NCBI GenBank assembly: GCA_023265595.1
Contig: JAHFSU010000010.1
Span: 1 to 56,135, forward strand
Length of the DNA stretch: 56,135 nt
Direction of reading: 5' to 3'
From: Deltaproteobacteria bacterium
GTDB lineage: Bacteria > UBA10199 > SPLOWO2-01-44-7
Made by a program: the position numbers and the translations under genes. The first letter of the stretch is position 1. Each line of letters starts with the position of its first letter. The notes under the pieces were generated by a model that was not told the origin of the DNA, made no database searches, and worked only from the letters and a program-made list of their open reading frames with translations. Below are positions 1 to 56,135 of this stretch, piece after piece.

Positions 1-30
1 TTGATAGACTATAACCAGCTGAATTAAAAG

Positions 31-64
31 GGAAATCTGCCGCCCTGCGGCGGCAGATTTTTCC
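31..64. terminator. bidirectional hairpin terminator
   Basis: A 12-bp perfect stem (33-44 pairing with 49-60, loop CTGC) is followed by T-rich sequence on both strands. It lies just downstream of the minus-strand MBL gene and probably ends its transcript. The plus-strand side (TTTTT) could also end a gene lying left of the window. Confidence 0.8.
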
Positions 65-79
65 CATTTGTGGATACCC

Positions 80-2605
80 TTACGGATTTCCGGCAATCGG
101 CTGGCCCCTTTGCATCGCAAGTGTCATGAGTCTTAGCCGCACGGTCGGCCACTGCAACATCAGAGAGCGGAGGCGATCGGCCGGAAACCGAACCAATGTT
201 GCCGGCGATCCGGCCATTACGGTCGCGGTGCGCGGCGCCTCATTAACAAGCGCCATCTCACCAACAAAATCACCTCTCCCTACATTGACCGCCTCTCTTT
301 TTGAGGCGGTTACCACGTCGACAACCCCGTCGACCACAAAAAAGACATCGCGATCACTCTCGCCGCGGCGGATGAAGATGGAACCGGGAACGGTTTCTAT
401 TTTTTCGCCGATTCCTAAGAGGGCGTCGACCACTTCCGGGTTGGCCCCGTCCATGATCGGGGAAGCCGCCAAGGCCCCATAGGCCCATTCACGCATCTCT
501 CTTAAATGCCGCAATCGTTTCACCAAACCGATTTTTTCGAAATCGGGTTTCAAGGCATTGGCATCCCATACCAAAACACGTGTCGGTTTTGTCGCCACAA
601 CGGTTGCATTCCGGCGTTCGCCAAGCAGGGCCCCTTCACCCAAAAGGCCCGCCTCTTTTCTGGCGAGAATCTGACCGCCACGGCTGATCGAGACTTCGCC
701 ATCGAGAATCAAAGAGACTTTTCCATCATCCAGACCTTCCTCGATAATCGGCGCACCCGGTTTGCAGAGCCGCACTTCACCGCGCTCGGCCAACGATTGC
801 AGGGTCTCTGTCGGAACGCCGTCGAAAACCGGAAGATTTTGCATGGCATGCATCTCATTCCGCTTGGCCCCTTGCTCTTCCCACGAGAGACTCTGGGCCA
901 GCGAAATCGCATGCGCAAAACCGGCGCCCCATTTTTTTAAACCGGCCGCCTCGGCATCTTTTCTGCTGACATGATAGGCATACAACTCCCCACCGGCTTT
1001 CATCGTTTGCGCCACTTGCATCACCGATTGGAGGCGTCTCCCCGGTGTGTGTATCGGCGGAACCCCCTGTTCATGCACAGCAACGCCGCCGGCCCACAGC
1101 GCCGCCAGAGGTAATTCCGTAATCATGACTGCCCGCTCCGGAGAGGCAATCACCGGCTCAGCAATAACTTTGCCTTCGGCATCGGTTTTTGGCTTGAGGA
1201 GAGAATAGACACTGGCCGGATCGTTGAGGGTGTCGCCGGAATAACCAAAAACGGCCTTTCCGTTTTCATCCAGCACATTGTAACCGATGGCGATATTGGC
1301 ATGAAAACCGTGGTAAAAATACATCGTCAATCCGTTCAAGGAGACCGGCTCGAGCATCCGAAGATTTTTGGATTGCCATAATTCCCGGATTCTCTCCTTC
1401 GGAAATTTGCCGAGGGAAAGGGCGTGCAACTTATCGACATAAGCACGCTCGATACTGGCGGTCGTATAGAGCGTGGCGTTTGGCGCGGCCATCAAAACCT
1501 GAAGCGCCCCTTGATCGTGATCGGCATGAACGTGCGTGACAAGGACGCCGTCGATCGCACTCAAGGGGATGTGATTTGTGGCGCAAAAATCGAGAATGTC
1601 GGAAGGGGGATCGACAAAGATCACCTTTCCCTTATTCCAAATCATGTGCCCGCTGGTTCCTTCCACGCCGTCAAAACCGTGGCTGGAGGAAACGGGGATC
1701 ACCATCGGCTCTCCCAAAAAGAGGGCCCGATAGCGAACCGCCTGAAACTGGGAATCATAAAGTTTGTCGAGATCCGGAAGAGACCGTTGCGGCCTTGGCA
1801 AAGTTTTCATGTCGAGATCGCCGACATAATCGTCCCCTTCAAATAGACGATAAAGGCTATCGCCCAAATGAACAATCCGAACCGCTCCAAGAGAAAACAC
1901 TCCGGACTCACCAAAAGTATTGATGGTGCGCATCCGGTTAATATCGAAAGTAGAAAAATGCCGCAATTCCCCTCTCATATTGGGAAAGCCGGGGGTCGCT
2001 TTTCCCTGCGGGTACTCCGGCGCCAAATCGTCACTCTCAAAATCCCATTGAGGCCCCATGTAAGAGGTTCTCAAAATGGTATCGAGATGCGAGGCCACAT
2101 CGCCCGTGGTCAAAAACTGTGTGGCGCTTTGCAACTTTGAGATAATGAAAAAGCCGGAGTACATCGGAAATTCCGGCTCTGCCAAATTGCGAGTGGTGTA
2201 CCAATCCATCATCGTCGGTCCGTCGATGACCACCAATTTCGCTCCGCCGAGCGGAAGAGAATCTTTAATCGTCTCCGGCGGAGAACCAAATTGGATGTTC
2301 CCTGATTGAAGACGGAGTAAAACACCCCCTCTTTTGAGATCGACTCGGATCTCCTTTGGAATCGGCTTGGCACCCGATTCTTTGATCCGTTGGGCCAAGG
2401 CTAAAAGCCCCCCCTTTGCCTCCTCCCCCTTTCCTCCAGAAACCAGATCCTGCAGCCGAGAAAAACGCTCTGCCAGATCTACCCTACTCAAACCGACGGT
2501 TTGGAGATTCGCCGCCTCCAAAACTGTTTGAGCTTGGGTTAAAAACTCAGGGGTGACTACAGCGCTTAACTGAAGCCCCCCTATATTTAATGTTGGGTTT
2601 GTCAT
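80..2605 (-). CDS. metallo-beta-lactamase-fold protein with two C-terminal cyclic-nucleotide-binding domains
   Basis: An 841-aa cytoplasmic protein. The metal-binding motif THVHADHD lies near residues 357-364, followed by GYSGDT, as in MBL-fold hydrolases. Two cNMP-binding domains follow (about 590-690 and 714-825). The second has a canonical phosphate-binding cassette (GEMALVNEAPRTATV); the first is more diverged (GEGALLGERRNATV). The start at 2605 is chosen because AAGGAGGG sits 4-5 bases before it. An upstream in-frame TTG at 2650 would overlap a clear sigma54 promoter. The substrate is unknown; the architecture suggests a hydrolase whose activity is gated by cAMP or c-di-GMP-like ligands. 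It is monocistronic and divergent from a sigma54 activator, its likely regulator. Confidence 0.85.
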   Translation of the reverse strand: MTNPTLNIGGLQLSAVVTPEFLTQAQTVLEAANLQTVGLSRVDLAERFSRLQDLVSGGKGEEAKGGLLALAQRIKESGAKPIPKEIRVDLKRGGVLLRLQSGNIQFGSPPETIKDSLPLGGAKLVVIDGPTMMDWYTTRNLAEPEFPMYSGFFIISKLQSATQFLTTGDVASHLDTILRTSYMGPQWDFESDDLAPEYPQGKATPGFPNMRGELRHFSTFDINRMRTINTFGESGVFSLGAVRIVHLGDSLYRLFEGDDYVGDLDMKTLPRPQRSLPDLDKLYDSQFQAVRYRALFLGEPMVIPVSSSHGFDGVEGTSGHMIWNKGKVIFVDPPSDILDFCATNHIPLSAIDGVLVTHVHADHDQGALQVLMAAPNATLYTTASIERAYVDKLHALSLGKFPKERIRELWQSKNLRMLEPVSLNGLTMYFYHGFHANIAIGYNVLDENGKAVFGYSGDTLNDPASVYSLLKPKTDAEGKVIAEPVIASPERAVMITELPLAALWAGGVAVHEQGVPPIHTPGRRLQSVMQVAQTMKAGGELYAYHVSRKDAEAAGLKKWGAGFAHAISLAQSLSWEEQGAKRNEMHAMQNLPVFDGVPTETLQSLAERGEVRLCKPGAPIIEEGLDDGKVSLILDGEVSISRGGQILARKEAGLLGEGALLGERRNATVVATKPTRVLVWDANALKPDFEKIGLVKRLRHLREMREWAYGALAASPIMDGANPEVVDALLGIGEKIETVPGSIFIRRGESDRDVFFVVDGVVDVVTASKREAVNVGRGDFVGEMALVNEAPRTATVMAGSPATLVRFPADRLRSLMLQWPTVRLRLMTLAMQRGQPIAGNP

Positions 2606-2632
2606 AAACCCTCCTTTCCTGCAGGGTTTCCA

Positions 2633-2650
2633 ATGCAAGGGGTATGCCAA
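2633..2650 (-). promoter_or_regulatory. sigma54 (-24/-12) promoter of the MBL-cNMP gene
   Basis: The minus strand reads TTGGCATACCCCTTGCAT: GG and GC separated by exactly 10 bases, matching TTGGCAC-N5-TTGCA at all but one position. The predicted transcript start near 2623 leaves an 18-base leader holding the Shine-Dalgarno of the gene at 2605. The AT-rich stretch 2651-2733 has a weak inverted repeat (2662-2668/2692-2698) that could be an activator site, but this is uncertain. Confidence 0.8.
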
Positions 2651-2733
2651 TCTAAAATGCCATTAAATGCTTATTTAGCTTGCTATTAACGATTTAATAT
2701 GAATTATTCACAACAAGATTTGAAAAAATCATA

Positions 2734-5145
2734 ATGCGATTAAGAATTTTTCAAAAAACAGCGTTGATACTGATCTGTATGGCCATTTTGCCGCTCACCG
2801 CACTTACTCTTTTGACCCTTTTTACAGCCAAAAATCAGATTACCCATGAGGTTGAAAGAGGACTGATTTTAAAAGCAAATGACATAGCCCAACAGGTCTC
2901 CGATCTCCTGAACAACACGGCAAGCGATCTTCTTCTTCTGGAAGGGATTCCAAAAACAGCCGAAAGCCTCCTTCATTTTTCAGAATCGAGAAGGGGACCG
3001 ATTTGGACACGGGTGGGAACAAACCAAGATTATACAGAGGTCAAAATTTCGATCCCACTTTATCGCGAGATTGCTTTCATCGATAAAAAGGGTTTTGAAA
3101 AAATAAAAATTGAAAATGTTTTGGATGAAACAGGGCTCCCGCAAAAACGGTATCGTATTATCACGACCGTCGCCTCACCAGAACAGCTCAAAAATGTAAC
3201 CCTTCCCCAAAATACCCTTTTTAAAATGGAAGATTATTTTATGCGGGCCAAAAATTTAAAACAGGGTGCGATTTACGCAGGACACTTAACCGGTTGGTAT
3301 GTCTCGGCAAAAGAACAGCTCCAAAATGCCGACATGCCCGAACATGCCATTGAAGGGAAACGCTATGAAGGTATCCTCCGTTTTGCAGCCCCCATTTTCA
3401 ATCCACAGGGAGAGTGGGAGGGGGTCATCACCTTGGCCTTAGACCAAACGCATCTGCAGGAAAAAATTCTCCACGTCCATCCCTTGCAGGAAAAGCCGGT
3501 CCTCATCGCCCCCTACTCCGGCGGCAACTACTGCTTTCTCTTTGATGATGAGGGATGGATTGTCGCCCATCAAAAACTTTGGGATATCCGGGGCCTCACC
3601 CCCGACGGCATTCCTTATGAGCCGTTCAAAAATATCCAAGGGACCAACAAAGGGCCGGTGCAATTGACCAGCGCACCGGAGATTCGCAATATCGATGAAC
3701 ATAAAATCATGATGGAAAAAATTCGCAACCACGAGTCGCACATTTTCAGAAGCCCCAACATCGGCCTCGATAAAAAACCGCCTCTTTTACGGACGCAAGG
3801 CTACGCGCCGATCCTCTTCGACAAGGGAGATTACCAAAAAGAGGGAATCTTCGGCGGAGTCATGGTCGGTGCCGAAATGTCGGCGGTCGGCTTTTTGGCA
3901 AAGCAGCTCTCCAAAGATTACTGGCTTCTGCTCGCATTGACCCTTGCCCTTGTTTTGCCGATGGCCGCCATCATTGCGCGCTCACTAACGCGGCGTCTGA
4001 ATACCCTCTCCGCCGCCGCAGCCTTTTTGGCCGAAGGCGATTGGAATACCGTTGTTCCGTGCACGGGAGACGATGAAATCGGACAACTGGAGACGGCATT
4101 TAATCGGATGACCGAGAGGCTCAAACGGCAACAGGAGCAGTTAGAAGAGAAAGAAAAAAAAGAGCGGCTCCATTTGAAATCGCGCATCGATCTTTTAGAA
4201 AAAGAATTGGCTCAAATGCCGCTGGAAGGATTGGTGATTGAGAGCCAAAGTATGAAGGAGCTGTTGAAAAAAGTTCGCCAACTGGCTCAAACCGATATTC
4301 CCGTACTGATTTTGGGAGAGAGGGGAACCGGCAAAGAAAAAATCGCCGCCACTCTGCACAACTCAAGCCCTCGAAAATCAGGACCCACTCTTCATATCAA
4401 TTGCGCCGCCATTTCAGAAAATTTAATGGAAAGCGAATTATTTGGACATGCCAAAGGGGCTTTTACTGGCGCTTTTCGAGACAAGGTCGGTTTTTTTGAA
4501 GCCGCAAACGGCGGCACACTGCTGCTCGATGAAATCGGAGAGATTCCGCTCAATCTTCAGGCCAAATTGCTGCGCGTGTTACAGGAAAAAAGAATTACAC
4601 GCGTGGGAGAGACAACCGAACGTCCCGTCGATACCCGTCTTGTTTTTGCCACGAATCAGGATCTGAACGATCTGGTTTTGAAAAAAATGTTTCGAGCCGA
4701 TCTTTACGATCGTTTGCATGTTGTCACCCTCATGATTCCACCGCTTCGGGAACATCGGGAAGATATTATTCCTTTGGCTAAATATTTTTTACAGCAGGCG
4801 ACGGTCCGGTACAATAAAAATCTGATCGGGTTTTCCAATGAGGCCATCGATTTTTTGATGCAATACTCATGGCCCGGAAATGTTCGGGAATTGGAACATG
4901 CCATCGAAAGGGCCGTGATTCAGACCGAAACAGATTTTATCGAAAAAGCGACTTTTGAGCCTCACCCTGCCGGTGATTTCGGCAATACTACCGGCAATTT
5001 TTCTCTACCCGACATGAAAATAGAGGATCTTAAGATACGCTATGCCCGCCACATTCGCGGCAAATATCCGGAAAAACCGCTCAAAGAAATCAAAGAAATT
5101 TTAGGAATCGATTGGAATACCTTGAGAAAATATCTTGCCGATTAA
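2734..5145 (+). CDS. membrane-bound sigma54-dependent transcriptional activator (sensor-HAMP-AAA+-HTH)
   Basis: An 803-aa one-component regulator. It has a TM segment at about 10-30, a large extracytoplasmic Cache-like sensor region to about 390, a second TM at 395-418, a HAMP region and coiled coil to about 490. The AAA+ domain (about 498-735) has Walker A GERGTGKE, the sigma54-contacting GAFTGA loop, Walker B LLLDEIGE and the [14 protein letters not shown] signature. A C-terminal HTH occupies the last 50 residues. There is no kinase or receiver domain, so the periplasmic signal would act directly on the ATPase. It is divergent from the MBL-cNMP gene, whose sigma54 promoter is its most likely target. 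The ATG at 2734 has only a weak ribosome binding site. Confidence 0.9.
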
Positions 5146-6246
5146 TTATAAATCCTTCTCCGCAAACAAAGCCCCCATCGAACGGCAGGCGTCAATCCAC
5201 GGATGATTTTTTGGGACCTGTCGGATCCCTTGCGGGATATTTTTTAAAGGATGCGAGGTCAACTCTCCTTTTCCCCAAGCGACCATCATGTTTCTCTCGC
5301 CGGTTGCCAAACGATGCACCGCTTCGCAACCGAACATCGTTGCCAAAATCCGGTCTTGATAAATGGGAGAGCCGCTCCTCAAAATATGTCCTAGCATGAC
5401 CGAGCGCGATTCGATGCCGGTTTTCTTTTCAATCTCCAGCGATAACCATTGGCCGATGCCGCCCAATCGAAACGGCTGTGTCCTATCTTTGGCCTTGCGT
5501 TGAAATACTTTTCTTCCGTCGGCAAGATGGGCCCCTTCCGCAATGACAATAATGGTGTAGCGTCTTCCGACTGAAGAGCGCTGCACCACACGATCACAAA
5601 TTTTTTTAAGATCAAAAGGAAATTCCGGAATCAAAATAATGCTGGCCCCGGTTGCTAAACCGGAGGCAACGGCCAGCCAGCCGGCATCGCGCCCCATGAC
5701 TTCGATCACCATCGCCCGATGGTGGGATGCGGCCGTGGTGTAGAGCTTATCGATCGCCTCGGTCGCATTATGAACGGCCGTGTAAAACCCAACCGTTCTT
5801 TCGGTCGACGGGACATCGTTGTCGATGGTTTTCGGAATCACCACAATGGGGAGTCCCTCTTTGGCAAAACGTTTTGCGTAAGAGAGAGTCCCGTCGCCCC
5901 CGACGCAAACCAGCGCATCAAACTGCCCGCTCTTGAACATCTTCATCGCCTGTTTGCTCGCATCTTTATATTCAACGGTCGCCCCCTTCTTTTTGGCATA
6001 CAAAAAAGGATTGGTCTGATTGGTCGTTCCTAAAATCGTTCCCCCGTGAGTCAAAATACCGGCGACATTATCCCAAAGGAGAGGATGGATGCGCCCTTCG
6101 ATCAGCCCCGCAAAACCATCTTCAATCCCCCACACCTCCCAGCCATGATCATGAATAGCACAGCGGACCACGGAACGGATCACCGCATTTAAACCGGGGC
6201 AATCGCCGCCCCCTGTCAAAATCGCAATTTTTTTAATTTTTTTCAT
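5146..6246 (-). CDS. pfkA: 6-phosphofructokinase (G104/K124 type)
   Basis: 366 aa. Phosphorylates fructose 6-phosphate in glycolysis. Motifs: TGGGDCPGLNAVIRS (phosphate loop), GGDGT, PKTIDND (catalytic TIDND), MGRDAGWLA and LGHILRSGSP. GGDG carries Gly at the position equivalent to E. coli Gly104, while PKTIDND carries Lys at 124. ATP enzymes usually have Gly/Gly and PPi enzymes Asp/Lys, so this is the mixed G/K class, generally ATP-dependent. Start ATG 6246 is preferred over adjacent ATG 6249 because of AGG just upstream; an earlier TTG at 6300 would overlap the divergent gene. Its stop abuts the stop of the sigma54 activator. Confidence 0.9.
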   Translation of the reverse strand: MKKIKKIAILTGGGDCPGLNAVIRSVVRCAIHDHGWEVWGIEDGFAGLIEGRIHPLLWDNVAGILTHGGTILGTTNQTNPFLYAKKKGATVEYKDASKQAMKMFKSGQFDALVCVGGDGTLSYAKRFAKEGLPIVVIPKTIDNDVPSTERTVGFYTAVHNATEAIDKLYTTAASHHRAMVIEVMGRDAGWLAVASGLATGASIILIPEFPFDLKKICDRVVQRSSVGRRYTIIVIAEGAHLADGRKVFQRKAKDRTQPFRLGGIGQWLSLEIEKKTGIESRSVMLGHILRSGSPIYQDRILATMFGCEAVHRLATGERNMMVAWGKGELTSHPLKNIPQGIRQVPKNHPWIDACRSMGALFAEKDL

Positions 6247-6334
6247 CATCCTATTTTTCAACGAAAGCACTATAAACGAATCCTTGCCAGAAATCCACAA
6301 ATCTCATAAGGAAGCCGAGTTCATTCCATCTTTT

Positions 6335-7504
6335 ATGAACTCACAAATCATTTTTTACAATGGAAAATGGTATCCGGCCGATGCCCGCCCCGAGTTTCTC
6401 GATATCGCCTTTTTTGCCTACCAACACGTGATTCATTATGCCAGCTCTGCATTTGAAGGGACCCGCTGTTATCCCAATTTAGCCAAAAAAAACGGGACGG
6501 TGAATCTTTTGGGGGTCGATCTCCGCATCGATCGCCTCTTTCGATCGATGGAATATTCGTGGATGAAACTCCCTCTCAAACCTTCCCAAGTTTGGGATGA
6601 TTTTTCACGCCAATATCCAGAGCTCGTTGAAAAATACAAAACGGTATTGAAAGGAAAAATCAAAAGAGATTCTGTTGTGCAATTTCCCTACACCAAATCG
6701 CAGGTCAAAGAATTTATTATCAAGACAATTTTGCTCAATCTTCATAGCGGTTTTGTCGATTGGCAAAAAGGCTGTTATGTCAGACCGGTTGTCTTTCGGG
6801 GAGCCACTCCCGACAAACACTTGGGTGTTTTTTCTCTGGGGCATAGTGTCGATTTTTTGCTCTCGGTCAAACCGTGGGGAAGATATCTCGGGAAAGAGGC
6901 GTTTGAAAAGGGGGCCCCGATTGTTGTCGCCCCGGAAAGCAATGCGGAGTTCAACCGCCAGCACAAATTGGCGGCCAATTACTTAACCGGCCAGCGGCTT
7001 GTCAATTTTGCGAATTTCAACCATTTTAATGAAGTCTTGATGACCGACGCCACTCCCGAACGAAATATTCTCGAAGGGAGCGGCGAAAATCTTGTTTTGT
7101 ATCTGGGCGGCAATCGTTATCTCTCCCCGAAGCAAGAGGAAAAACCGATCTTGCCGGGGACCACACTCAAAGTCATCGATCAGATCATCCGGCTTTCGGG
7201 CGGAGAAATCGAATACCGAAATATCCCGCTCCATGAAGTTCTCCATGGAACATTCAAAGGGGCCGCCATGACCGGAACGGCGGTAGAGATAACCCCCATC
7301 TCTCTTATTTATGATCCACAAACAAAAAAAGCGGTTGAAATTCCGGTGCCCGATGAAATCAAAAATTTGCAGAAAACATATCTCGATCTGGTGCAAGGGC
7401 TTCCGCTCGATTCAAGACTGAACGCACTTCAAAAAGATCTGCTGATGGAAATCGGCTGGAATGAAGCGGAACATTCGGCGTTGCTGAATGTTATTGAGCG
7501 CTGA
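6335..7504 (+). CDS. class IV PLP-dependent aminotransferase (branched-chain aminotransferase-like)
   Basis: 389 aa. Fold type IV transaminase; likely interconverts branched-chain or related amino acids with their 2-oxoacids. Supporting motifs: YASSAFEGTRCY near the N-terminus, the PLP lysine in RQHKLAANYL, EGSGENLVLY and a late GAAMTGTAVEI phosphate-binding segment. It is longer than typical IlvE (about 310 aa) because of an insertion in the N-terminal half, so it is called BCAT-like. The first ATG (6335, MNSQIIFYNGKWYP) fits the usual domain start; an upstream TTG at 6284 is less likely. Divergent from pfk; its last 14 bases overlap the convergent lipoprotein gene. Confidence 0.8.
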   Translation: MNSQIIFYNGKWYPADARPEFLDIAFFAYQHVIHYASSAFEGTRCYPNLAKKNGTVNLLGVDLRIDRLFRSMEYSWMKLPLKPSQVWDDFSRQYPELVEKYKTVLKGKIKRDSVVQFPYTKSQVKEFIIKTILLNLHSGFVDWQKGCYVRPVVFRGATPDKHLGVFSLGHSVDFLLSVKPWGRYLGKEAFEKGAPIVVAPESNAEFNRQHKLAANYLTGQRLVNFANFNHFNEVLMTDATPERNILEGSGENLVLYLGGNRYLSPKQEEKPILPGTTLKVIDQIIRLSGGEIEYRNIPLHEVLHGTFKGAAMTGTAVEITPISLIYDPQTKKAVEIPVPDEIKNLQKTYLDLVQGLPLDSRLNALQKDLLMEIGWNEAEHSALLNVIER

Positions 7505-8822
7505 CGGAAAAGCTTGACTCCTCTGCAGAAATATCTCCGTCGTATTCCGGAATCTTCACTTTGGCATCAAATAGAATGCGCGTCCCTTGGCTGACATTCT
7601 CTTGAACCTTGAGATCGATTTTGACCGGCGGCAAAGTCGCATGCGCCGCAAGTTCGTCGATGGGGCAGGTAATCTCGTCCCCGCTCGAATCGCAAGAGGG
7701 AGGCGTGTTTGTAATCGAAACCTCCGTAGTGGGGACAGTAAAAATCAGTTTCAAATCTTTATATTTTCTAGCCCCTTTATTTTTGACCTTCAATTCCCAT
7801 TGGAATGTTCCTCCCGCCCGTGCCGAGGCCGGAAGCCCGCTTTGAATCACCTCCAGATCGGGAGTGACGACAATATCCATTTCATAAGCATAAGGCAGTT
7901 CTTTGCTCTGCCCGTCAGGTGTTTTGACCTTGAATTTCGGAAACGTAATGGTCGTTGTCCCAAAAGGGGCGCTGTCTTTGACCCGAAGCGGAATTTGCAC
8001 CGAACGTTTGACTTCCCGCGCGGCAAACTCAATGCGGCCGCTGGCAGGATCGATGCTTAAGATATTCGGATCCCGTTGAGAAACGTCGGCCGGCCAAAAG
8101 GCTTCCAAAACATCGGGGAGATAAATCGGCTCCAAAACCCCGCCGATCGGGTGGATGACGTTCAGAAAAAAATCTTCGCCCGTTCTGTGCGTCTGTTTTG
8201 TCGGCGGCGGAAGATTGGAAATATCGGCATCGTAATTCATGGTAACACCCACATGGGCGCTACAATTTGTAGCATTACAGTTGATGCATCTTTTTCCCGA
8301 TTTGTTTTCCTCAGACGGAGTGATTTGTGTCGACGGTTTTTCAGGAAGGGGCTGATTTTTGCAGGTGCTGGAGCAGCCATCCCCGTCTGTCCGGTTTCCA
8401 TCATCACATTCCTCATCCCCTTCCATTTTGTTATTACCGCAAACCGGCATCGTATTGACATCAAAGGATTTGGCCGCATTGATAGAAGGCCCAATCCCTA
8501 TTTTGGGGGCCGGTTGTGATAAAGAGGGGGTGGAAAGGGTGCCGCTCGAAATTTGCGCCGTCAGATTTTGGCTAAAACTGGGGTCCTCCACCTCGATGCA
8601 ATAATGGCCCTGCCCTTTGCTGCCAATAACGTAGAGCCCTTTCGAATCGGTTTTGGATTTGGCAATAACCTGATTTTCATAGGTCACCTTGATGGGAACC
8701 CCTGTCAAGGTGGTTTCGCCCGGATCGGGATTGGAGTTGGAATTGGTGTCTAAATAGACAGCCCCTTTTATCTGCCCGCTACAACCGGCCAGCAGTAACA
8801 AAATGGGGAGTAAAATCTTCAA
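7491..8822 (-). CDS. lipoprotein with SdrD-type B domain and Myxococcus-type Cys-rich repeat
   Basis: 443 aa. Signal peptide with lipobox LLAGC (lipidated Cys about residue 14). Next comes a carboxypeptidase-regulatory/SdrD-B-like segment (VYLDTNSNSNPDPGETTLTG), one Cys-rich repeat of the DUF4215 type (CGNNKMEGDEECDDGN...CSSTC), and a C-terminal half with CARDB/DUF11-like beta-sandwich sequence. Probably an outer-membrane-anchored surface protein; function unknown. GAGG lies 5 bases before TTG 8822, which therefore looks like the start rather than the GTG at 8828 that overlaps the Shine-Dalgarno. Convergent with, and overlapping, the aminotransferase. Confidence 0.75.
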   Translation of the reverse strand: MKILLPILLLLAGCSGQIKGAVYLDTNSNSNPDPGETTLTGVPIKVTYENQVIAKSKTDSKGLYVIGSKGQGHYCIEVEDPSFSQNLTAQISSGTLSTPSLSQPAPKIGIGPSINAAKSFDVNTMPVCGNNKMEGDEECDDGNRTDGDGCSSTCKNQPLPEKPSTQITPSEENKSGKRCINCNATNCSAHVGVTMNYDADISNLPPPTKQTHRTGEDFFLNVIHPIGGVLEPIYLPDVLEAFWPADVSQRDPNILSIDPASGRIEFAAREVKRSVQIPLRVKDSAPFGTTTITFPKFKVKTPDGQSKELPYAYEMDIVVTPDLEVIQSGLPASARAGGTFQWELKVKNKGARKYKDLKLIFTVPTTEVSITNTPPSCDSSGDEITCPIDELAAHATLPPVKIDLKVQENVSQGTRILFDAKVKIPEYDGDISAEESSFSVSAQ

Positions 8823-8985
8823 ATACACCTCGACAGTTTACCAAATGAGAAGCCCTCAAGCAAAGACTTTTTACCTTTAAATCTTTGAAATAACAAAAGA
8901 AATATAAGTACGGATAATATCAAAACTTTTTCATACCACCCCCTCCCTTAAAATAGGGTAAAATCTTTGAAAAGGGAGGTCTCTT

Positions 8986-9306
8986 ATGAATACGGCTCAT
9001 TTTCTTTTCGAAGAGGGAGGACGCAAAACAGAAGGAGACATGGAGGCGCTGGCTGTTCAAGATTTAAAAAAAGGGATACAACCGGAGCAATTTTTATCAA
9101 AACCGGAGATGCAGCACGACGGCAATTTCGATTTAGTGGTAAAAGATGCGGAAGGAAATTTAAAACATATCGTTGTTTCCAATACCGACCCCGGTTGCAA
9201 ACAGGTCCACAAATTATTCAAGTCGGGTAACGGCAAACCATCCATCCAGATACAAATCGGACAGCACAACTATCGGTTGATCACGATGGACGACGGTTCG
9301 GTTTAA
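8986..9306 (+). CDS. hypothetical protein, 106 aa
   Basis: A small soluble, charged protein with no signal peptide, TM segment or recognised motif. A strong Shine-Dalgarno (AAAGGGAGG) 7 bases before the ATG and a downstream palindrome support a real single-gene unit. Function unknown. Confidence 0.65.
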   Translation: MNTAHFLFEEGGRKTEGDMEALAVQDLKKGIQPEQFLSKPEMQHDGNFDLVVKDAEGNLKHIVVSNTDPGCKQVHKLFKSGNGKPSIQIQIGQHNYRLITMDDGSV

Positions 9307-9309
9307 AAG

Positions 9310-9331
9310 ATTCTCGCCACGTGGCGAGAAT
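9310..9331. terminator. 22-base perfect palindrome after the 106-aa gene
   Basis: ATTCTCGCCAC mirrored as GTGGCGAGAAT without a loop, 4 bases after the stop codon. A transcription terminator is likely, although no T-run follows on the plus strand. Confidence 0.5.
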
Positions 9332-9353
9332 GTCGCACCGCGTTATTACATCA

Positions 9354-9531
9354 AGAGCCTATCCCAAAACTATATCGAAAGCGAAATTTTGATTTTTTGA
9401 GCGAAACGAGGAAGATGAGTAAAAAATCAGGAGGCGTAGCCATGGCTACGTTGACTGGTTTTTTGCGAAATCTGACGAAGTTGCAGCCGAAAAAGCAAAA
9501 TTGCAGCCGATATAGTTTTGGGATAGGCTCT
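9354..9531. repeat. 178-bp foldback (MITE-like) element
   Basis: Perfect 24-bp terminal inverted repeats (9354-9377 and 9508-9531, beginning AGAGCCTATCCCAAAAC). The whole interior is an imperfect palindrome centred at 9442.5, where a 16-base perfect palindrome (9435-9450) sits. No transposase is encoded, so it is probably a non-autonomous element. No clear target duplication is visible. Its right end supplies the stop codon of the fecR-like gene. Confidence 0.8.
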
Positions 9532-10231
9532 AGGGAAACGGGAGGCGGCTTTTTAAAGAATCGAGCCCCTTTTGTTTAAGAGACTCTACTGAAGTAGGGA
9601 ACCCGAACTGGCTTTCTATCCCTTCCAAAATCTGTTTCGGAATCGGCAAGGGTGAGGAGGGGGACGCCCCTTCTTCCACGTCGCTGTACTGATTGGCGCC
9701 CACCAACATCTCCTTCAAAGGCATGAGTGGATTTAACGTGGAGACAAGTCCTTTCAGACAATAAACTGTTGTCTTCTTTTTGCCGACATCCAGCGCCAGC
9801 TCTGTGCCGCGCACACCGACCGTTGCCGTGGGTGTTTTGAATTCGGTTTTGGATGTTTTTTTGTTGAAGGTCTTGCTCACAACAGCCTTCAGTTTGCCGC
9901 TCGTTACATCTAAAATGGTTTGGCGCTCTTTTTTTGCGGGATCAAAAAGAAATTCCGATACAACGATTTTTGTTTTTTCCCGCAAAACAATGCTCGTCCC
10001 GTCTTTAAAGCCAAGTTGTACCGAAGATTCTTTTTTGGTCTCCACCCTATCTTTCAAGAAGAGAGGCTCCCCCGCCGTGGCTTTCTCTTTCTTGTTTCCC
10101 GCCTCGTGAACAATCACCGCTTCTCCGACCACATTATCCACCTTACCGACTTTTGTTTGTGCCAAAAGAGAGGTGCACGGAATTAAAACCAGTCCGATCA
10201 AAACAATTTTTCTTAAAAATAGGATTTTCAT
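9530..10231 (-). CDS. FecR-domain periplasmic protein
   Basis: 233 aa with an N-terminal signal peptide ending at about LLA-Q. The FecR domain runs to about residue 155 and has [24 protein letters not shown] and [15 protein letters not shown], as in FecR-like proteins. No paired sensor/receptor is nearby, so a stand-alone periplasmic role is likelier than FecR signalling. Start ATG 10231 overlaps the bolA stop as ATGA and follows GGGGG, so the two genes are translationally coupled. The TAG stop (9530-9532) lies at the junction with the foldback element, so the C-terminus may be shortened. Confidence 0.8.
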
Positions 10232-10506
10232 TTTTTCCCCCATTCTTCCGGTGTGAATGTTTTTAGCGCAAGGGCATGAATAGCCCCTTTCAATTCTTCT
10301 TTTAAGAGGTCATAAACCATCCGGTGTCTCTCAACAAGCGATTTGTCTTTGAAATGGGCCGAAACAATGACCGCCCTGAAATGGGATGCCGGATTTTGAA
10401 AGGGCTGGTGTCCGCTGTGACTGGCGCTTTCATCTTCCAGTTCCAAATGGACGGGATCGAGCGCCGACCGGATTTTTTTTGAAACGACCTCTTCCATTTT
10501 TTCCAT
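10228..10506 (-). CDS. BolA family protein
   Basis: 92 aa. BolA proteins pair with monothiol glutaredoxins in iron-sulfur handling or act in stress responses. The family pattern is visible: [16 protein letters not shown] near the N-terminus, [23 protein letters not shown] in shortened form ([16 protein letters not shown]) and [14 protein letters not shown] at the end. GCAGG precedes ATG 10506; ATG 10497 is an alternative. First gene of a bolA-fecR pair, divergent from the M16 peptidase with only 35 bp between. Confidence 0.85.
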
Positions 10507-10541
10507 AAACCTGCTTAACTCTTAGGTTCAAAAAATATTTT

Positions 10542-13103
10542 ATGCAACCCAAAAGTGTAACTTTATCCAACGGTTTAACGGTGGTTCTGGAGGAAAATCA
10601 TTCGGCCCCCGTCCTCTCTTTCAATATTTTGATCAAGGTCGGCAGCGGAGATGAAACCGATGAAGAGGCTGGCATCTCGCATGTGATTGAACACATGCTT
10701 TTTAAAGGAACCAAAACCCGCAAAGTTGGGGATATCGCCCGCGATGTCGAAGCCGCCGGGGGAGAGGTCAATGCCTACACCTCTTACGACCAGACGGTCT
10801 ATTATATCAATATGTCAAAGCGGTTTGCCGATAAGGGGCTTGAAATTTTGGCCGATGCGATCCAACATTCGATATTCGACCCGACGGAACTCGAGCGGGA
10901 AAAAGAGGTCATCTTAGAAGAGATTCGTCGTGAAAAAGACAACCCCGGCCGTTTCATCGGCGAAATTTTATTCCAAAAGTCATTTACAAAACACCCTTAT
11001 CGAAGACCGATCATCGGTTTTGAAAATACGGTCAAATCATTTTCACGCGAAAAACTGTTTGAGTTTTATCACCGTTGGTACACGCCGCAAAATGCCTCTC
11101 TTGTTGTTGTCGGCGATTTCGAAACCGATAAAATGCTGCGGGATGTGGAAATGGCATTTGGGGGATGGGTTTCACGCGGCACACAGCACGCGGCACACAG
11201 CGCGAGAATAACAGAGCCGCCGCAAAAAAAAGCGGTTATTGAAATTCGGGCCGACAATATCCAAAGCGCCTATTTTGCATTGGGTTTCCATATTCCGGAG
11301 ATTATCCATGCCGACATCCCGGCCCTTGATATCCTTTCACACATTTTGGCCGGCTCCGATTCCTCAAGACTGGAACAGGTCTTGAAGGAAAAAAAACATC
11401 TCGTGCAGAGCATCTATTCCTACGCCTATGCGCCCAAAGATGCCGGTTTGATGCTCGTTGGCGGACATCTTAATGTCGCAAAGGCCGAGGCGGCTTTTCA
11501 GACGATGTGGGAAGAGATCGATAAATTGAAAACGGACGGCCCTTCGGCGGAAGAACTGAACCGGGCCAAACTCAACATCCGCGCCACGCAAATTTATGAA
11601 AAAGAGACGGTCGGCGGGCAGGCCGGAAAATTGGCCTATTTTTTGGCCACGGCAGAAAATCTCGATTTCGAAGAGCAATATTATCAACGCATCCAAACCG
11701 TCACGGCTCAAGAGGTGATAACGGCCTCCAATCGTTATTTGTTGCATGCCAACATGACCGCGGCGATGCTCGTTCCAAAAGGGGATTATGGAAAACCGTG
11801 GACGGCCAAAACAACCGCCGTTTTGACTCACCCAAAACTTAAAAATGCGGGCATCGCCAGACATGTTCCCGATAAAAACGAACCACGCTTAATTCACCTC
11901 CCTTCGGGAATAAAAATTATTTTGAAAGAGGATCACCATCTTCCGACCATTGCCATTTCGAGCGCCTCTTTAGGCGGTTTGCTCGCAGAGACAAAAAGAG
12001 ACAACGGCATCCATCATCTGCTGGCTCAATGCATTATTAAAGGGACAACGCGGCGGACAGCCTTGGAAGTAACACAGGCCATCGAAGGAATGGCCGGCCA
12101 TATCGACGGTTACAGCGGCAAAAATTCTTTCGGATTGAAATCGGAATTTTTAAGCGAATACCTGAAAGAAGGGCTCGATCTTTTTTTCGAGACCCTCTTG
12201 GATCCCCGATTCGACAAGGCAGAAGTTGAAAAAGAGAAAAAATTCACGATCGAAGCCATTCGCAATCAGGAAGATTCCCTCTCGAGTCTTGCTTTTTTTC
12301 ATTTTCAAAAAACCCTTTTCCCGACCCATCCTTACGGCATGCGAACGATCGGAACGAAAGAAACCATCGCGAAACTGACGCAGGCCCAAATTGTGGAGCA
12401 TTATCGGAAAAGTCTCTCTTCAAAAAATATGGTAATCGGCATCGTCGGTGATTTCGCAACCGACACGGTTTTGGACCTCCTCAAGGAAAAGCTAAGCCGC
12501 CTTCCCAAAAAAGGGGCCTCTTTCAAAAAACCGAAACCGGATCCGAAACCGGAGAAAATCAAAAAAACGATGATCAAAAAGGAAAAACAGCAGGCCCATG
12601 TGGTATTGGGGTTTGCGGGCTCGTCGTTGAAAAGTCCTGACCATTATACCCTGATCGTTTTAAATACGATTCTGGCCGGCATGGGGGGGCGGCTGTTTTT
12701 GGAGCTTCGTGACAAATTGAGTCTCGCCTATTCCGTCACCGCTGTTTTGCAGGAAGGAATCGACCCCGGTTATTTCGCGGTCTACATGGGGACGGAACCT
12801 TCTAAAGTGCCGACGGCATTGAAAGGGATCGAGGCGGAACTTAAAAAAATCACAAACGAGTTGGTGACCAAAGAGGAGCTTGAAAAAACCCAAAATCATC
12901 TGGTGGGAACTTACGAACTGGAGCTGCAAAAATTGGCGACCCTTTCGCAATCGTTTGTCTTTAACGAATTGTATGGATTAAGTTACAAAGAAGTATACCA
13001 TTACCCCGAAAAAATTCTCGCCGTCACGCGTGAAGATATTTTAAGAGCGGCCAAAAAATATATTGATCTGAAGGCTTATGTGTTGTCGATCGTCCAGCCT
13101 TAA
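10542..13103 (+). CDS. M16 family zinc peptidase, two fused halves
   Basis: 853 aa. The N-terminal half has the inverted zinc motif HVIEH (47-51) with the downstream glutamate in VILEEI, the catalytic signature of M16 (insulinase/PqqL-like) peptidases. The C-terminal half repeats the fold without the zinc motif but keeps GGRLFLELRDKLSLAYSV, typical of the non-catalytic substrate-binding half. Many bacteria make these halves as two separate proteins; here they are fused. No signal peptide is visible, so a cytoplasmic location is likely. The Shine-Dalgarno is weak. Confidence 0.9.
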   Translation: MQPKSVTLSNGLTVVLEENHSAPVLSFNILIKVGSGDETDEEAGISHVIEHMLFKGTKTRKVGDIARDVEAAGGEVNAYTSYDQTVYYINMSKRFADKGLEILADAIQHSIFDPTELEREKEVILEEIRREKDNPGRFIGEILFQKSFTKHPYRRPIIGFENTVKSFSREKLFEFYHRWYTPQNASLVVVGDFETDKMLRDVEMAFGGWVSRGTQHAAHSARITEPPQKKAVIEIRADNIQSAYFALGFHIPEIIHADIPALDILSHILAGSDSSRLEQVLKEKKHLVQSIYSYAYAPKDAGLMLVGGHLNVAKAEAAFQTMWEEIDKLKTDGPSAEELNRAKLNIRATQIYEKETVGGQAGKLAYFLATAENLDFEEQYYQRIQTVTAQEVITASNRYLLHANMTAAMLVPKGDYGKPWTAKTTAVLTHPKLKNAGIARHVPDKNEPRLIHLPSGIKIILKEDHHLPTIAISSASLGGLLAETKRDNGIHHLLAQCIIKGTTRRTALEVTQAIEGMAGHIDGYSGKNSFGLKSEFLSEYLKEGLDLFFETLLDPRFDKAEVEKEKKFTIEAIRNQEDSLSSLAFFHFQKTLFPTHPYGMRTIGTKETIAKLTQAQIVEHYRKSLSSKNMVIGIVGDFATDTVLDLLKEKLSRLPKKGASFKKPKPDPKPEKIKKTMIKKEKQQAHVVLGFAGSSLKSPDHYTLIVLNTILAGMGGRLFLELRDKLSLAYSVTAVLQEGIDPGYFAVYMGTEPSKVPTALKGIEAELKKITNELVTKEELEKTQNHLVGTYELELQKLATLSQSFVFNELYGLSYKEVYHYPEKILAVTREDILRAAKKYIDLKAYVLSIVQP

Positions 13104-13108
13104 AAAGA

Positions 13109-13597
13109 TTACGGTATTTGTCTCCAAGAGGCCAAAAAACGCTCACGGTCCTCTTTATCAATTCCCAAAACATATTCCTTGCCATCATGCAGACGTACAA
13201 CAAGATCGGAAAATACCGCCTGTCGTGTATAGAACGGGGATTTTTTCATGCAAATATCACTTATTTCTGACAGCAAAATTGTGGAGGGAGGGAAGGTGAT
13301 CAAAAAGTTGAGACCCGGCCGATCACCCGCCCACCAAGGAGGAAGGGTAAATGTGATCACCCGTTTCGGTTTAATGCCAAATAGATAGGTAATTTCCAAT
13401 CGGTCCGGTCGAAGAAGGTATCGCTGGTAAGAAAGAAAAAATAAAATAGCAAGGATGGGAAATACAAAAAAAAACGGGTTCGTCGGTATATCTCCCCGAT
13501 AAAGGACATAGCCAAAAAAAGCCGCAAAAAACAAAACGACCACTGTCATCAGGAGTGGCGGCGTGGAGTGAAAAAACTCTGGTTTTTTCTGTTCCAT
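13109..13597 (-). CDS. membrane protein with PH-like cytoplasmic domain
   Basis: 162 aa. Two TM helices (about 15-34 and 42-58) are followed by a bacterial PH-like region (RPDRLEITYLFGIKPKRVITF). Function unknown. Its ATG shares one base with the stop of the upstream membrane gene (TAATG), indicating translational coupling. Confidence 0.65.
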   Translation of the reverse strand: MEQKKPEFFHSTPPLLMTVVVLFFAAFFGYVLYRGDIPTNPFFFVFPILAILFFLSYQRYLLRPDRLEITYLFGIKPKRVITFTLPPWWAGDRPGLNFLITFPPSTILLSEISDICMKKSPFYTRQAVFSDLVVRLHDGKEYVLGIDKEDRERFLASWRQIP

Positions 13598-14568
13598 TAA
13601 ATTTTATTTTTTCCTTCAACTTTTTGTGGAAGGGGGCATGATCCAGATTCCCCTAAAGCCCGCTTTTTGATTTCTTTGAATTTTTTGGAGAAAGTTTCTA
13701 GTTTTTCTTCCCACACAGGATCGACAGCCAAATTCTTTGTCTCATTGAGATAGACGAGCATCATGTTGGCCAAGGTCCACGGGTCAAAGAGGGCCAGTTT
13801 GATGACAGCGGCAAAAACCAGAGCGCCGATGACAAAAAAAGGCGTTGAACCCGGAATCGCTTGGGCAAAACCCAAAAAGGGAATCAAAAAAACAAAAGCC
13901 AAGACGGTGTAGCTCAGCATCGCAAAAATGCCGAGCATCAGGGCCGTGGCCAATACCTGCCGCCAAATCTGGGCATACAAAACAAGCCCCGTTTTGGCCG
14001 ATTGCCAGACCGTCTCTTTTTCATTCACAAAATTTCTGGCCAAAATCGCTTCATCGACATAGGTAAGACTGAAGCGCAAAACCAGATTGGCAAGTTTGAC
14101 GAGACCCCCCACACCTGGAATCCCTGAAAAAACATGGCCCACACGCCACATGACACCGTTGATGGCGGCAATCACGCCGGCCACCAACCGATCGACCAAA
14201 AATAAAACTGAAGTTTGTTTAAAACGGGCCATCACCTGTTTTTTTCCCCACGCAATCTGCCCCATTCCTTCCGGCAATTTTCCCGTGATGGCCAATTCGG
14301 CCATCACCGCCACATGCCCCGCCTTCAACACATAAAAAACATATTCCCGCAAAAAACGGATAATCGGAAAGGGGATCAAAAACGCGATCACCCAAATGGC
14401 AACGGTGGCATATTGATGAAGAGAGGCAAAGGCGTTCGCCACAAAATAAACCAAGACCCAATAGATGCAAAAAACGAGACCGAAAAGAAAATAGATGGCA
14501 AGGCGAAGAAAAATAAAGGGAAGGGTTTTAAAGGTAATGCTTGTAGCCTCCCCCAAATAAAATGCCAT
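13597..14568 (-). CDS. polytopic membrane protein of unknown function
   Basis: 323 aa with at least five hydrophobic segments and a charged cytoplasmic C-terminal tail. No family is recognised with confidence. It is coupled to the downstream PH-like gene and divergent from the VWA gene with 74 bp between, so the three may share a cell-envelope role (inference). Confidence 0.65.
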   Translation of the reverse strand: MAFYLGEATSITFKTLPFIFLRLAIYFLFGLVFCIYWVLVYFVANAFASLHQYATVAIWVIAFLIPFPIIRFLREYVFYVLKAGHVAVMAELAITGKLPEGMGQIAWGKKQVMARFKQTSVLFLVDRLVAGVIAAINGVMWRVGHVFSGIPGVGGLVKLANLVLRFSLTYVDEAILARNFVNEKETVWQSAKTGLVLYAQIWRQVLATALMLGIFAMLSYTVLAFVFLIPFLGFAQAIPGSTPFFVIGALVFAAVIKLALFDPWTLANMMLVYLNETKNLAVDPVWEEKLETFSKKFKEIKKRALGESGSCPLPQKVEGKNKI

Positions 14569-14642
14569 GTTCCCCTTTTAACGCATTAGTTGTTGCGGTT
14601 GCAATACAAAATAGCTACTTTGGCCGGAAACAAGGGGGGGTT

Positions 14643-16394
14643 ATGAAAAAATTATTGGGATTCGGCCTGTTGCTATTTGCAACGGTTTCTTTTGCGCAAA
14701 CACCGCCGCCCGTCGCGGCACCCATACCAACACCACCATCGACCATCACACCGCCAACGCTTCCACAAGCACTGCCAACGACAGCCGTTGTGAGTACTGC
14801 GGCTCCGGTCGATATCGAATTTTTGGTTGATGTGTCGGGAAGCATGAGCGCTTTAGTCGGAACCGAATCGCAGATGGATATCGCCAAAAAATCGATCAAA
14901 CAGACCCTCACAACCATCCCACCCAACGTCCCTGTCGCTTTGAGAGTCTATGCCCATCGTGTTCCCAAGGCGAACAAAGAGGCCAGCTGTCAAGACACCG
15001 AGCTCTTGATCCCCTTTCAGCCATTAAATATCGCGGCATTTTCCGCCGCCGTCGATTCACTCAAACCGAACGGCTATACCCCCATCGCTTATTCCTTAAA
15101 GGCGGCGGCGCAGGATTTTGTAGGCAAGGAATCACAACACGTGGTTATTTTATTGAGTGATGGCGAAGAGACCTGCGGCGGCGACCCGGTTGCCGAGGCC
15201 AAAAATCTTTTGGCTCAAGGGTTTAAAGTCACCATCCATACGATCGGGTTTCGGGTCGATGCCAAAACAAAGGCACAGCTTGCGGCCATTTCTTCAACAA
15301 CGGGTGGTTCCTATTATGATGCCAGTGACGCGGCATCCCTCACACAAAATCTGGGGCAAGCCACACAAAAAGCATTGCTGATCAACAAGCCGGCGGAACA
15401 AGCGAGAGGACAGGAGATCCGTGGCGGCAATGCCTATCAGGATGCCGTACCTCTCAAGTCCGGCATCGAATACCGCCTCGACCATCATCAGAAAAAAGAT
15501 CAGTACGACTATTTTTATGTCGATGTAAAAAGGGGGCAAACAGTCAAAGTCACCATGTCGACGATGGATAGAGGGCTCGAAATTACCTCGTCCAATCAGG
15601 CCAAGGAGACAGACTACCCGCATTCTGGTTTCCGATTCCTGGATTCCGCTTTTCAACAACTCTTTACGGGGTGGTTGGGAGGGCGCCATGCCAAAGAAGA
15701 AAAAATGTTTATCGCTTCCAAGGATGAGCGTGTCTATCTCCTGATCGGGATGGAAGGTTATCCCATACACAAAGATACCCCTTTCCAAATTGAAGTGAAA
15801 AGCAACAACGACGCCAACTCCGGTCAAGATGCGGGTGATGAAATCACCAATCCCACAGAAATTGCCGTCGGGGATTATCCAGAAAATTGGTTAGTACATC
15901 GTGATGACAAAGATTTTTATAAACTGAATGCCAAGGCAGGTGAGGCCTACACCATTGCCGGCACCCCGCAAAAATTAAAGGGCGAGCTCATTATTAAGGT
16001 ATACGATCAGGATCGTGTGGAGCTTTTTTCCGGAAGGTCTGCCAATGCTGGTGCGGTCGTGCGCATTGAAAATGTCATTCTCAAATCAGACGGTCCTCTT
16101 TATATAGCGGTCGATGGCTGGGGTTTTGAGTGGCCTGCGCAGTATGCCATGAGTATCAAAACAAGCGCACCACCCGCGGGCGGCGGCCCTTTGGTTGCCG
16201 CCACTGCCCAACCCACAGCCCAAGATGTCGGTACCCAGCAAGCGATTCAGCAGATGATGCAGTTGGGCCAAGCGATGGCTCCGCAAAAGGCAAAGAGCAA
16301 CACCATGCTCTACGGCGTGCTGGCTTTGGCCGCACTCGTCATTTTGGGGTTGCTGATTCTGGTGGTAGTTTTATTGATGAAAAAAAAGAGTTAG
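14643..16394 (+). CDS. membrane-anchored von Willebrand factor A protein
   Basis: 583 aa. Signal peptide (ends VSFA-Q), a Pro/Thr-rich linker (20-55), then a VWA domain with an intact MIDAS motif DVSGSMS (63-69) and the acidic loop LLSDGEETCGG. A second extracellular beta domain resembles a bacterial pre-peptidase C-terminal (PPC) domain (VHRDDKDFYKLNAKAGE). A C-terminal TM helix ends in KKKS, so most of the protein is periplasmic or surface exposed. ATG 14643 follows AAGGGGGG; an upstream in-frame start at 14562 would overlap the divergent gene. Ligand unknown. Confidence 0.85.
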   Translation: MKKLLGFGLLLFATVSFAQTPPPVAAPIPTPPSTITPPTLPQALPTTAVVSTAAPVDIEFLVDVSGSMSALVGTESQMDIAKKSIKQTLTTIPPNVPVALRVYAHRVPKANKEASCQDTELLIPFQPLNIAAFSAAVDSLKPNGYTPIAYSLKAAAQDFVGKESQHVVILLSDGEETCGGDPVAEAKNLLAQGFKVTIHTIGFRVDAKTKAQLAAISSTTGGSYYDASDAASLTQNLGQATQKALLINKPAEQARGQEIRGGNAYQDAVPLKSGIEYRLDHHQKKDQYDYFYVDVKRGQTVKVTMSTMDRGLEITSSNQAKETDYPHSGFRFLDSAFQQLFTGWLGGRHAKEEKMFIASKDERVYLLIGMEGYPIHKDTPFQIEVKSNNDANSGQDAGDEITNPTEIAVGDYPENWLVHRDDKDFYKLNAKAGEAYTIAGTPQKLKGELIIKVYDQDRVELFSGRSANAGAVVRIENVILKSDGPLYIAVDGWGFEWPAQYAMSIKTSAPPAGGGPLVAATAQPTAQDVGTQQAIQQMMQLGQAMAPQKAKSNTMLYGVLALAALVILGLLILVVVLLMKKKS

Positions 16395-16399
16395 GGCTT

Positions 16400-16425
16400 G
16401 CATATGTTAACAGGTACCATACGCT
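16400..16425. repeat. short hairpin repeat, copy 1
   Basis: GCATATGTTAACAGGTACC plus flanks; 25 of 26 bases match a second inverted copy at 51944-51969. CATATG-like arms enclose a conserved TTAACAGGTAC loop. It sits between two convergent genes, and the minus-strand gene's stop codon overlaps its edge. Confidence 0.7.
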
Positions 16426-16792
16426 ATAATCCATAGCCGGAAATTTTGCATTCACCTGTTTTCATGGGATTGAATGAAGTATTGCTGGCCTTGGCACCCG
16501 ACAGAAATTTCCTCCACTCTTCGGCAACAATTTTTAGAGAGGCCTCCTTAAACTGGCATTGCATCTTTACCCCATTGGGCATCGATTCTTCATACCGGCA
16601 GCGATCCCCCGATTTTCCAACGATTTTTTTCTGACTTATTGAATCGGGGACGAGGGGATGCTGTAATTGACAGGAATAAGGTTGACAGGCAGTAATTTTT
16701 TGAGGGAAATCAGTGCAGGTGTTGGTCAGACACAATGCTATTTTGGAAAAACCAAAAGCGACAATCATAAGAACCAACGTTTTTTCCTTCAT
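16424..16792 (-). CDS. small exported protein, unknown
   Basis: 122 aa. Signal peptide (MKEKTLVLMIVAFGFSKIALC) and about eight Cys, suggesting disulfides in the periplasm. No family recognised. Start 16792 is supported by AAGGAG 5 bases upstream. The end of a small upstream ORF overlaps this start as ATGA. Confidence 0.65.
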   Translation of the reverse strand: MKEKTLVLMIVAFGFSKIALCLTNTCTDFPQKITACQPYSCQLQHPLVPDSISQKKIVGKSGDRCRYEESMPNGVKMQCQFKEASLKIVAEEWRKFLSGAKASNTSFNPMKTGECKISGYGL

Positions 16793-16992
16793 GAACTCTC
16801 CTTTTTTTGTTTCTGTGTTTGAGACGGTTCTTCCATCATCACCTGTCTCTGGATATAAACCCACCTTTCGTCGATGGCATGTTTGTCAAGCTGGCTCTCC
16901 TTGTCGGAGTGGATGATGGTGTAGCCCAGATCGAGCAACGCCTCGATTCCCCGGATTCCTGCTTCCGCAGGAATGACAAACTGTACCACCAC
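16789..16992 (-). CDS. possible 67-aa ORF, partly built from a palindromic repeat
   Basis: GTG start; the N-terminus (VIPAEAGI) is a translated palindromic repeat, but the rest (GYTIIHSDKESQLDK...) is charged and protein-like. Its TGA overlaps the next gene's ATG. It may be the 3' remnant of a gene hit by the repeat, or a chance ORF. Confidence 0.3.
   Translation of the reverse strand: MVVQFVIPAEAGIRGIEALLDLGYTIIHSDKESQLDKHAIDERWVYIQRQVMMEEPSQTQKQKKESS
16953..16976. repeat. palindromic repeat GATTCCTGC-TTCC-GCAGGAAT
   Basis: An 8-bp perfect stem (16955-16962/16967-16974) around TTCC, followed by GAC. It resembles dispersed short palindromes seen in many proteobacterial genomes. Confidence 0.55.
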
Positions 16993-17048
16993 CTAAAAAG
17001 TTTTGCTTTGAAAGCTAAGCCCAATTTTGCTAAATTGCAACCCAATTC

Positions 17049-19211
17049 ATGCTCAAAAATATTTTGAAAGTATTAGTCCTTATTTTTTTGAGTCTGTTTC
17101 TTTGGTTTTCCCAGTCCCACGCCAAAACAGAACTCCCCTCTGCATGGAGAGACAATATCCCCGGCCACAAAACTTCTGAAAATCCAGGCATGGCAAAATT
17201 GATCGAATTTTTTGAAGGGGTTAGTTGGTGCTGTGCCTTTGAAACAATCGGACAACATTGTCCCGACCAGGATATTTCAACGGCTGTGAACCGCATCCTG
17301 GGTTGTTATTTTTCAAACAGCGGCCTTAAAACGCTCGTTGAACTCCCCACAACCCCCTTGCATCGTAATACGCCCACTCCCATCGGCAACCGCCCCCTCA
17401 CAGAAAAACAATTTGAAAACAAGATATGGAGAATGGTTTGGGATATCGTCTTGAAAGCGGGTTTTGACGAAGTCTCCGGCAAAATTCTGTCCTTTCCCTC
17501 TGCACAACCCAATCCTGATTACATGCTGGGAAAGGAATCGTATCGTCTCTGTTATGACCGATTGAAAAACGATTATTGGCGGCCTCAATGCGAGGAAGAT
17601 TCTGTTCTCTGTTCCTTAAGCATCCTTCCTATGGTGCCATATTGCGACAACGCAACCCGGCAAGACCTTGAGTTTATGGGAAGAGACAACTCTTTCCGTG
17701 GAAGTACCATTACAACCATTGACTATAGCCTTGTCAGCAATCAAAGGGGTCTTGTCCGCGAGGGACAATGCGAGGGAAGTATTTGTAATGTGACTCTTCC
17801 CGCAGATCAGCTGCACCCCGGCGAAAGTTTTACTGCTTCGATGATAGGACACACAAGAAACGGCACTTGCAGGGCCCAAGCCAGCGCGAATATTCCGGGT
17901 GGTCAACCGGAGGTCTTTGATTTGGAATTCAACCTCGACCCGTTGGTCTATAACGTCAAGGGGATGAGTCGGGAAACGAATCCCTACAACGATACCATCG
18001 TTTCCACCTATGATGATCTATTGCTCCGATTCAAAATCAGGGGGGTCAACCGTGAAAGTGCCCGCCGTATTATCGTGGATTACACTGTTTCCGATGGGAC
18101 GAGCGACGGAAGCATTGACAGCGGCCTCCTCACATTGGGTGGCTTGGAGAGACGGCAGTGGAACAAAAAATTGGAAGAAGACTGGCAAGGCGCTTTTTAT
18201 CTGACTGAAGAGGTTTACAGTACCTCTCCACAACCTCTCAAAAGAGACCAACCCAGAATGCACTATGACGCCTGCCAAATCGAAGCGACGGTTCCCGTTA
18301 TCAATGCACTAACGCATCGGGGGCAAAAATGGGTGGCGCACGTTCAGGTCAAAATAAAGGCAGATGCAGAAAGATCACCCATTTTGTTAGCGGACAAAAA
18401 TTTTGTTCTAAATGTCGCTGATTACAATTTCATTTTTACCAAATCCTCCTTTTTTAACGACGCCGATTTTTTCCTTTTCTCCACCATCCAATTTCAGAAG
18501 TTTTTTGAGCTCGCCCGCCAAACCGGAGGCTCTTTGCAGGACGCCAAACAGATAAAATTGATATTTCGAGACGTTTGCAACATTGACCGAGATACTATCG
18601 ATGATCTCCCCTCTTGTGTCCGGGCCAAAAAAGAAATCTGGAATCCAAGAGATACTCTGGCGCATTTACACCCGGGCAGCAGGGGCTTTGGTAAGTTCAA
18701 TAAGGGAATCATTATATTTAGTAACGATTCAGAATGGATATTGGCTCATGAGATGGGGCATACCTATGGCCTATGCGATGAATATCAGTATGGGTGTACA
18801 CCGGGACTGGAACAAGGCTGTTACAAAGGACAAAATGAATACACCAGATGCCCCAACCCATATCCGCTTTGCGGAAATGATCACCCCAATAATGTCACTG
18901 CCAATAAACAGGAAACCAATAATTGCTACAACAAGCAACATGCGGAGTTAGGAAGGGATGCGAGCGGCCCATGGTACACCGATACCCTCCCACAACCCGA
19001 CCATTTCAACTTAACCGCAGGTTCCATGTTGGGATGCACTCAATCTTCTGTGTGGGCCTGCGGAGGTGCCAGCAACAAACGTCGGAGTGTGATGGGAGCG
19101 GCCACAAACTACGACCATGTCCGTGCGGCCATGGCGAACGGAGAGGTAGAGCTGGCTTATCCCGAGAATTTTCTCGTCCCAAATGATGCCATCCGGGGAC
19201 CCAATCGATGA
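17049..19211 (+). CDS. large secreted putative metzincin metallopeptidase
   Basis: 720 aa with a signal peptide (LVLIFLSLFLWFSQSHA). Beta-rich and Cys-containing central regions precede a C-terminal catalytic segment with HEMGHTYGLCDEY at 567-579. This fits HExxHxxGxxD, a metzincin arrangement with Asp as third zinc ligand, as in snapalysin-like and M64-like enzymes. A later RRSVMGA could be the Met-turn. Many Cys follow the active site. Probably a secreted or surface protease; substrate unknown. First of a five-gene-scale plus-strand run of exported proteins; its stop overlaps the next start (ATGA). No clear Shine-Dalgarno precedes 17049. Confidence 0.75.
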   Translation: MLKNILKVLVLIFLSLFLWFSQSHAKTELPSAWRDNIPGHKTSENPGMAKLIEFFEGVSWCCAFETIGQHCPDQDISTAVNRILGCYFSNSGLKTLVELPTTPLHRNTPTPIGNRPLTEKQFENKIWRMVWDIVLKAGFDEVSGKILSFPSAQPNPDYMLGKESYRLCYDRLKNDYWRPQCEEDSVLCSLSILPMVPYCDNATRQDLEFMGRDNSFRGSTITTIDYSLVSNQRGLVREGQCEGSICNVTLPADQLHPGESFTASMIGHTRNGTCRAQASANIPGGQPEVFDLEFNLDPLVYNVKGMSRETNPYNDTIVSTYDDLLLRFKIRGVNRESARRIIVDYTVSDGTSDGSIDSGLLTLGGLERRQWNKKLEEDWQGAFYLTEEVYSTSPQPLKRDQPRMHYDACQIEATVPVINALTHRGQKWVAHVQVKIKADAERSPILLADKNFVLNVADYNFIFTKSSFFNDADFFLFSTIQFQKFFELARQTGGSLQDAKQIKLIFRDVCNIDRDTIDDLPSCVRAKKEIWNPRDTLAHLHPGSRGFGKFNKGIIIFSNDSEWILAHEMGHTYGLCDEYQYGCTPGLEQGCYKGQNEYTRCPNPYPLCGNDHPNNVTANKQETNNCYNKQHAELGRDASGPWYTDTLPQPDHFNLTAGSMLGCTQSSVWACGGASNKRRSVMGAATNYDHVRAAMANGEVELAYPENFLVPNDAIRGPNR

Positions 19212-19957
19212 AAACAAACCGGATCCTTTTAGGCGTTCTCTTTTTAACAGCGATTTATTTCGGTCCGCATGCATGGGGAGGTATCAGCTCCGTAATCTCC
19301 ACCACTGTCGAAATAACAAAAGAAGGTACAACGCATCTGCTCACACTTAAACAAGATGTGGGAAGTATCTCCATATCGGAAAACCTGAATAAAAATGATC
19401 CCTCGGTCTATACAGCCATTCTCTTGCATCCGTCCAAAGAGTTGGCGGCAGAATTTCCGTTTGTTGCCGATTTCAAACAATATATCGTTGAAGATTTTAA
19501 AACAATGCGCCCATTGCCTTCACCGGAACGAATCAAAATCCATATCGATTTTCCGGCCTCTCTACAATCCGGTTTTTTTTTGGTTCAAAGGGGGGATCAG
19601 ATTATGATAAACCAGCCCTTCAATCTATGTCTGCAAGATGGCCAATGCGGCCCCTTCGAAAGCTTCTATTCCTGCCCGCAAGACTGCCTGCAGAAGGGGG
19701 CGAAAATGGTTGTCAAAAAATTTGGTTTTCATTGGAATCTTATTTATTTTTCGGGACTTGTTTTGCGTAATCCCGGCACGGCTATTGGAGTTGTTTCCTT
19801 TCTCATTTTTTGTGCCCTTTTAGTCTTCAAACTCTTTAAAAGAAAACAAAAGAAGGGATTTTTTGTTTATTCTCTGATGTTTTTGAATATTTTGTTCGTC
19901 CTCTTCCTGTTCTTTATTCTCGCCTTTTTTACTTACATGAAATTGAGGCTTGGCTGA
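19208..19957 (+). CDS. exported membrane protein with Cys motif
   Basis: 249 aa. Signal peptide, an exported domain of about 150 residues, a short Cys cluster (CLQDGQCG...CPQDC) resembling Cys-rich surface repeats, then two TM helices (about 180-203 and 214-244) separated by KLFKRKQKK. Coupled by ATGA to the putative metallopeptidase, so it may be its membrane partner (inference). No family recognised. Confidence 0.7.
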   Translation: MKTNRILLGVLFLTAIYFGPHAWGGISSVISTTVEITKEGTTHLLTLKQDVGSISISENLNKNDPSVYTAILLHPSKELAAEFPFVADFKQYIVEDFKTMRPLPSPERIKIHIDFPASLQSGFFLVQRGDQIMINQPFNLCLQDGQCGPFESFYSCPQDCLQKGAKMVVKKFGFHWNLIYFSGLVLRNPGTAIGVVSFLIFCALLVFKLFKRKQKKGFFVYSLMFLNILFVLFLFFILAFFTYMKLRLG

Positions 19958-20054
19958 CAAAATTATGGAACCAAAGACATTCATCTCAATCTCTGTTTGA
20001 CCTTCAGAGTTCATCTCCTGTACACTGCGATCCTGAATTTTCAAAGGAGACACC

Positions 20055-20672
20055 ATGAAAAATTTATCTTTCGGATCGGCTTTTGCGTTTGTCCTGCTCT
20101 GCTGGTCCGCAGCACAAGCACAAACCGTCGCCGTTTACCCGGTCAAGACAGAAGGTTTCACAATGAACCAAAGCGAGGTTGATGAGATGAGCCGCATTGC
20201 CATGCAAGCCTGCTATGATACGGGTTTGCACTGCATGGCACGCGGTTATTCCATGGGGAGCGTCAATCAAGAACAGGCCCTGAGTGGCGGCAAGGCTAAA
20301 GCGGCGCAAGCCGCTTATGTCGCCGAGTTTGCTGTGGTCGGCAAAACGAAAGATAAATTCAACGTCGGTCTGAAAAATAATTCGATCCCCGTTCCCATCA
20401 TTGTCGGCAAAAAAATAGGGGGTGTGATTGTTGGCGGCGGCACCGTTGCCGAAATGTCTGGCATAAAAATCGGAGCCGACCAGATGAACATGGTGGGCCA
20501 ATTTTTCCGTACCGAGGACAGCTCGCTCGCCTATTCACAAAACGAAACCAAGCTCGGCATGAAAGGGGCCTTTATTCTGGTGGAGGGGCGCTCCGACAAC
20601 TCTCAAAAGTTGCTCGCGGGCTTCCGAAAAATTTTTGAAGGATTCAAGAATACCAATGGAAGCAAAAACTAA
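20055..20672 (+). CDS. periplasmic protein, unknown
   Basis: 205 aa; signal peptide ending AQA-Q, then a Gly-rich soluble domain (VGKKIGGVIVGGGTVAEMSG). AAGGAG lies 6 bases before the ATG. No confident family. It overlaps the next gene by 17 bases. Confidence 0.7.
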   Translation: MKNLSFGSAFAFVLLCWSAAQAQTVAVYPVKTEGFTMNQSEVDEMSRIAMQACYDTGLHCMARGYSMGSVNQEQALSGGKAKAAQAAYVAEFAVVGKTKDKFNVGLKNNSIPVPIIVGKKIGGVIVGGGTVAEMSGIKIGADQMNMVGQFFRTEDSSLAYSQNETKLGMKGAFILVEGRSDNSQKLLAGFRKIFEGFKNTNGSKN

Positions 20673-21192
20673 TATAACGCTGGCATGGATAAGTTTTGTG
20701 GCATTGTTAACAATTCTACGCACGGGTTATGCGGGGGAGTGTTCTCGCATCAATCCATCAGATGTTGCAGCCGCTTGTGGTGGATCCAATTCACAAATCG
20801 AACTCGTCGAAAAGGAATTACCTGCTACGGTCCGGGGATTGATTGCGGGAGGAGAATGCAGCTTTAGAAACAACCAAAACAAGGGGATGGGATACTTTGT
20901 CACTACCAAACCTCCGACTTCTTCTGTGACAACTTTCACTCAATTTCATGAGAAAACATATAAAATCAATTCTCCCTTTATCTCGAATACTATTCTTGAG
21001 GAAAAATCCGGTCCGCCCGGTGAAATATATTTTTATGTAAAAACGATCCAAATGAAAAAAGATATATTTTATCGGGTGCACTTTTATAAAAAGGGTTACG
21101 ACTGCAGTGTTGTCTTGCTCGCAGACATTTGTCCCAACGCCGCAGCCGGTGTCAAAGGATTGGCCAGTAAAATCGATTCCAATTTAAAATAA
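20656..21192 (+). CDS. exported protein, unknown
   Basis: 178 aa with signal peptide (WISFVALLTILRTGYAG) and about five Cys in the mature part. ATG 20656 lies inside the end of the upstream gene, with AAGGA 13 bases away, so translation is probably coupled. No family recognised. Confidence 0.65.
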   Translation: MEAKTNITLAWISFVALLTILRTGYAGECSRINPSDVAAACGGSNSQIELVEKELPATVRGLIAGGECSFRNNQNKGMGYFVTTKPPTSSVTTFTQFHEKTYKINSPFISNTILEEKSGPPGEIYFYVKTIQMKKDIFYRVHFYKKGYDCSVVLLADICPNAAAGVKGLASKIDSNLK

Positions 21193-21200
21193 CAAGATGG

Positions 21201-21845
21201 CTACCAGTTCAACCCATTCAACGGGCATTTCTCACACTTTGGTTTGGTCCGGCAAAAGTCTTTGCCGATGTTGACGAGCTGGGCGTGGTATTCATTGTAA
21301 TGCGACATGTCCGGCTTGAGACGGGTCATGAAAAGTTTTTGCAATGTTTCATAGCTCGCCTCCTTTTTACAAAGATGGTGGCGGTGTAAAATGCGCCGCG
21401 TGTAGGCATCGACTACAAAGATGGGTTTCTCCAAGGCATACAACAAAATCGAGTCAGCCGTTTCCGGACCGACACCATTCACCGCCAGAAGTTTTTGGCG
21501 CAAAATTTCCAGCGATTGTTTTTTGAGTTTGGCAATATCCCCACCGCATTCCGCATCCAGAAATTTCAGAAAATTTTTGAGCCGCTTTGTCTTGACCCTG
21601 AAATAACCGGCGGGACGAATCAGCCTCGCCATTTCGACATCGGAGAGACGCAATAATTTGCGAAGATTTAAAACGTTCGCTTTTTTGAGATTGGTTATCG
21701 CCTTTTCGACATTCGCCCACGCCGTGTTTTGCGTAAGAATGGCCCCGACCATCACTTCAAACGGCGTCTCCCCCGGCCACCAATTCAAAGGGCCGTAGTG
21801 ACGAAACATCCGTTGATAGAATTGTTTTAAAAGATTAGAACTCAT
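21201..21845 (-). CDS. endonuclease III-like HhH-GPD DNA glycosylase (MagIII/COG2231 type)
   Basis: 214 aa. A helix-hairpin-helix (VNGVGPETADSILLYAL) is followed by the conserved Asp (VVDAYTRRI) that activates base excision. The Lys that gives endonuclease III its lyase activity is Glu here (GVGPETA instead of GVGRKTA), pointing to a monofunctional glycosylase such as 3-methyladenine glycosylase. The C-terminal iron-sulfur loop keeps three Cys (C-x5-C-x2-C) but the fourth is missing. Start ATG 21845 lies within the terminal repeat of a foldback element; AGG precedes it by 8 bases. Confidence 0.8.
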   Translation of the reverse strand: MSSNLLKQFYQRMFRHYGPLNWWPGETPFEVMVGAILTQNTAWANVEKAITNLKKANVLNLRKLLRLSDVEMARLIRPAGYFRVKTKRLKNFLKFLDAECGGDIAKLKKQSLEILRQKLLAVNGVGPETADSILLYALEKPIFVVDAYTRRILHRHHLCKKEASYETLQKLFMTRLKPDMSHYNEYHAQLVNIGKDFCRTKPKCEKCPLNGLNW

Positions 21846-21983
21846 TTCATAACCTATTGCGCGTCCCAATGGCTTCGTTGGGGCACCCCAAAATCCTCAC
21901 GTATTTCCATATACGTTCCGGTTTTGGGGACCCCGCCCCGCCTCGCCCTTGGGCCGCTCATGACGGTTATGAAATGAGTTCTA
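21836..21983. repeat. 148-bp foldback (MITE-like) element
   Basis: Perfect 19-bp terminal inverted repeats (21836-21854/21965-21983; TAGAACTCATTTCATAACC). Inner inverted repeats (CCCCAAAA/TTTTGGGG and ACGTAT/ATACGT) make a long foldback. No ORF for a transposase. The left end contains the glycosylase start codon and the right end the stop codon of the zinc-protein gene. Confidence 0.8.
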
Positions 21984-22331
21984 GGCAGTCGGTGTTTCAC
22001 TTTTTGCGGGTTGTTCCGGTGCCGATTCTGCCGGTTTCTCGGCAGGCGCTGCGGCCGGTGCTTCAGCAGCCGGTGCCTTCGGGGCCGCTACCGCCGCCGG
22101 CATCTCTTTTTTGGAAGCGATCCAAGCAGCATGATGCTCTTGGCACATACCAAATTGGAACAACGGCTTGCAACAGTTTTCCTCGCCACAAATTTTATAG
22201 CGGGCCTTCACCGGCATTTCACCGCGTCGCCATTTGTGAAAATGGACATTGCAATACCCTTTAGCGCGATAAACTCTCTTACACCCTTCCACTTTGCATT
22301 TTTTTGTTTCCACCGTTTGTGTTGTACTCAT
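21981..22331 (-). CDS. small zinc-binding protein with Ala/Pro-rich tail
   Basis: 116 aa. The N-terminal half has paired Cys/His groups (CKVEGCKRVYRAKGYCNVHF and ICGEENCCKPLFQFGMCQEHH), typical of small zinc 'vegetative'-type proteins of deltaproteobacteria. The C-terminal 40 residues are Ala/Pro/Glu low complexity. The stop codon comes from the foldback element, so the original tail may have differed. ATG overlaps the upstream stop (ATGA). Confidence 0.75.
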   Translation of the reverse strand: MSTTQTVETKKCKVEGCKRVYRAKGYCNVHFHKWRRGEMPVKARYKICGEENCCKPLFQFGMCQEHHAAWIASKKEMPAAVAAPKAPAAEAPAAAPAEKPAESAPEQPAKSETPTA

Positions 22332-22636
22332 TTTTTTGCCCCTTCGATTAGTTTTTTGCCGGTCTCTCCGCTCATTTCTTTCTGGATTAAATTGTCCAAC
22401 TGCTTTTTCTCCGTTTCGGTCACATCTTCCTGAATTTGTTCCCCCACCGTCTTCAAAAACCCGCCCAAAAACATCCGGATATCGCGCATCCCCTCTTTAT
22501 ATTTCCCGGAACTGACAAACCCTTTTGTCACCTGATAAAGCGATTTGCCATCCACCTTGTAGCTCGCCACCCAATAAATCCCGAAAACAATCAAAACCAA
22601 AACAAGAATCCTCTTAAAAAACCTCAAAATAAACAT
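22328..22636 (-). CDS. small membrane-anchored protein, unknown
   Basis: 102 aa: one N-terminal TM helix (about 5-24), then a charged helical domain. Coupled by ATGA to the zinc-protein gene. Function unknown. Confidence 0.6.
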   Translation of the reverse strand: MFILRFFKRILVLVLIVFGIYWVASYKVDGKSLYQVTKGFVSSGKYKEGMRDIRMFLGGFLKTVGEQIQEDVTETEKKQLDNLIQKEMSGETGKKLIEGAKK

Positions 22637-22698
22637 AAATTTGCCCTTTCATGCCTAGAATTAATCGTTTCTGTCAACTGGTTTTTCTGTTAGTATGA

Positions 22699-23667
22699 AT
22701 GCTTATGTCACAACCCCGTATTTTAATTGTCGATGATAACCCCGTCAACGTCGATCTGCTGAAGGCACAGTTAAAACCATTTCCTTACAATCTCGACAGC
22801 GCCTACGACGGCGAAGAGGCCCTAAAAAAAATCTATGACACCATGCCCGATCTGGTCCTGCTCGATCTGATGATGCCCAAAATTTCAGGCTATGAAGTCT
22901 GCCGCGCGATCAAACAAAACAAAGAAACCCAATTTATTCCGGTTATCATCATCACTGCCCTTTCCGAATTGGATGACAAAATCAAGGCGATTGAACTGGG
23001 CGCCGATGATTTTCTGGTCAAACCGTTCAATAAGCTGGAATTGACCACACGCATCCGTTCCCTGCTTAATCTCAAAGCGCTGCATGATGATGTCGATCGT
23101 TCCGAAAATATTTTGTTCAGCCTTGTCAAAGCGCTCGAGGCAAAAGACGGTTACACGCGCGGCCACTCGGAACGGGTCGCCTTTTATGCCACAGCCGTCG
23201 CCGCTCAGTTGGGGCTTTCTCCAAAAGAGATGGAAATTATAAGAAAAGGGGCTCTCCTCCACGACATCGGAAAAATCGGCGTCAAAGAGGAGGTCTTGCT
23301 AAAACCGGGGGCCTTTACAAAAGAAGAGATGGAACATATCAAAATCCATCCCTCGGTCGGTTACGATATTTGCAAACCGCTCAAGTCGATTGCGCCGTGT
23401 CTCTGTTGCATCCGCTCGCATCATGAACGGATCGATGGCGAAGGTTATCCCGATCATCTTTCGGGAAAAGAGATTCCGCTTCTCGCTAAAATCATTTCAG
23501 TCGTAGATAGTTTCGATGCCATGACCACCGACCGCCCTTATCGCAAAAAAATGCCGAAAGAAACCGCCTTCAAGATTTTTGAAAAGGAAAAAACCCAAGG
23601 TCAATGGGATCCCGCCATAGTAGAAGCCTTCCTCGACATGATGCACTCTTTAAAAGAGATCAAGTAG
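22699..23667 (+). CDS. response regulator with HD-GYP domain (c-di-GMP phosphodiesterase)
   Basis: 322 aa. Receiver domain 1-125 with VDDN, phospho-acceptor Asp56 (LLDLMMP) and the conserved Lys (LVKPF). HD-GYP domain from about 140, with HDIGK and HHERIDGEGYP, the signature of enzymes that hydrolyse cyclic di-GMP. No partner kinase is nearby. ATG 22699 or 22705 may be the start; neither has a good ribosome site. The last 8 bases overlap the convergent slipin gene. Confidence 0.9.
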   Translation: MLMSQPRILIVDDNPVNVDLLKAQLKPFPYNLDSAYDGEEALKKIYDTMPDLVLLDLMMPKISGYEVCRAIKQNKETQFIPVIIITALSELDDKIKAIELGADDFLVKPFNKLELTTRIRSLLNLKALHDDVDRSENILFSLVKALEAKDGYTRGHSERVAFYATAVAAQLGLSPKEMEIIRKGALLHDIGKIGVKEEVLLKPGAFTKEEMEHIKIHPSVGYDICKPLKSIAPCLCCIRSHHERIDGEGYPDHLSGKEIPLLAKIISVVDSFDAMTTDRPYRKKMPKETAFKIFEKEKTQGQWDPAIVEAFLDMMHSLKEIK

Positions 23668-24502
23668 CCGGGGCATTTTTCTTCACATAGGCATTCATAA
23701 TTTCAACGGGCAATGCCAGCACGACCGTGTTGGAAGCGGTCGGTCCCAGCCCATCGAGAGTTTGTAGCGTTCGGAGCTGCATGGCACCGGGGCTTTTCAG
23801 CATGGTTTCCGCGGCGGCTGCCAGATTCACCGCCGCCAATTTATCCCCTTCTGCTTTTGTAATCGTCGCCCGCTTTTCTCTTTCGGCAGAGGCTTGGCGC
23901 GACATCATCCGCTTTAAATCTTCGGGCATGTCGATATCCTGCATTTTGATGGCAGAAACATCGAGTCCCCAATTGGCGCTCTCTTTTTCTACAATCGCTT
24001 CAATTTGTCGGCTGATCTCTTCTCGTTCCGACAAAAGTTGGTCCAAGGTCATCCCACCCACCACGTCGCGCAATGAAGCCAAGGCATATTGCGACATCGC
24101 AAAGGCATAGTTTTGAACTTTCAAAATGGCATCGTCAGCCCTCAACACCTTGAAATAGACAACGCCGTTGATGGAGACAGGAACGTTATCTTTGGTGATG
24201 ACCTGTTGCTTAGGAATATCCAAGGTCAGCGTGCGCGTGTCGACAAAAGTGACTTTGTCAAAAATGGGAATAATGAAAAAAAGGCCGGGGCCTTTTAAGC
24301 CGACATATTTTCCAAGCCTTAAGACCACTACTTTTTCCCATTGTCTTGCCACTTTGATGGCCGAAGCAATGATGCTTGCAAAAACAAGGGAGCCAATCCC
24401 CATCAATGCTCCCAAACCTTGATTCGCCGAATAGATTCCGGCACTCACAAAAAGTCCAACACCCCACACGATAAAAAACGCCAACCCGGACAAGGAATTC
24501 AT
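23660..24502 (-). CDS. slipin (SPFH/band 7 membrane protein)
   Basis: 280 aa: N-terminal membrane segment(s) to about residue 48, then the band 7 domain (VVLRLGKYVGLKGPGLFFIIP, VDTRTLTLDIP, ALASLRDVVGGMTLDQLLSE) and an Ala/Glu-rich oligomerising helix. Slipins scaffold membrane microdomains; the usual NfeD partner is not adjacent. GGGGG precedes ATG 24502. Confidence 0.9.
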   Translation of the reverse strand: MNSLSGLAFFIVWGVGLFVSAGIYSANQGLGALMGIGSLVFASIIASAIKVARQWEKVVVLRLGKYVGLKGPGLFFIIPIFDKVTFVDTRTLTLDIPKQQVITKDNVPVSINGVVYFKVLRADDAILKVQNYAFAMSQYALASLRDVVGGMTLDQLLSEREEISRQIEAIVEKESANWGLDVSAIKMQDIDMPEDLKRMMSRQASAEREKRATITKAEGDKLAAVNLAAAAETMLKSPGAMQLRTLQTLDGLGPTASNTVVLALPVEIMNAYVKKNAPAT

Positions 24503-24591
24503 AAAGCCCCCTTTTCAAAGCATGGTTAAAGTCGGGGCAAAATACCTTAATTCTTGCTTTCAAGCAAGCTCTCTTGATACTTGAATCGCGT

Positions 24592-25377
24592 ATGGATTTT
24601 TTCCACTCCCTCGGCGTCACCATTGCGCATCGCCCCTATGTCGTTGCGTTTCTTTTCACCTTTTTCATTCTGGCAACACTCCATTTGGGAGTCTGGCGGG
24701 CTCTGATTTGGATGTTATTCGGTTATCTGATTGCCTTCCTTTCGGAATATGCCTCCATCCGGAACGGGTTTCCATATGGGCTCTATCATTATATATACGA
24801 GTCGATGCGGGGGGAGTTGATTATGGGTGGTGTGCCGGTCTGGGATTCCGCTTCATACGCCTTTATTGCCTACGCCTCTTATGCTTGCGCTTGGTTTTTG
24901 GTCGAACTGCACTTTTTGAAATTCTCGATCGATCCGCATGTGTCGCCGTCACGGCCTTTTGCGGTTTCGGTTGTGGGGGCTCTCTTGATGATGCTGGCCG
25001 ACATGATCATCGACCCGGTCGCCAACCTCGGCGAAAAATGGTTTTTGGGGAAAATTTATTTTTATCCTAACGGGGGCGAATATTTTGGCGTGCCGCTGAC
25101 CAACTTTGCCGGATGGCTGTTGGTGGGCTTTGTTATCATCGTCGGTTTTCAAATTTTGGAAAAATTTGTTTTGGCCCGTTTGCGTCTTCCCGTAATCGGA
25201 GCCAAACGATTTCCTTTTCAGGCCCTGCTCGGCCCCCTCTTCTACTTCGGCATTTTGGGATTTAATTTGGTTATGACGTGGCGGGTGGGGGCCTATGAAC
25301 TTTTTGCGAGTTCTTTGGCAATCACGGCGGTTATTCTTGGATTTTTATTCCACCGTCTCACGCAGCCCTCTTTTTGA
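24592..25377 (+). CDS. CruF-like carotenoid-biosynthesis membrane protein (DUF422)
   Basis: 261 aa, about seven TM helices. Characteristic segments ADMIIDPVANLGEKW and GGEYFGVPLTNFAGW match the CruF/carotenoid hydratase family, which adds water to the 1,2 position of acyclic carotenoid ends. No other carotenoid gene is in the window. ATG 24592 is preferred to TTG 24574. Its end overlaps the convergent antitoxin-like gene by 20 bases. Confidence 0.75.
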   Translation: MDFFHSLGVTIAHRPYVVAFLFTFFILATLHLGVWRALIWMLFGYLIAFLSEYASIRNGFPYGLYHYIYESMRGELIMGGVPVWDSASYAFIAYASYACAWFLVELHFLKFSIDPHVSPSRPFAVSVVGALLMMLADMIIDPVANLGEKWFLGKIYFYPNGGEYFGVPLTNFAGWLLVGFVIIVGFQILEKFVLARLRLPVIGAKRFPFQALLGPLFYFGILGFNLVMTWRVGAYELFASSLAITAVILGFLFHRLTQPSF

Positions 25378-25630
25378 AGACCGTTTTTTCCAAGCGGTCG
25401 ATTCTGGCCCAAAGACCCTCCTTTTCGTCGAAGAGCACATTTCGCAATAGTTGATTAAGAAGTGTTTGATATTTAGTTCCCGATTCATGAGCCAATTGCC
25501 GCAACATCATCACCACCTCATCATCAAGATAAGTAGTAATCCGAACTTTTGCCCTCGCCGCCTCTTCGGGTGTCAAAGGGGCTTTTATTTTCTTCATCTT
25601 ATAAGGGTTCGGAATTTTTTCTCTTTTCAT
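25358..25630 (-). CDS. BrnA/CopG-like DNA-binding protein (orphan antitoxin-like)
   Basis: 90 aa. A basic N-terminus precedes a ribbon-helix-helix-like segment (VRITTYLDDEVVMMLRQLA, YQTLLNQLLRNVL) similar to BrnA antitoxins. No BrnT toxin gene lies next to it. GGAG lies 8 bases before ATG 25630. Confidence 0.65.
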   Translation of the reverse strand: MKREKIPNPYKMKKIKAPLTPEEAARAKVRITTYLDDEVVMMLRQLAHESGTKYQTLLNQLLRNVLFDEKEGLWARIDRLEKTVFKKRAA

Positions 25631-25704
25631 AAAACTTTCTCCAGCTAGCCGCCCCAAAAATCCTTATCAAGTGATATGCATTTATATGTATAAAGTCAAT
25701 ATTT

Positions 25705-25980
25705 CTAATGTACCCGCAAAACACCACCCTGAATCCAAAAGGAGATTTTGTCCCCGTCTTTGAGCAGACAACTGTCGGCCGGGGCTGAACCGTTCACCGT
25801 AAAGGCCAGCAGACCGGCATCGGGAGGGTAGCACTCTCTGATCAGGGGATAATCGAGTAGAAGACATTCAAAAAAAAAGAGGAAGGGGCAGCCGTTGTTG
25901 ACAATGGCCCGCTCGGTTTTCCAACCGGTTAGCTTGGCTAATTGGGGGCACATTTGAACGGTGATAGAAACAGATTTCAT
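25705..25980 (-). CDS. ThiS/MoaD-like beta-grasp protein
   Basis: 91 aa. The end (FTVNGSAPADSCLLKDGDKISFW) fits the ThiS/MoaD ubiquitin-like fold, but the chain ends QGGVLRVH rather than in the free Gly-Gly needed for sulfur carriage. ATG 25980 starts directly at the first beta strand; ATG 25992 is an alternative. A strong sigma54 promoter overlaps this start region, predicting a nearly leaderless transcript. Function unknown. Confidence 0.6.
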   Translation of the reverse strand: MKSVSITVQMCPQLAKLTGWKTERAIVNNGCPFLFFFECLLLDYPLIRECYPPDAGLLAFTVNGSAPADSCLLKDGDKISFWIQGGVLRVH

Positions 25981-25992
25981 GATCTTTGACAT

Positions 25993-26009
25993 TGCAACCG
26001 ATGTGCCAA
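25993..26009 (-). promoter_or_regulatory. sigma54 (-24/-12) promoter
   Basis: The minus strand reads TTGGCACATCGGTTGCA, a full match to TTGGCAC-N5-TTGCA with GG-N10-GC. The predicted start near 25982 lies 2 bases before ATG 25980. It is in the 110-base gap behind the transporter stop. Confidence 0.65.
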
Positions 26010-26095
26010 GGGCAATTCGCTTAAATTTGATTTGGAGAATAGGCAGGAGACGGATTTTAGGCGGCCGATGACGGAAATCGTACATCCCGTTTCAG

Positions 26096-27559
26096 TTAGA
26101 ATGTCGAAACCTTGCTACCAAATAGTTTGAAGCGGAATTTGAAGAAGAGTTGTTGTGGAAGTGAACCGGGGAGGGCATTCCAAATCTGTTTCGTAAGGTA
26201 AAAACCGATGAGGGTAAACGGGACCAGAAAGATCGGCCACAAATGCCAATTTTGCGGATCCTTGGCAATATCCCCCGTCGGCACGAGATGACTGATGATG
26301 ACCGATTGCAAACCGGTCCCCAAATAGACCATCCCGTCGACAATCCCGACGGTAGCGCCCGTATTTTTGGTGCCGGCAAAATCGGCGGTTGCTGTCCCCG
26401 AAAAAATGCCGTGTACCCCAATGACCCCAACCGAAACAAAGAGACACATCAGTCCAAAAAGCCAGATATTCCCTCCCAAAACAAAAACCATGGCGATGAC
26501 CGCAAAAAACATGACGACGTACAAAAGACCGGCCACCGGCGCGCGGCGCGACTGAAAAAACCGATCCGAGACCCAACCGGTCAGAAAAGAACCGATCACA
26601 CCGCAGATCAAAAGCATCAATCCCCAATTTCTCGTGATGAAAAATGTTTTGTAAAATCCAATCTCCTTCGCCATAATCGGATACCACTGCATGATCCCAT
26701 TGCGCAAAATGCCGCTGCAGAATTCGACAAGACAAACCACCATCAAAACCGGATGAGAGATGATTTTGAGAAAAACATTTTTAACCGGTTCCCGTTCGCC
26801 CGTCTGAGATAATTTTCCTTCACCGGTATCAAAATCCAAAAAACCGGCCTGACTCGGCCTGTCGCGTAGCCACAAGAACATCATGATCCAAAAAATCCCC
26901 AGCATCCATGCCGGGGCAAAAAAGAGCCACCAGTTTTCATTCATGCCCGAAACACCGAGCCCGAAAATCGTTTTAAAACCGGTCGCAATGAAGCCGAGCT
27001 GAACAACCGGTTCCTTGCGCGTCGCTTCGACAACGGCATTTCCCCAATCGAAGGCAAAATAGATGCCCAATGCAATAATAACTCCGAAAATGGTTGTAAA
27101 AATTCCCCGTTCGCGAAGATGAAACCACGGGGCCTTGACCGTTACAATAGCCACCGCCCCGAAACTTTGAAAATACATATTGAGGGCATAAAGAATCAGA
27201 AAGGTATCGAGCACCGGAAAGGAAAATTGCCAAACAGCATTGGCATAAAGGACAAGACCCATCAGGACATTCATGAGGAGAGCGCCGAGAACACCGAAGA
27301 GCATCGCTTTGCGCCCACCGATTTTATCGGTCAAGGGACCATTGATCAGAAAAGATAACCCATAGACCCAAGCCCCAACGGCAAAGATCCAGCCAAAATC
27401 CGATTTATTCATGACTTGATCGCCCAACGCCGATTTGGCAACGGTCAGATTGTAGCGGCCAAAATAGAGGGAGGCGTAAGCAAGACCCATCGGGAGCCAA
27501 TTCAACAGGCGGCGTAATCGATACTGCCAAGGGTGATAATATCTTTGATACGCCCCCAT
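26096..27559 (-). CDS. major facilitator transporter, organophosphate:phosphate antiporter-like (GlpT family)
   Basis: 487 aa, about 12 TM helices. LYFGRYNLTVAKSAL near the N-terminus and the loop GPLTDKIGGRKAML resemble GlpT/UhpT-type transporters that exchange sugar or glycerol phosphates for phosphate. Substrate cannot be read from sequence. AGGAGG lies 7 bases before ATG 27559. It follows the amidotransferase gene on the same strand with a 21-base gap. Confidence 0.8.
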   Translation of the reverse strand: MGAYQRYYHPWQYRLRRLLNWLPMGLAYASLYFGRYNLTVAKSALGDQVMNKSDFGWIFAVGAWVYGLSFLINGPLTDKIGGRKAMLFGVLGALLMNVLMGLVLYANAVWQFSFPVLDTFLILYALNMYFQSFGAVAIVTVKAPWFHLRERGIFTTIFGVIIALGIYFAFDWGNAVVEATRKEPVVQLGFIATGFKTIFGLGVSGMNENWWLFFAPAWMLGIFWIMMFLWLRDRPSQAGFLDFDTGEGKLSQTGEREPVKNVFLKIISHPVLMVVCLVEFCSGILRNGIMQWYPIMAKEIGFYKTFFITRNWGLMLLICGVIGSFLTGWVSDRFFQSRRAPVAGLLYVVMFFAVIAMVFVLGGNIWLFGLMCLFVSVGVIGVHGIFSGTATADFAGTKNTGATVGIVDGMVYLGTGLQSVIISHLVPTGDIAKDPQNWHLWPIFLVPFTLIGFYLTKQIWNALPGSLPQQLFFKFRFKLFGSKVSTF

Positions 27560-27580
27560 AAAAATCCTCCTAACTTTCTT

Positions 27581-28327
27581 TTATCTTGAAGTCAATCGGT
27601 GAAATTTTTTTGGAATGCCGAAAAGGTTCATAAAGGCGCTAAAACCTCTCAACCCCAACTCCTTGAGACGCAAGATATAATGATGGGTCTCCTGCAAAAT
27701 CATTTCGGGGCGAATGGAATCGCTTAAACCGGCGATCTCCTCTTTGTTTGGGGAGACCTGCATCCAACGATGGATCATCGGCTCATCCACCTCCATGTGA
27801 AATTGAAGCCCATAGACATTTTCGCCATATCGGAAGGCCTGATTTTCGCAAAAAGGGGAACGAGCTAAATGCATGGCCCCTTTCGGCATTTCAAAGGTAT
27901 CTCCATGCCACTGAAACATCTTTTCCGTCGGGCCAAAATGGGAAAAAATCGGATCGGATCGGCCGGCATCGGTTACTTGCAGATCATACCAACCGATCTC
28001 TTTGGTCGGATTTCGCCCGACTTTCGCACCCAACGCTTTTGCAATCAGTTGGGCCCCGAGACAGATTCCCAAAATGGGGAGATTTTTGGTCAACGCACTT
28101 TGAATCAGTTCTATTTCATGATTCAAATGGGGATGTTTGTCGGTTTCGTCGACGTTCATCGGGCCGCCCAAAATAACAAGCCCATCGTAACCTTCTAAAT
28201 CCTGTTTTTCATTGGGATAGCGCCCAAAGTTGGCGTACTTGATCCGAAAACCGTGATCCTTGATCAAGGGGTTCAGGGTTCCCAATAATTCATGAGCGAC
28301 ATGCTGACAGACAAGAATACGTTTCAT
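27581..28327 (-). CDS. class I glutamine amidotransferase (GMP synthase-like)
   Basis: 248 aa. Nucleophile elbow ILGICLGAQ and the His/Glu pair in GLQFHMEVDE complete a class I GATase triad. Stand-alone proteins of this type transfer or hydrolyse glutamine amide for unassigned acceptors. ATG overlaps the spoVR stop (ATGA), so it is in the prkA-yhbH-spoVR operon. Confidence 0.85.
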   Translation of the reverse strand: MKRILVCQHVAHELLGTLNPLIKDHGFRIKYANFGRYPNEKQDLEGYDGLVILGGPMNVDETDKHPHLNHEIELIQSALTKNLPILGICLGAQLIAKALGAKVGRNPTKEIGWYDLQVTDAGRSDPIFSHFGPTEKMFQWHGDTFEMPKGAMHLARSPFCENQAFRYGENVYGLQFHMEVDEPMIHRWMQVSPNKEEIAGLSDSIRPEMILQETHHYILRLKELGLRGFSAFMNLFGIPKKFHRLTSR

Positions 28328-29796
28328 GGTCTCGCTTCGTGATGCTCCGATCCGTCAAAGGACAAAATTTTGGCGACACCGTCCAAAGTGGTGTCGATAT
28401 GAACCGGCCGTTTCCATATCCGATGGAGGGCTTTCAATGTCTCTTTGGCCCAATCCATCTTGAGATCGATCCCTTCATGGATGTGTTTGAGCATCAATTC
28501 ACCATGGTTTTTATAATTGGCATCGACAACATGGATGATCGGATAGCCAAAGTTGGTCAGCTGAAAAAGGAGCTGCTTTTTGATTTTGTCAAACTCGCGG
28601 CTCGCAATTTCATAACGGTCGGCGCTCACATTGAATGCAAAGACAAATAGTTTGTGTTTGGCGCAAAACTCGGGAGTCAAAAATTCATCGATGAACATCA
28701 CATCGTTGTAGAGTTTGCGCACCTCGAAAATTTTCTGGCGCCCAAGCCCCAGTTTCCGATCCCACTCTTTGCGCACACGCATATCGGTGCATTCATTGTA
28801 TTCCTTTCCAAATTGCCCCTTGTTCCAGCGCTCTTCAATATCCCGAAACAATTCGAGACCGATCTTGTAAGGATTCAGTTGGCCCGGCTGCATCGAAACG
28901 GTGCCGGAATGGTGGTCGGCATAATCGATAAATTCAGAGGGCTTTAGCGCCCGCTCGGTCATGATTTTGCTGTGGTGAAAACAGGCCCAACCTTCGTTCA
29001 ATATTTTCGTCTGCGCCTGTGGGGCAAAATAGTAGGCCTCTTCGCGGACAATGGAAAGCATGTCCCTTTCCCAATGTTCCAACGGCGCCTGTTCGAGCAA
29101 AAAGCCGATCACATCTTTTTGCGGTTTGGCCGGAATTTTGTGGGATAACACCCGCTCTTCTTCCATAGCCTTCTGTTGCGCGTCCAGAAATTCGGGTGGG
29201 TTTACATATTTTTCGAGATACGGCTTTGTTTTGATGCGCGGCACTTCCATGGAAGGCTCGACAATTTCCCTTGCAACGTGCGGCGCAATGAGCAAATTAA
29301 AATCGATCAAATTTTCGATGGAGAGGCAGGCATCGACAAACGATTCGATCGGATCCATCCCATAACGATCGACAAAACGGAGGGCGCGGGTACGGTGGTT
29401 GGCCATTTCATCCATCATTTTCCGGTTGGTGTTTGAAAAATAGACGTTGTTTTTGAAAAAATCGCAGTGGCCGTAAACATGTGCCATCACCATCTTCTGG
29501 TCGACAATATTATTGGAATGCAACAGATAGGCGTAGCAAGGGTCGTTGTTGATCACCATTTCGTAGATTTTGGAAAGCCCATAGGCATACGATTTGGAAA
29601 GCCGCTCGTATTCCATGCCAAACCGCCAATGCGGATAACGATTGGGAAAGCCGCCATAGGAGGCCACCATGTTGATCTGGTTCCAGTCGAGCATTTCAAA
29701 GATCACCTCAAAAAAATCGAGACCGGCCTCTTTCGCATAACCTTTGATTTCTTCCTGAAGCTTCTGCAATTCCGGCGGGAGGGATGTTGATTTCAT
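28324..29796 (-). CDS. SpoVR family protein
   Basis: 490 aa, full family length. Carries conserved SpoVR stretches (EGWACFHHSKIM, NPYKIGLELFRDIEERW, YKNHGELMLKH). SpoVR/YcgB genes sit with yhbH/yeaH and prkA/yeaG in many genomes and act in stress or stationary-phase responses; the biochemical role is unsettled. ATG directly follows the yhbH stop. Confidence 0.92.
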   Translation of the reverse strand: MKSTSLPPELQKLQEEIKGYAKEAGLDFFEVIFEMLDWNQINMVASYGGFPNRYPHWRFGMEYERLSKSYAYGLSKIYEMVINNDPCYAYLLHSNNIVDQKMVMAHVYGHCDFFKNNVYFSNTNRKMMDEMANHRTRALRFVDRYGMDPIESFVDACLSIENLIDFNLLIAPHVAREIVEPSMEVPRIKTKPYLEKYVNPPEFLDAQQKAMEEERVLSHKIPAKPQKDVIGFLLEQAPLEHWERDMLSIVREEAYYFAPQAQTKILNEGWACFHHSKIMTERALKPSEFIDYADHHSGTVSMQPGQLNPYKIGLELFRDIEERWNKGQFGKEYNECTDMRVRKEWDRKLGLGRQKIFEVRKLYNDVMFIDEFLTPEFCAKHKLFVFAFNVSADRYEIASREFDKIKKQLLFQLTNFGYPIIHVVDANYKNHGELMLKHIHEGIDLKMDWAKETLKALHRIWKRPVHIDTTLDGVAKILSFDGSEHHEARP

Positions 29797-32193
29797 CTAT
29801 TTTCCCTTCCCCAAAAATTGTTTGATCGAAGGGACAATCGCATCTTTATTCGGGATCTTCGAGATAACCAGTTTATCATGGGTTGCAAAACGGCCCTGCA
29901 AATCCTTCAAAAATTGACCGCTGCCGTATTCGCTTTCCACCTGACCGTAGCAAAAAATATTGCAGAGCGGAAAAAATTTATCCTCCAGAAGTTTCAGACA
30001 CTCCTCCGTATCGTTGCCCGACCAGTTGTCGCCGTCCGAAAAATGGAACGGGTAGACATTCCATTCGTTAAGATCGTACTGCTCCTCCAACATTTTAAGA
30101 CAGAGTTTGTAGGCCGAAGAAATAATCGTCCCGCCCGATTCGCGCGTGTGAAAAAAGGTTTCCCGATCGACTTCGCGGGCAACGGCATCGTGAATAATAT
30201 AGCGTGTTTGCAGGTTTTGGTATTGCGAACGAAGCCAAGTGTCGATCCAGAAGGTCTCGATCCGCACAATCTCTTTTTGTTCGTTGCCCATGGAATTGTG
30301 GCTTAAAACACCATCCACCAAATAATTATGGTACCCTTCTACTTCAAAATCATAAACCTCTACCTCTTCAACTTTTTTTTCAATAGCACGCACCTGACAT
30401 ATCAATAAAGATTCTTGCCGTGTTCTTAGTAAAACGTTTTTTTGGTTTTCGGCGATGTTCTCCTCAAGCAAATTATTTAAACTACAACGCGTTATGGAGT
30501 TTCTGGCAAGATCATACAGTTTGCCCTCTAATTTTGTTCGTGTTGCATTGTCTTGAAATAACGCTTTGATGTTTTCTGCCGGAATATAACGGCTTCTGGC
30601 GCCATCCCCTTTTGCATTTTCCTGATCCACTAATTTTTCCAATTTTGCTTGTTTAGAGCGGCAGGAAAATCCGATATGTTTGGCGAACAACAAGGCATCT
30701 TTAGCATTCAAAACAAGACGGTAATACTCTCCTTCTTTTATACTTGTTCCTGCAATGCGATGATTCTCCTGCCGGTAAGGGGTAATGCGTGCACGCATGC
30801 CCCAATAAGAAAGCATGAGTTTGATTTGTTTGGCCAACGGCAAACTGGAGGTCAAAAATTCAACAGCATGATCGGCCAATGTCCCCTCTGCATCGAAGAA
30901 ACCTCTCAAAAAGGCGGCTCGCACTTTTGGGGATTGCAAAAAAATGGAGGGTTCCACATAACGTTTGGGCGATTTTTCGAGAAGACTTGGGAACGACTTC
31001 GATAAAAATTCCACAAAAGAAACAGAATTGAAATAAAGACGTTTTCTGTCACTTCTTTTGCGCACCAGTCCTTTCAATCCGAAAGCGGTCGCTGCACAAT
31101 CGGCATAATAATGAAGCCGATTTTCATCTTCATCTGTGATCATCACAAAACGGCTATTTTTCTGTGAATCAAGGGGATCCGTTCTGGTACTCACAAAACC
31201 GTCCCCCAAAATGGCCCCCAACAAATAGGCCTTCGCCTCGTCTAATTTTTCAAGGACATTCCCCTTTTGAGCATCACAACCAAATTGATTGGCTAAAATA
31301 AGCAGGTCACCCTTTCGGATTTCTTCGGCTCTTTTTTCCAATAGGGAATCCTTTTGTTCGTCATAGATAAAATACCTGTGTTTTGGTGTCACCCGCAACG
31401 TGACATGATCTTCGGTTTTGATGAGTAGAGTTTCTGATACTCTATATTTAAATGTTTTGGTGACTTTTGAGTGAACCTTTTTGCGTTGAACAATATCTAC
31501 AGTACAAACCCTATCACCCGTTTGAATATCTTTAATATCTTTATAACTCCCATTTGCCATCTCGACAAAATGTCCTGCTGTATGACATCCCGATACATCT
31601 AATAAAAAGAAGACGACGGCGCGGCTTTGCGGTTTTTTCACCTCTTTCCATGTCCGATAAATGCGGTCCTCCCGAACCGGAACAATTTTCGGATTTTTCG
31701 GATCGTAGGTGCCGGAGAGAATCTGCCGGCGCAATGCCTTTTTGTAGGTCCGTTTGAAATGTCTTAGGGATTCCGGCCCGCTCGGAGAAACGCCGGTGTA
31801 TTTGGTGTGTTGGGTGATAATGTCCTGATCCCCCTTCGGCTCAATTTTAGGAAGTTCCAATTCCTCCCCCAAAATATCGGCAAGCTCCTCAAGGCTGACC
31901 TCCACCTCCATGATATGTTCGCCCGGCATATTGCCGGCCTTCGCGGCCCCTTCTCCCTCTTTTCCCTCAAGAGGCTCTCCGGCCTCCCCTTCCCCTTGGC
32001 CGATACCCCCCTGATTTTTGGGACCAAAAATAAATTTGGGAATTTCAATTTGGGGAAGCGGGATACTGACGAGATCTTCCCCTTTTTTGCCGATCATCTC
32101 GCCGTGCGACATGAACTTCTTGAGCTCCCTCTTGATTTGTCCCCGAAGGATTTGATGAAAACGATTGAGGTCCTTTTCTATTTTTAATGCCAT
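29797..32193 (-). CDS. yhbH: YhbH/YeaH (DUF444) VWA protein interrupted by an intein
   Basis: 798-aa precursor; removing residues 203-633 leaves a 367-aa YhbH, near the family size. The N-extein has the acidic/Gly-rich region and ends LLDVSG. The C-extein resumes SMGNEQKEIV, restoring the MIDAS motif DVSGSMG. Other VWA metal-site elements (SGGTIISSAY, HFSDGDNWSGND) are in the C-extein. YhbH works with the PrkA kinase and SpoVR in stress adaptation. The frame is intact throughout, so the intein looks functional. Gaps of 15 bases to prkA and 0 to spoVR support one operon. Confidence 0.93.
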   Translation of the reverse strand: MALKIEKDLNRFHQILRGQIKRELKKFMSHGEMIGKKGEDLVSIPLPQIEIPKFIFGPKNQGGIGQGEGEAGEPLEGKEGEGAAKAGNMPGEHIMEVEVSLEELADILGEELELPKIEPKGDQDIITQHTKYTGVSPSGPESLRHFKRTYKKALRRQILSGTYDPKNPKIVPVREDRIYRTWKEVKKPQSRAVVFFLLDVSGCHTAGHFVEMANGSYKDIKDIQTGDRVCTVDIVQRKKVHSKVTKTFKYRVSETLLIKTEDHVTLRVTPKHRYFIYDEQKDSLLEKRAEEIRKGDLLILANQFGCDAQKGNVLEKLDEAKAYLLGAILGDGFVSTRTDPLDSQKNSRFVMITDEDENRLHYYADCAATAFGLKGLVRKRSDRKRLYFNSVSFVEFLSKSFPSLLEKSPKRYVEPSIFLQSPKVRAAFLRGFFDAEGTLADHAVEFLTSSLPLAKQIKLMLSYWGMRARITPYRQENHRIAGTSIKEGEYYRLVLNAKDALLFAKHIGFSCRSKQAKLEKLVDQENAKGDGARSRYIPAENIKALFQDNATRTKLEGKLYDLARNSITRCSLNNLLEENIAENQKNVLLRTRQESLLICQVRAIEKKVEEVEVYDFEVEGYHNYLVDGVLSHNSMGNEQKEIVRIETFWIDTWLRSQYQNLQTRYIIHDAVAREVDRETFFHTRESGGTIISSAYKLCLKMLEEQYDLNEWNVYPFHFSDGDNWSGNDTEECLKLLEDKFFPLCNIFCYGQVESEYGSGQFLKDLQGRFATHDKLVISKIPNKDAIVPSIKQFLGKGK
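30295..31587 (-). mobile_element. LAGLIDADG intein in YhbH, 431 aa
   Basis: Starts with Cys203 (CHTAGHFVEMANGSYKD, block A), has block B VTPKH (268-272), two LAGLIDADG motifs (YLLGAILGDG at about 323-332; FLRGFFDAEG at 428-437), block F YDFEVEGYHNYLVDG and ends VLSHN followed by Ser. All residues for class 1 splicing are present (Cys1, TxxH-type block B, His-Asn end, +1 Ser). The +1 Ser is the third MIDAS residue of the host. The endonuclease motifs suggest it can still home. Confidence 0.95.
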
Positions 32194-32208
32194 AGTCCTT
32201 CATTTTAG

Positions 32209-34278
32209 CTAGAGTGGCTTGCGCTCTTTGATATCGCCGCGAGCAAAAATGGAAGCCACATAATGCAGCACATCGGTGGCGCAGGTTTCGCAATAGCCGC
32301 AGTTTTTAATCAGGCGCGATTTCACCACATCGATTTTTTCCTGCGTATCTTTATCGACCACATTGGAAACAAGGCTCGTTAACTTGATGGTATCTTTCTG
32401 GTCTTCAAACAGTTTGAGTTCCAGCGCTTTTTGCAGGCGTTCGTTCGTCTTGTAATCGAAGCGCTTGCCCTCGAGTGACAAGGCCCCGATGTAATTCATG
32501 ATCTCGCGCCGAAAATCATCTTTGCGCGATTCCGGAATCTCAATTTTTTCTTCGATCGAGCGCATCAGACGTTCATCGGGCTCTTCATCGCGGCCGGTGT
32601 AGCGGTTACGCACTTTCTCGCGCTGTGTGTAGGCCTTCACATGATCGATGTAATTGCCGCAAAGTCTCTGAATCGCATCTTCATCGGCAGAAATGGCGCG
32701 TTGCACTTCGTTTTTCACGGTATCATCATATTCCTCTTTCACCAGATTGATCATGTCGCGATATTTTTTCCGTTGTTCCTCGCTCTTCATATGGGGATGA
32801 TGTTTCAAGCCCCCTTCCAGTTCATTCAAAACCATAAAGGGGTTGACACAACTTCCGGCAACATCCGACACCAGCGCATTCGAAATTTTATCCTGAATAT
32901 AGCGGGGGCTCAATCCATCCAACCCTTCGCGGATGGCCTCTTTGCGAAGTTCCTTGACATTGTCTTCAGTAAAACCGGGCATTGTTTTGCCGTCGTAGAG
33001 TTTTAATTTTTGTATGAGGCTCAAATTGGCTTTTTTCGGCTCTTCAAGCCGGGTCAAAATGGCCCACATGGCCGCCGTTTCAATAGTGTGGGGCGCAATA
33101 TGTTTGGCTTTGACTTTGTCGGAGCCATAATCTTTTTCGTAAATTTTTACCTCTTCGTGCAATTTGGTGATGTAGGGGATATCGATTTTGATGGTGCGGT
33201 CGCGCAAGGCCTCCATATATTCATTATTTTGCAATTTCCGGTATTCGGCCTCGTTAGTGTGCCCCAAAATAACTTCATCAATATAAGTATGGGCGAATTT
33301 TTTCGGTTTCACCACATGTTCTTGCGAGGCACCCAAAAGATCGTACAAAAAGGCGACATCCAATTTTAAAACTTCGATGAATTCGACAATGCCACGGTTG
33401 GCAATATTAAACTCACCGTCGAAATTGAATGCCCGCGGATCGGAGTCGGAACCGTATTCGGCAATTTTGCGGTAATTGATATCGCCGGTCAGTTCTGTCG
33501 AATCTTGGTTTTTCTCGTCTTTGGGCTGGAAAGTGCCGATGCCGATACGATCTTTTTCAGACAAGACAATCCGGCGCGCTCGGATGTGATTCATTACTTT
33601 GCTGAAATCCCCTTTGTAAACATTGACGAGCTCGCGGAAAATGAACCGGCATGAGGGGCAAAGCTCATTGGTCACGACAATTTTGTCTTCTTCCGACAAA
33701 TTTGCGTTGATCGTTTGCAAAACCTGCTGTCGCAATTCTTTGGGGAGGAGATTCAACGGCTCTTCATGCATGGGGCAATGGATCTCTTCTTGAGATCCAA
33801 AAATGTTGCGCCCATCTTCCAGCCCTTTTTTAACCCAAGTGAAAGAATAAAGGGCCCCCTCGGGAGTTCTCGAATAGGCCTCAATCCCCTTTTTGAGAAG
33901 GCGGACAATGGTTGATTTGGCACCACCTACGGGCCCATGCAAAAGAATAATTCTTTTTTCGGGGCCGTAACGGCGCGCAGCGGCTTGAAACGTATTAACC
34001 AGTTTCATCAAAGGGAGATCGATGCCAAAGAGGGCATCTTTGCCTTTGTCGATCGGGTCTTCAAAAAATTTATAGTGAACGATTTTCTTTTTATATTCGG
34101 TGTATTCCTCAAACCCATAACTCAAGAGCATGTCGTAGACTCTTTGAAAGGCGGAGCGGGCCACTTTTGGATTTTTTTCGACAATCTGGAGATAATCCAA
34201 AAATCCCCCCTCCCAGATCAAGGATTGGTAGGATTTCGACTCCTGCCAGTCGGCAATAAGACTATTGATTTTAGACAT
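32209..34278 (-). CDS. prkA: PrkA/YeaG serine protein kinase
   Basis: 689 aa, full length. N-terminal AAA-like domain with P-loop [10 protein letters not shown] and the C-terminal PrkA kinase-like domain. First gene of the prkA-yhbH-spoVR operon; YeaG-type proteins take part in nitrogen-starvation and stress responses in enterobacteria. GGGGGG lies 5 bases before ATG 34278. No intein here. Confidence 0.93.
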
Positions 34279-34414
34279 TTAGACCCCCCACACAAAAATC
34301 GGGCCCGCCCCCATTTTTAAGCGGATCCGATCTTTTCAAGTGATAGTTTAAGAAAACACCACAATGGAATGGTAACATAGTAACTTTAAGTTATTCAAAG
34401 AGAAAATTATCGGG

Positions 34415-35179
34415 CTATTTTTTTACCGGCATTGACGTCCCCTTTTCCTGTTCTTCTATGGTTCCTCGAATCAATGTTTTAAAAAGCTTATTTCGATTAG
34501 CCTCCCCCAAAAGGGCCCGCATATCATTATATAACGAGGGATCCATAATCAGGGCCCCCAGCGTCCCCTCTCCATTCCGGATTTTACCGCTGATCTCTTT
34601 CATATCGCCACTCGTCGTTTCGATATTAGCGATCGCTTTTTTGAGATTGGCCCGATCGGTTTCATCCAATTTGATTTTTTTCAGCGTATCAGAAATTTCT
34701 TTTGCGGCGTTCTCAATGGCCTGTAATGTTTTGCTTCCCGATTCAGTCAAATTTTGGATATTGGCTATTTCTTCCGTTTCAATGTATTCCCCATTCTCCA
34801 ATGGGGCAAAACCAGCCGAACCGGTCGTGATGAAGATATATTTGTCCCCGAGCAGACCTTGCGTATGAATGCTCGCTTTGGAATCTTTCCGAATACGATC
34901 CCGATACCCTTTCCCTACTTTCATAATGACCTCTAATTTTTGGCTCGTTTTGTCCGCCGGAAAGCGAACGCTATTCACATATCCCGCATTCAAACCGGCA
35001 ATCTGAACAACCGCACCGCTCCTTAAACCGCTGATATCTTCAAAAGGGGCTATCAATGTATAGCGTCGCTCAAAAAGGCTCCTTTCGCGGCCGATCAAAA
35101 AAACGGCCATAAGGGCCAACCCAAGCCCCGCCGTCACAAAAATCCCGACATCCATGATGGTTTTTTTCTTGATTCTCAT
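34415..35179 (-). CDS. mlaD: MlaD/MCE-domain lipid-transport protein
   Basis: 254 aa: N-terminal TM anchor (11-29), MCE domain (IAPFEDISGLRSGAVVQIAGLNAGYV), and a long helical tail that can build the periplasmic lipid channel. Works with MlaE/MlaF to move phospholipids between membranes. Coupled to mlaF by ATGA. Confidence 0.9.
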   Translation of the reverse strand: MRIKKKTIMDVGIFVTAGLGLALMAVFLIGRERSLFERRYTLIAPFEDISGLRSGAVVQIAGLNAGYVNSVRFPADKTSQKLEVIMKVGKGYRDRIRKDSKASIHTQGLLGDKYIFITTGSAGFAPLENGEYIETEEIANIQNLTESGSKTLQAIENAAKEISDTLKKIKLDETDRANLKKAIANIETTSGDMKEISGKIRNGEGTLGALIMDPSLYNDMRALLGEANRNKLFKTLIRGTIEEQEKGTSMPVKK

Positions 35180-35946
35180 CTCGCCTCCATTATTTTCAAA
35201 GGTTCCACCGTCTCCATGCGTCCTTCAATAAAATCCCGAACGGTTTCGTCTTTCGAACTTTTCGCTTCATCGACGGTCCCGACAAAACAGATTTTTCCCT
35301 CTTTAAGCAATGCGAGCCGGTTGCTCACCTGAAAGGCGCTCTCCATATCATGCGTCACAACAATCGAGGTCACCTTGAGCGTTTTTTGCATCTGAAGAAT
35401 AAGCCGATTGATCCGCTGTGTATTAGTCGGATCGAGGCCGGTGGTTGGTTCATCGTACAAAATCACCTTCGGATCGGTCGCAATCGCACGCGCAAGTCCC
35501 ACCCTTTTTTTCATCCCGCCGCTCAGATCGGAAGGGAACATCTCTTCTATTTTCGGCAAACCGACCACCGCCAGTTTTTGTGCCACAATCCGGTCGAGCT
35601 CTTTTTCCGAATAATCAAAATGTTCCCGCAACGGATAGGCGACATTTTCCTGAACCGTCAAGGAATCAAAAAGGGCCGAACCCTGAAACAAGACGCCCAA
35701 TTCTTTTCGCATCGCGATGAGATCCTTTTCTCCCATCGTCGTCACATTTTTACCCTGATAATAAATAGAACCGCTATCGGGAGACAAAACCCCAAGCAAC
35801 AATTTCAGCGTAACACTTTTTCCGGAACCCGATCCGCCGATAATGGTGATCGTCTCCCCCTCTTGAATTTGCAAATCAAGGCCTTTCAAAACAGGGTTGT
35901 CGCCAAATGCGAGAAAAACATTTTTGAATTCAATAATTGGTTTCAT
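35176..35946 (-). CDS. mlaF: MlaF-type ABC transporter ATPase
   Basis: 256 aa. Walker A GGSGSGKS, signature LSGGMKKRVGLARA, Walker B VILYDEPTTGLD, H-loop VVTHDM. The start is ATG 35946, overlapping the mlaE stop (ATGA); longer in-frame starts lie inside mlaE. Energises the MlaEFD lipid transporter at the inner membrane. Confidence 0.93.
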   Translation of the reverse strand: MKPIIEFKNVFLAFGDNPVLKGLDLQIQEGETITIIGGSGSGKSVTLKLLLGVLSPDSGSIYYQGKNVTTMGEKDLIAMRKELGVLFQGSALFDSLTVQENVAYPLREHFDYSEKELDRIVAQKLAVVGLPKIEEMFPSDLSGGMKKRVGLARAIATDPKVILYDEPTTGLDPTNTQRINRLILQMQKTLKVTSIVVTHDMESAFQVSNRLALLKEGKICFVGTVDEAKSSKDETVRDFIEGRMETVEPLKIMEAR

Positions 35947-36695
35947 AAAAGCAGAAACAATTTTGTCAAAAAGAAATCGGTGATAAAAATAGTCAACGAA
36001 CTGTAAACAACGGCCTGCGTGGTGGCTTTGCCGACCCCTTCCGTCCCTCCCGTTGTATTCAAACCCTGATAACAAGCAATGATCGCGATGAAAAAACCGA
36101 AGAAAAAAGTTTTGACCACGCCGACCAAAAAATCCTCCAGGACCACCGTTTTCAAAATTTGATCGAGATAGAAGCGGCCTGTGATGCCGGCCTCGGTCAT
36201 CGTGATCGTCATGCCGCCTAAAATCCCGACGATATCCCCCATCACGGCCAGCAAGGGGGCTGAAATGACACAGGCCAAAACTCTCGGAAGAACCAGTTTG
36301 GTTATGGGAGAGGCCCCCATCGCTTCAATCGCCAAAACCTGTTCGGTCACCACCATCGAACCCAACTCCGCCGTGATGCCGGCCCCGACACGAGCCGCCA
36401 TCATCAATGAACTCAAAACCGGCCCCAATTCACGGACAATCGTAAGCCCGATCACCTGCCCGATATACAGCTTCAATCCAAAACGGCCGAGCCCCACCGA
36501 CAACTGCAAGGCCATCACCATGCCGGTAAAAATCGAAACGAGGGCTACCAAAACGAATGTTTTATTGCCGATCGCTTCAATCTGGTAGATCAATGCGAAA
36601 AAATCGAGACGAGACCGCAGAAATTTGATAACAGTCTGGACGCTTAGAGTTGCCACTCCCCCAACAAATGCAAAAAATGGACTCAAAGCGGTCAT
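35943..36695 (-). CDS. mlaE: MlaE-type ABC transporter permease
   Basis: 250 aa, five or six TM helices, with the family core IVRELGPVLSSLMMAARVGAGITAELGSM in pieces and EAMGASPI. Two bases separate it from the upstream lipoprotein gene, and ATGA joins it to mlaF. Confidence 0.93.
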   Translation of the reverse strand: MTALSPFFAFVGGVATLSVQTVIKFLRSRLDFFALIYQIEAIGNKTFVLVALVSIFTGMVMALQLSVGLGRFGLKLYIGQVIGLTIVRELGPVLSSLMMAARVGAGITAELGSMVVTEQVLAIEAMGASPITKLVLPRVLACVISAPLLAVMGDIVGILGGMTITMTEAGITGRFYLDQILKTVVLEDFLVGVVKTFFFGFFIAIIACYQGLNTTGGTEGVGKATTQAVVYSSLTIFITDFFLTKLFLLL

Positions 36696-36697
36696 TA

Positions 36698-37207
36698 TCA
36701 GTAATCAAATCCTTTCACAAATCCCAAAAACTCCCCTTTTACCGATGCATCATATTCCGGAATAGAAATCGCATAAAAATCGAATTCACAATTATCTTTC
36801 TTGATCACAACGATATTCAATGAAACGGGAACGCCATCCAAAGTTGCCATCGCCTTGGTATAAAGGGCCGCGCGCCCGCTCAACATCCATTGTTCCTCCG
36901 ACATCCTCTGGACATCGGCCATGCCGCTGAAAAGATTGGTCGTCAAAAGTCGGAGCGGCGCATCCTGAAAACCTGCACCGCAAATGGCTTCGGTTGCAAT
37001 TGTCGCCTCCGTCTCACTATTTTTGAAAACAATGCCCGGTTCTTTTTGGAGGCTTTGTTTCCAATCCTTTGAAAGGGCCCCTACTTTGTAATAGTGATTC
37101 CGGTCGAAGTAGACCGTCTGGTTTTTATAGTTCATGGCATGAAAAGACCGTGGAAGGCTCACACATCCGGCAAACAGCAGAAAAAAGACCGGCACAAGAA
37201 TTTTCAA
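36698..37207 (-). CDS. lipoprotein preceding the mlaEFD operon
   Basis: 169 aa. TTG 37207 (MKILVPVFFLLFAGC) follows AAGGGGG at 8 bases and gives a perfect lipoprotein signal with lipidated Cys15; longer starts have no such signal. The mature domain (with TEATIATEAICGAGF) is not assigned. First gene of the mla operon, so a lipid-trafficking accessory role is plausible. No mlaC or mlaA is visible. Confidence 0.7.
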   Translation of the reverse strand: MKILVPVFFLLFAGCVSLPRSFHAMNYKNQTVYFDRNHYYKVGALSKDWKQSLQKEPGIVFKNSETEATIATEAICGAGFQDAPLRLLTTNLFSGMADVQRMSEEQWMLSGRAALYTKAMATLDGVPVSLNIVVIKKDNCEFDFYAISIPEYDASVKGEFLGFVKGFDY

Positions 37208-37265
37208 CGTGTTTCCCCCTTTGCATTTGGGGATAGCAAAATATATAAGAAAACTAAAGGTGAAA

Positions 37266-37913
37266 ATGGGAAAACTTGAGGAAATTCGGCACCGTATAAA
37301 AATGGCCGCGCAAAAGAGCGGAAGGAATCCCGACTCCATCCTTCTTATCGCCGTCTCCAAAGGGCAATCCCCTTCCAAAATGCGGGAAACCGCGTGTCAT
37401 GGCCAGATCGATTTCGGCGAAAATTATGTCCAAGAGATGCAGGCAAAAATGGAAACGCTTAAAAATGAAAAAAGTGTCTGGCATTTCATAGGTCATCTGC
37501 AAACCAATAAGGTTGGAAAAATTATCGATGCGATCGATTGGCTCCACTCGCTGGATTCGCTAAAATTGGCGAAAGCCATCAACCAAAAAAGAAAAACGCC
37601 TTTGCGATGCCTCCTGGAAATTAATTTTGGAAATGAAAAAACCAAAACCGGCATCTCAAAAGAAGAGGCATTGGCATTCATTCCCCGATTAAAAGAGTTT
37701 TCCAATATCGATCTCAAGGGTTTGATGACCATGGCGCCGCGTTCCCATTTTGCAGAATGTATGCTATTGCTTCAGGAGATCAATGAAAGGCATTTGTATC
37801 CCAAACCGCTGACCGAACTCTCGATGGGGATGAGCAGCGACTTTGAAATCGCCATCGAAGTAGGGGCCACCATGGTCCGCATCGGCACGGCGCTTTTTGG
37901 AGAAAGAGGATGA
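37266..37913 (+). CDS. yggS: YggS/PLPBP pyridoxal-phosphate homeostasis protein
   Basis: 215 aa. The PLP lysine lies in LLIAVSKGQS; family motifs FGENYVQEM, WHFIGHLQTNK, LSMGMSSDFEIAIEVGATMV. Binds PLP without known catalysis and keeps B6 pools balanced. AAGG lies 5 bases before ATG 37266. Coupled to proC by ATGA, a common pairing. Confidence 0.92.
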   Translation: MGKLEEIRHRIKMAAQKSGRNPDSILLIAVSKGQSPSKMRETACHGQIDFGENYVQEMQAKMETLKNEKSVWHFIGHLQTNKVGKIIDAIDWLHSLDSLKLAKAINQKRKTPLRCLLEINFGNEKTKTGISKEEALAFIPRLKEFSNIDLKGLMTMAPRSHFAECMLLLQEINERHLYPKPLTELSMGMSSDFEIAIEVGATMVRIGTALFGERG

Positions 37914-38731
37914 AATTGTTTCCATACAAAATGGGCATTCTTGGCGCCGGCAATATGGGGGAGGCTATTCTTCGCGGGCTTCTTATTGCCAAACTTTTTA
38001 AACCAAAAGAAATTTTGATCTCCAACAGAAATCCAAAAAAACGGGCCGCGATGCATCGAAAATATAAAGTGGCTACAACGGCCTCCAACGCAACATTGCT
38101 GGATCGGACCCAAACGGTAATTTTCGCCATCAAACCACAGGATTGCGGCACTGTCTTGCCGCCTCTCAAAAAAAATATCGGCAAAGGACATCTCTTTATT
38201 TCGGTGATGACCGGCGTCGATACAAAAAAGTTGAGAAAAATGTTGGGAAAAAATTTACCTTTTGTCCGTGTCTCTCCCAATCTTCCCGCGTTAATTGGAT
38301 CGGGGATCGCCGGCATCTATTGCGCCGGCAATGTGCGGGTCACTCAAAAAAGATTGGCGCACAAAATTTTTGAAGCCGTCGGCAAATCGGTGGATGTCCC
38401 TAAAGAAAAATGGCTCGATGCCATCACCGGTTTATCGGGGACAGGCCCCGCTTATGCCTTTGCCCTCATGGAAGGACTCATCCAAGCGGGACAAAAAGTG
38501 GGGCTTCCCAAATGGATGGCGGAGCAACTCACTTTGCATACGGTATTGGGGGCGGCCAAAATGGCGGCAGCCACCTCATTATCCCCCAAGGCCTTGCGCT
38601 CGAAGGTGACTTCTAAAAAAGGGACCACATGGGCCGCGATGAAAGTTTTTAGAAAGAGGGGCTTTTGGGCTACCGTAGTGAAAGCGGTAGCGGCGGCTAC
38701 AAAGCGGGCCAAAGTGTTAAAATATTATTAA
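37910..38731 (+). CDS. proC: pyrroline-5-carboxylate reductase
   Basis: 273 aa. NAD(P)-binding GILGAGNMGEAILRGLL at the start, then VIFAIKPQ, RVSPNLPALIGSG, GLSGTGPAYAF and a late SKKGTTWAAM, the family proline-binding region. Catalyses the last step of proline synthesis. Confidence 0.93.
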   Translation: MKLFPYKMGILGAGNMGEAILRGLLIAKLFKPKEILISNRNPKKRAAMHRKYKVATTASNATLLDRTQTVIFAIKPQDCGTVLPPLKKNIGKGHLFISVMTGVDTKKLRKMLGKNLPFVRVSPNLPALIGSGIAGIYCAGNVRVTQKRLAHKIFEAVGKSVDVPKEKWLDAITGLSGTGPAYAFALMEGLIQAGQKVGLPKWMAEQLTLHTVLGAAKMAAATSLSPKALRSKVTSKKGTTWAAMKVFRKRGFWATVVKAVAAATKRAKVLKYY

Positions 38732-38767
38732 ATATCAAATAGATAAGATACTACCAGCTAGGGTAAG

Positions 38768-38822
38768 GGCCTTTTCAAAGGCCTTTTCTACCTGGTAAGA
38801 CAAGGGCCTTTTCTACCTGGTA
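38768..38822 (+). terminator. proC terminator hairpin and 18-bp direct repeat
   Basis: GGCCTTT-TC-AAAGGCC (38768-38783) followed by TTTT is a compact terminator behind proC. GGCCTTTTCTACCTGGTA occurs twice, at 38780-38797 and 38805-38822, 25 bases apart. Confidence 0.55.
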
Positions 38823-38835
38823 GGGAATTTACTCC

Positions 38836-38866
38836 TTTGCATAAAAGATGCCAAAAAGGGTAGAAT
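38836..38866 (+). promoter_or_regulatory. possible sigma70-type promoter of the kinase module
   Basis: TAGAAT (38861-38866) with TTGCAT 18 bases before it. The only intergenic stretch upstream of the tail-anchored/kinase/activator gene run. Confidence 0.4.
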
Positions 38867-38877
38867 GGGACTAGAGT

Positions 38878-38918
38878 TCCCAGTGGATATGGTGTTAAAA
38901 GACATCACCTGACTGGGA
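38878..38918 (+). promoter_or_regulatory. structured leader hairpin
   Basis: TCCCAGT (38878-38884) pairs with ACTGGGA (38912-38918), enclosing a second stem GGTG/CACC. It ends 12 bases before ATG 38931. No known riboswitch family is recognised. Confidence 0.45.
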
Positions 38919-38930
38919 CTTTATTAAGGT

Positions 38931-39527
38931 ATGGTCGATAAAATTGACAGACCCGATGCCCCCTCCCCTTATGCCGTGACGGGAACCACCGAAACGAAAA
39001 GGGACAAGCCCCAAGACCAACGGGGTCAAGAAGACCTTCCCACTTTTAAACAGACGGGCCCTTCCCTCTATAAAGAAAAATTCCAGTCGGAGAGCAGCGT
39101 GATCAAAACGGTTTTGGTTCCTCTATCCGACATCGATTCCTTAAAATTCAGACGGGCCACACCGAGACAGGGAGCCCCAACCGTTGAGGCCGATCTTATT
39201 TTGAAAGACGGAAAAACACTGGAGGGAATCAGTTTTCTGCTCAAAAACTGGCAGGATTTTTTACAGATCAAGAATTTTAAAATCGGCGACAAAATTCTAC
39301 CGGCCTTTTGGAATCACGGAGGCAAAAATCTGGAGATCACGCTGCGTCCCGTTGCCACGAGCGGACCGTGGCATCTGAAAGAAATACAAAGTCAAGCGGC
39401 AAAACCGGTACTGACAAAGCCCTCCGGTTTTATTAAAAAAATAAAGGGTGATAAAAAAACATTTTTCTGGATCCTCGGCATTGTGGGCATCACGGTTTTG
39501 CTGCTGATTTATCTTTTTCAGTTATAA
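38931..39527 (+). CDS. tail-anchored membrane protein of the kinase module
   Basis: 198 aa. Disordered, charged N-terminal 45 residues, a compact middle domain (about 60-150: VPLSDIDSLKFRR, ADLILKDGKTLEGISFLL) and a single C-terminal TM helix (FFWILGIVGITVLLLIYLF). No family recognised. Three bases separate it from the kinase gene. The Shine-Dalgarno AAGG is unusually close to the ATG. Confidence 0.65.
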   Translation: MVDKIDRPDAPSPYAVTGTTETKRDKPQDQRGQEDLPTFKQTGPSLYKEKFQSESSVIKTVLVPLSDIDSLKFRRATPRQGAPTVEADLILKDGKTLEGISFLLKNWQDFLQIKNFKIGDKILPAFWNHGGKNLEITLRPVATSGPWHLKEIQSQAAKPVLTKPSGFIKKIKGDKKTFFWILGIVGITVLLLIYLFQL

Positions 39528-39530
39528 ATT

Positions 39531-42014
39531 ATGGCAAACTTCGAGTCAAAACAATTTGGAAAATATACCCTCCTCGAAAAACTGGCGGTCGGCGGGATGG
39601 CCGAAATCTACAAGGCCAAAACTTTCGGCGCCGAAGGTTTTGAAAAACTTCTCGCGATCAAAAAAATCTTAGGACACGCCGCGGCCGACAAGGAATTCAT
39701 CGACATGTTGATCGACGAAGCCAAACTCTCCGTCCTCTTGTCCCACGCCAATATCGTTCAGGTCTACGATTTGGGAAAAGTCGGCGATGATTATTTCATT
39801 TCGATGGAATACATCCACGGTGTCAACATGCGCGACATTCTTTATCGGCTCCGTGAAAAAAACAAAAAGATGCCGATTGAGCTGGCGGTTTATGTCGTCA
39901 GTGAAGTCTGCAAAGGATTGGATTACGCGCATCGGAAGACCGACTCAAACAATCAGGCGCTGGGTATTGTCCATCGCGATATTTCGCCGCAAAATATTCT
40001 GATCTCTTATGAAGGAGAGGTCAAAATTGTCGATTTCGGTATCGCCAAAGCGGCCATGAACATTTCTCACACGATGGCCGGAATCCTCAAAGGAAAAATC
40101 GCCTACATGTCTCCCGAACAGGCGATGGGAAAGGCGGTCGATCACAAAACCGATCTCTTTTCGTTAGGCATTCTTTTTTTTGAGGCCCTGACCGGAAAAA
40201 AGCTCTATACGGGCGAATCCCAATTCGAGGTTTTGAAAAAAATCCGCACGACGCGCATCGATACGGCAAAGCTGCCCGATTCCATCCCGGAAATCCTGAA
40301 ACCGATTGTGGCCAAGGCGCTAGCCTACCGCCCGGAAGACCGTTACAATTCGGCAAGCGACATGCAAGTGGCGTTGACTAAATATCTTTACGCCACCTTC
40401 ACCGATTTTTCGCCGCGAAAACTGGCCACATTTGTGAAAGACCTTTTCCGGGAAGAGGCGACCCTTGACAAAAAAGAGGCCGAGGGGGTCAAGGAGCTCC
40501 AAATCCAGACCGGTTCCGTGAGCCTCTCTCAACCCCAAGGGACATTGCCGACACAACAGGAGATCGTCCACCGTGAAATAACGCCGGCCGTTGCAAAAAA
40601 ATCGAAAGAAGGTACTGGCTCCCGTTCGGTTACGGTGAGCGAACTGGGGGTTCGTCGCAAAAAACATTTTCCGACTGCAACCCTTGTCGGCATTGCGGCG
40701 GTTGCCTTTGCCGCAATCGGTCTGGCAGGCTGGCACTTTCTTAAAAAGCCGATTGCTTTCGGGACACTTCAAGTGGCCAGCGAGCCGGAGGGATCTACGA
40801 TCTTGTTGAACGGCAAAAGGACCGACCTCCAAACACCGGCTATTCTTGAAAATCTGGAACTCAACAAAAAATGGACCGTCGCGGTGGAACATCCCGAATA
40901 TGGAAGCAAAGAAGAAACGGTCCTTCTCAAAAACACGGAGCCGAAAAAACTGAATTTTGATCTTTCAAAAAATCTCGGCATGCTCAATGTGATTTCCGAC
41001 CCCGCCGGCGCCGCCATTTTGGTGAACAGCATCGCGTGGGCGCAAGTGACGCCGGCATCGGTTGAAGGACTGGTCCTAAATAAAGAATACAAAATCACGC
41101 TGACAAAACCGGGTTATCAGGATGTTGAACAGCCGGTCACACTCGCAAGCACCGCTCCACAAAAACTGTTGGCCACTTTAAAGCCGATAGAACAGATTGC
41201 GTCCAAAGAACCGGTCGCCCCTCTGCCGCAGCCCCCTGCACCGACCCCGCCGCTTCTCCCACAACCTTCTATGGAAGAGGAGGACCTCGGCAAGATCGAT
41301 ATTCGAACCAATCCGCAAGGGGCCAAAATCTTTTTGAACGGCAAAGACACGGGAAAACGGACTCCGAGCACCCTCAGCGATTTAAAAAAAGGGCGCTACA
41401 CGCTGCGTCTGCTCAAGGAAAATTTTCAACCGATCATCCGAAGTGTAACCATCGCCAGCGCCAAATCCTATCCTGTTGAAGAACGATTATTGGAACTCAA
41501 AAAACCGGAAGAGAAAAAACCTTCCGAAGAAAAACCGGCCAAAAAAGAGGAGCCAGCTCCTTCTCCCCCTCCCCCGACCGCCGGTGGTGAAGGGAATATC
41601 AAAATCACTTCGAGCCCTTCCGGCGCCGATGTTTTCATCAATGGCGAAAAACAGGGGACAACTCCGCTGACGGTGCGGGTTCGCGCCGGCAACGTGAAGG
41701 TGCTTGTCACAAAAGAGGGAGACCGTATTCCATGCCGACAGGTTGTTTCGCTGCAGACGGGAGCCACCGCCAACATCGACTGTTCTTTGGGAAATCTTTT
41801 CGGCAGGGTCGACGTCAATTCGAACCCGCCGCGAGCTGAAGTTTATTTTGACGGAAAAAAACTGAATGGAAAAACACCGTTGACCATTGAAAAGGTAAAG
41901 CGGGACAAAGGGCATACGATTCGTCTGGAAATGGAAGGGTTCAAAGCATGGGAACGTTCTTTTGATTTGGATGAGAAAGAGACAAAAGCATTTAATGTGG
42001 AACTCGAACGATAA
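39531..42014 (+). CDS. Ser/Thr protein kinase with TM helix and five PEGA repeats
   Basis: 827 aa. Hanks-type kinase domain (about 10-285) with AVGGMAEIYKA, catalytic loop IVHRDISPQN, DFG in KIVDFGIAK and MSPEQ. A TM helix at about 382-400 is followed by five PEGA-type domains of about 55-60 residues (each opening like GTLQVASEPEGSTILLNGK), with a Pro-rich linker between the second and third. PEGA domains bind surface components, so the protein probably senses the envelope and phosphorylates cytoplasmic targets. The FHA protein encoded next is an obvious candidate reader. A short hairpin (42018-42030) separates the two genes. Confidence 0.92.
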   Translation: MANFESKQFGKYTLLEKLAVGGMAEIYKAKTFGAEGFEKLLAIKKILGHAAADKEFIDMLIDEAKLSVLLSHANIVQVYDLGKVGDDYFISMEYIHGVNMRDILYRLREKNKKMPIELAVYVVSEVCKGLDYAHRKTDSNNQALGIVHRDISPQNILISYEGEVKIVDFGIAKAAMNISHTMAGILKGKIAYMSPEQAMGKAVDHKTDLFSLGILFFEALTGKKLYTGESQFEVLKKIRTTRIDTAKLPDSIPEILKPIVAKALAYRPEDRYNSASDMQVALTKYLYATFTDFSPRKLATFVKDLFREEATLDKKEAEGVKELQIQTGSVSLSQPQGTLPTQQEIVHREITPAVAKKSKEGTGSRSVTVSELGVRRKKHFPTATLVGIAAVAFAAIGLAGWHFLKKPIAFGTLQVASEPEGSTILLNGKRTDLQTPAILENLELNKKWTVAVEHPEYGSKEETVLLKNTEPKKLNFDLSKNLGMLNVISDPAGAAILVNSIAWAQVTPASVEGLVLNKEYKITLTKPGYQDVEQPVTLASTAPQKLLATLKPIEQIASKEPVAPLPQPPAPTPPLLPQPSMEEEDLGKIDIRTNPQGAKIFLNGKDTGKRTPSTLSDLKKGRYTLRLLKENFQPIIRSVTIASAKSYPVEERLLELKKPEEKKPSEEKPAKKEEPAPSPPPPTAGGEGNIKITSSPSGADVFINGEKQGTTPLTVRVRAGNVKVLVTKEGDRIPCRQVVSLQTGATANIDCSLGNLFGRVDVNSNPPRAEVYFDGKKLNGKTPLTIEKVKRDKGHTIRLEMEGFKAWERSFDLDEKETKAFNVELER

Positions 42015-42045
42015 TAAGGGGAGCGTCCCCGAATAAGGAGACTTT

Positions 42046-43434
42046 ATGACAGAAAAAGATTTTGAATCAAAAACAGATTTGCTGAAACTGGACGAAGCCC
42101 CTGAGGTGGTCAGCCTTAGGAAATGCCAGCTTGTGGTGCTGGAGGGTCCCGACAAAAATAAAAAGATGACGCTCAACAAAAACTTAACGAGCATCGGAAA
42201 ACGGGAAAACAATGATCTGCTCCTTTCCGACAAAACAGTCTCGAGAAATCATCTCGAGATTGAATATACCTCCGATAGTTTCCTGCTCAAAGACATGGGC
42301 TCCACAAACGGAACCTATCTGAACGGAAGCAAGGTCAAAGAGGCCTATCTGGCCCCCGGAGACACGATCAAAATCGGCAATACCCTGCTTGAATTTGTCG
42401 CGTTTGACGAGAAGGTCTCAATTGAACCCTCCACCAAAGAAATTTTTGGGGCGATGGCCGGGAAAAGCCGTAAGATGCGGCAGATTTTTGCGATTCTCGA
42501 AAAAATTGCGCCGACCCACGCCACCGTCATCATCGAAGGGGAAACCGGCACCGGCAAAGACCTTGTAGCGCGCGCCATCCATGAACACTCTACCCGCCGC
42601 GCCCACCCCTATTTTGTTTTCGATTGTTCCGGTGTGGCCCCCAACCTGATCGAATCGGAATTATTTGGCCATGAAAAAGGGGCCTTTACCGGGGCCATTC
42701 GATCCCGCTCCGGCGTTTTTGAAGCGGCCAAAGGGGGCACCGTTTTTCTCGATGAAATCGGTGAATTAGGTCTTGACCTGCAACCGAAACTGTTGCGCGC
42801 TCTGGAAAGCCGCGAAATACGGCGCGTGGGGGCCAACACGCCGACGCGCATCGATGTGCGCGTCATTTCGGCGACCAACCGGAATCTGAAAAAAGAGATT
42901 GTGGCGGGCCGTTTTCGTGAAGATCTCTACTACCGTATGTCGGTTGTCAAAATTTTGTTGCCGCCGTTGCGCGAACGGACCGAAGATATTCCGCTCATTG
43001 TCCAAAAACTCTTAACCGACAGCAAATTCAACAAAACCGCGACGGGGGTCAAAGTGACGCGTGTCGAAGACGATGCGCTCAAATTATTGATGCGCTACCC
43101 ATGGCCCGGAAACGTGCGCGAACTGGCCAATGTCATGGAGCGGGCCTGTTCGTTTGTTGAAGGGAATACGATTGCCCGTTCTCATCTCGATTTCATCTTC
43201 GCTGAAATGGGCGATACCGAAGAGGGGACCGACCGGATGAAAATCGATGCCGATCTCCCCTTCAAAGAGGCCAAACAGAAAATTGTCGAGGTTTTTGAAA
43301 AAGAATATCTCGAAGATTTGTTGAAGCGGCACAATCACAATCTCTCAAAGGCTGCGCGGGAGGCTAAAGTCGACCGGAAACATATTCGCAATCTGCTCAA
43401 AAAATACGGGATTCCGACAAAGGGAGAGTTTTAG
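42046..43434 (+). CDS. FHA-domain sigma54-dependent transcriptional activator
   Basis: 462 aa. N-terminal FHA domain (about 27-110; SIGKRENNDLLL, VSRNHLEI, DMGSTNGTYLNG) that binds phosphothreonine. AAA+ domain (about 130-365) with Walker A GETGTGKD, the GAFTGA loop, Walker B VFLDEIGE and [14 protein letters not shown]. Fis-type HTH at the end (LSKAAREAKVDRKHIRNLLKKY). AAGGAG lies 7 bases before ATG. FHA-type activators of this plan are common in Myxococcota. Likely controlled by the kinase encoded upstream. Confidence 0.93.
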   Translation: MTEKDFESKTDLLKLDEAPEVVSLRKCQLVVLEGPDKNKKMTLNKNLTSIGKRENNDLLLSDKTVSRNHLEIEYTSDSFLLKDMGSTNGTYLNGSKVKEAYLAPGDTIKIGNTLLEFVAFDEKVSIEPSTKEIFGAMAGKSRKMRQIFAILEKIAPTHATVIIEGETGTGKDLVARAIHEHSTRRAHPYFVFDCSGVAPNLIESELFGHEKGAFTGAIRSRSGVFEAAKGGTVFLDEIGELGLDLQPKLLRALESREIRRVGANTPTRIDVRVISATNRNLKKEIVAGRFREDLYYRMSVVKILLPPLRERTEDIPLIVQKLLTDSKFNKTATGVKVTRVEDDALKLLMRYPWPGNVRELANVMERACSFVEGNTIARSHLDFIFAEMGDTEEGTDRMKIDADLPFKEAKQKIVEVFEKEYLEDLLKRHNHNLSKAAREAKVDRKHIRNLLKKYGIPTKGEF

Positions 43435-43668
43435 TTATTGCGTCTTGGCTTCAAGATATTCGATCAACTTTTGGACGGTCAACAATTTTTCGGCTTCGTC
43501 ATCGGGGATATCGATTTCGAATTCCTCTTCAAGCGCCATCACCAATTCAACCACATCAAGCGAATCAGCGCCGAGATCATCCATAAACAAGGAATCGTTC
43601 TGAATTTCCTCTTCGCTAATGCCGAGTTGCTCGGCAATGATCTCGTTGACTCTCTGCTCAAGCGCCAT
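43435..43668 (-). CDS. acpP: acyl carrier protein
   Basis: 77 aa, acidic, with [11 protein letters not shown], the Ser that receives 4'-phosphopantetheine. Carries acyl chains in fatty acid synthesis. Start ATG 43668 follows GGGGAG. It abuts the convergent FHA-activator gene. The usual fabD/fabG/fabF neighbours are absent. Confidence 0.95.
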
Positions 43669-43690
43669 ATCGAAGCTCCCCAATCAAGAT

Positions 43691-43879
43691 TTACGCTTTT
43701 GCTTCCAAAAACAGCACATCTTTACCGCCATAGTAACCGCAATTTCCGCAAACTCGGTGGGGAAATTTCGGTTCTTGGCAACGGGGACAGGCTTGAACGG
43801 CCACATGCGGGGGCTTCATGTTCTGCGCCCGTCTTGTGTCGCGTCTCGCCTTCGATTTTCGTCTTTTCGGAACGGCCAT
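43691..43879 (-). CDS. rpmF: ribosomal protein bL32
   Basis: 62 aa beginning AVPKRRKSKARRDTRRA, with an intact zinc ribbon (CPRC...CGNC). Sits in the usual yceD-rpmF order. Confidence 0.95.
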   Translation of the reverse strand: MAVPKRRKSKARRDTRRAQNMKPPHVAVQACPRCQEPKFPHRVCGNCGYYGGKDVLFLEAKA

Positions 43880-43924
43880 AAGGAATTTAGGGTTACATTA
43901 AAAAGGTCAATCTTGTCAATTTGT

Positions 43925-44482
43925 TTATTTGGCCGGTTTAAAGCCTTTTAAAGCATCCCAGCGATGATGCTCATGATGCGCTTTGCAACCGCAGGGTCCA
44001 AGATTTAAATCCTTGCCGCATTGTTGGCAGAGCCCTTTGCAATTTTTCTTGCAAAGAGGTTGTATCGGGACCGCCAAAATCACCTGTTCCCGAATCAGAT
44101 CGGAGAGAGGGAAACTTTCCCCTTCATAATAGGAAAATTCGAGATCCTCCTTAACCAACGCCACTTCATCTTTGCTTTCCAGCTTGATCTGGCGCTCACT
44201 TTCGTAAAGCGGGGCCAATGTGAGATGGATAGGGCAATCGAGATGGTTTTTAAAAACTTTAAGGCAGCGGATACAGGCAGGATGATAGTTACAGGCCACA
44301 TCCCCCCGCACATCGACATTGGCACCGGTCCGCAAAAGATAAAAGGCGGCCTTTCCTTCATCTTCCTTTTGTATCATTTGAGGCAAGGCGGCATTCAATG
44401 TATCCCGAAACCAGCCGTCGCTTGCCGCATCGAAAAAAAACTCTTTCCCTTCTTCAGGGATATCTTTGATGATAATTTCCAT
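43925..44482 (-). CDS. yceD: YceD/DUF177 23S rRNA accumulation protein
   Basis: 185 aa. DUF177 pattern with YHPACIRCLKVF and PLCKKNCKGLCQQCGKDLN near the end. The family is genetically linked to rpmF and large-subunit rRNA accumulation. Five bases after panD. Confidence 0.88.
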   Translation of the reverse strand: MEIIIKDIPEEGKEFFFDAASDGWFRDTLNAALPQMIQKEDEGKAAFYLLRTGANVDVRGDVACNYHPACIRCLKVFKNHLDCPIHLTLAPLYESERQIKLESKDEVALVKEDLEFSYYEGESFPLSDLIREQVILAVPIQPLCKKNCKGLCQQCGKDLNLGPCGCKAHHEHHRWDALKGFKPAK

Positions 44483-44487
44483 GGTTT

Positions 44488-44841
44488 TTATGCAGAAAGA
44501 ATTCGATTTTGAGCATTGACTAAAACGCGTTTCGGTTCCTTTTGCTTGGCTTCATCCTCTTCATATTCACAAAAAGTGGCGATGATCACAACATCTCCCT
44601 TTTGAATTTGATGGGCACCGGCCCCGTTGATACAAACGACCCCACTTTCCGCTTTTCCGGGAATGGCATAGGTAGTGATGCGGCTACCGTTGGTGACATC
44701 CCAAATGTGGACTTGTTCCCACGGGAGGATGTCGGCCGCTTGCATCAAACTTTCGTCGAGGGTCACGGAACCTTCGTATTCCAGATTCGCATCGGTTACG
44801 GTGGCCCGGTGGATTTTCGATTTAAGGAGGATTCTTTTCAT
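44488..44841 (-). CDS. panD: aspartate 1-decarboxylase precursor
   Basis: 117 aa. Self-cleavage Gly-Ser in YEGSVTLD generates the pyruvoyl group. Makes beta-alanine for pantothenate and CoA, which fits its position upstream of acpP (phosphopantetheine carrier). Confidence 0.93.
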
Positions 44842-44936
44842 CGCGGCCGCCTTCTAGCGCGATATGAGGGGGATGTCAATGGACTGCCAATGCTGCCAAG
44901 GATTTGGACTGCAGAGGATTGGCACTATCAGAATAT

Positions 44937-45518
44937 TTACTCCCCATTAGAATCTACAGTGATTTTTACTCTAAGACCCGCTTTTTGGGTAGCCTTGGGA
45001 TCGTTGAGCCACACTGGTTCTTCGACTTCTGTTTTTGGATCTTTCAAACCCATTGCACGTCTTAAAGATTCAGCCTGCGTTTTTTCTGTAGAAGTCATGG
45101 CTGGAATTTGTCCCAGAAAGAAGGCGCCCATGATCACTTTCGCCGTGCCAGAATCTATTTTTTTCAGAAGCCTAACACCGTCTGGACAACTTTTATTATG
45201 TCCAAAAGACTCTACCATTATTTTTCTGCCATCATGGTCCTTATGGTCCTTGCCATTTTCAACACGATGTAAATAACAGGTGCGATGGATATTCCCATTT
45301 ATGCTAATGGTATCTGCTTCAAACCGCCCACTACTTAAGGGGGATAGTTCCACTGTGATATATTTGTCCGCAGTGTCTCCATGCAAATCTTGGTTAATTC
45401 TTTTTCCAATGTATTGGTCGGGTATTACTGACTCTGCGTTGCGGGTTCCTTGATTGGCAAAAGCATTGATAACCTGCGCCATTTTCCGAGTAATAACAAC
45501 ATCTCCTCCTGAAACCAT
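44937..45518 (-). CDS. hypothetical protein, 193 aa
   Basis: Soluble, no signal peptide, no recognised motif. A strong AGGAGG 7 bases before the ATG supports expression. Possibly accessory, at the edge of the toxin-related island. Confidence 0.65.
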   Translation of the reverse strand: MVSGGDVVITRKMAQVINAFANQGTRNAESVIPDQYIGKRINQDLHGDTADKYITVELSPLSSGRFEADTISINGNIHRTCYLHRVENGKDHKDHDGRKIMVESFGHNKSCPDGVRLLKKIDSGTAKVIMGAFFLGQIPAMTSTEKTQAESLRRAMGLKDPKTEVEEPVWLNDPKATQKAGLRVKITVDSNGE

Positions 45519-45658
45519 TTTTCACCTCCTATGAATGAGTTCCCCTTATAATGGTTATCGTCCCAAATCAAAAAAAGTTGCCTACTTTTTCAAAAATTTT
45601 TTGAGAGAGAGAAATAGATAAATGATTTCAATTGGTTATGCTGATTCATCAGGAGTTA

Positions 45659-45680
45659 CCCCGCCGCACTACCGGCGGGG
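45659..45680. repeat. CCGCCGGTAGT hairpin repeat, copy 1
   Basis: CCCCGCCG-CACTAC-CGGCGGGG, an 8-bp perfect stem. Contains the HEAT gene's stop codon. Near-identical hairpins lie inside gltX and the nitrilase gene. Confidence 0.7.
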
Positions 45681-46784
45681 AGTCTCATCCTTTGTGTCTA
45701 TTTCTAGTGCATCCATTATCGCTTTTTTTACCGATTTATTGAGAGGGTTTGCTTTCTTTTCCAGAAAATCCTTTAACACTTGCCGCGAACGAGGTGTGCC
45801 GATGTTTTTTAAAGAGCGCACAACGGCTATTTTGACTTGATCATCATAGGTTTTTATCTGCATGACAGTAGCCAACACATTGACCGTTTCTTCATTTTTG
45901 AAGTGGCTGATGGCGTCGATTGCAGCAATGTCCCCATTTGCCGCCCATTCCATCAGAGTCTTTTTGGCTTCCATCGTTCCAATGTCAGCTAACGCAAAAC
46001 AGGCGGCAAATTTTTTATCATTCCCTTTCTTTGCGATCTCTATGAGATTGGGAACGACAGAGGCGTCACCCATATCACCCAACATATCCATTGCGAAATT
46101 CTCTGTCGTGGGATCGCCGGCGATTTGCAGCAAAAGGGGGATTGCTTCCCTCCCAAATTTTCCCAGCGCGTAGGTTCTCATTTTTTCGTTATTTATACTT
46201 TTGTCTATCCCATCATTTTTAGAGGCGCGAATCATTTTTGGCAATTCATTCATCGCCCTTTTGTCTCTGGCGAATGCCAAAGCGACAAACATTTTCCTTT
46301 TGAAAAATTCCTCTTTCATGTCAGGAGGAATTCGATCCCGATACTCCGGATATTTTTCAAGCAGGGCAACAACCATTTCTTCAATAAAGTTGATTTGCAA
46401 TTGTTCGTGGTATTTGCAATGACGGGTCAAACAAAACCAAGGCAACTCATGAAACATTTTGGCAAGACCGGAAAAAATGGGGGGATTTTTCTTCAATTCA
46501 AAAGCCAACTCTTCCAACCCAACTTTTCTATAATCATCCTCTTCGTCGTTTTCAACGGTTCCACGCACCGCCCTCAGACCTATGTGATCCCACCACAGAA
46601 GATCAAAAGGCTCGGGCCCTCTGCCCAGCGAATTCAGAACCACCTGTGCTTGCTGATCATTAAGACCAACTTGTTTCAGTTTTTTATAATCAACATCACC
46701 GGAAAAATAACAATCAACTTTGTCACAAGATTCGCTGAACAACTCACGGATGCGATTGGCCATGTTTTCCACAGCAAGTGTCAT
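45669..46784 (-). CDS. HEAT-repeat protein
   Basis: 371 aa. The C-terminal 200 residues hold tandem helical HEAT repeats (GKFGREAIPLLLQIAGD, DMGDASVVPNLIEIA, NIGTPRSRQVLKDFL), a protein-binding scaffold. The N-terminal 170 residues are not assigned. No neighbour explains its partner. Confidence 0.75.
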   Translation of the reverse strand: MTLAVENMANRIRELFSESCDKVDCYFSGDVDYKKLKQVGLNDQQAQVVLNSLGRGPEPFDLLWWDHIGLRAVRGTVENDEEDDYRKVGLEELAFELKKNPPIFSGLAKMFHELPWFCLTRHCKYHEQLQINFIEEMVVALLEKYPEYRDRIPPDMKEEFFKRKMFVALAFARDKRAMNELPKMIRASKNDGIDKSINNEKMRTYALGKFGREAIPLLLQIAGDPTTENFAMDMLGDMGDASVVPNLIEIAKKGNDKKFAACFALADIGTMEAKKTLMEWAANGDIAAIDAISHFKNEETVNVLATVMQIKTYDDQVKIAVVRSLKNIGTPRSRQVLKDFLEKKANPLNKSVKKAIMDALEIDTKDETPRR

Positions 46785-46843
46785 GGTGAAAGCCCTATCA
46801 AAGACTCATTTTGACTTCAAGTTTTTTAAAAATGTCAGGAGGA

Positions 46844-47005
46844 GAGTGTTGAAAAATGAACCGTTTTGTCATTGCGACCCTGAGCTTGTCGAAGGGGAAG
46901 CAATCCAGATGCTCCTAAAATGAATCTCACGGGATTGCTTCGTCCTGCTTCCCGCCACGCTTCGCTCGCGGCTTCGGCTCCTCGCAATGACATTTTTCAA
47001 CACTC
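46844..47005. repeat. 162-bp composite palindromic repeat
   Basis: A 15-bp terminal inverted repeat (GAGTGTTGAAAAATG, 46844-46858/46991-47005) encloses GTCATTGCGA/TCGCAATGAC repeats and a CCTGAGCTTGTCGAAGG motif. It fills most of the 302-base gap left of the PIN remnant; no gene is seen there. Confidence 0.6.
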
Positions 47006-47086
47006 CCATGGGGTATCCGGCCACACTGCCCCAGCCAGAGGCTGGTCCGCCTCTGGTGGCGGCGGGCAGGCGTTACCTCATGTTAT

Positions 47087-47308
47087 TTGGCCTTCGGAAT
47101 TTCCGGCATGATTTTATTCGCCTTTTCTGATGATGCTTTGCATGTTGCCATTGCAACGGTTTCCAGCTGTTCGCTCATCGTAAGTTGGAACTTTAAACAT
47201 ATTGTCCATTTTGATAAAATAAAACTGTATAACGCCGTGAATATTTTAAAAGGGTTTTCAGAAATTGCGATTTTTTCGCCTTTGGAGGTCATCTCATATG
47301 AGAAATAA
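47087..47308 (+). pseudogene. C-terminal remnant of a PIN-domain toxin
   Basis: From 47129 the frame encodes DDALHVAIATVSSCSLIVSW and a tail LYNAVNIL...FSPLEVISYEK, the C-terminal half of VapC-like PIN proteins. The N-terminal half with the first catalytic acids is absent; repeat-rich sequence replaces it. Overlaps the intact partner gene by 11 bases. Confidence 0.65.
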
Positions 47309-47477
47309 AAAATTTGACTGCGTCGAAATGAAGCGAGAGGGAGCACGAAAAGTCCTTGAAAAAACGTCCAAAATGACAAGGGAAGAAGAGTTGCAATTTT
47401 GGCAGGAACGTTCTCGAACTTTAAAGCAAAGCCAGAACTCAAACCACAACCGGCCTGAACACCAAAACCACATTTAA
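47298..47477 (+). CDS. small antitoxin-like partner of the PIN remnant
   Basis: 59 aa, highly charged (FDCVEMKREGARKVLE, MTREEELQFWQER). Resembles short helical proteins encoded beside PIN toxins. Its ATG lies within the end of the PIN frame. The last 18 residues are Asn/His/Gln rich and may be degenerate. Confidence 0.6.
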   Translation: MRNKKFDCVEMKREGARKVLEKTSKMTREEELQFWQERSRTLKQSQNSNHNRPEHQNHI

Positions 47478-47572
47478 ATAAAACGGATTGGACTAAAAAC
47501 ACCATTTTTAGGATTTGGAGATCCGCTTCGGCGTCACTACTCCGATTTGGGATTACGTGTTTGAAACTTGAC

Positions 47573-47989
47573 TCAAAGAGCCACAAGATGTTTTTGAACC
47601 GTATCGTGAATGGCGATGATGGTTCCACCTTTCGCGACGGGTCTGCTTTCCGCAACCCATACGGCAATTTGATACAAATCCTCCGGCAGAATATGAAGCC
47701 ATTTCGAGTTGAGCCAGAGAAAAGTTAAAAGGGAAGTGACGGCGATTCGTTTGTTTCCGTTTTGAAAGGGATGATTTTTGATCAGCAGGTAAAACAAAAT
47801 TGCCGCCTTATCCTCTAACCGCGGGTACAGGGATTTATTTCCAAAGGATTGAAGGGGTGTTTTGAGACAACTCTCCAGTTTTCCGATAAAGCGCGTATCA
47901 AAATTGGGAATCGGCTCATCCCATTGCAATTTTTCCTGCGCCAGCCGGTGGGCTAAACAACGAACTTGTTCGATGGTGAGTTCTTTCAT
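47573..47989 (-). CDS. Fic/Doc family protein (death-on-curing type)
   Basis: 138 aa. Fic core HPFQNGNKR at 73-81, with Asn in the usual acidic position. Doc-type toxins modify nucleotides or proteins (AMPylation or phosphorylation, e.g. of EF-Tu). Its ATG shares one base with the stop of the HTH gene (TGATG), as expected for a toxin-antitoxin pair. Confidence 0.85.
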   Translation of the reverse strand: MKELTIEQVRCLAHRLAQEKLQWDEPIPNFDTRFIGKLESCLKTPLQSFGNKSLYPRLEDKAAILFYLLIKNHPFQNGNKRIAVTSLLTFLWLNSKWLHILPEDLYQIAVWVAESRPVAKGGTIIAIHDTVQKHLVAL

Positions 47990-48249
47990 CAGGCATTTCC
48001 CAGTTTGCGCAGAACTTCACCATATTCTTGAAGTGTTTTTTCGACGGCGGCTTCCACCCTTTTTTTATCTTGCTCCGATAGGGGCTGATAAATTCCCGGC
48101 AGGTTGGATGCCGCAATCACATAGGACTTGCCCACTCGGGTTGCCTGAATTTCTCCCTTCTTGATTTTGCGCAAGACATGGGTGCGGCTGATCCCCATCA
48201 TTTTCGCCACTTCCGCCACCGAAAACATTTTTTCCTGCTTTGAACCCAT
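47989..48249 (-). CDS. excisionase-type HTH protein, putative antitoxin/repressor of fic
   Basis: 86 aa. N-terminal MerR/excisionase-like HTH (MFSVAEVAKMMGISRTHVLRK, then GEIQATRVGKSYVI) and a helical tail. Two identical-arm operators lie at its promoter, indicating autorepression. Confidence 0.8.
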   Translation of the reverse strand: MGSKQEKMFSVAEVAKMMGISRTHVLRKIKKGEIQATRVGKSYVIAASNLPGIYQPLSEQDKKRVEAAVEKTLQEYGEVLRKLGNA

Positions 48250-48256
48250 GATACGC

Positions 48257-48307
48257 ACTATGTTTCATTTGAAACATATAGTCAATACTATGTTTCGATT
48301 GAAACAT
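48257..48307 (-). promoter_or_regulatory. promoter with twin operators of the HTH-fic pair
   Basis: On the minus strand TTGACT (48285-48280) and CATAGT (48262-48257) are 17 bases apart. Two palindromes, ATGTTTC-N4-GAAACAT (48260-48277 and 48290-48307), are 30 bp apart, three helical turns. One lies between the -35 and -10, the other just upstream. Confidence 0.8.
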
Positions 48308-48532
48308 ATAAATATAATAATTTCAAATAGTTAACTATTAAAAATTAGAAATAAAAGACTTGAAGACCGGCATAGGGTTGAAAGAAGAATGTAGACCCGA
48401 CACCGGAATGGTTATCATAGGGGAGAGGGAAATGAGGATGGCAAATTTTCATAGGCAACTTTTTTGGGAGGGAAAACTGACCAGAATATAGCCCCACCAG
48501 AGGGGGGCAGGCGCATATCTCATGTTATGGGT

Positions 48533-48736
48533 TTACTTTAACGCCACTTTTTCAAGTTTCTGAAGGGCCACTTCCACAACAATGTCTCTCTCGGCGAACC
48601 GAAGTTGAGTAAAATAGGCAAAACGCCCTTTTTTATCTATTTTCCATTCGGCTTTCACTTGGCCTCCGCCATTTTTGATTTCCAGAGAAGTTTCACCACA
48701 TTCAGAGGGATCGGCTGTCAAAAATTCGGTCAACAA
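48533..48736 (-). CDS. small ORF, possibly a gene remnant
   Basis: 67 aa from a TTG with no clear ribosome site; sequence looks protein-like (EIKNGGGQVKAEWKIDKKGR). Probably the 3' part of a truncated gene. The 225 bases upstream of the fic promoter (48308-48532) show no gene. Confidence 0.35.
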   Translation of the reverse strand: MLTEFLTADPSECGETSLEIKNGGGQVKAEWKIDKKGRFAYFTQLRFAERDIVVEVALQKLEKVALK

Positions 48737-48749
48737 AGGTCCATATGCT

Positions 48750-49268
48750 TCAATGGGTTATGTCTTTTTTGTTCTTTTCTGCTTTTTCACTTTCAATGAG
48801 ATCTATCAAACAATTTACATCGGCCTTATCGCTGGGGCGGAATGTTTTTTTCATCTTGATGAGCATTTCTTTTTTGGCAACGGGAATCCTCACCCCTTTC
48901 ACCTCTGCAAACTGCACCTCCCCTTTCGCCGCTTCATAATCGATGCCGCAAGCCTTGGCCATTAAATCAATCACAATTTCATCGGCCACGCGAACAACGG
49001 TGAATTGCTCCACCTCATTATCCTGAATAAGCGCAATGGCATTATCCGGAAGATGCGATAGGGCTTTTTTTATTTTTTTGATATTATCTTCGGAGGCTTC
49101 CACCAATAGATCGATATCTTTTGTGCCTCGAATACCCCCGTGAAGGATGACAGCAAAACCACCAATCAAAATATATTGGGCATTTTGTTCATTGAGCCAC
49201 CGGCAAACGGCAACTAAATCTTCGATTTCTGGAGAGCGTGAGTACTTGCTATTGTTTTTGTCATCCAT
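48750..49268 (-). CDS. nucleotidyltransferase-like protein (AbiEii/MNT type)
   Basis: 172 aa. GGFAVILHGGIRGTKDIDLLV gives the Gly-Gly and Asp-x-Asp catalytic pattern in shortened form (KDIDLLV). Such proteins are often toxins or antitoxins. Overlaps the upstream small gene by 55 bases. Confidence 0.75.
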   Translation of the reverse strand: MDDKNNSKYSRSPEIEDLVAVCRWLNEQNAQYILIGGFAVILHGGIRGTKDIDLLVEASEDNIKKIKKALSHLPDNAIALIQDNEVEQFTVVRVADEIVIDLMAKACGIDYEAAKGEVQFAEVKGVRIPVAKKEMLIKMKKTFRPSDKADVNCLIDLIESEKAEKNKKDITH

Positions 49269-49417
49269 TGGTCTGCCTCTTCGAAAGATTTAAAGCGATA
49301 AACGCCTTTAGGAATCAAGACATATTTTCTGAGACGATTGATCGTACGCTGTAAAATAGAGGCGTCTCTGATGAAATCTTCTTTGCCAAAACGTTTTGTA
49401 AAAATTTTCATTTTCAT
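49214..49417 (-). CDS. small basic protein paired with the nucleotidyltransferase
   Basis: 67 aa, basic (MKMKIFTKRFGKEDFIRDAS). The 55-base overlap with the nucleotidyltransferase indicates coupling. ATG 49417 or 49411; no strong ribosome site. Possible antitoxin or DNA-binding partner. Confidence 0.55.
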   Translation of the reverse strand: MKMKIFTKRFGKEDFIRDASILQRTINRLRKYVLIPKGVYRFKSFEEADQWMTKTIASTHALQKSKI

Positions 49418-49520
49418 GACGCACAAAATATAGGCATTTGAAGGCAGGAAGTCAAATGCCGACTTCGTGATTTGTCCTCTGCTTGCTATTCCCAATGCCC
49501 CATGCTAATCGCGCCGGGTC

Positions 49521-50462
49521 ATGAGTGCTATCGGACAAAAAATAACTTTTTTTGGATTCGGGTCGCAAGGGCGCGCGCAGGCGCTGAATGCCCGCGATTC
49601 CGGATGGAAGGTCGCCGTCTATCTGAGGCCGGAGAGCAAACGGATTGCCGAAGCGCAAAAAGAAAAAATAACGGTCATCACCGACCCAAAAAAAGCGGCG
49701 CAAGAGACCGACATCGCTGTTTTGCTTTTGCCCGACACCGAACAACCGGAATTTTACAAAAATTTTCTGGAGCCGACACTCCCCAAAAAAGCGGCGCTTG
49801 TTTTTGCGCACGGCTTTAATATCCATTTCAAACAGATCATGCCGCGCTCGGATCTCGATTGTCTGCTTGTCGCGCCGGCATTGCAGGGGGATGGCTTGAG
49901 AAAAAATTATCTCGAAAAAGAGCCGGTTCCGATTTTGACCGCAATCGACCAAGACGCAACCGATAGGGCTTACCGCCTCGTTGAAGATTTGGCCGGCGCC
50001 ATCGGCGGCGAAAAAACGCACATCATCCCCACCACCTTCAAAGAGGAAACGGAAACCGATCTTTTTTCGGAACAGGCAATTTCTTGCGGCGGGCTCACCG
50101 GACTCATCAAAGCCGGCTTCGATACCATGGTGGAAGCCGGCTACAACCCGGACATCGCCTATTTCTGCGCACTCAAAGAGATGAAGGCCCTGATGGATGT
50201 CATTTACCAACACGGGATTCAGGGGATGCGGAGCCGCATCAGCGACACGGCTCGCTACGGGGATTTAACACGAGGCCCTCGCGTCATAGATAAAGAGGCA
50301 CGGGAAAAAATGAAAACAATTTTGGATGAAATCCGTTCTGGAAAATTCAAAGAGGAATTGTTAGAAGAAAAAAAGGCCGGTTGGCCTGTTTTGAGGCGGA
50401 GGCTCGCCGAAGAAGAAAATCATCTGATTGAAAAAGTGAGGAAAAAAATTGACGAACAATAA
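49521..50462 (+). CDS. ketol-acid reductoisomerase-like protein lacking catalytic residues
   Basis: 313 aa. Clear KARI fold: FGFGSQGRAQALN dinucleotide loop, HGFNIHF (His97), ETDLFSEQ (Asp180, Glu184), SDTARYGD. The catalytic-Lys loop PKGPGHT is replaced by PALQGDG (119-125). The metal ligand Glu in AYFExxxE is Cys (AYFCALKE). Canonical reductoisomerase activity is doubtful. No other ilv gene is near. It overlaps gltX by 14 bases. Confidence 0.8.
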   Translation: MSAIGQKITFFGFGSQGRAQALNARDSGWKVAVYLRPESKRIAEAQKEKITVITDPKKAAQETDIAVLLLPDTEQPEFYKNFLEPTLPKKAALVFAHGFNIHFKQIMPRSDLDCLLVAPALQGDGLRKNYLEKEPVPILTAIDQDATDRAYRLVEDLAGAIGGEKTHIIPTTFKEETETDLFSEQAISCGGLTGLIKAGFDTMVEAGYNPDIAYFCALKEMKALMDVIYQHGIQGMRSRISDTARYGDLTRGPRVIDKEAREKMKTILDEIRSGKFKEELLEEKKAGWPVLRRRLAEEENHLIEKVRKKIDEQ

Positions 50463-51906
50463 TCATCCCGTCCGGGTTCGTTTTGCGCCGTCGCCGACTG
50501 GCCATCTGCACATCGGCGGCGCCCGCACGGCGTTATTCAATTATCTTTTCGCGCGCAATTTGAAAGGGGCTTTCATTTTGCGCATCGAAGACACCGACCG
50601 CGAGCGCTCCACACAGGAATACACCGACTTTATTCTCAAAGGGATGGAATGGCTTGGGTTCGAATGGGATGAAGGTCCGTTTCATCAGACCGAACGGATG
50701 GCCCTTTATCGGGAATATGTCGAAAAATTGTTGAAAGAGGACAAGGCCTACCGTTGTTATTGCACCGCCGAAGAATTGGAGGTGCGTCGCAAGGCTTTGC
50801 TAGCCGCAGGAAAGAAGCCGAAATATGAAGGCAAATGCCGCAACCTCGATCCACGCCTGCCCGCCGGTAGTTTGGCGGGATCGACAATCCATGATCCGCG
50901 AAAATATTGTATTCGATTCAAAGCGCCACAAACCGGAGAAGTCGTATTTAAAGACATTTGCCGTGGAGAAATTAAATTCAACCGCGAAGAGCTCGACGAC
51001 ATGATTCTTTTGCGAACCGATGGGACACCGACCTATAATTTTACGGTCGTCGTCGATGATGTGACGATGCATATCACGCATGTGATCCGCGGTGACGATC
51101 ATCTGAATAATACGCCGAGACAAATTCAGCTCTACGAAGCGCTCCACTCTCCCACACCCCACTTTGCCCATCTTCCGATGATTTTGGGACCTGACAAACA
51201 AAAACTCTCAAAACGTCACGGGGCCGTATCGGTTGTGGAATACAAAACGCAGGGTTTTTTACCCGAAGCCATGCTCAATTATCTCGCACGGCTCGGCTGG
51301 TCGCACGGCGATCAGGAAATTTTCACCAAAAAAGAATTGATCGCCTATTTTGACCTGCACACCGTCGGTAAATCGCCTTCGGTTTTTGATATTGAAAAAT
51401 GCAAATGGGTCAATCATCAGCATATGGTGCGGCTTTCCGATCAGGAAATTTTTGTTGCGACCAAACCGTATCTCGAAGAGTTAGGGATTGAAATCGATGT
51501 TGCAGATTATGATTTCGGAACCAAAGCCGTTTGCTCGGAAAAAGAGCGGGGAAAGACATTAAAAGAACTGGCCGAGGTATCGGCTTTTTATTTTCGCGAC
51601 GCACTTGTTTGGGATGAAAAGGCGGTCGAAAAATGGTTAAACGAGGAAGGAAAAAAGAGGTTGAAAATGTTGAGAGAGGCGTTCGCCCATTTAAAAAATT
51701 GGGATGCGGCCTCCGTCCAAATCGCTTTCAAAGAAGTTCAGGAAAAATTGGAAATTAAAAAGATGGTTGATCTTGCCCAGCCGTGCCGCGTAGCCCTGAC
51801 CGGAACTACGGTAAGCCCCGGCATTTTTGAGGTGCTTGCTATTTTGGGTCAAGAGCGGTCGCTCAAACGATTGGATCATGCCTTAAACACCCCTGCACAT
51901 AAATAA
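50449..51906 (+). CDS. gltX: glutamate-tRNA ligase
   Basis: 485 aa. Class I synthetase with HLHIGG (19-24) and KLSKRHG (about 252). Charges tRNA-Glu. TTG 50449 follows GAGG at 7 bases and begins TNNNHPVRVRFAPSPTG. A palindromic repeat is inserted in frame near residue 138 (PAGSLAG). Confidence 0.95.
   Translation: MTNNNHPVRVRFAPSPTGHLHIGGARTALFNYLFARNLKGAFILRIEDTDRERSTQEYTDFILKGMEWLGFEWDEGPFHQTERMALYREYVEKLLKEDKAYRCYCTAEELEVRRKALLAAGKKPKYEGKCRNLDPRLPAGSLAGSTIHDPRKYCIRFKAPQTGEVVFKDICRGEIKFNREELDDMILLRTDGTPTYNFTVVVDDVTMHITHVIRGDDHLNNTPRQIQLYEALHSPTPHFAHLPMILGPDKQKLSKRHGAVSVVEYKTQGFLPEAMLNYLARLGWSHGDQEIFTKKELIAYFDLHTVGKSPSVFDIEKCKWVNHQHMVRLSDQEIFVATKPYLEELGIEIDVADYDFGTKAVCSEKERGKTLKELAEVSAFYFRDALVWDEKAVEKWLNEEGKKRLKMLREAFAHLKNWDAASVQIAFKEVQEKLEIKKMVDLAQPCRVALTGTTVSPGIFEVLAILGQERSLKRLDHALNTPAHK
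50860..50879. repeat. CCGCCGGTAGT hairpin repeat, copy 2 (inside gltX)
   Basis: CCCGCC-GGTAGTTT-GGCGGG; same core as 45659-45680 and 52323-52342. Translated as PAGSLAG without disturbing the frame. Confidence 0.7.
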
Positions 51907-51941
51907 TTTTCTACGTTCTCGGATTGAATCGCGAAAAGGAG

Positions 51942-51972
51942 CGAGCATATGGTACCTGTTAACATATGCTCG
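51942..51972. repeat. short hairpin repeat, copy 2
   Basis: CGAGCATATG (51942-51951) pairs with CATATGCTCG (51963-51972) around loop GTACCTGTTAA; the same loop as copy 1 at 16400-16425. Encodes the nitrilase C-terminus and stop. Confidence 0.75.
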
Positions 51973-52819
51973 GCATTTGTTTACGAACTGTATCCAACTT
52001 TGAAAAATCGAGTTCGGCCGTGATGACCCCTTCCCCTTTTCCAAGAGAGGCCAATATCTCTCCCCACGGATCGACAATCATTGAATGACCATGCGCCTCC
52101 CAACCAGCCCCCGTCATACCGGTTTGGTCGGCCGCAACGATAAAACATTGGTTTTCAATGGCCCGGGCCCGAACCAAAATTTCCCAATGGGCAACGCCTG
52201 TGATCGCCGTAAAATTTGAGGGAAACGCAAAAAGAGTCGCCCCCGCTTTGCCCATTTTACGATACAGTTCCGGAAAGCGAATATCATAACAGATCGAGAG
52301 GCCGATGTTAAAGCCCTCACCCTCCGCCACACTACCGGCGGACAGGCAACCCTCTCCTCCTTCGACTTCGCTCAGGACAGGCTCCAGGGGAGAGGGAGAT
52401 TTGATCCGCTCCACCACCACTTCGTTTCCTGCGGAAACCGTTGCCGATTCTTTGTGTCCGCCGGCCACTTCCGTATCGAAAAGATGTATTTTTCGATACG
52501 CTTTTCCCAAGGACCCGTCGGCATGAACAATCACTGCCGTATTATAAGGAGGCTTGTCTTCGTTTTTTTCGCCGATGGAGCCGGCGACAAAATGACAGCG
52601 ATATTTTTTCGCCAAATCGGAAATGACTTTCAGACTCGGGCCATCCAGAGACTCAGCTGTTTTTTGTTTTTCGGCGGAGGGCCCCAACCAGTTCCAATGC
52701 TCCGGCAAAACAAGGAGCTCGGCCTTTTTAGAAGCAGCCTCTTCCGTAAAACGGACCACCTTTTTATAATTTTCGTTCTTATCGGAACCCGAAGTCATTT
52801 GTATCGCGGCGGCAATCAT
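51959..52819 (-). CDS. nitrilase-family carbon-nitrogen hydrolase with repeat insertion
   Basis: 286 aa. Glu-Lys-Cys triad: Glu40 (LPEHW), Lys110 (YRKIHLFD), Cys177 (SICYDIRFPELYR), as in Nit/omega-amidase-type enzymes. Residues about 140-169 (including PVLSEVEGGEG) are encoded by two palindromic repeats not expected in the family. The last residues PSIC come from a third. Downstream of the Omp85-like gene in the same direction. Confidence 0.85.
   Translation of the reverse strand: MIAAAIQMTSGSDKNENYKKVVRFTEEAASKKAELLVLPEHWNWLGPSAEKQKTAESLDGPSLKVISDLAKKYRCHFVAGSIGEKNEDKPPYNTAVIVHADGSLGKAYRKIHLFDTEVAGGHKESATVSAGNEVVVERIKSPSPLEPVLSEVEGGEGCLSAGSVAEGEGFNIGLSICYDIRFPELYRKMGKAGATLFAFPSNFTAITGVAHWEILVRARAIENQCFIVAADQTGMTGAGWEAHGHSMIVDPWGEILASLGKGEGVITAELDFSKLDTVRKQMPSIC
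52323..52396. repeat. two palindromic repeats inside the nitrilase gene
   Basis: CCGCC-ACACTACC-GGCGG (third CCGCCGGTAGT hairpin) at 52324-52341, then a 47-bp inverted-repeat unit (52350-52357/52389-52396) containing CCTGAGCGAAGTCGAAGG on the minus strand, related to the motif at 46879-46896. Confidence 0.65.
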
Positions 52820-52834
52820 TGTCCCCCCTCACCC

Positions 52835-54172
52835 CTAAAAAGGGTAATCCAAAGCGGTATAGACCTCTATCCCTTCGCTGCCCACACCGACATCAACCCG
52901 CCCCACCACCGATGGCGGCGCAATCGCCCGAAACCCGAGTCCGCCAACCGGTTGTAAATTGTTGAAACCGATGTCGCTCATCCGGTTAAAAACCTGTCCC
53001 ACGGAAAAAAACGGGTCGATATTAAAGTCAAATTTTACATCAAACATGTTCCACTGCTTGACCAAAATGCGCTCTTCCAAATCAAGAAGGATTCTCCCTT
53101 TCCCTGTAAAACGTCTGGCAACAAATCCGCGCAAATCCTGTTCACCGCCAAGACTTGGCTGCATATAAAAAGGGATATCGCCGCTAAAATCCTGCTCCAT
53201 CCGGAACAGGCCCAATGTTACAAATCTTTTTCCAAAGGAAATGTATTTTTTGGCCACCAGTCCGTAGCCCTGATAAAAATTCTCTGTTGCATTCGTTGCC
53301 TCGGTCCCCAAAAGATAAAACCCTTCCAGATAATGCCCGCGGTTCGGAAAATCGCGATCATTGCGCGTATCCCAAAAGGCGCCGAGACGATGATTTAAAA
53401 TGTTGGAGGAACGGACCTCCGGATTGCCGGCAAAAAAAGTTCCCGTATCGCGCAACGACAAAATCGCATGGGGGAACATTTTCATATGCGTCCACCGCTC
53501 TTCCAATTGCAACCAAACATCGCGCCAAAATTCATAGGCGATCCGACCTTTGGCAAAACCGAGGTGGGAGACAAAATTCGTCTGGTTCGATTCGGAGCTG
53601 TCGGGTCCAAAGCCGAAAAAACGCTCGAAAGGGTTTTGAACATATTCCAGTTCCCATTCCACATTCAGTTTGTAATCGGCCCATCGGTCATTCACATATT
53701 GCAGGTAATAATCTTTCTCATAATTCTGCGACTGCTGATAAAAAAGCCGCAATCGCTCATAGGATGAGGGATAGAAAAAGAGTCCGGCAAAACCGCCCCA
53801 TTTGACCACATTGGGATTGTAGGTGACGGCCCCCACACCGATCGTAAAAAGTTGATCGGCTTTATCGAACCAGAGAAAGGTCGGCATGACTCCATAGCGT
53901 TGGCCGGCCGCCGGATCGGTTTCAAAAATGGGGATCGGAAAAAAACGGAAATAGGATTCTTTTAAGGCGGCCTTCAGCCCAAAAATATTTCGGGGAGGCA
54001 TGATTCCTTCCGTCACAGGAGGGGGTTGCGCCTGCGCGGAAGATATCATCAAGAATGTCATTGCGAGGAGCGCCAGCGACGAAACAATCCATTTATTTTT
54101 GCATGGAGATTGCTTCGGCTTCGCCTCGCAATGACAATTAATAAATTTTGAGTTTGCGGACGTGTTGTCCAT
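52835..54172 (-). CDS. Omp85/surface-antigen-type outer-membrane barrel without POTRA
   Basis: 445 aa from ATG 54172. A signal peptide (WIVSSLALLAMTFLMISSAQA) is followed by a beta-barrel ending in F, with GGEQDLRGF typical of the D15/BamA barrel. There are no POTRA domains, unlike BamA/TamA. The signal peptide is encoded by a palindromic repeat (54056-54136). Longer in-frame starts run into the upstream gene; the start is uncertain. Confidence 0.75.
   Translation of the reverse strand: MDNTSANSKFINCHCEAKPKQSPCKNKWIVSSLALLAMTFLMISSAQAQPPPVTEGIMPPRNIFGLKAALKESYFRFFPIPIFETDPAAGQRYGVMPTFLWFDKADQLFTIGVGAVTYNPNVVKWGGFAGLFFYPSSYERLRLFYQQSQNYEKDYYLQYVNDRWADYKLNVEWELEYVQNPFERFFGFGPDSSESNQTNFVSHLGFAKGRIAYEFWRDVWLQLEERWTHMKMFPHAILSLRDTGTFFAGNPEVRSSNILNHRLGAFWDTRNDRDFPNRGHYLEGFYLLGTEATNATENFYQGYGLVAKKYISFGKRFVTLGLFRMEQDFSGDIPFYMQPSLGGEQDLRGFVARRFTGKGRILLDLEERILVKQWNMFDVKFDFNIDPFFSVGQVFNRMSDIGFNNLQPVGGLGFRAIAPPSVVGRVDVGVGSEGIEVYTALDYPF
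54056..54136. repeat. 81-bp palindromic repeat encoding a signal peptide
   Basis: 13-bp inverted ends (TGTCATTGCGAGG/CCTCGCAATGACA) around GAAACAATCC/GAGATTGCTTCG. Same family as the repeat at 46868-46991. Translated in the barrel gene as CHCEAKPKQS...SSLALLAMT. Confidence 0.7.
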
Positions 54173-54455
54173 GAGAAGTCCACGAAAGATCATATCCGAC
54201 CTTACCACCCACTTTAATATATGTCTTGGCATTTTTAGGACCGACAAAATCGATTTCGTGCAGATGAAAATAAACATCCCTGCCATGTTGGTCTTTGATA
54301 AAACCGTAATCCTGATTCGCAAAAAATTTGACAATCTCCCCCTTTGGAAAAAGATCGTCCTGCGAAACTTTAATCTCTTCAGGCTGCCGGACAACCAGTT
54401 TGGCGGTGGGCAACCAGTTGGAAGGGTGTTTTTTGACCAGCTCCTTCTGAATCAC
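54138..54455 (-). CDS. cold-shock-domain protein
   Basis: 105 aa. A 35-residue N-terminal extension, then a CSD with RNP1-like DYGFIKDQ and RNP2-like VYFHL for single-stranded nucleic acid binding. GTG 54455 overlaps the korB stop (GTGA) and follows GGAG at 5 bases. Confidence 0.85.
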   Translation of the reverse strand: MIQKELVKKHPSNWLPTAKLVVRQPEEIKVSQDDLFPKGEIVKFFANQDYGFIKDQHGRDVYFHLHEIDFVGPKNAKTYIKVGGKVGYDLSWTSHGQHVRKLKIY

Positions 54456-55519
54456 AAAAGCTCCTGCATGATTTCATCCAAAACTTTTTTGGAAGGACGC
54501 AACTCTTCCTCCTTTAATTGAGTCAGAGGGGTCTGGCTTAAATGCATGAGTGTCGTGTAATCGGGCTGACCCTCCTGAATATAAAGCAGACCGGTCAACC
54601 ACTCTCCTTTCGAACGGGATTCTTCGATCGCCTTCAAAGCCATGATATTGTCGGTAGGGTCATAATCTCTGTTCAACTTTTTCAAACGTAAATGAGAACC
54701 GTCGGGGAGCTCAATATCTTTTATCGTCCCCGGTTCAAATTCCGCAACAATCGGTTCTGTATGGGGAACAAACCCGATCTCATGCAACGGAATGTCATGG
54801 GCACGCACATTATCATAACTCATTGTGGAACCTTCATGATTATTGAACGTGATACAAGGGCTGATCACATCGAGCAATGCGGTCCCTTTATGAGAGAGGG
54901 CTGCCTTCAGAAGCGGCACCAATTGCTTATTGTCGCCGGAAAAAGAACGGGCCACAAACGAACATTTGAGTTCAAGAGCCATCGCGCAGCAATCGATCGG
55001 CGGAAAATCATTGGCCAAACCCGATTTGAGTTTGGAACCCTTGTCCGCCGTAGCCGAAAACTGGCCTTTGGTCAAACCGTAAACGCCGTTATTCTCAATG
55101 ATGTAGACCATCGGAACATTGCGACGCAAAAGATGCATAAACTGCCCGAGACCGATAGAAGCGGTATCGCCGTCGCCGCTGATGCCGATGCATTTGAGGT
55201 TTCGGTTGGCAAGCAGCGCACCGGTTGCGACAGAAGGCATACGACCATGCACCGAGTTGAAAGCAAAAGATTGGCTCATAAAATAGGCCGGGGTTTTGGA
55301 GGAGCAACCGATCCCACTCATCTTAATCAATTGTGCCGGATCCAACCCAATTTCAAAACAGGCGGTGATGATCGAACTGGTTACCGAATCGTGTCCGCAA
55401 CCGGGACACAATGTCGTCGGAGAACCGGTATAGTTTTGGCGGGTCAACCCTAAACGATTGGTTTTGGGCTGAGCCGATTGTGCCGGTGTCGCAGGCGCTG
55501 TTGTTACAGGTTGTGTCAT
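54452..55519 (-). CDS. korB: 2-oxoacid:ferredoxin oxidoreductase beta subunit
   Basis: 355 aa. CPGCGHDSV, thiamine-diphosphate motif GDGDTASIG and NNGVYGLTKGQFSAT match KorB/2-oxoglutarate-type beta subunits. With KorA it decarboxylates 2-oxoacids and reduces ferredoxin. A Pro/Ala-rich 20-residue N-terminus is additional. ATG overlaps the korA stop (ATGA). Confidence 0.9.
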   Translation of the reverse strand: MTQPVTTAPATPAQSAQPKTNRLGLTRQNYTGSPTTLCPGCGHDSVTSSIITACFEIGLDPAQLIKMSGIGCSSKTPAYFMSQSFAFNSVHGRMPSVATGALLANRNLKCIGISGDGDTASIGLGQFMHLLRRNVPMVYIIENNGVYGLTKGQFSATADKGSKLKSGLANDFPPIDCCAMALELKCSFVARSFSGDNKQLVPLLKAALSHKGTALLDVISPCITFNNHEGSTMSYDNVRAHDIPLHEIGFVPHTEPIVAEFEPGTIKDIELPDGSHLRLKKLNRDYDPTDNIMALKAIEESRSKGEWLTGLLYIQEGQPDYTTLMHLSQTPLTQLKEEELRPSKKVLDEIMQELL

Positions 55520-56135
55520 AAATTTTTTCCTTCAAATTTCAAAATCTGTTGCGTAATCGTAGCGGCATCGATCGGCATTCCGTCATAATGAAGCACCGAA
55601 CGCATTCGAGCCGCTAAGGCGGGATAGTTCATCTTCATCAAATTCATCATCTGCCCCTGTTGATTTTGTTCGACGACATAAACATGCTCACACGATTCCA
55701 CAAATTGGCCGACCGCGCCATTGAGCGGAAGGCCACGAATCCGGAGATAGTTTGTTCGGATCCCTTTGGAGGCCAGTTGTTCTTTGGCTTCGACAAGGGC
55801 CACATGCGTGGAACCGTAGCCGACCAATCCGATTTTAGCGCCGGTTGTTTTTTCTACCACCGGTTGCGGCAATTTATTTTTCGCCGTTTCGATTTTTTTG
55901 GCAATACGATCCAATACCCCCTTCCAATCTTCCGGCTTTTCGGAATACGTTGCCTGAGCCGTGTGTCCCGAGCCGCGTGTAAAATAGGCCGCTTTCGGAT
56001 GTTGGGTCCCCGGAAGCGTTCGATAAGGAACGCCGTCCCCATCGGGATCGCCGTAGCGTTCAAAGCCCCCCAATTTTTCTAATTGCTCCGCCGTTAAAAT
56101 TTTTCCGCGGCGGAACGGCTCTTTCGGGTATTCAA
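55516..56135 (-). CDS. korA: 2-oxoacid:ferredoxin oxidoreductase alpha subunit, truncated by the window edge
   Basis: About 206 C-terminal residues; the frame stays open to the edge (YPKEPFRRGKILTAEQ). SGHTAQATYSEKPEDW and GYGSTHVALVEA are typical of KorA. The upstream start lies beyond 56135. Confidence 0.9.
   Translation of the reverse strand, partial: EYPKEPFRRGKILTAEQLEKLGGFERYGDPDGDGVPYRTLPGTQHPKAAYFTRGSGHTAQATYSEKPEDWKGVLDRIAKKIETAKNKLPQPVVEKTTGAKIGLVGYGSTHVALVEAKEQLASKGIRTNYLRIRGLPLNGAVGQFVESCEHVYVVEQNQQGQMMNLMKMNYPALAARMRSVLHYDGMPIDAATITQQILKFEGKNL

Follow-up and report, generated by a model that had tools for sequence, protein, structure and literature searches.

A putative mobile intein in the MIDAS motif of YhbH, and inteins in the prkA-yhbH-spoVR operon of bacteria and large phages

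Results

The window analysed here is a stretch of 56,135 nucleotides from a Deltaproteobacteria bacterium (contig JAHFSU010000010.1), and all features described below lie on its reverse (-) strand. The genes of a PrkA AAA+ protein (32209..34278, PF08298/PF06798) and of SpoVR (28324..29796, PF04293, E=2e-134) are intein-free in the window. The open reading frame of yhbH, 29797..32193, has no stops or frame breaks and encodes a precursor of 798 aa with an in-frame intein. Its Pfam match to YhbH (DUF444, PF04285, E=8e-76) comes in two pieces, which flank matches to Intein_splicing (PF14890, E=5e-24) and LAGLIDADG_3 (PF14528, E=1e-14). With NCBIfam the same frame matched the YhbH-family model NF003711 (E=4e-173) and, above the cut-off, the model intein_Cterm (TIGR01443). 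A domain match by chance is ruled out for E-values of this size.

The N-extein comprises aa 1-202 (31588..32193) and ends in DVSG, the intein aa 203-633 (431 aa, 30295..31587), with a Hint splicing domain and a LAGLIDADG endonuclease, and the C-extein aa 634-798 (29800..30294). With the splice points marked by slashes, the junctions read DVSG/CHTAGH and VDGVLSHN/SMGNEQKE. The first splicing nucleophile is Cys203 (31585..31587), block B is TPKH with T269 and H272 (31378..31389), and the intein ends in the penultimate His632 and the terminal Asn633 (30295..30300), followed by Ser634 as the +1 nucleophile (30292..30294). The two LAGLIDADG motifs are LLGAILGDG, aa 324-332, with the catalytic D331 (31198..31224), and LRGFFDAEG, aa 429-437, with D434 and E436 (30883..30909). 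A comparison of seven inteins at this site showed C203, T269, H272, D331, D434, E436, D615, H632, N633 and S634 to be invariant. The best match in both structure and sequence is PI-PfuI (1dq3), and the predicted structure of the precursor matches PI-PfuI (E=3e-18), TliVMA and I-DmoI. On its sequence the insert is confirmed as a full-length intein of the class-1 type, Hint plus LAGLIDADG homing endonuclease, and the coordinates, splicing blocks and two endonuclease motifs given in an earlier note on this DNA were correct.

When the insert is removed no scar is left in the host protein. The joined exteins make 367 aa, and these align gap-free to the YhbH from a genome of the same genus (G001), which is uninterrupted and 92.4% identical. 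The possibility that the insert is a normal YhbH domain was considered and rejected, as all other YhbH proteins of the class are uninterrupted except that of G019.

The intein divides the MIDAS motif of its host. DVSG (aa 199-202, 31588..31599) is the first half of this motif, and Ser634, the first residue of the C-extein, is the second Ser of DxSxS, so that DVSGSMG is split into DVSG and SMG with the MIDAS Ser as the +1 nucleophile, as the earlier note had described. The MIDAS Thr is Thr689 in ESGGT (30127..30129) and the MIDAS Asp is Asp720 in SDGDN (30034..30036), both invariant. None of these residues of DxSxS, Thr and Asp varies among 33 YhbH proteins from phages (D208, S210, S212, T267 and D298 in the numbering of L255). 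A search of the PDB by sequence found no relative of YhbH. The AlphaFold model of a phage YhbH had as its top PDB matches VWA and Rea1-MIDAS domains, with E-values of 1e-7 to 1e-5; the mean pLDDT of this model is 69.5 overall and mostly 85-94 over residues 200-350, which means that the C-terminal half alone is confident. It appears from the motif and the model that YhbH is a VWA-fold protein with a MIDAS motif DxSxS...T...D, and that it is predicted to bind a metal ion. It is a fair inference that a proper MIDAS cannot form in YhbH before splicing, and YhbH activity would then need splicing.

The YhbH intein is rare and scattered among bacteria. In the class of the window, 46 genomes were examined and yhbH was present in 36; two of the 36 carry a YhbH intein, the window genome and G019, which belongs to another family and has it at the same codon. 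The genomes G001, G003, G004 and G005, of the same genus or the same family as the window genome, are without the intein, and their YhbH extein halves are 80-95% identical. A scan of 84,980 genomes for the intein endings HN/SM[GDE]xxxK turned up this intein in four records from Ktedonobacteria, with YhbH as the only host besides chance matches and no other VWA protein beyond such matches; the scan requires the pattern G-[IVL]-x-x-H-N, so other endings are missed, and genomes very near the window were excluded. A search of the Ktedonobacteria found the same-site intein in 6 of 42 scored genomes (G060-G064 and G080). It is not found in G067, the extein halves of which are 92-93% identical to those of G060. 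Among 400 Chloroflexota the YhbH intein occurs in six, all of them Ktedonobacteria, and some 54 genomes with DUF444 from outside the window class gave no DUF444 protein of intein length. Plasmids and named phages gave just distant inteins and intein-free YhbH. In the yhbH intein of Dictyobacter vulcani (L056, about 740-860) there is a frame break in the endonuclease region that puts the C-extein out of frame, which can be a real loss or an assembly error. We take the class of the window and the Ktedonobacteria to belong to different phyla, because the window class has no phylum-mates among the relatives examined and the Chloroflexota have hundreds of genomes.

A single-sequence scan of viral contigs gave no YhbH intein, and an alignment scan gave one phage contig with an intein at the same site, the 183-kb L159. 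Its consecutive genes (L159:1584-9972) are an uninterrupted prkA, a yhbH with intein (DSSG/C...HN/SMD) and a spoVR with intein (EGWS/C...HN/SWWH). Genes for a terminase large subunit (E=2e-26), a processivity factor of DNA polymerase and a DNA ligase identify the contig as phage DNA. Its YhbH intein is no closer to the window intein than the Ktedonobacteria copies are, and L159 is therefore not the direct donor. Counting this contig, the YhbH intein occurs sporadically, and always at one site, in hosts that are far apart (2/36, 6/42 and one phage contig), as expected of a mobile intein.

The whole prkA-yhbH-spoVR operon is found in large phages, for example LR756511, and other phages have been reported to carry PrkA or SpoVR (PMC8504454). 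The viral contigs L175-L331 include at least 140 SpoVR loci and at least 119 YhbH loci, often as the complete operon.

In the tree a single clade (support 100/99) contains all seven intact YhbH inteins, apart from the SpoVR and PrkA inteins, and within it they group by host, the window class with 86/67 and the Ktedonobacteria with 100/99. Between the window and the Ktedonobacteria the intein is 42-45% identical and the whole extein 37-38%; for the window and the phage the intein reaches 40% and the extein 34%. Inside each group it is the extein that is more alike, with 53.5% for the intein against 68.7% for the extein between the window and G019, and 70-74% against 79-82% within the Ktedonobacteria, where the endonuclease is as conserved as the splicing part. 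The excess of intein over host identity between the groups is modest by these alignments, because the C-extein by itself, a measure free of the variable N-terminal half, is 41-43% identical between the two groups of bacteria, roughly the value of the intein. As the inteins outpace the exteins in divergence within groups, it is most likely that the YhbH intein moved between the groups after their hosts had split. No co-conversion tract was seen around the insertion, a signal that is short and fades with time, and the extein flanks of the window resemble those of its own family. The event thus either lies too far back or left too short a tract to point to a donor; the acquisition of the window intein may be old.

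The other genes of the operon are invaded as well, and the whole of prkA-yhbH-spoVR is a hotspot of putative inteins, which occupy no fewer than seven sites across its three genes. SpoVR is split at EGWA/C...HN/S in three genomes of the window class (G019, G040 and G017) and in 14 of 42 scored Ktedonobacteria. In the latter class two PrkA sites are also occupied, DPK/C...HN/SQD and MLK/C...HN/CDEK. Two Ktedonobacteria, G063 (L146) and G080 (L147), have inteins in all of prkA, yhbH and spoVR, and in G064 (L145) PrkA is invaded twice and YhbH once. Of the phage contigs, 21 have a SpoVR intein at EG[WH][AS]/C and 14 have one at EMV[IV]N/C, including 10 in which both sites are occupied; grouping of these intein-bearing SpoVR contigs at 90% identity leaves 12 clusters. 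Two more phage contigs have PrkA inteins, at other sites. In the 636-kb phage LR756504, SpoVR contains a mini-intein without endonuclease (L160:4935-6842, NEG/C...HN/C), two codons off the main SpoVR site. In a sample of 80 phage contigs picked by intein-free YhbH, 18, about a fifth, contain SpoVR inteins.

The inteins of the three genes belong to different families in the tree. The SpoVR inteins of the window class group with those of phages (94/91) and not with those of Ktedonobacteria, while phage and bacterial SpoVR exteins are only 40-44% identical. Inteins in yhbH and in spoVR are found together no more often than expected by chance (p=0.38 and 0.16).

Some further features of these inteins were observed. 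The viral contigs with two inteins in one SpoVR, at EMV[IV]N/C and EG[WH]A/C, are L182-L187, L189, L232, L238 and L261. Bacterial SpoVR inteins (L032:1365-4055, L042:1430-4120 and similar ones) have a LacI-like helix-turn-helix stretch (DVA..AGVS..TV.R) between the splicing and endonuclease parts, and this stretch is absent from the SpoVR intein of L159. The window genome has about four other intein-bearing reading frames (G000:C57:43567-44631, C28:4732-5256, C57:77163-78653 and C7:1515-1883), of which one adjoins suf genes (SufB-like).

Discussion

The insert in YhbH is very probably a mobile parasite, a full-length intein of the class-1 type with HINT and LAGLIDADG parts. The residues, the site, the distribution and the tree are observed, and splicing, cleavage and the part of phages as vehicle are what we infer. 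If the conserved chemistry holds, an N-S acyl shift at Cys203 would be followed by a transesterification that passes the chain to Ser634, Asn633 would cyclise, and an O-N shift would yield an ordinary YhbH with the DVSGSMG metal site restored. The endonuclease would cut intein-free yhbH genes at the codons of the MIDAS motif, after which the intein would be copied in, and the phages that bear the operon would be the likeliest vehicle and meeting place. Phages are established carriers of inteins (PMC5050341). The conserved MIDAS codons would make a target that is hard for host and phage to alter, and imprecise loss would kill the protein. Such constraints are the accepted explanation for the position of inteins in active sites, which is an ordinary strategy of these parasites and the rule for inteins (PMC2814812), and the active-site insertion alone is no evidence for a switch.

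The presence in so few yhbH-bearing genomes, the intact endonuclease and the sharing of one site across phyla and with a phage argue for a parasite that moves horizontally. Vertical descent from one shared ancestor, with frequent loss and no horizontal spread, would agree with the grouping of the inteins within the window class and within the Ktedonobacteria, but we find it very unlikely, as the inteins of different groups are at least as alike as their hosts, though they diverge faster within groups, a copy is present in a phage, and the intein is scarce elsewhere, with none among the roughly 54 outside genomes and only the Ktedonobacteria among the Chloroflexota. An inert relic, which has lost homing and persists solely since precise deletion is rare, is also unlikely, if less strongly so. 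The failure to detect a co-conversion tract and the frame break in the Dictyobacter vulcani copy would suit it, and the window intein is so far from its nearest relative (53.5% identity) that its arrival may be old. Against a relic, the window copy and the six other intact copies compared retain both catalytic acidic residues of the endonuclease, and the window reading frame is unbroken.

The earlier note had gone further and suggested that the intein, beyond being a parasite, may be a post-translational switch. Stress such as oxidation, metals or temperature would then hold or release the splicing of YhbH and, where they are invaded, of SpoVR and PrkA, and so control the PrkA-YhbH-SpoVR system. 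The insertion point would tie activity to splicing, the host system is induced by stress or stationary phase (PMC3188799), other inteins are known to splice conditionally (PMC6195587, PMC7360933, PMC5790916), and in some genomes all three genes of the operon are interrupted. The part of the claim that makes the intein regulatory was nevertheless not supported. Two of 36 genomes is a sporadic presence with close relatives lacking the intein, the endonuclease is intact and the site is shared between phyla and with a phage, while the inteins of the three genes come from different families and do not occur together beyond chance in yhbH and spoVR. The signs of domestication, lineage-wide retention or loss of the endonuclease, which are supporting and not strictly defining, were not seen, and no clear stress phenotype resulted when prkA was deleted in Rhizobium etli (PMC3188799). 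A switch is thus very unlikely. We give equally little credit, or slightly less, to the broader idea that inteins in one, two or three of the subunits would act as timers or sensors keeping PrkA-YhbH-SpoVR inactive until splicing is allowed, in bacteria as well as in large phages.

As far as the searched literature goes, the mobile YhbH intein is of a familiar type at an unreported site. No report of inteins in YhbH or SpoVR was found in the open-licence literature, and a mention elsewhere is possible; for intein and PrkA, the open-licence papers that matched were on unrelated subjects, judging by title and abstract. The intein adds a site in a metal-binding VWA protein. The part of most specialist interest is the operon-wide hotspot shared with phages. 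With at least seven intein sites in just three genes, one operon common to bacteria and many large phages makes the intein traffic between them directly testable, and the cost of multiple inteins within one complex can be tested directly in prkA-yhbH-spoVR as well.

The window intein is like PI-PfuI (1dq3), TliVMA (7qss) and PI-SceI in its Hint domain, Cys1, block B TxxH, His-Asn end, +1 nucleophile and two-motif LAGLIDADG endonuclease. It differs from them in its host, a VWA/MIDAS protein of a stress operon, and the identity is about 20% or less. The active-site inteins VMA-a/b, MCM-a and RFC (PMC2814812, PMC10643990) are likewise inserted at the most conserved functional residues of their hosts, but these target a nucleotide-binding loop and the window intein the metal-ion loop of the MIDAS. 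Like the inteins described here, those of mycobacteriophages (TerL and others, PMC5050341) are several, lie in phage genes at functional motifs and may pass to bacteria. In one survey nucleic-acid binding was a property of every phage intein host and of about 85% of the bacterial ones (PMC5050341). All mycobacteriophage intein hosts bind nucleic acid, whereas prkA-yhbH-spoVR is a three-gene operon with no known nucleic-acid role, found in both phages and bacteria. Inteins with conditional splicing, as in Mycobacterium DnaB and SufB and in Pyrococcus RadA, also split an essential motif, so that activity hangs on splicing; compared with these, the distribution and the endonuclease of the window intein fit a mobile parasite.
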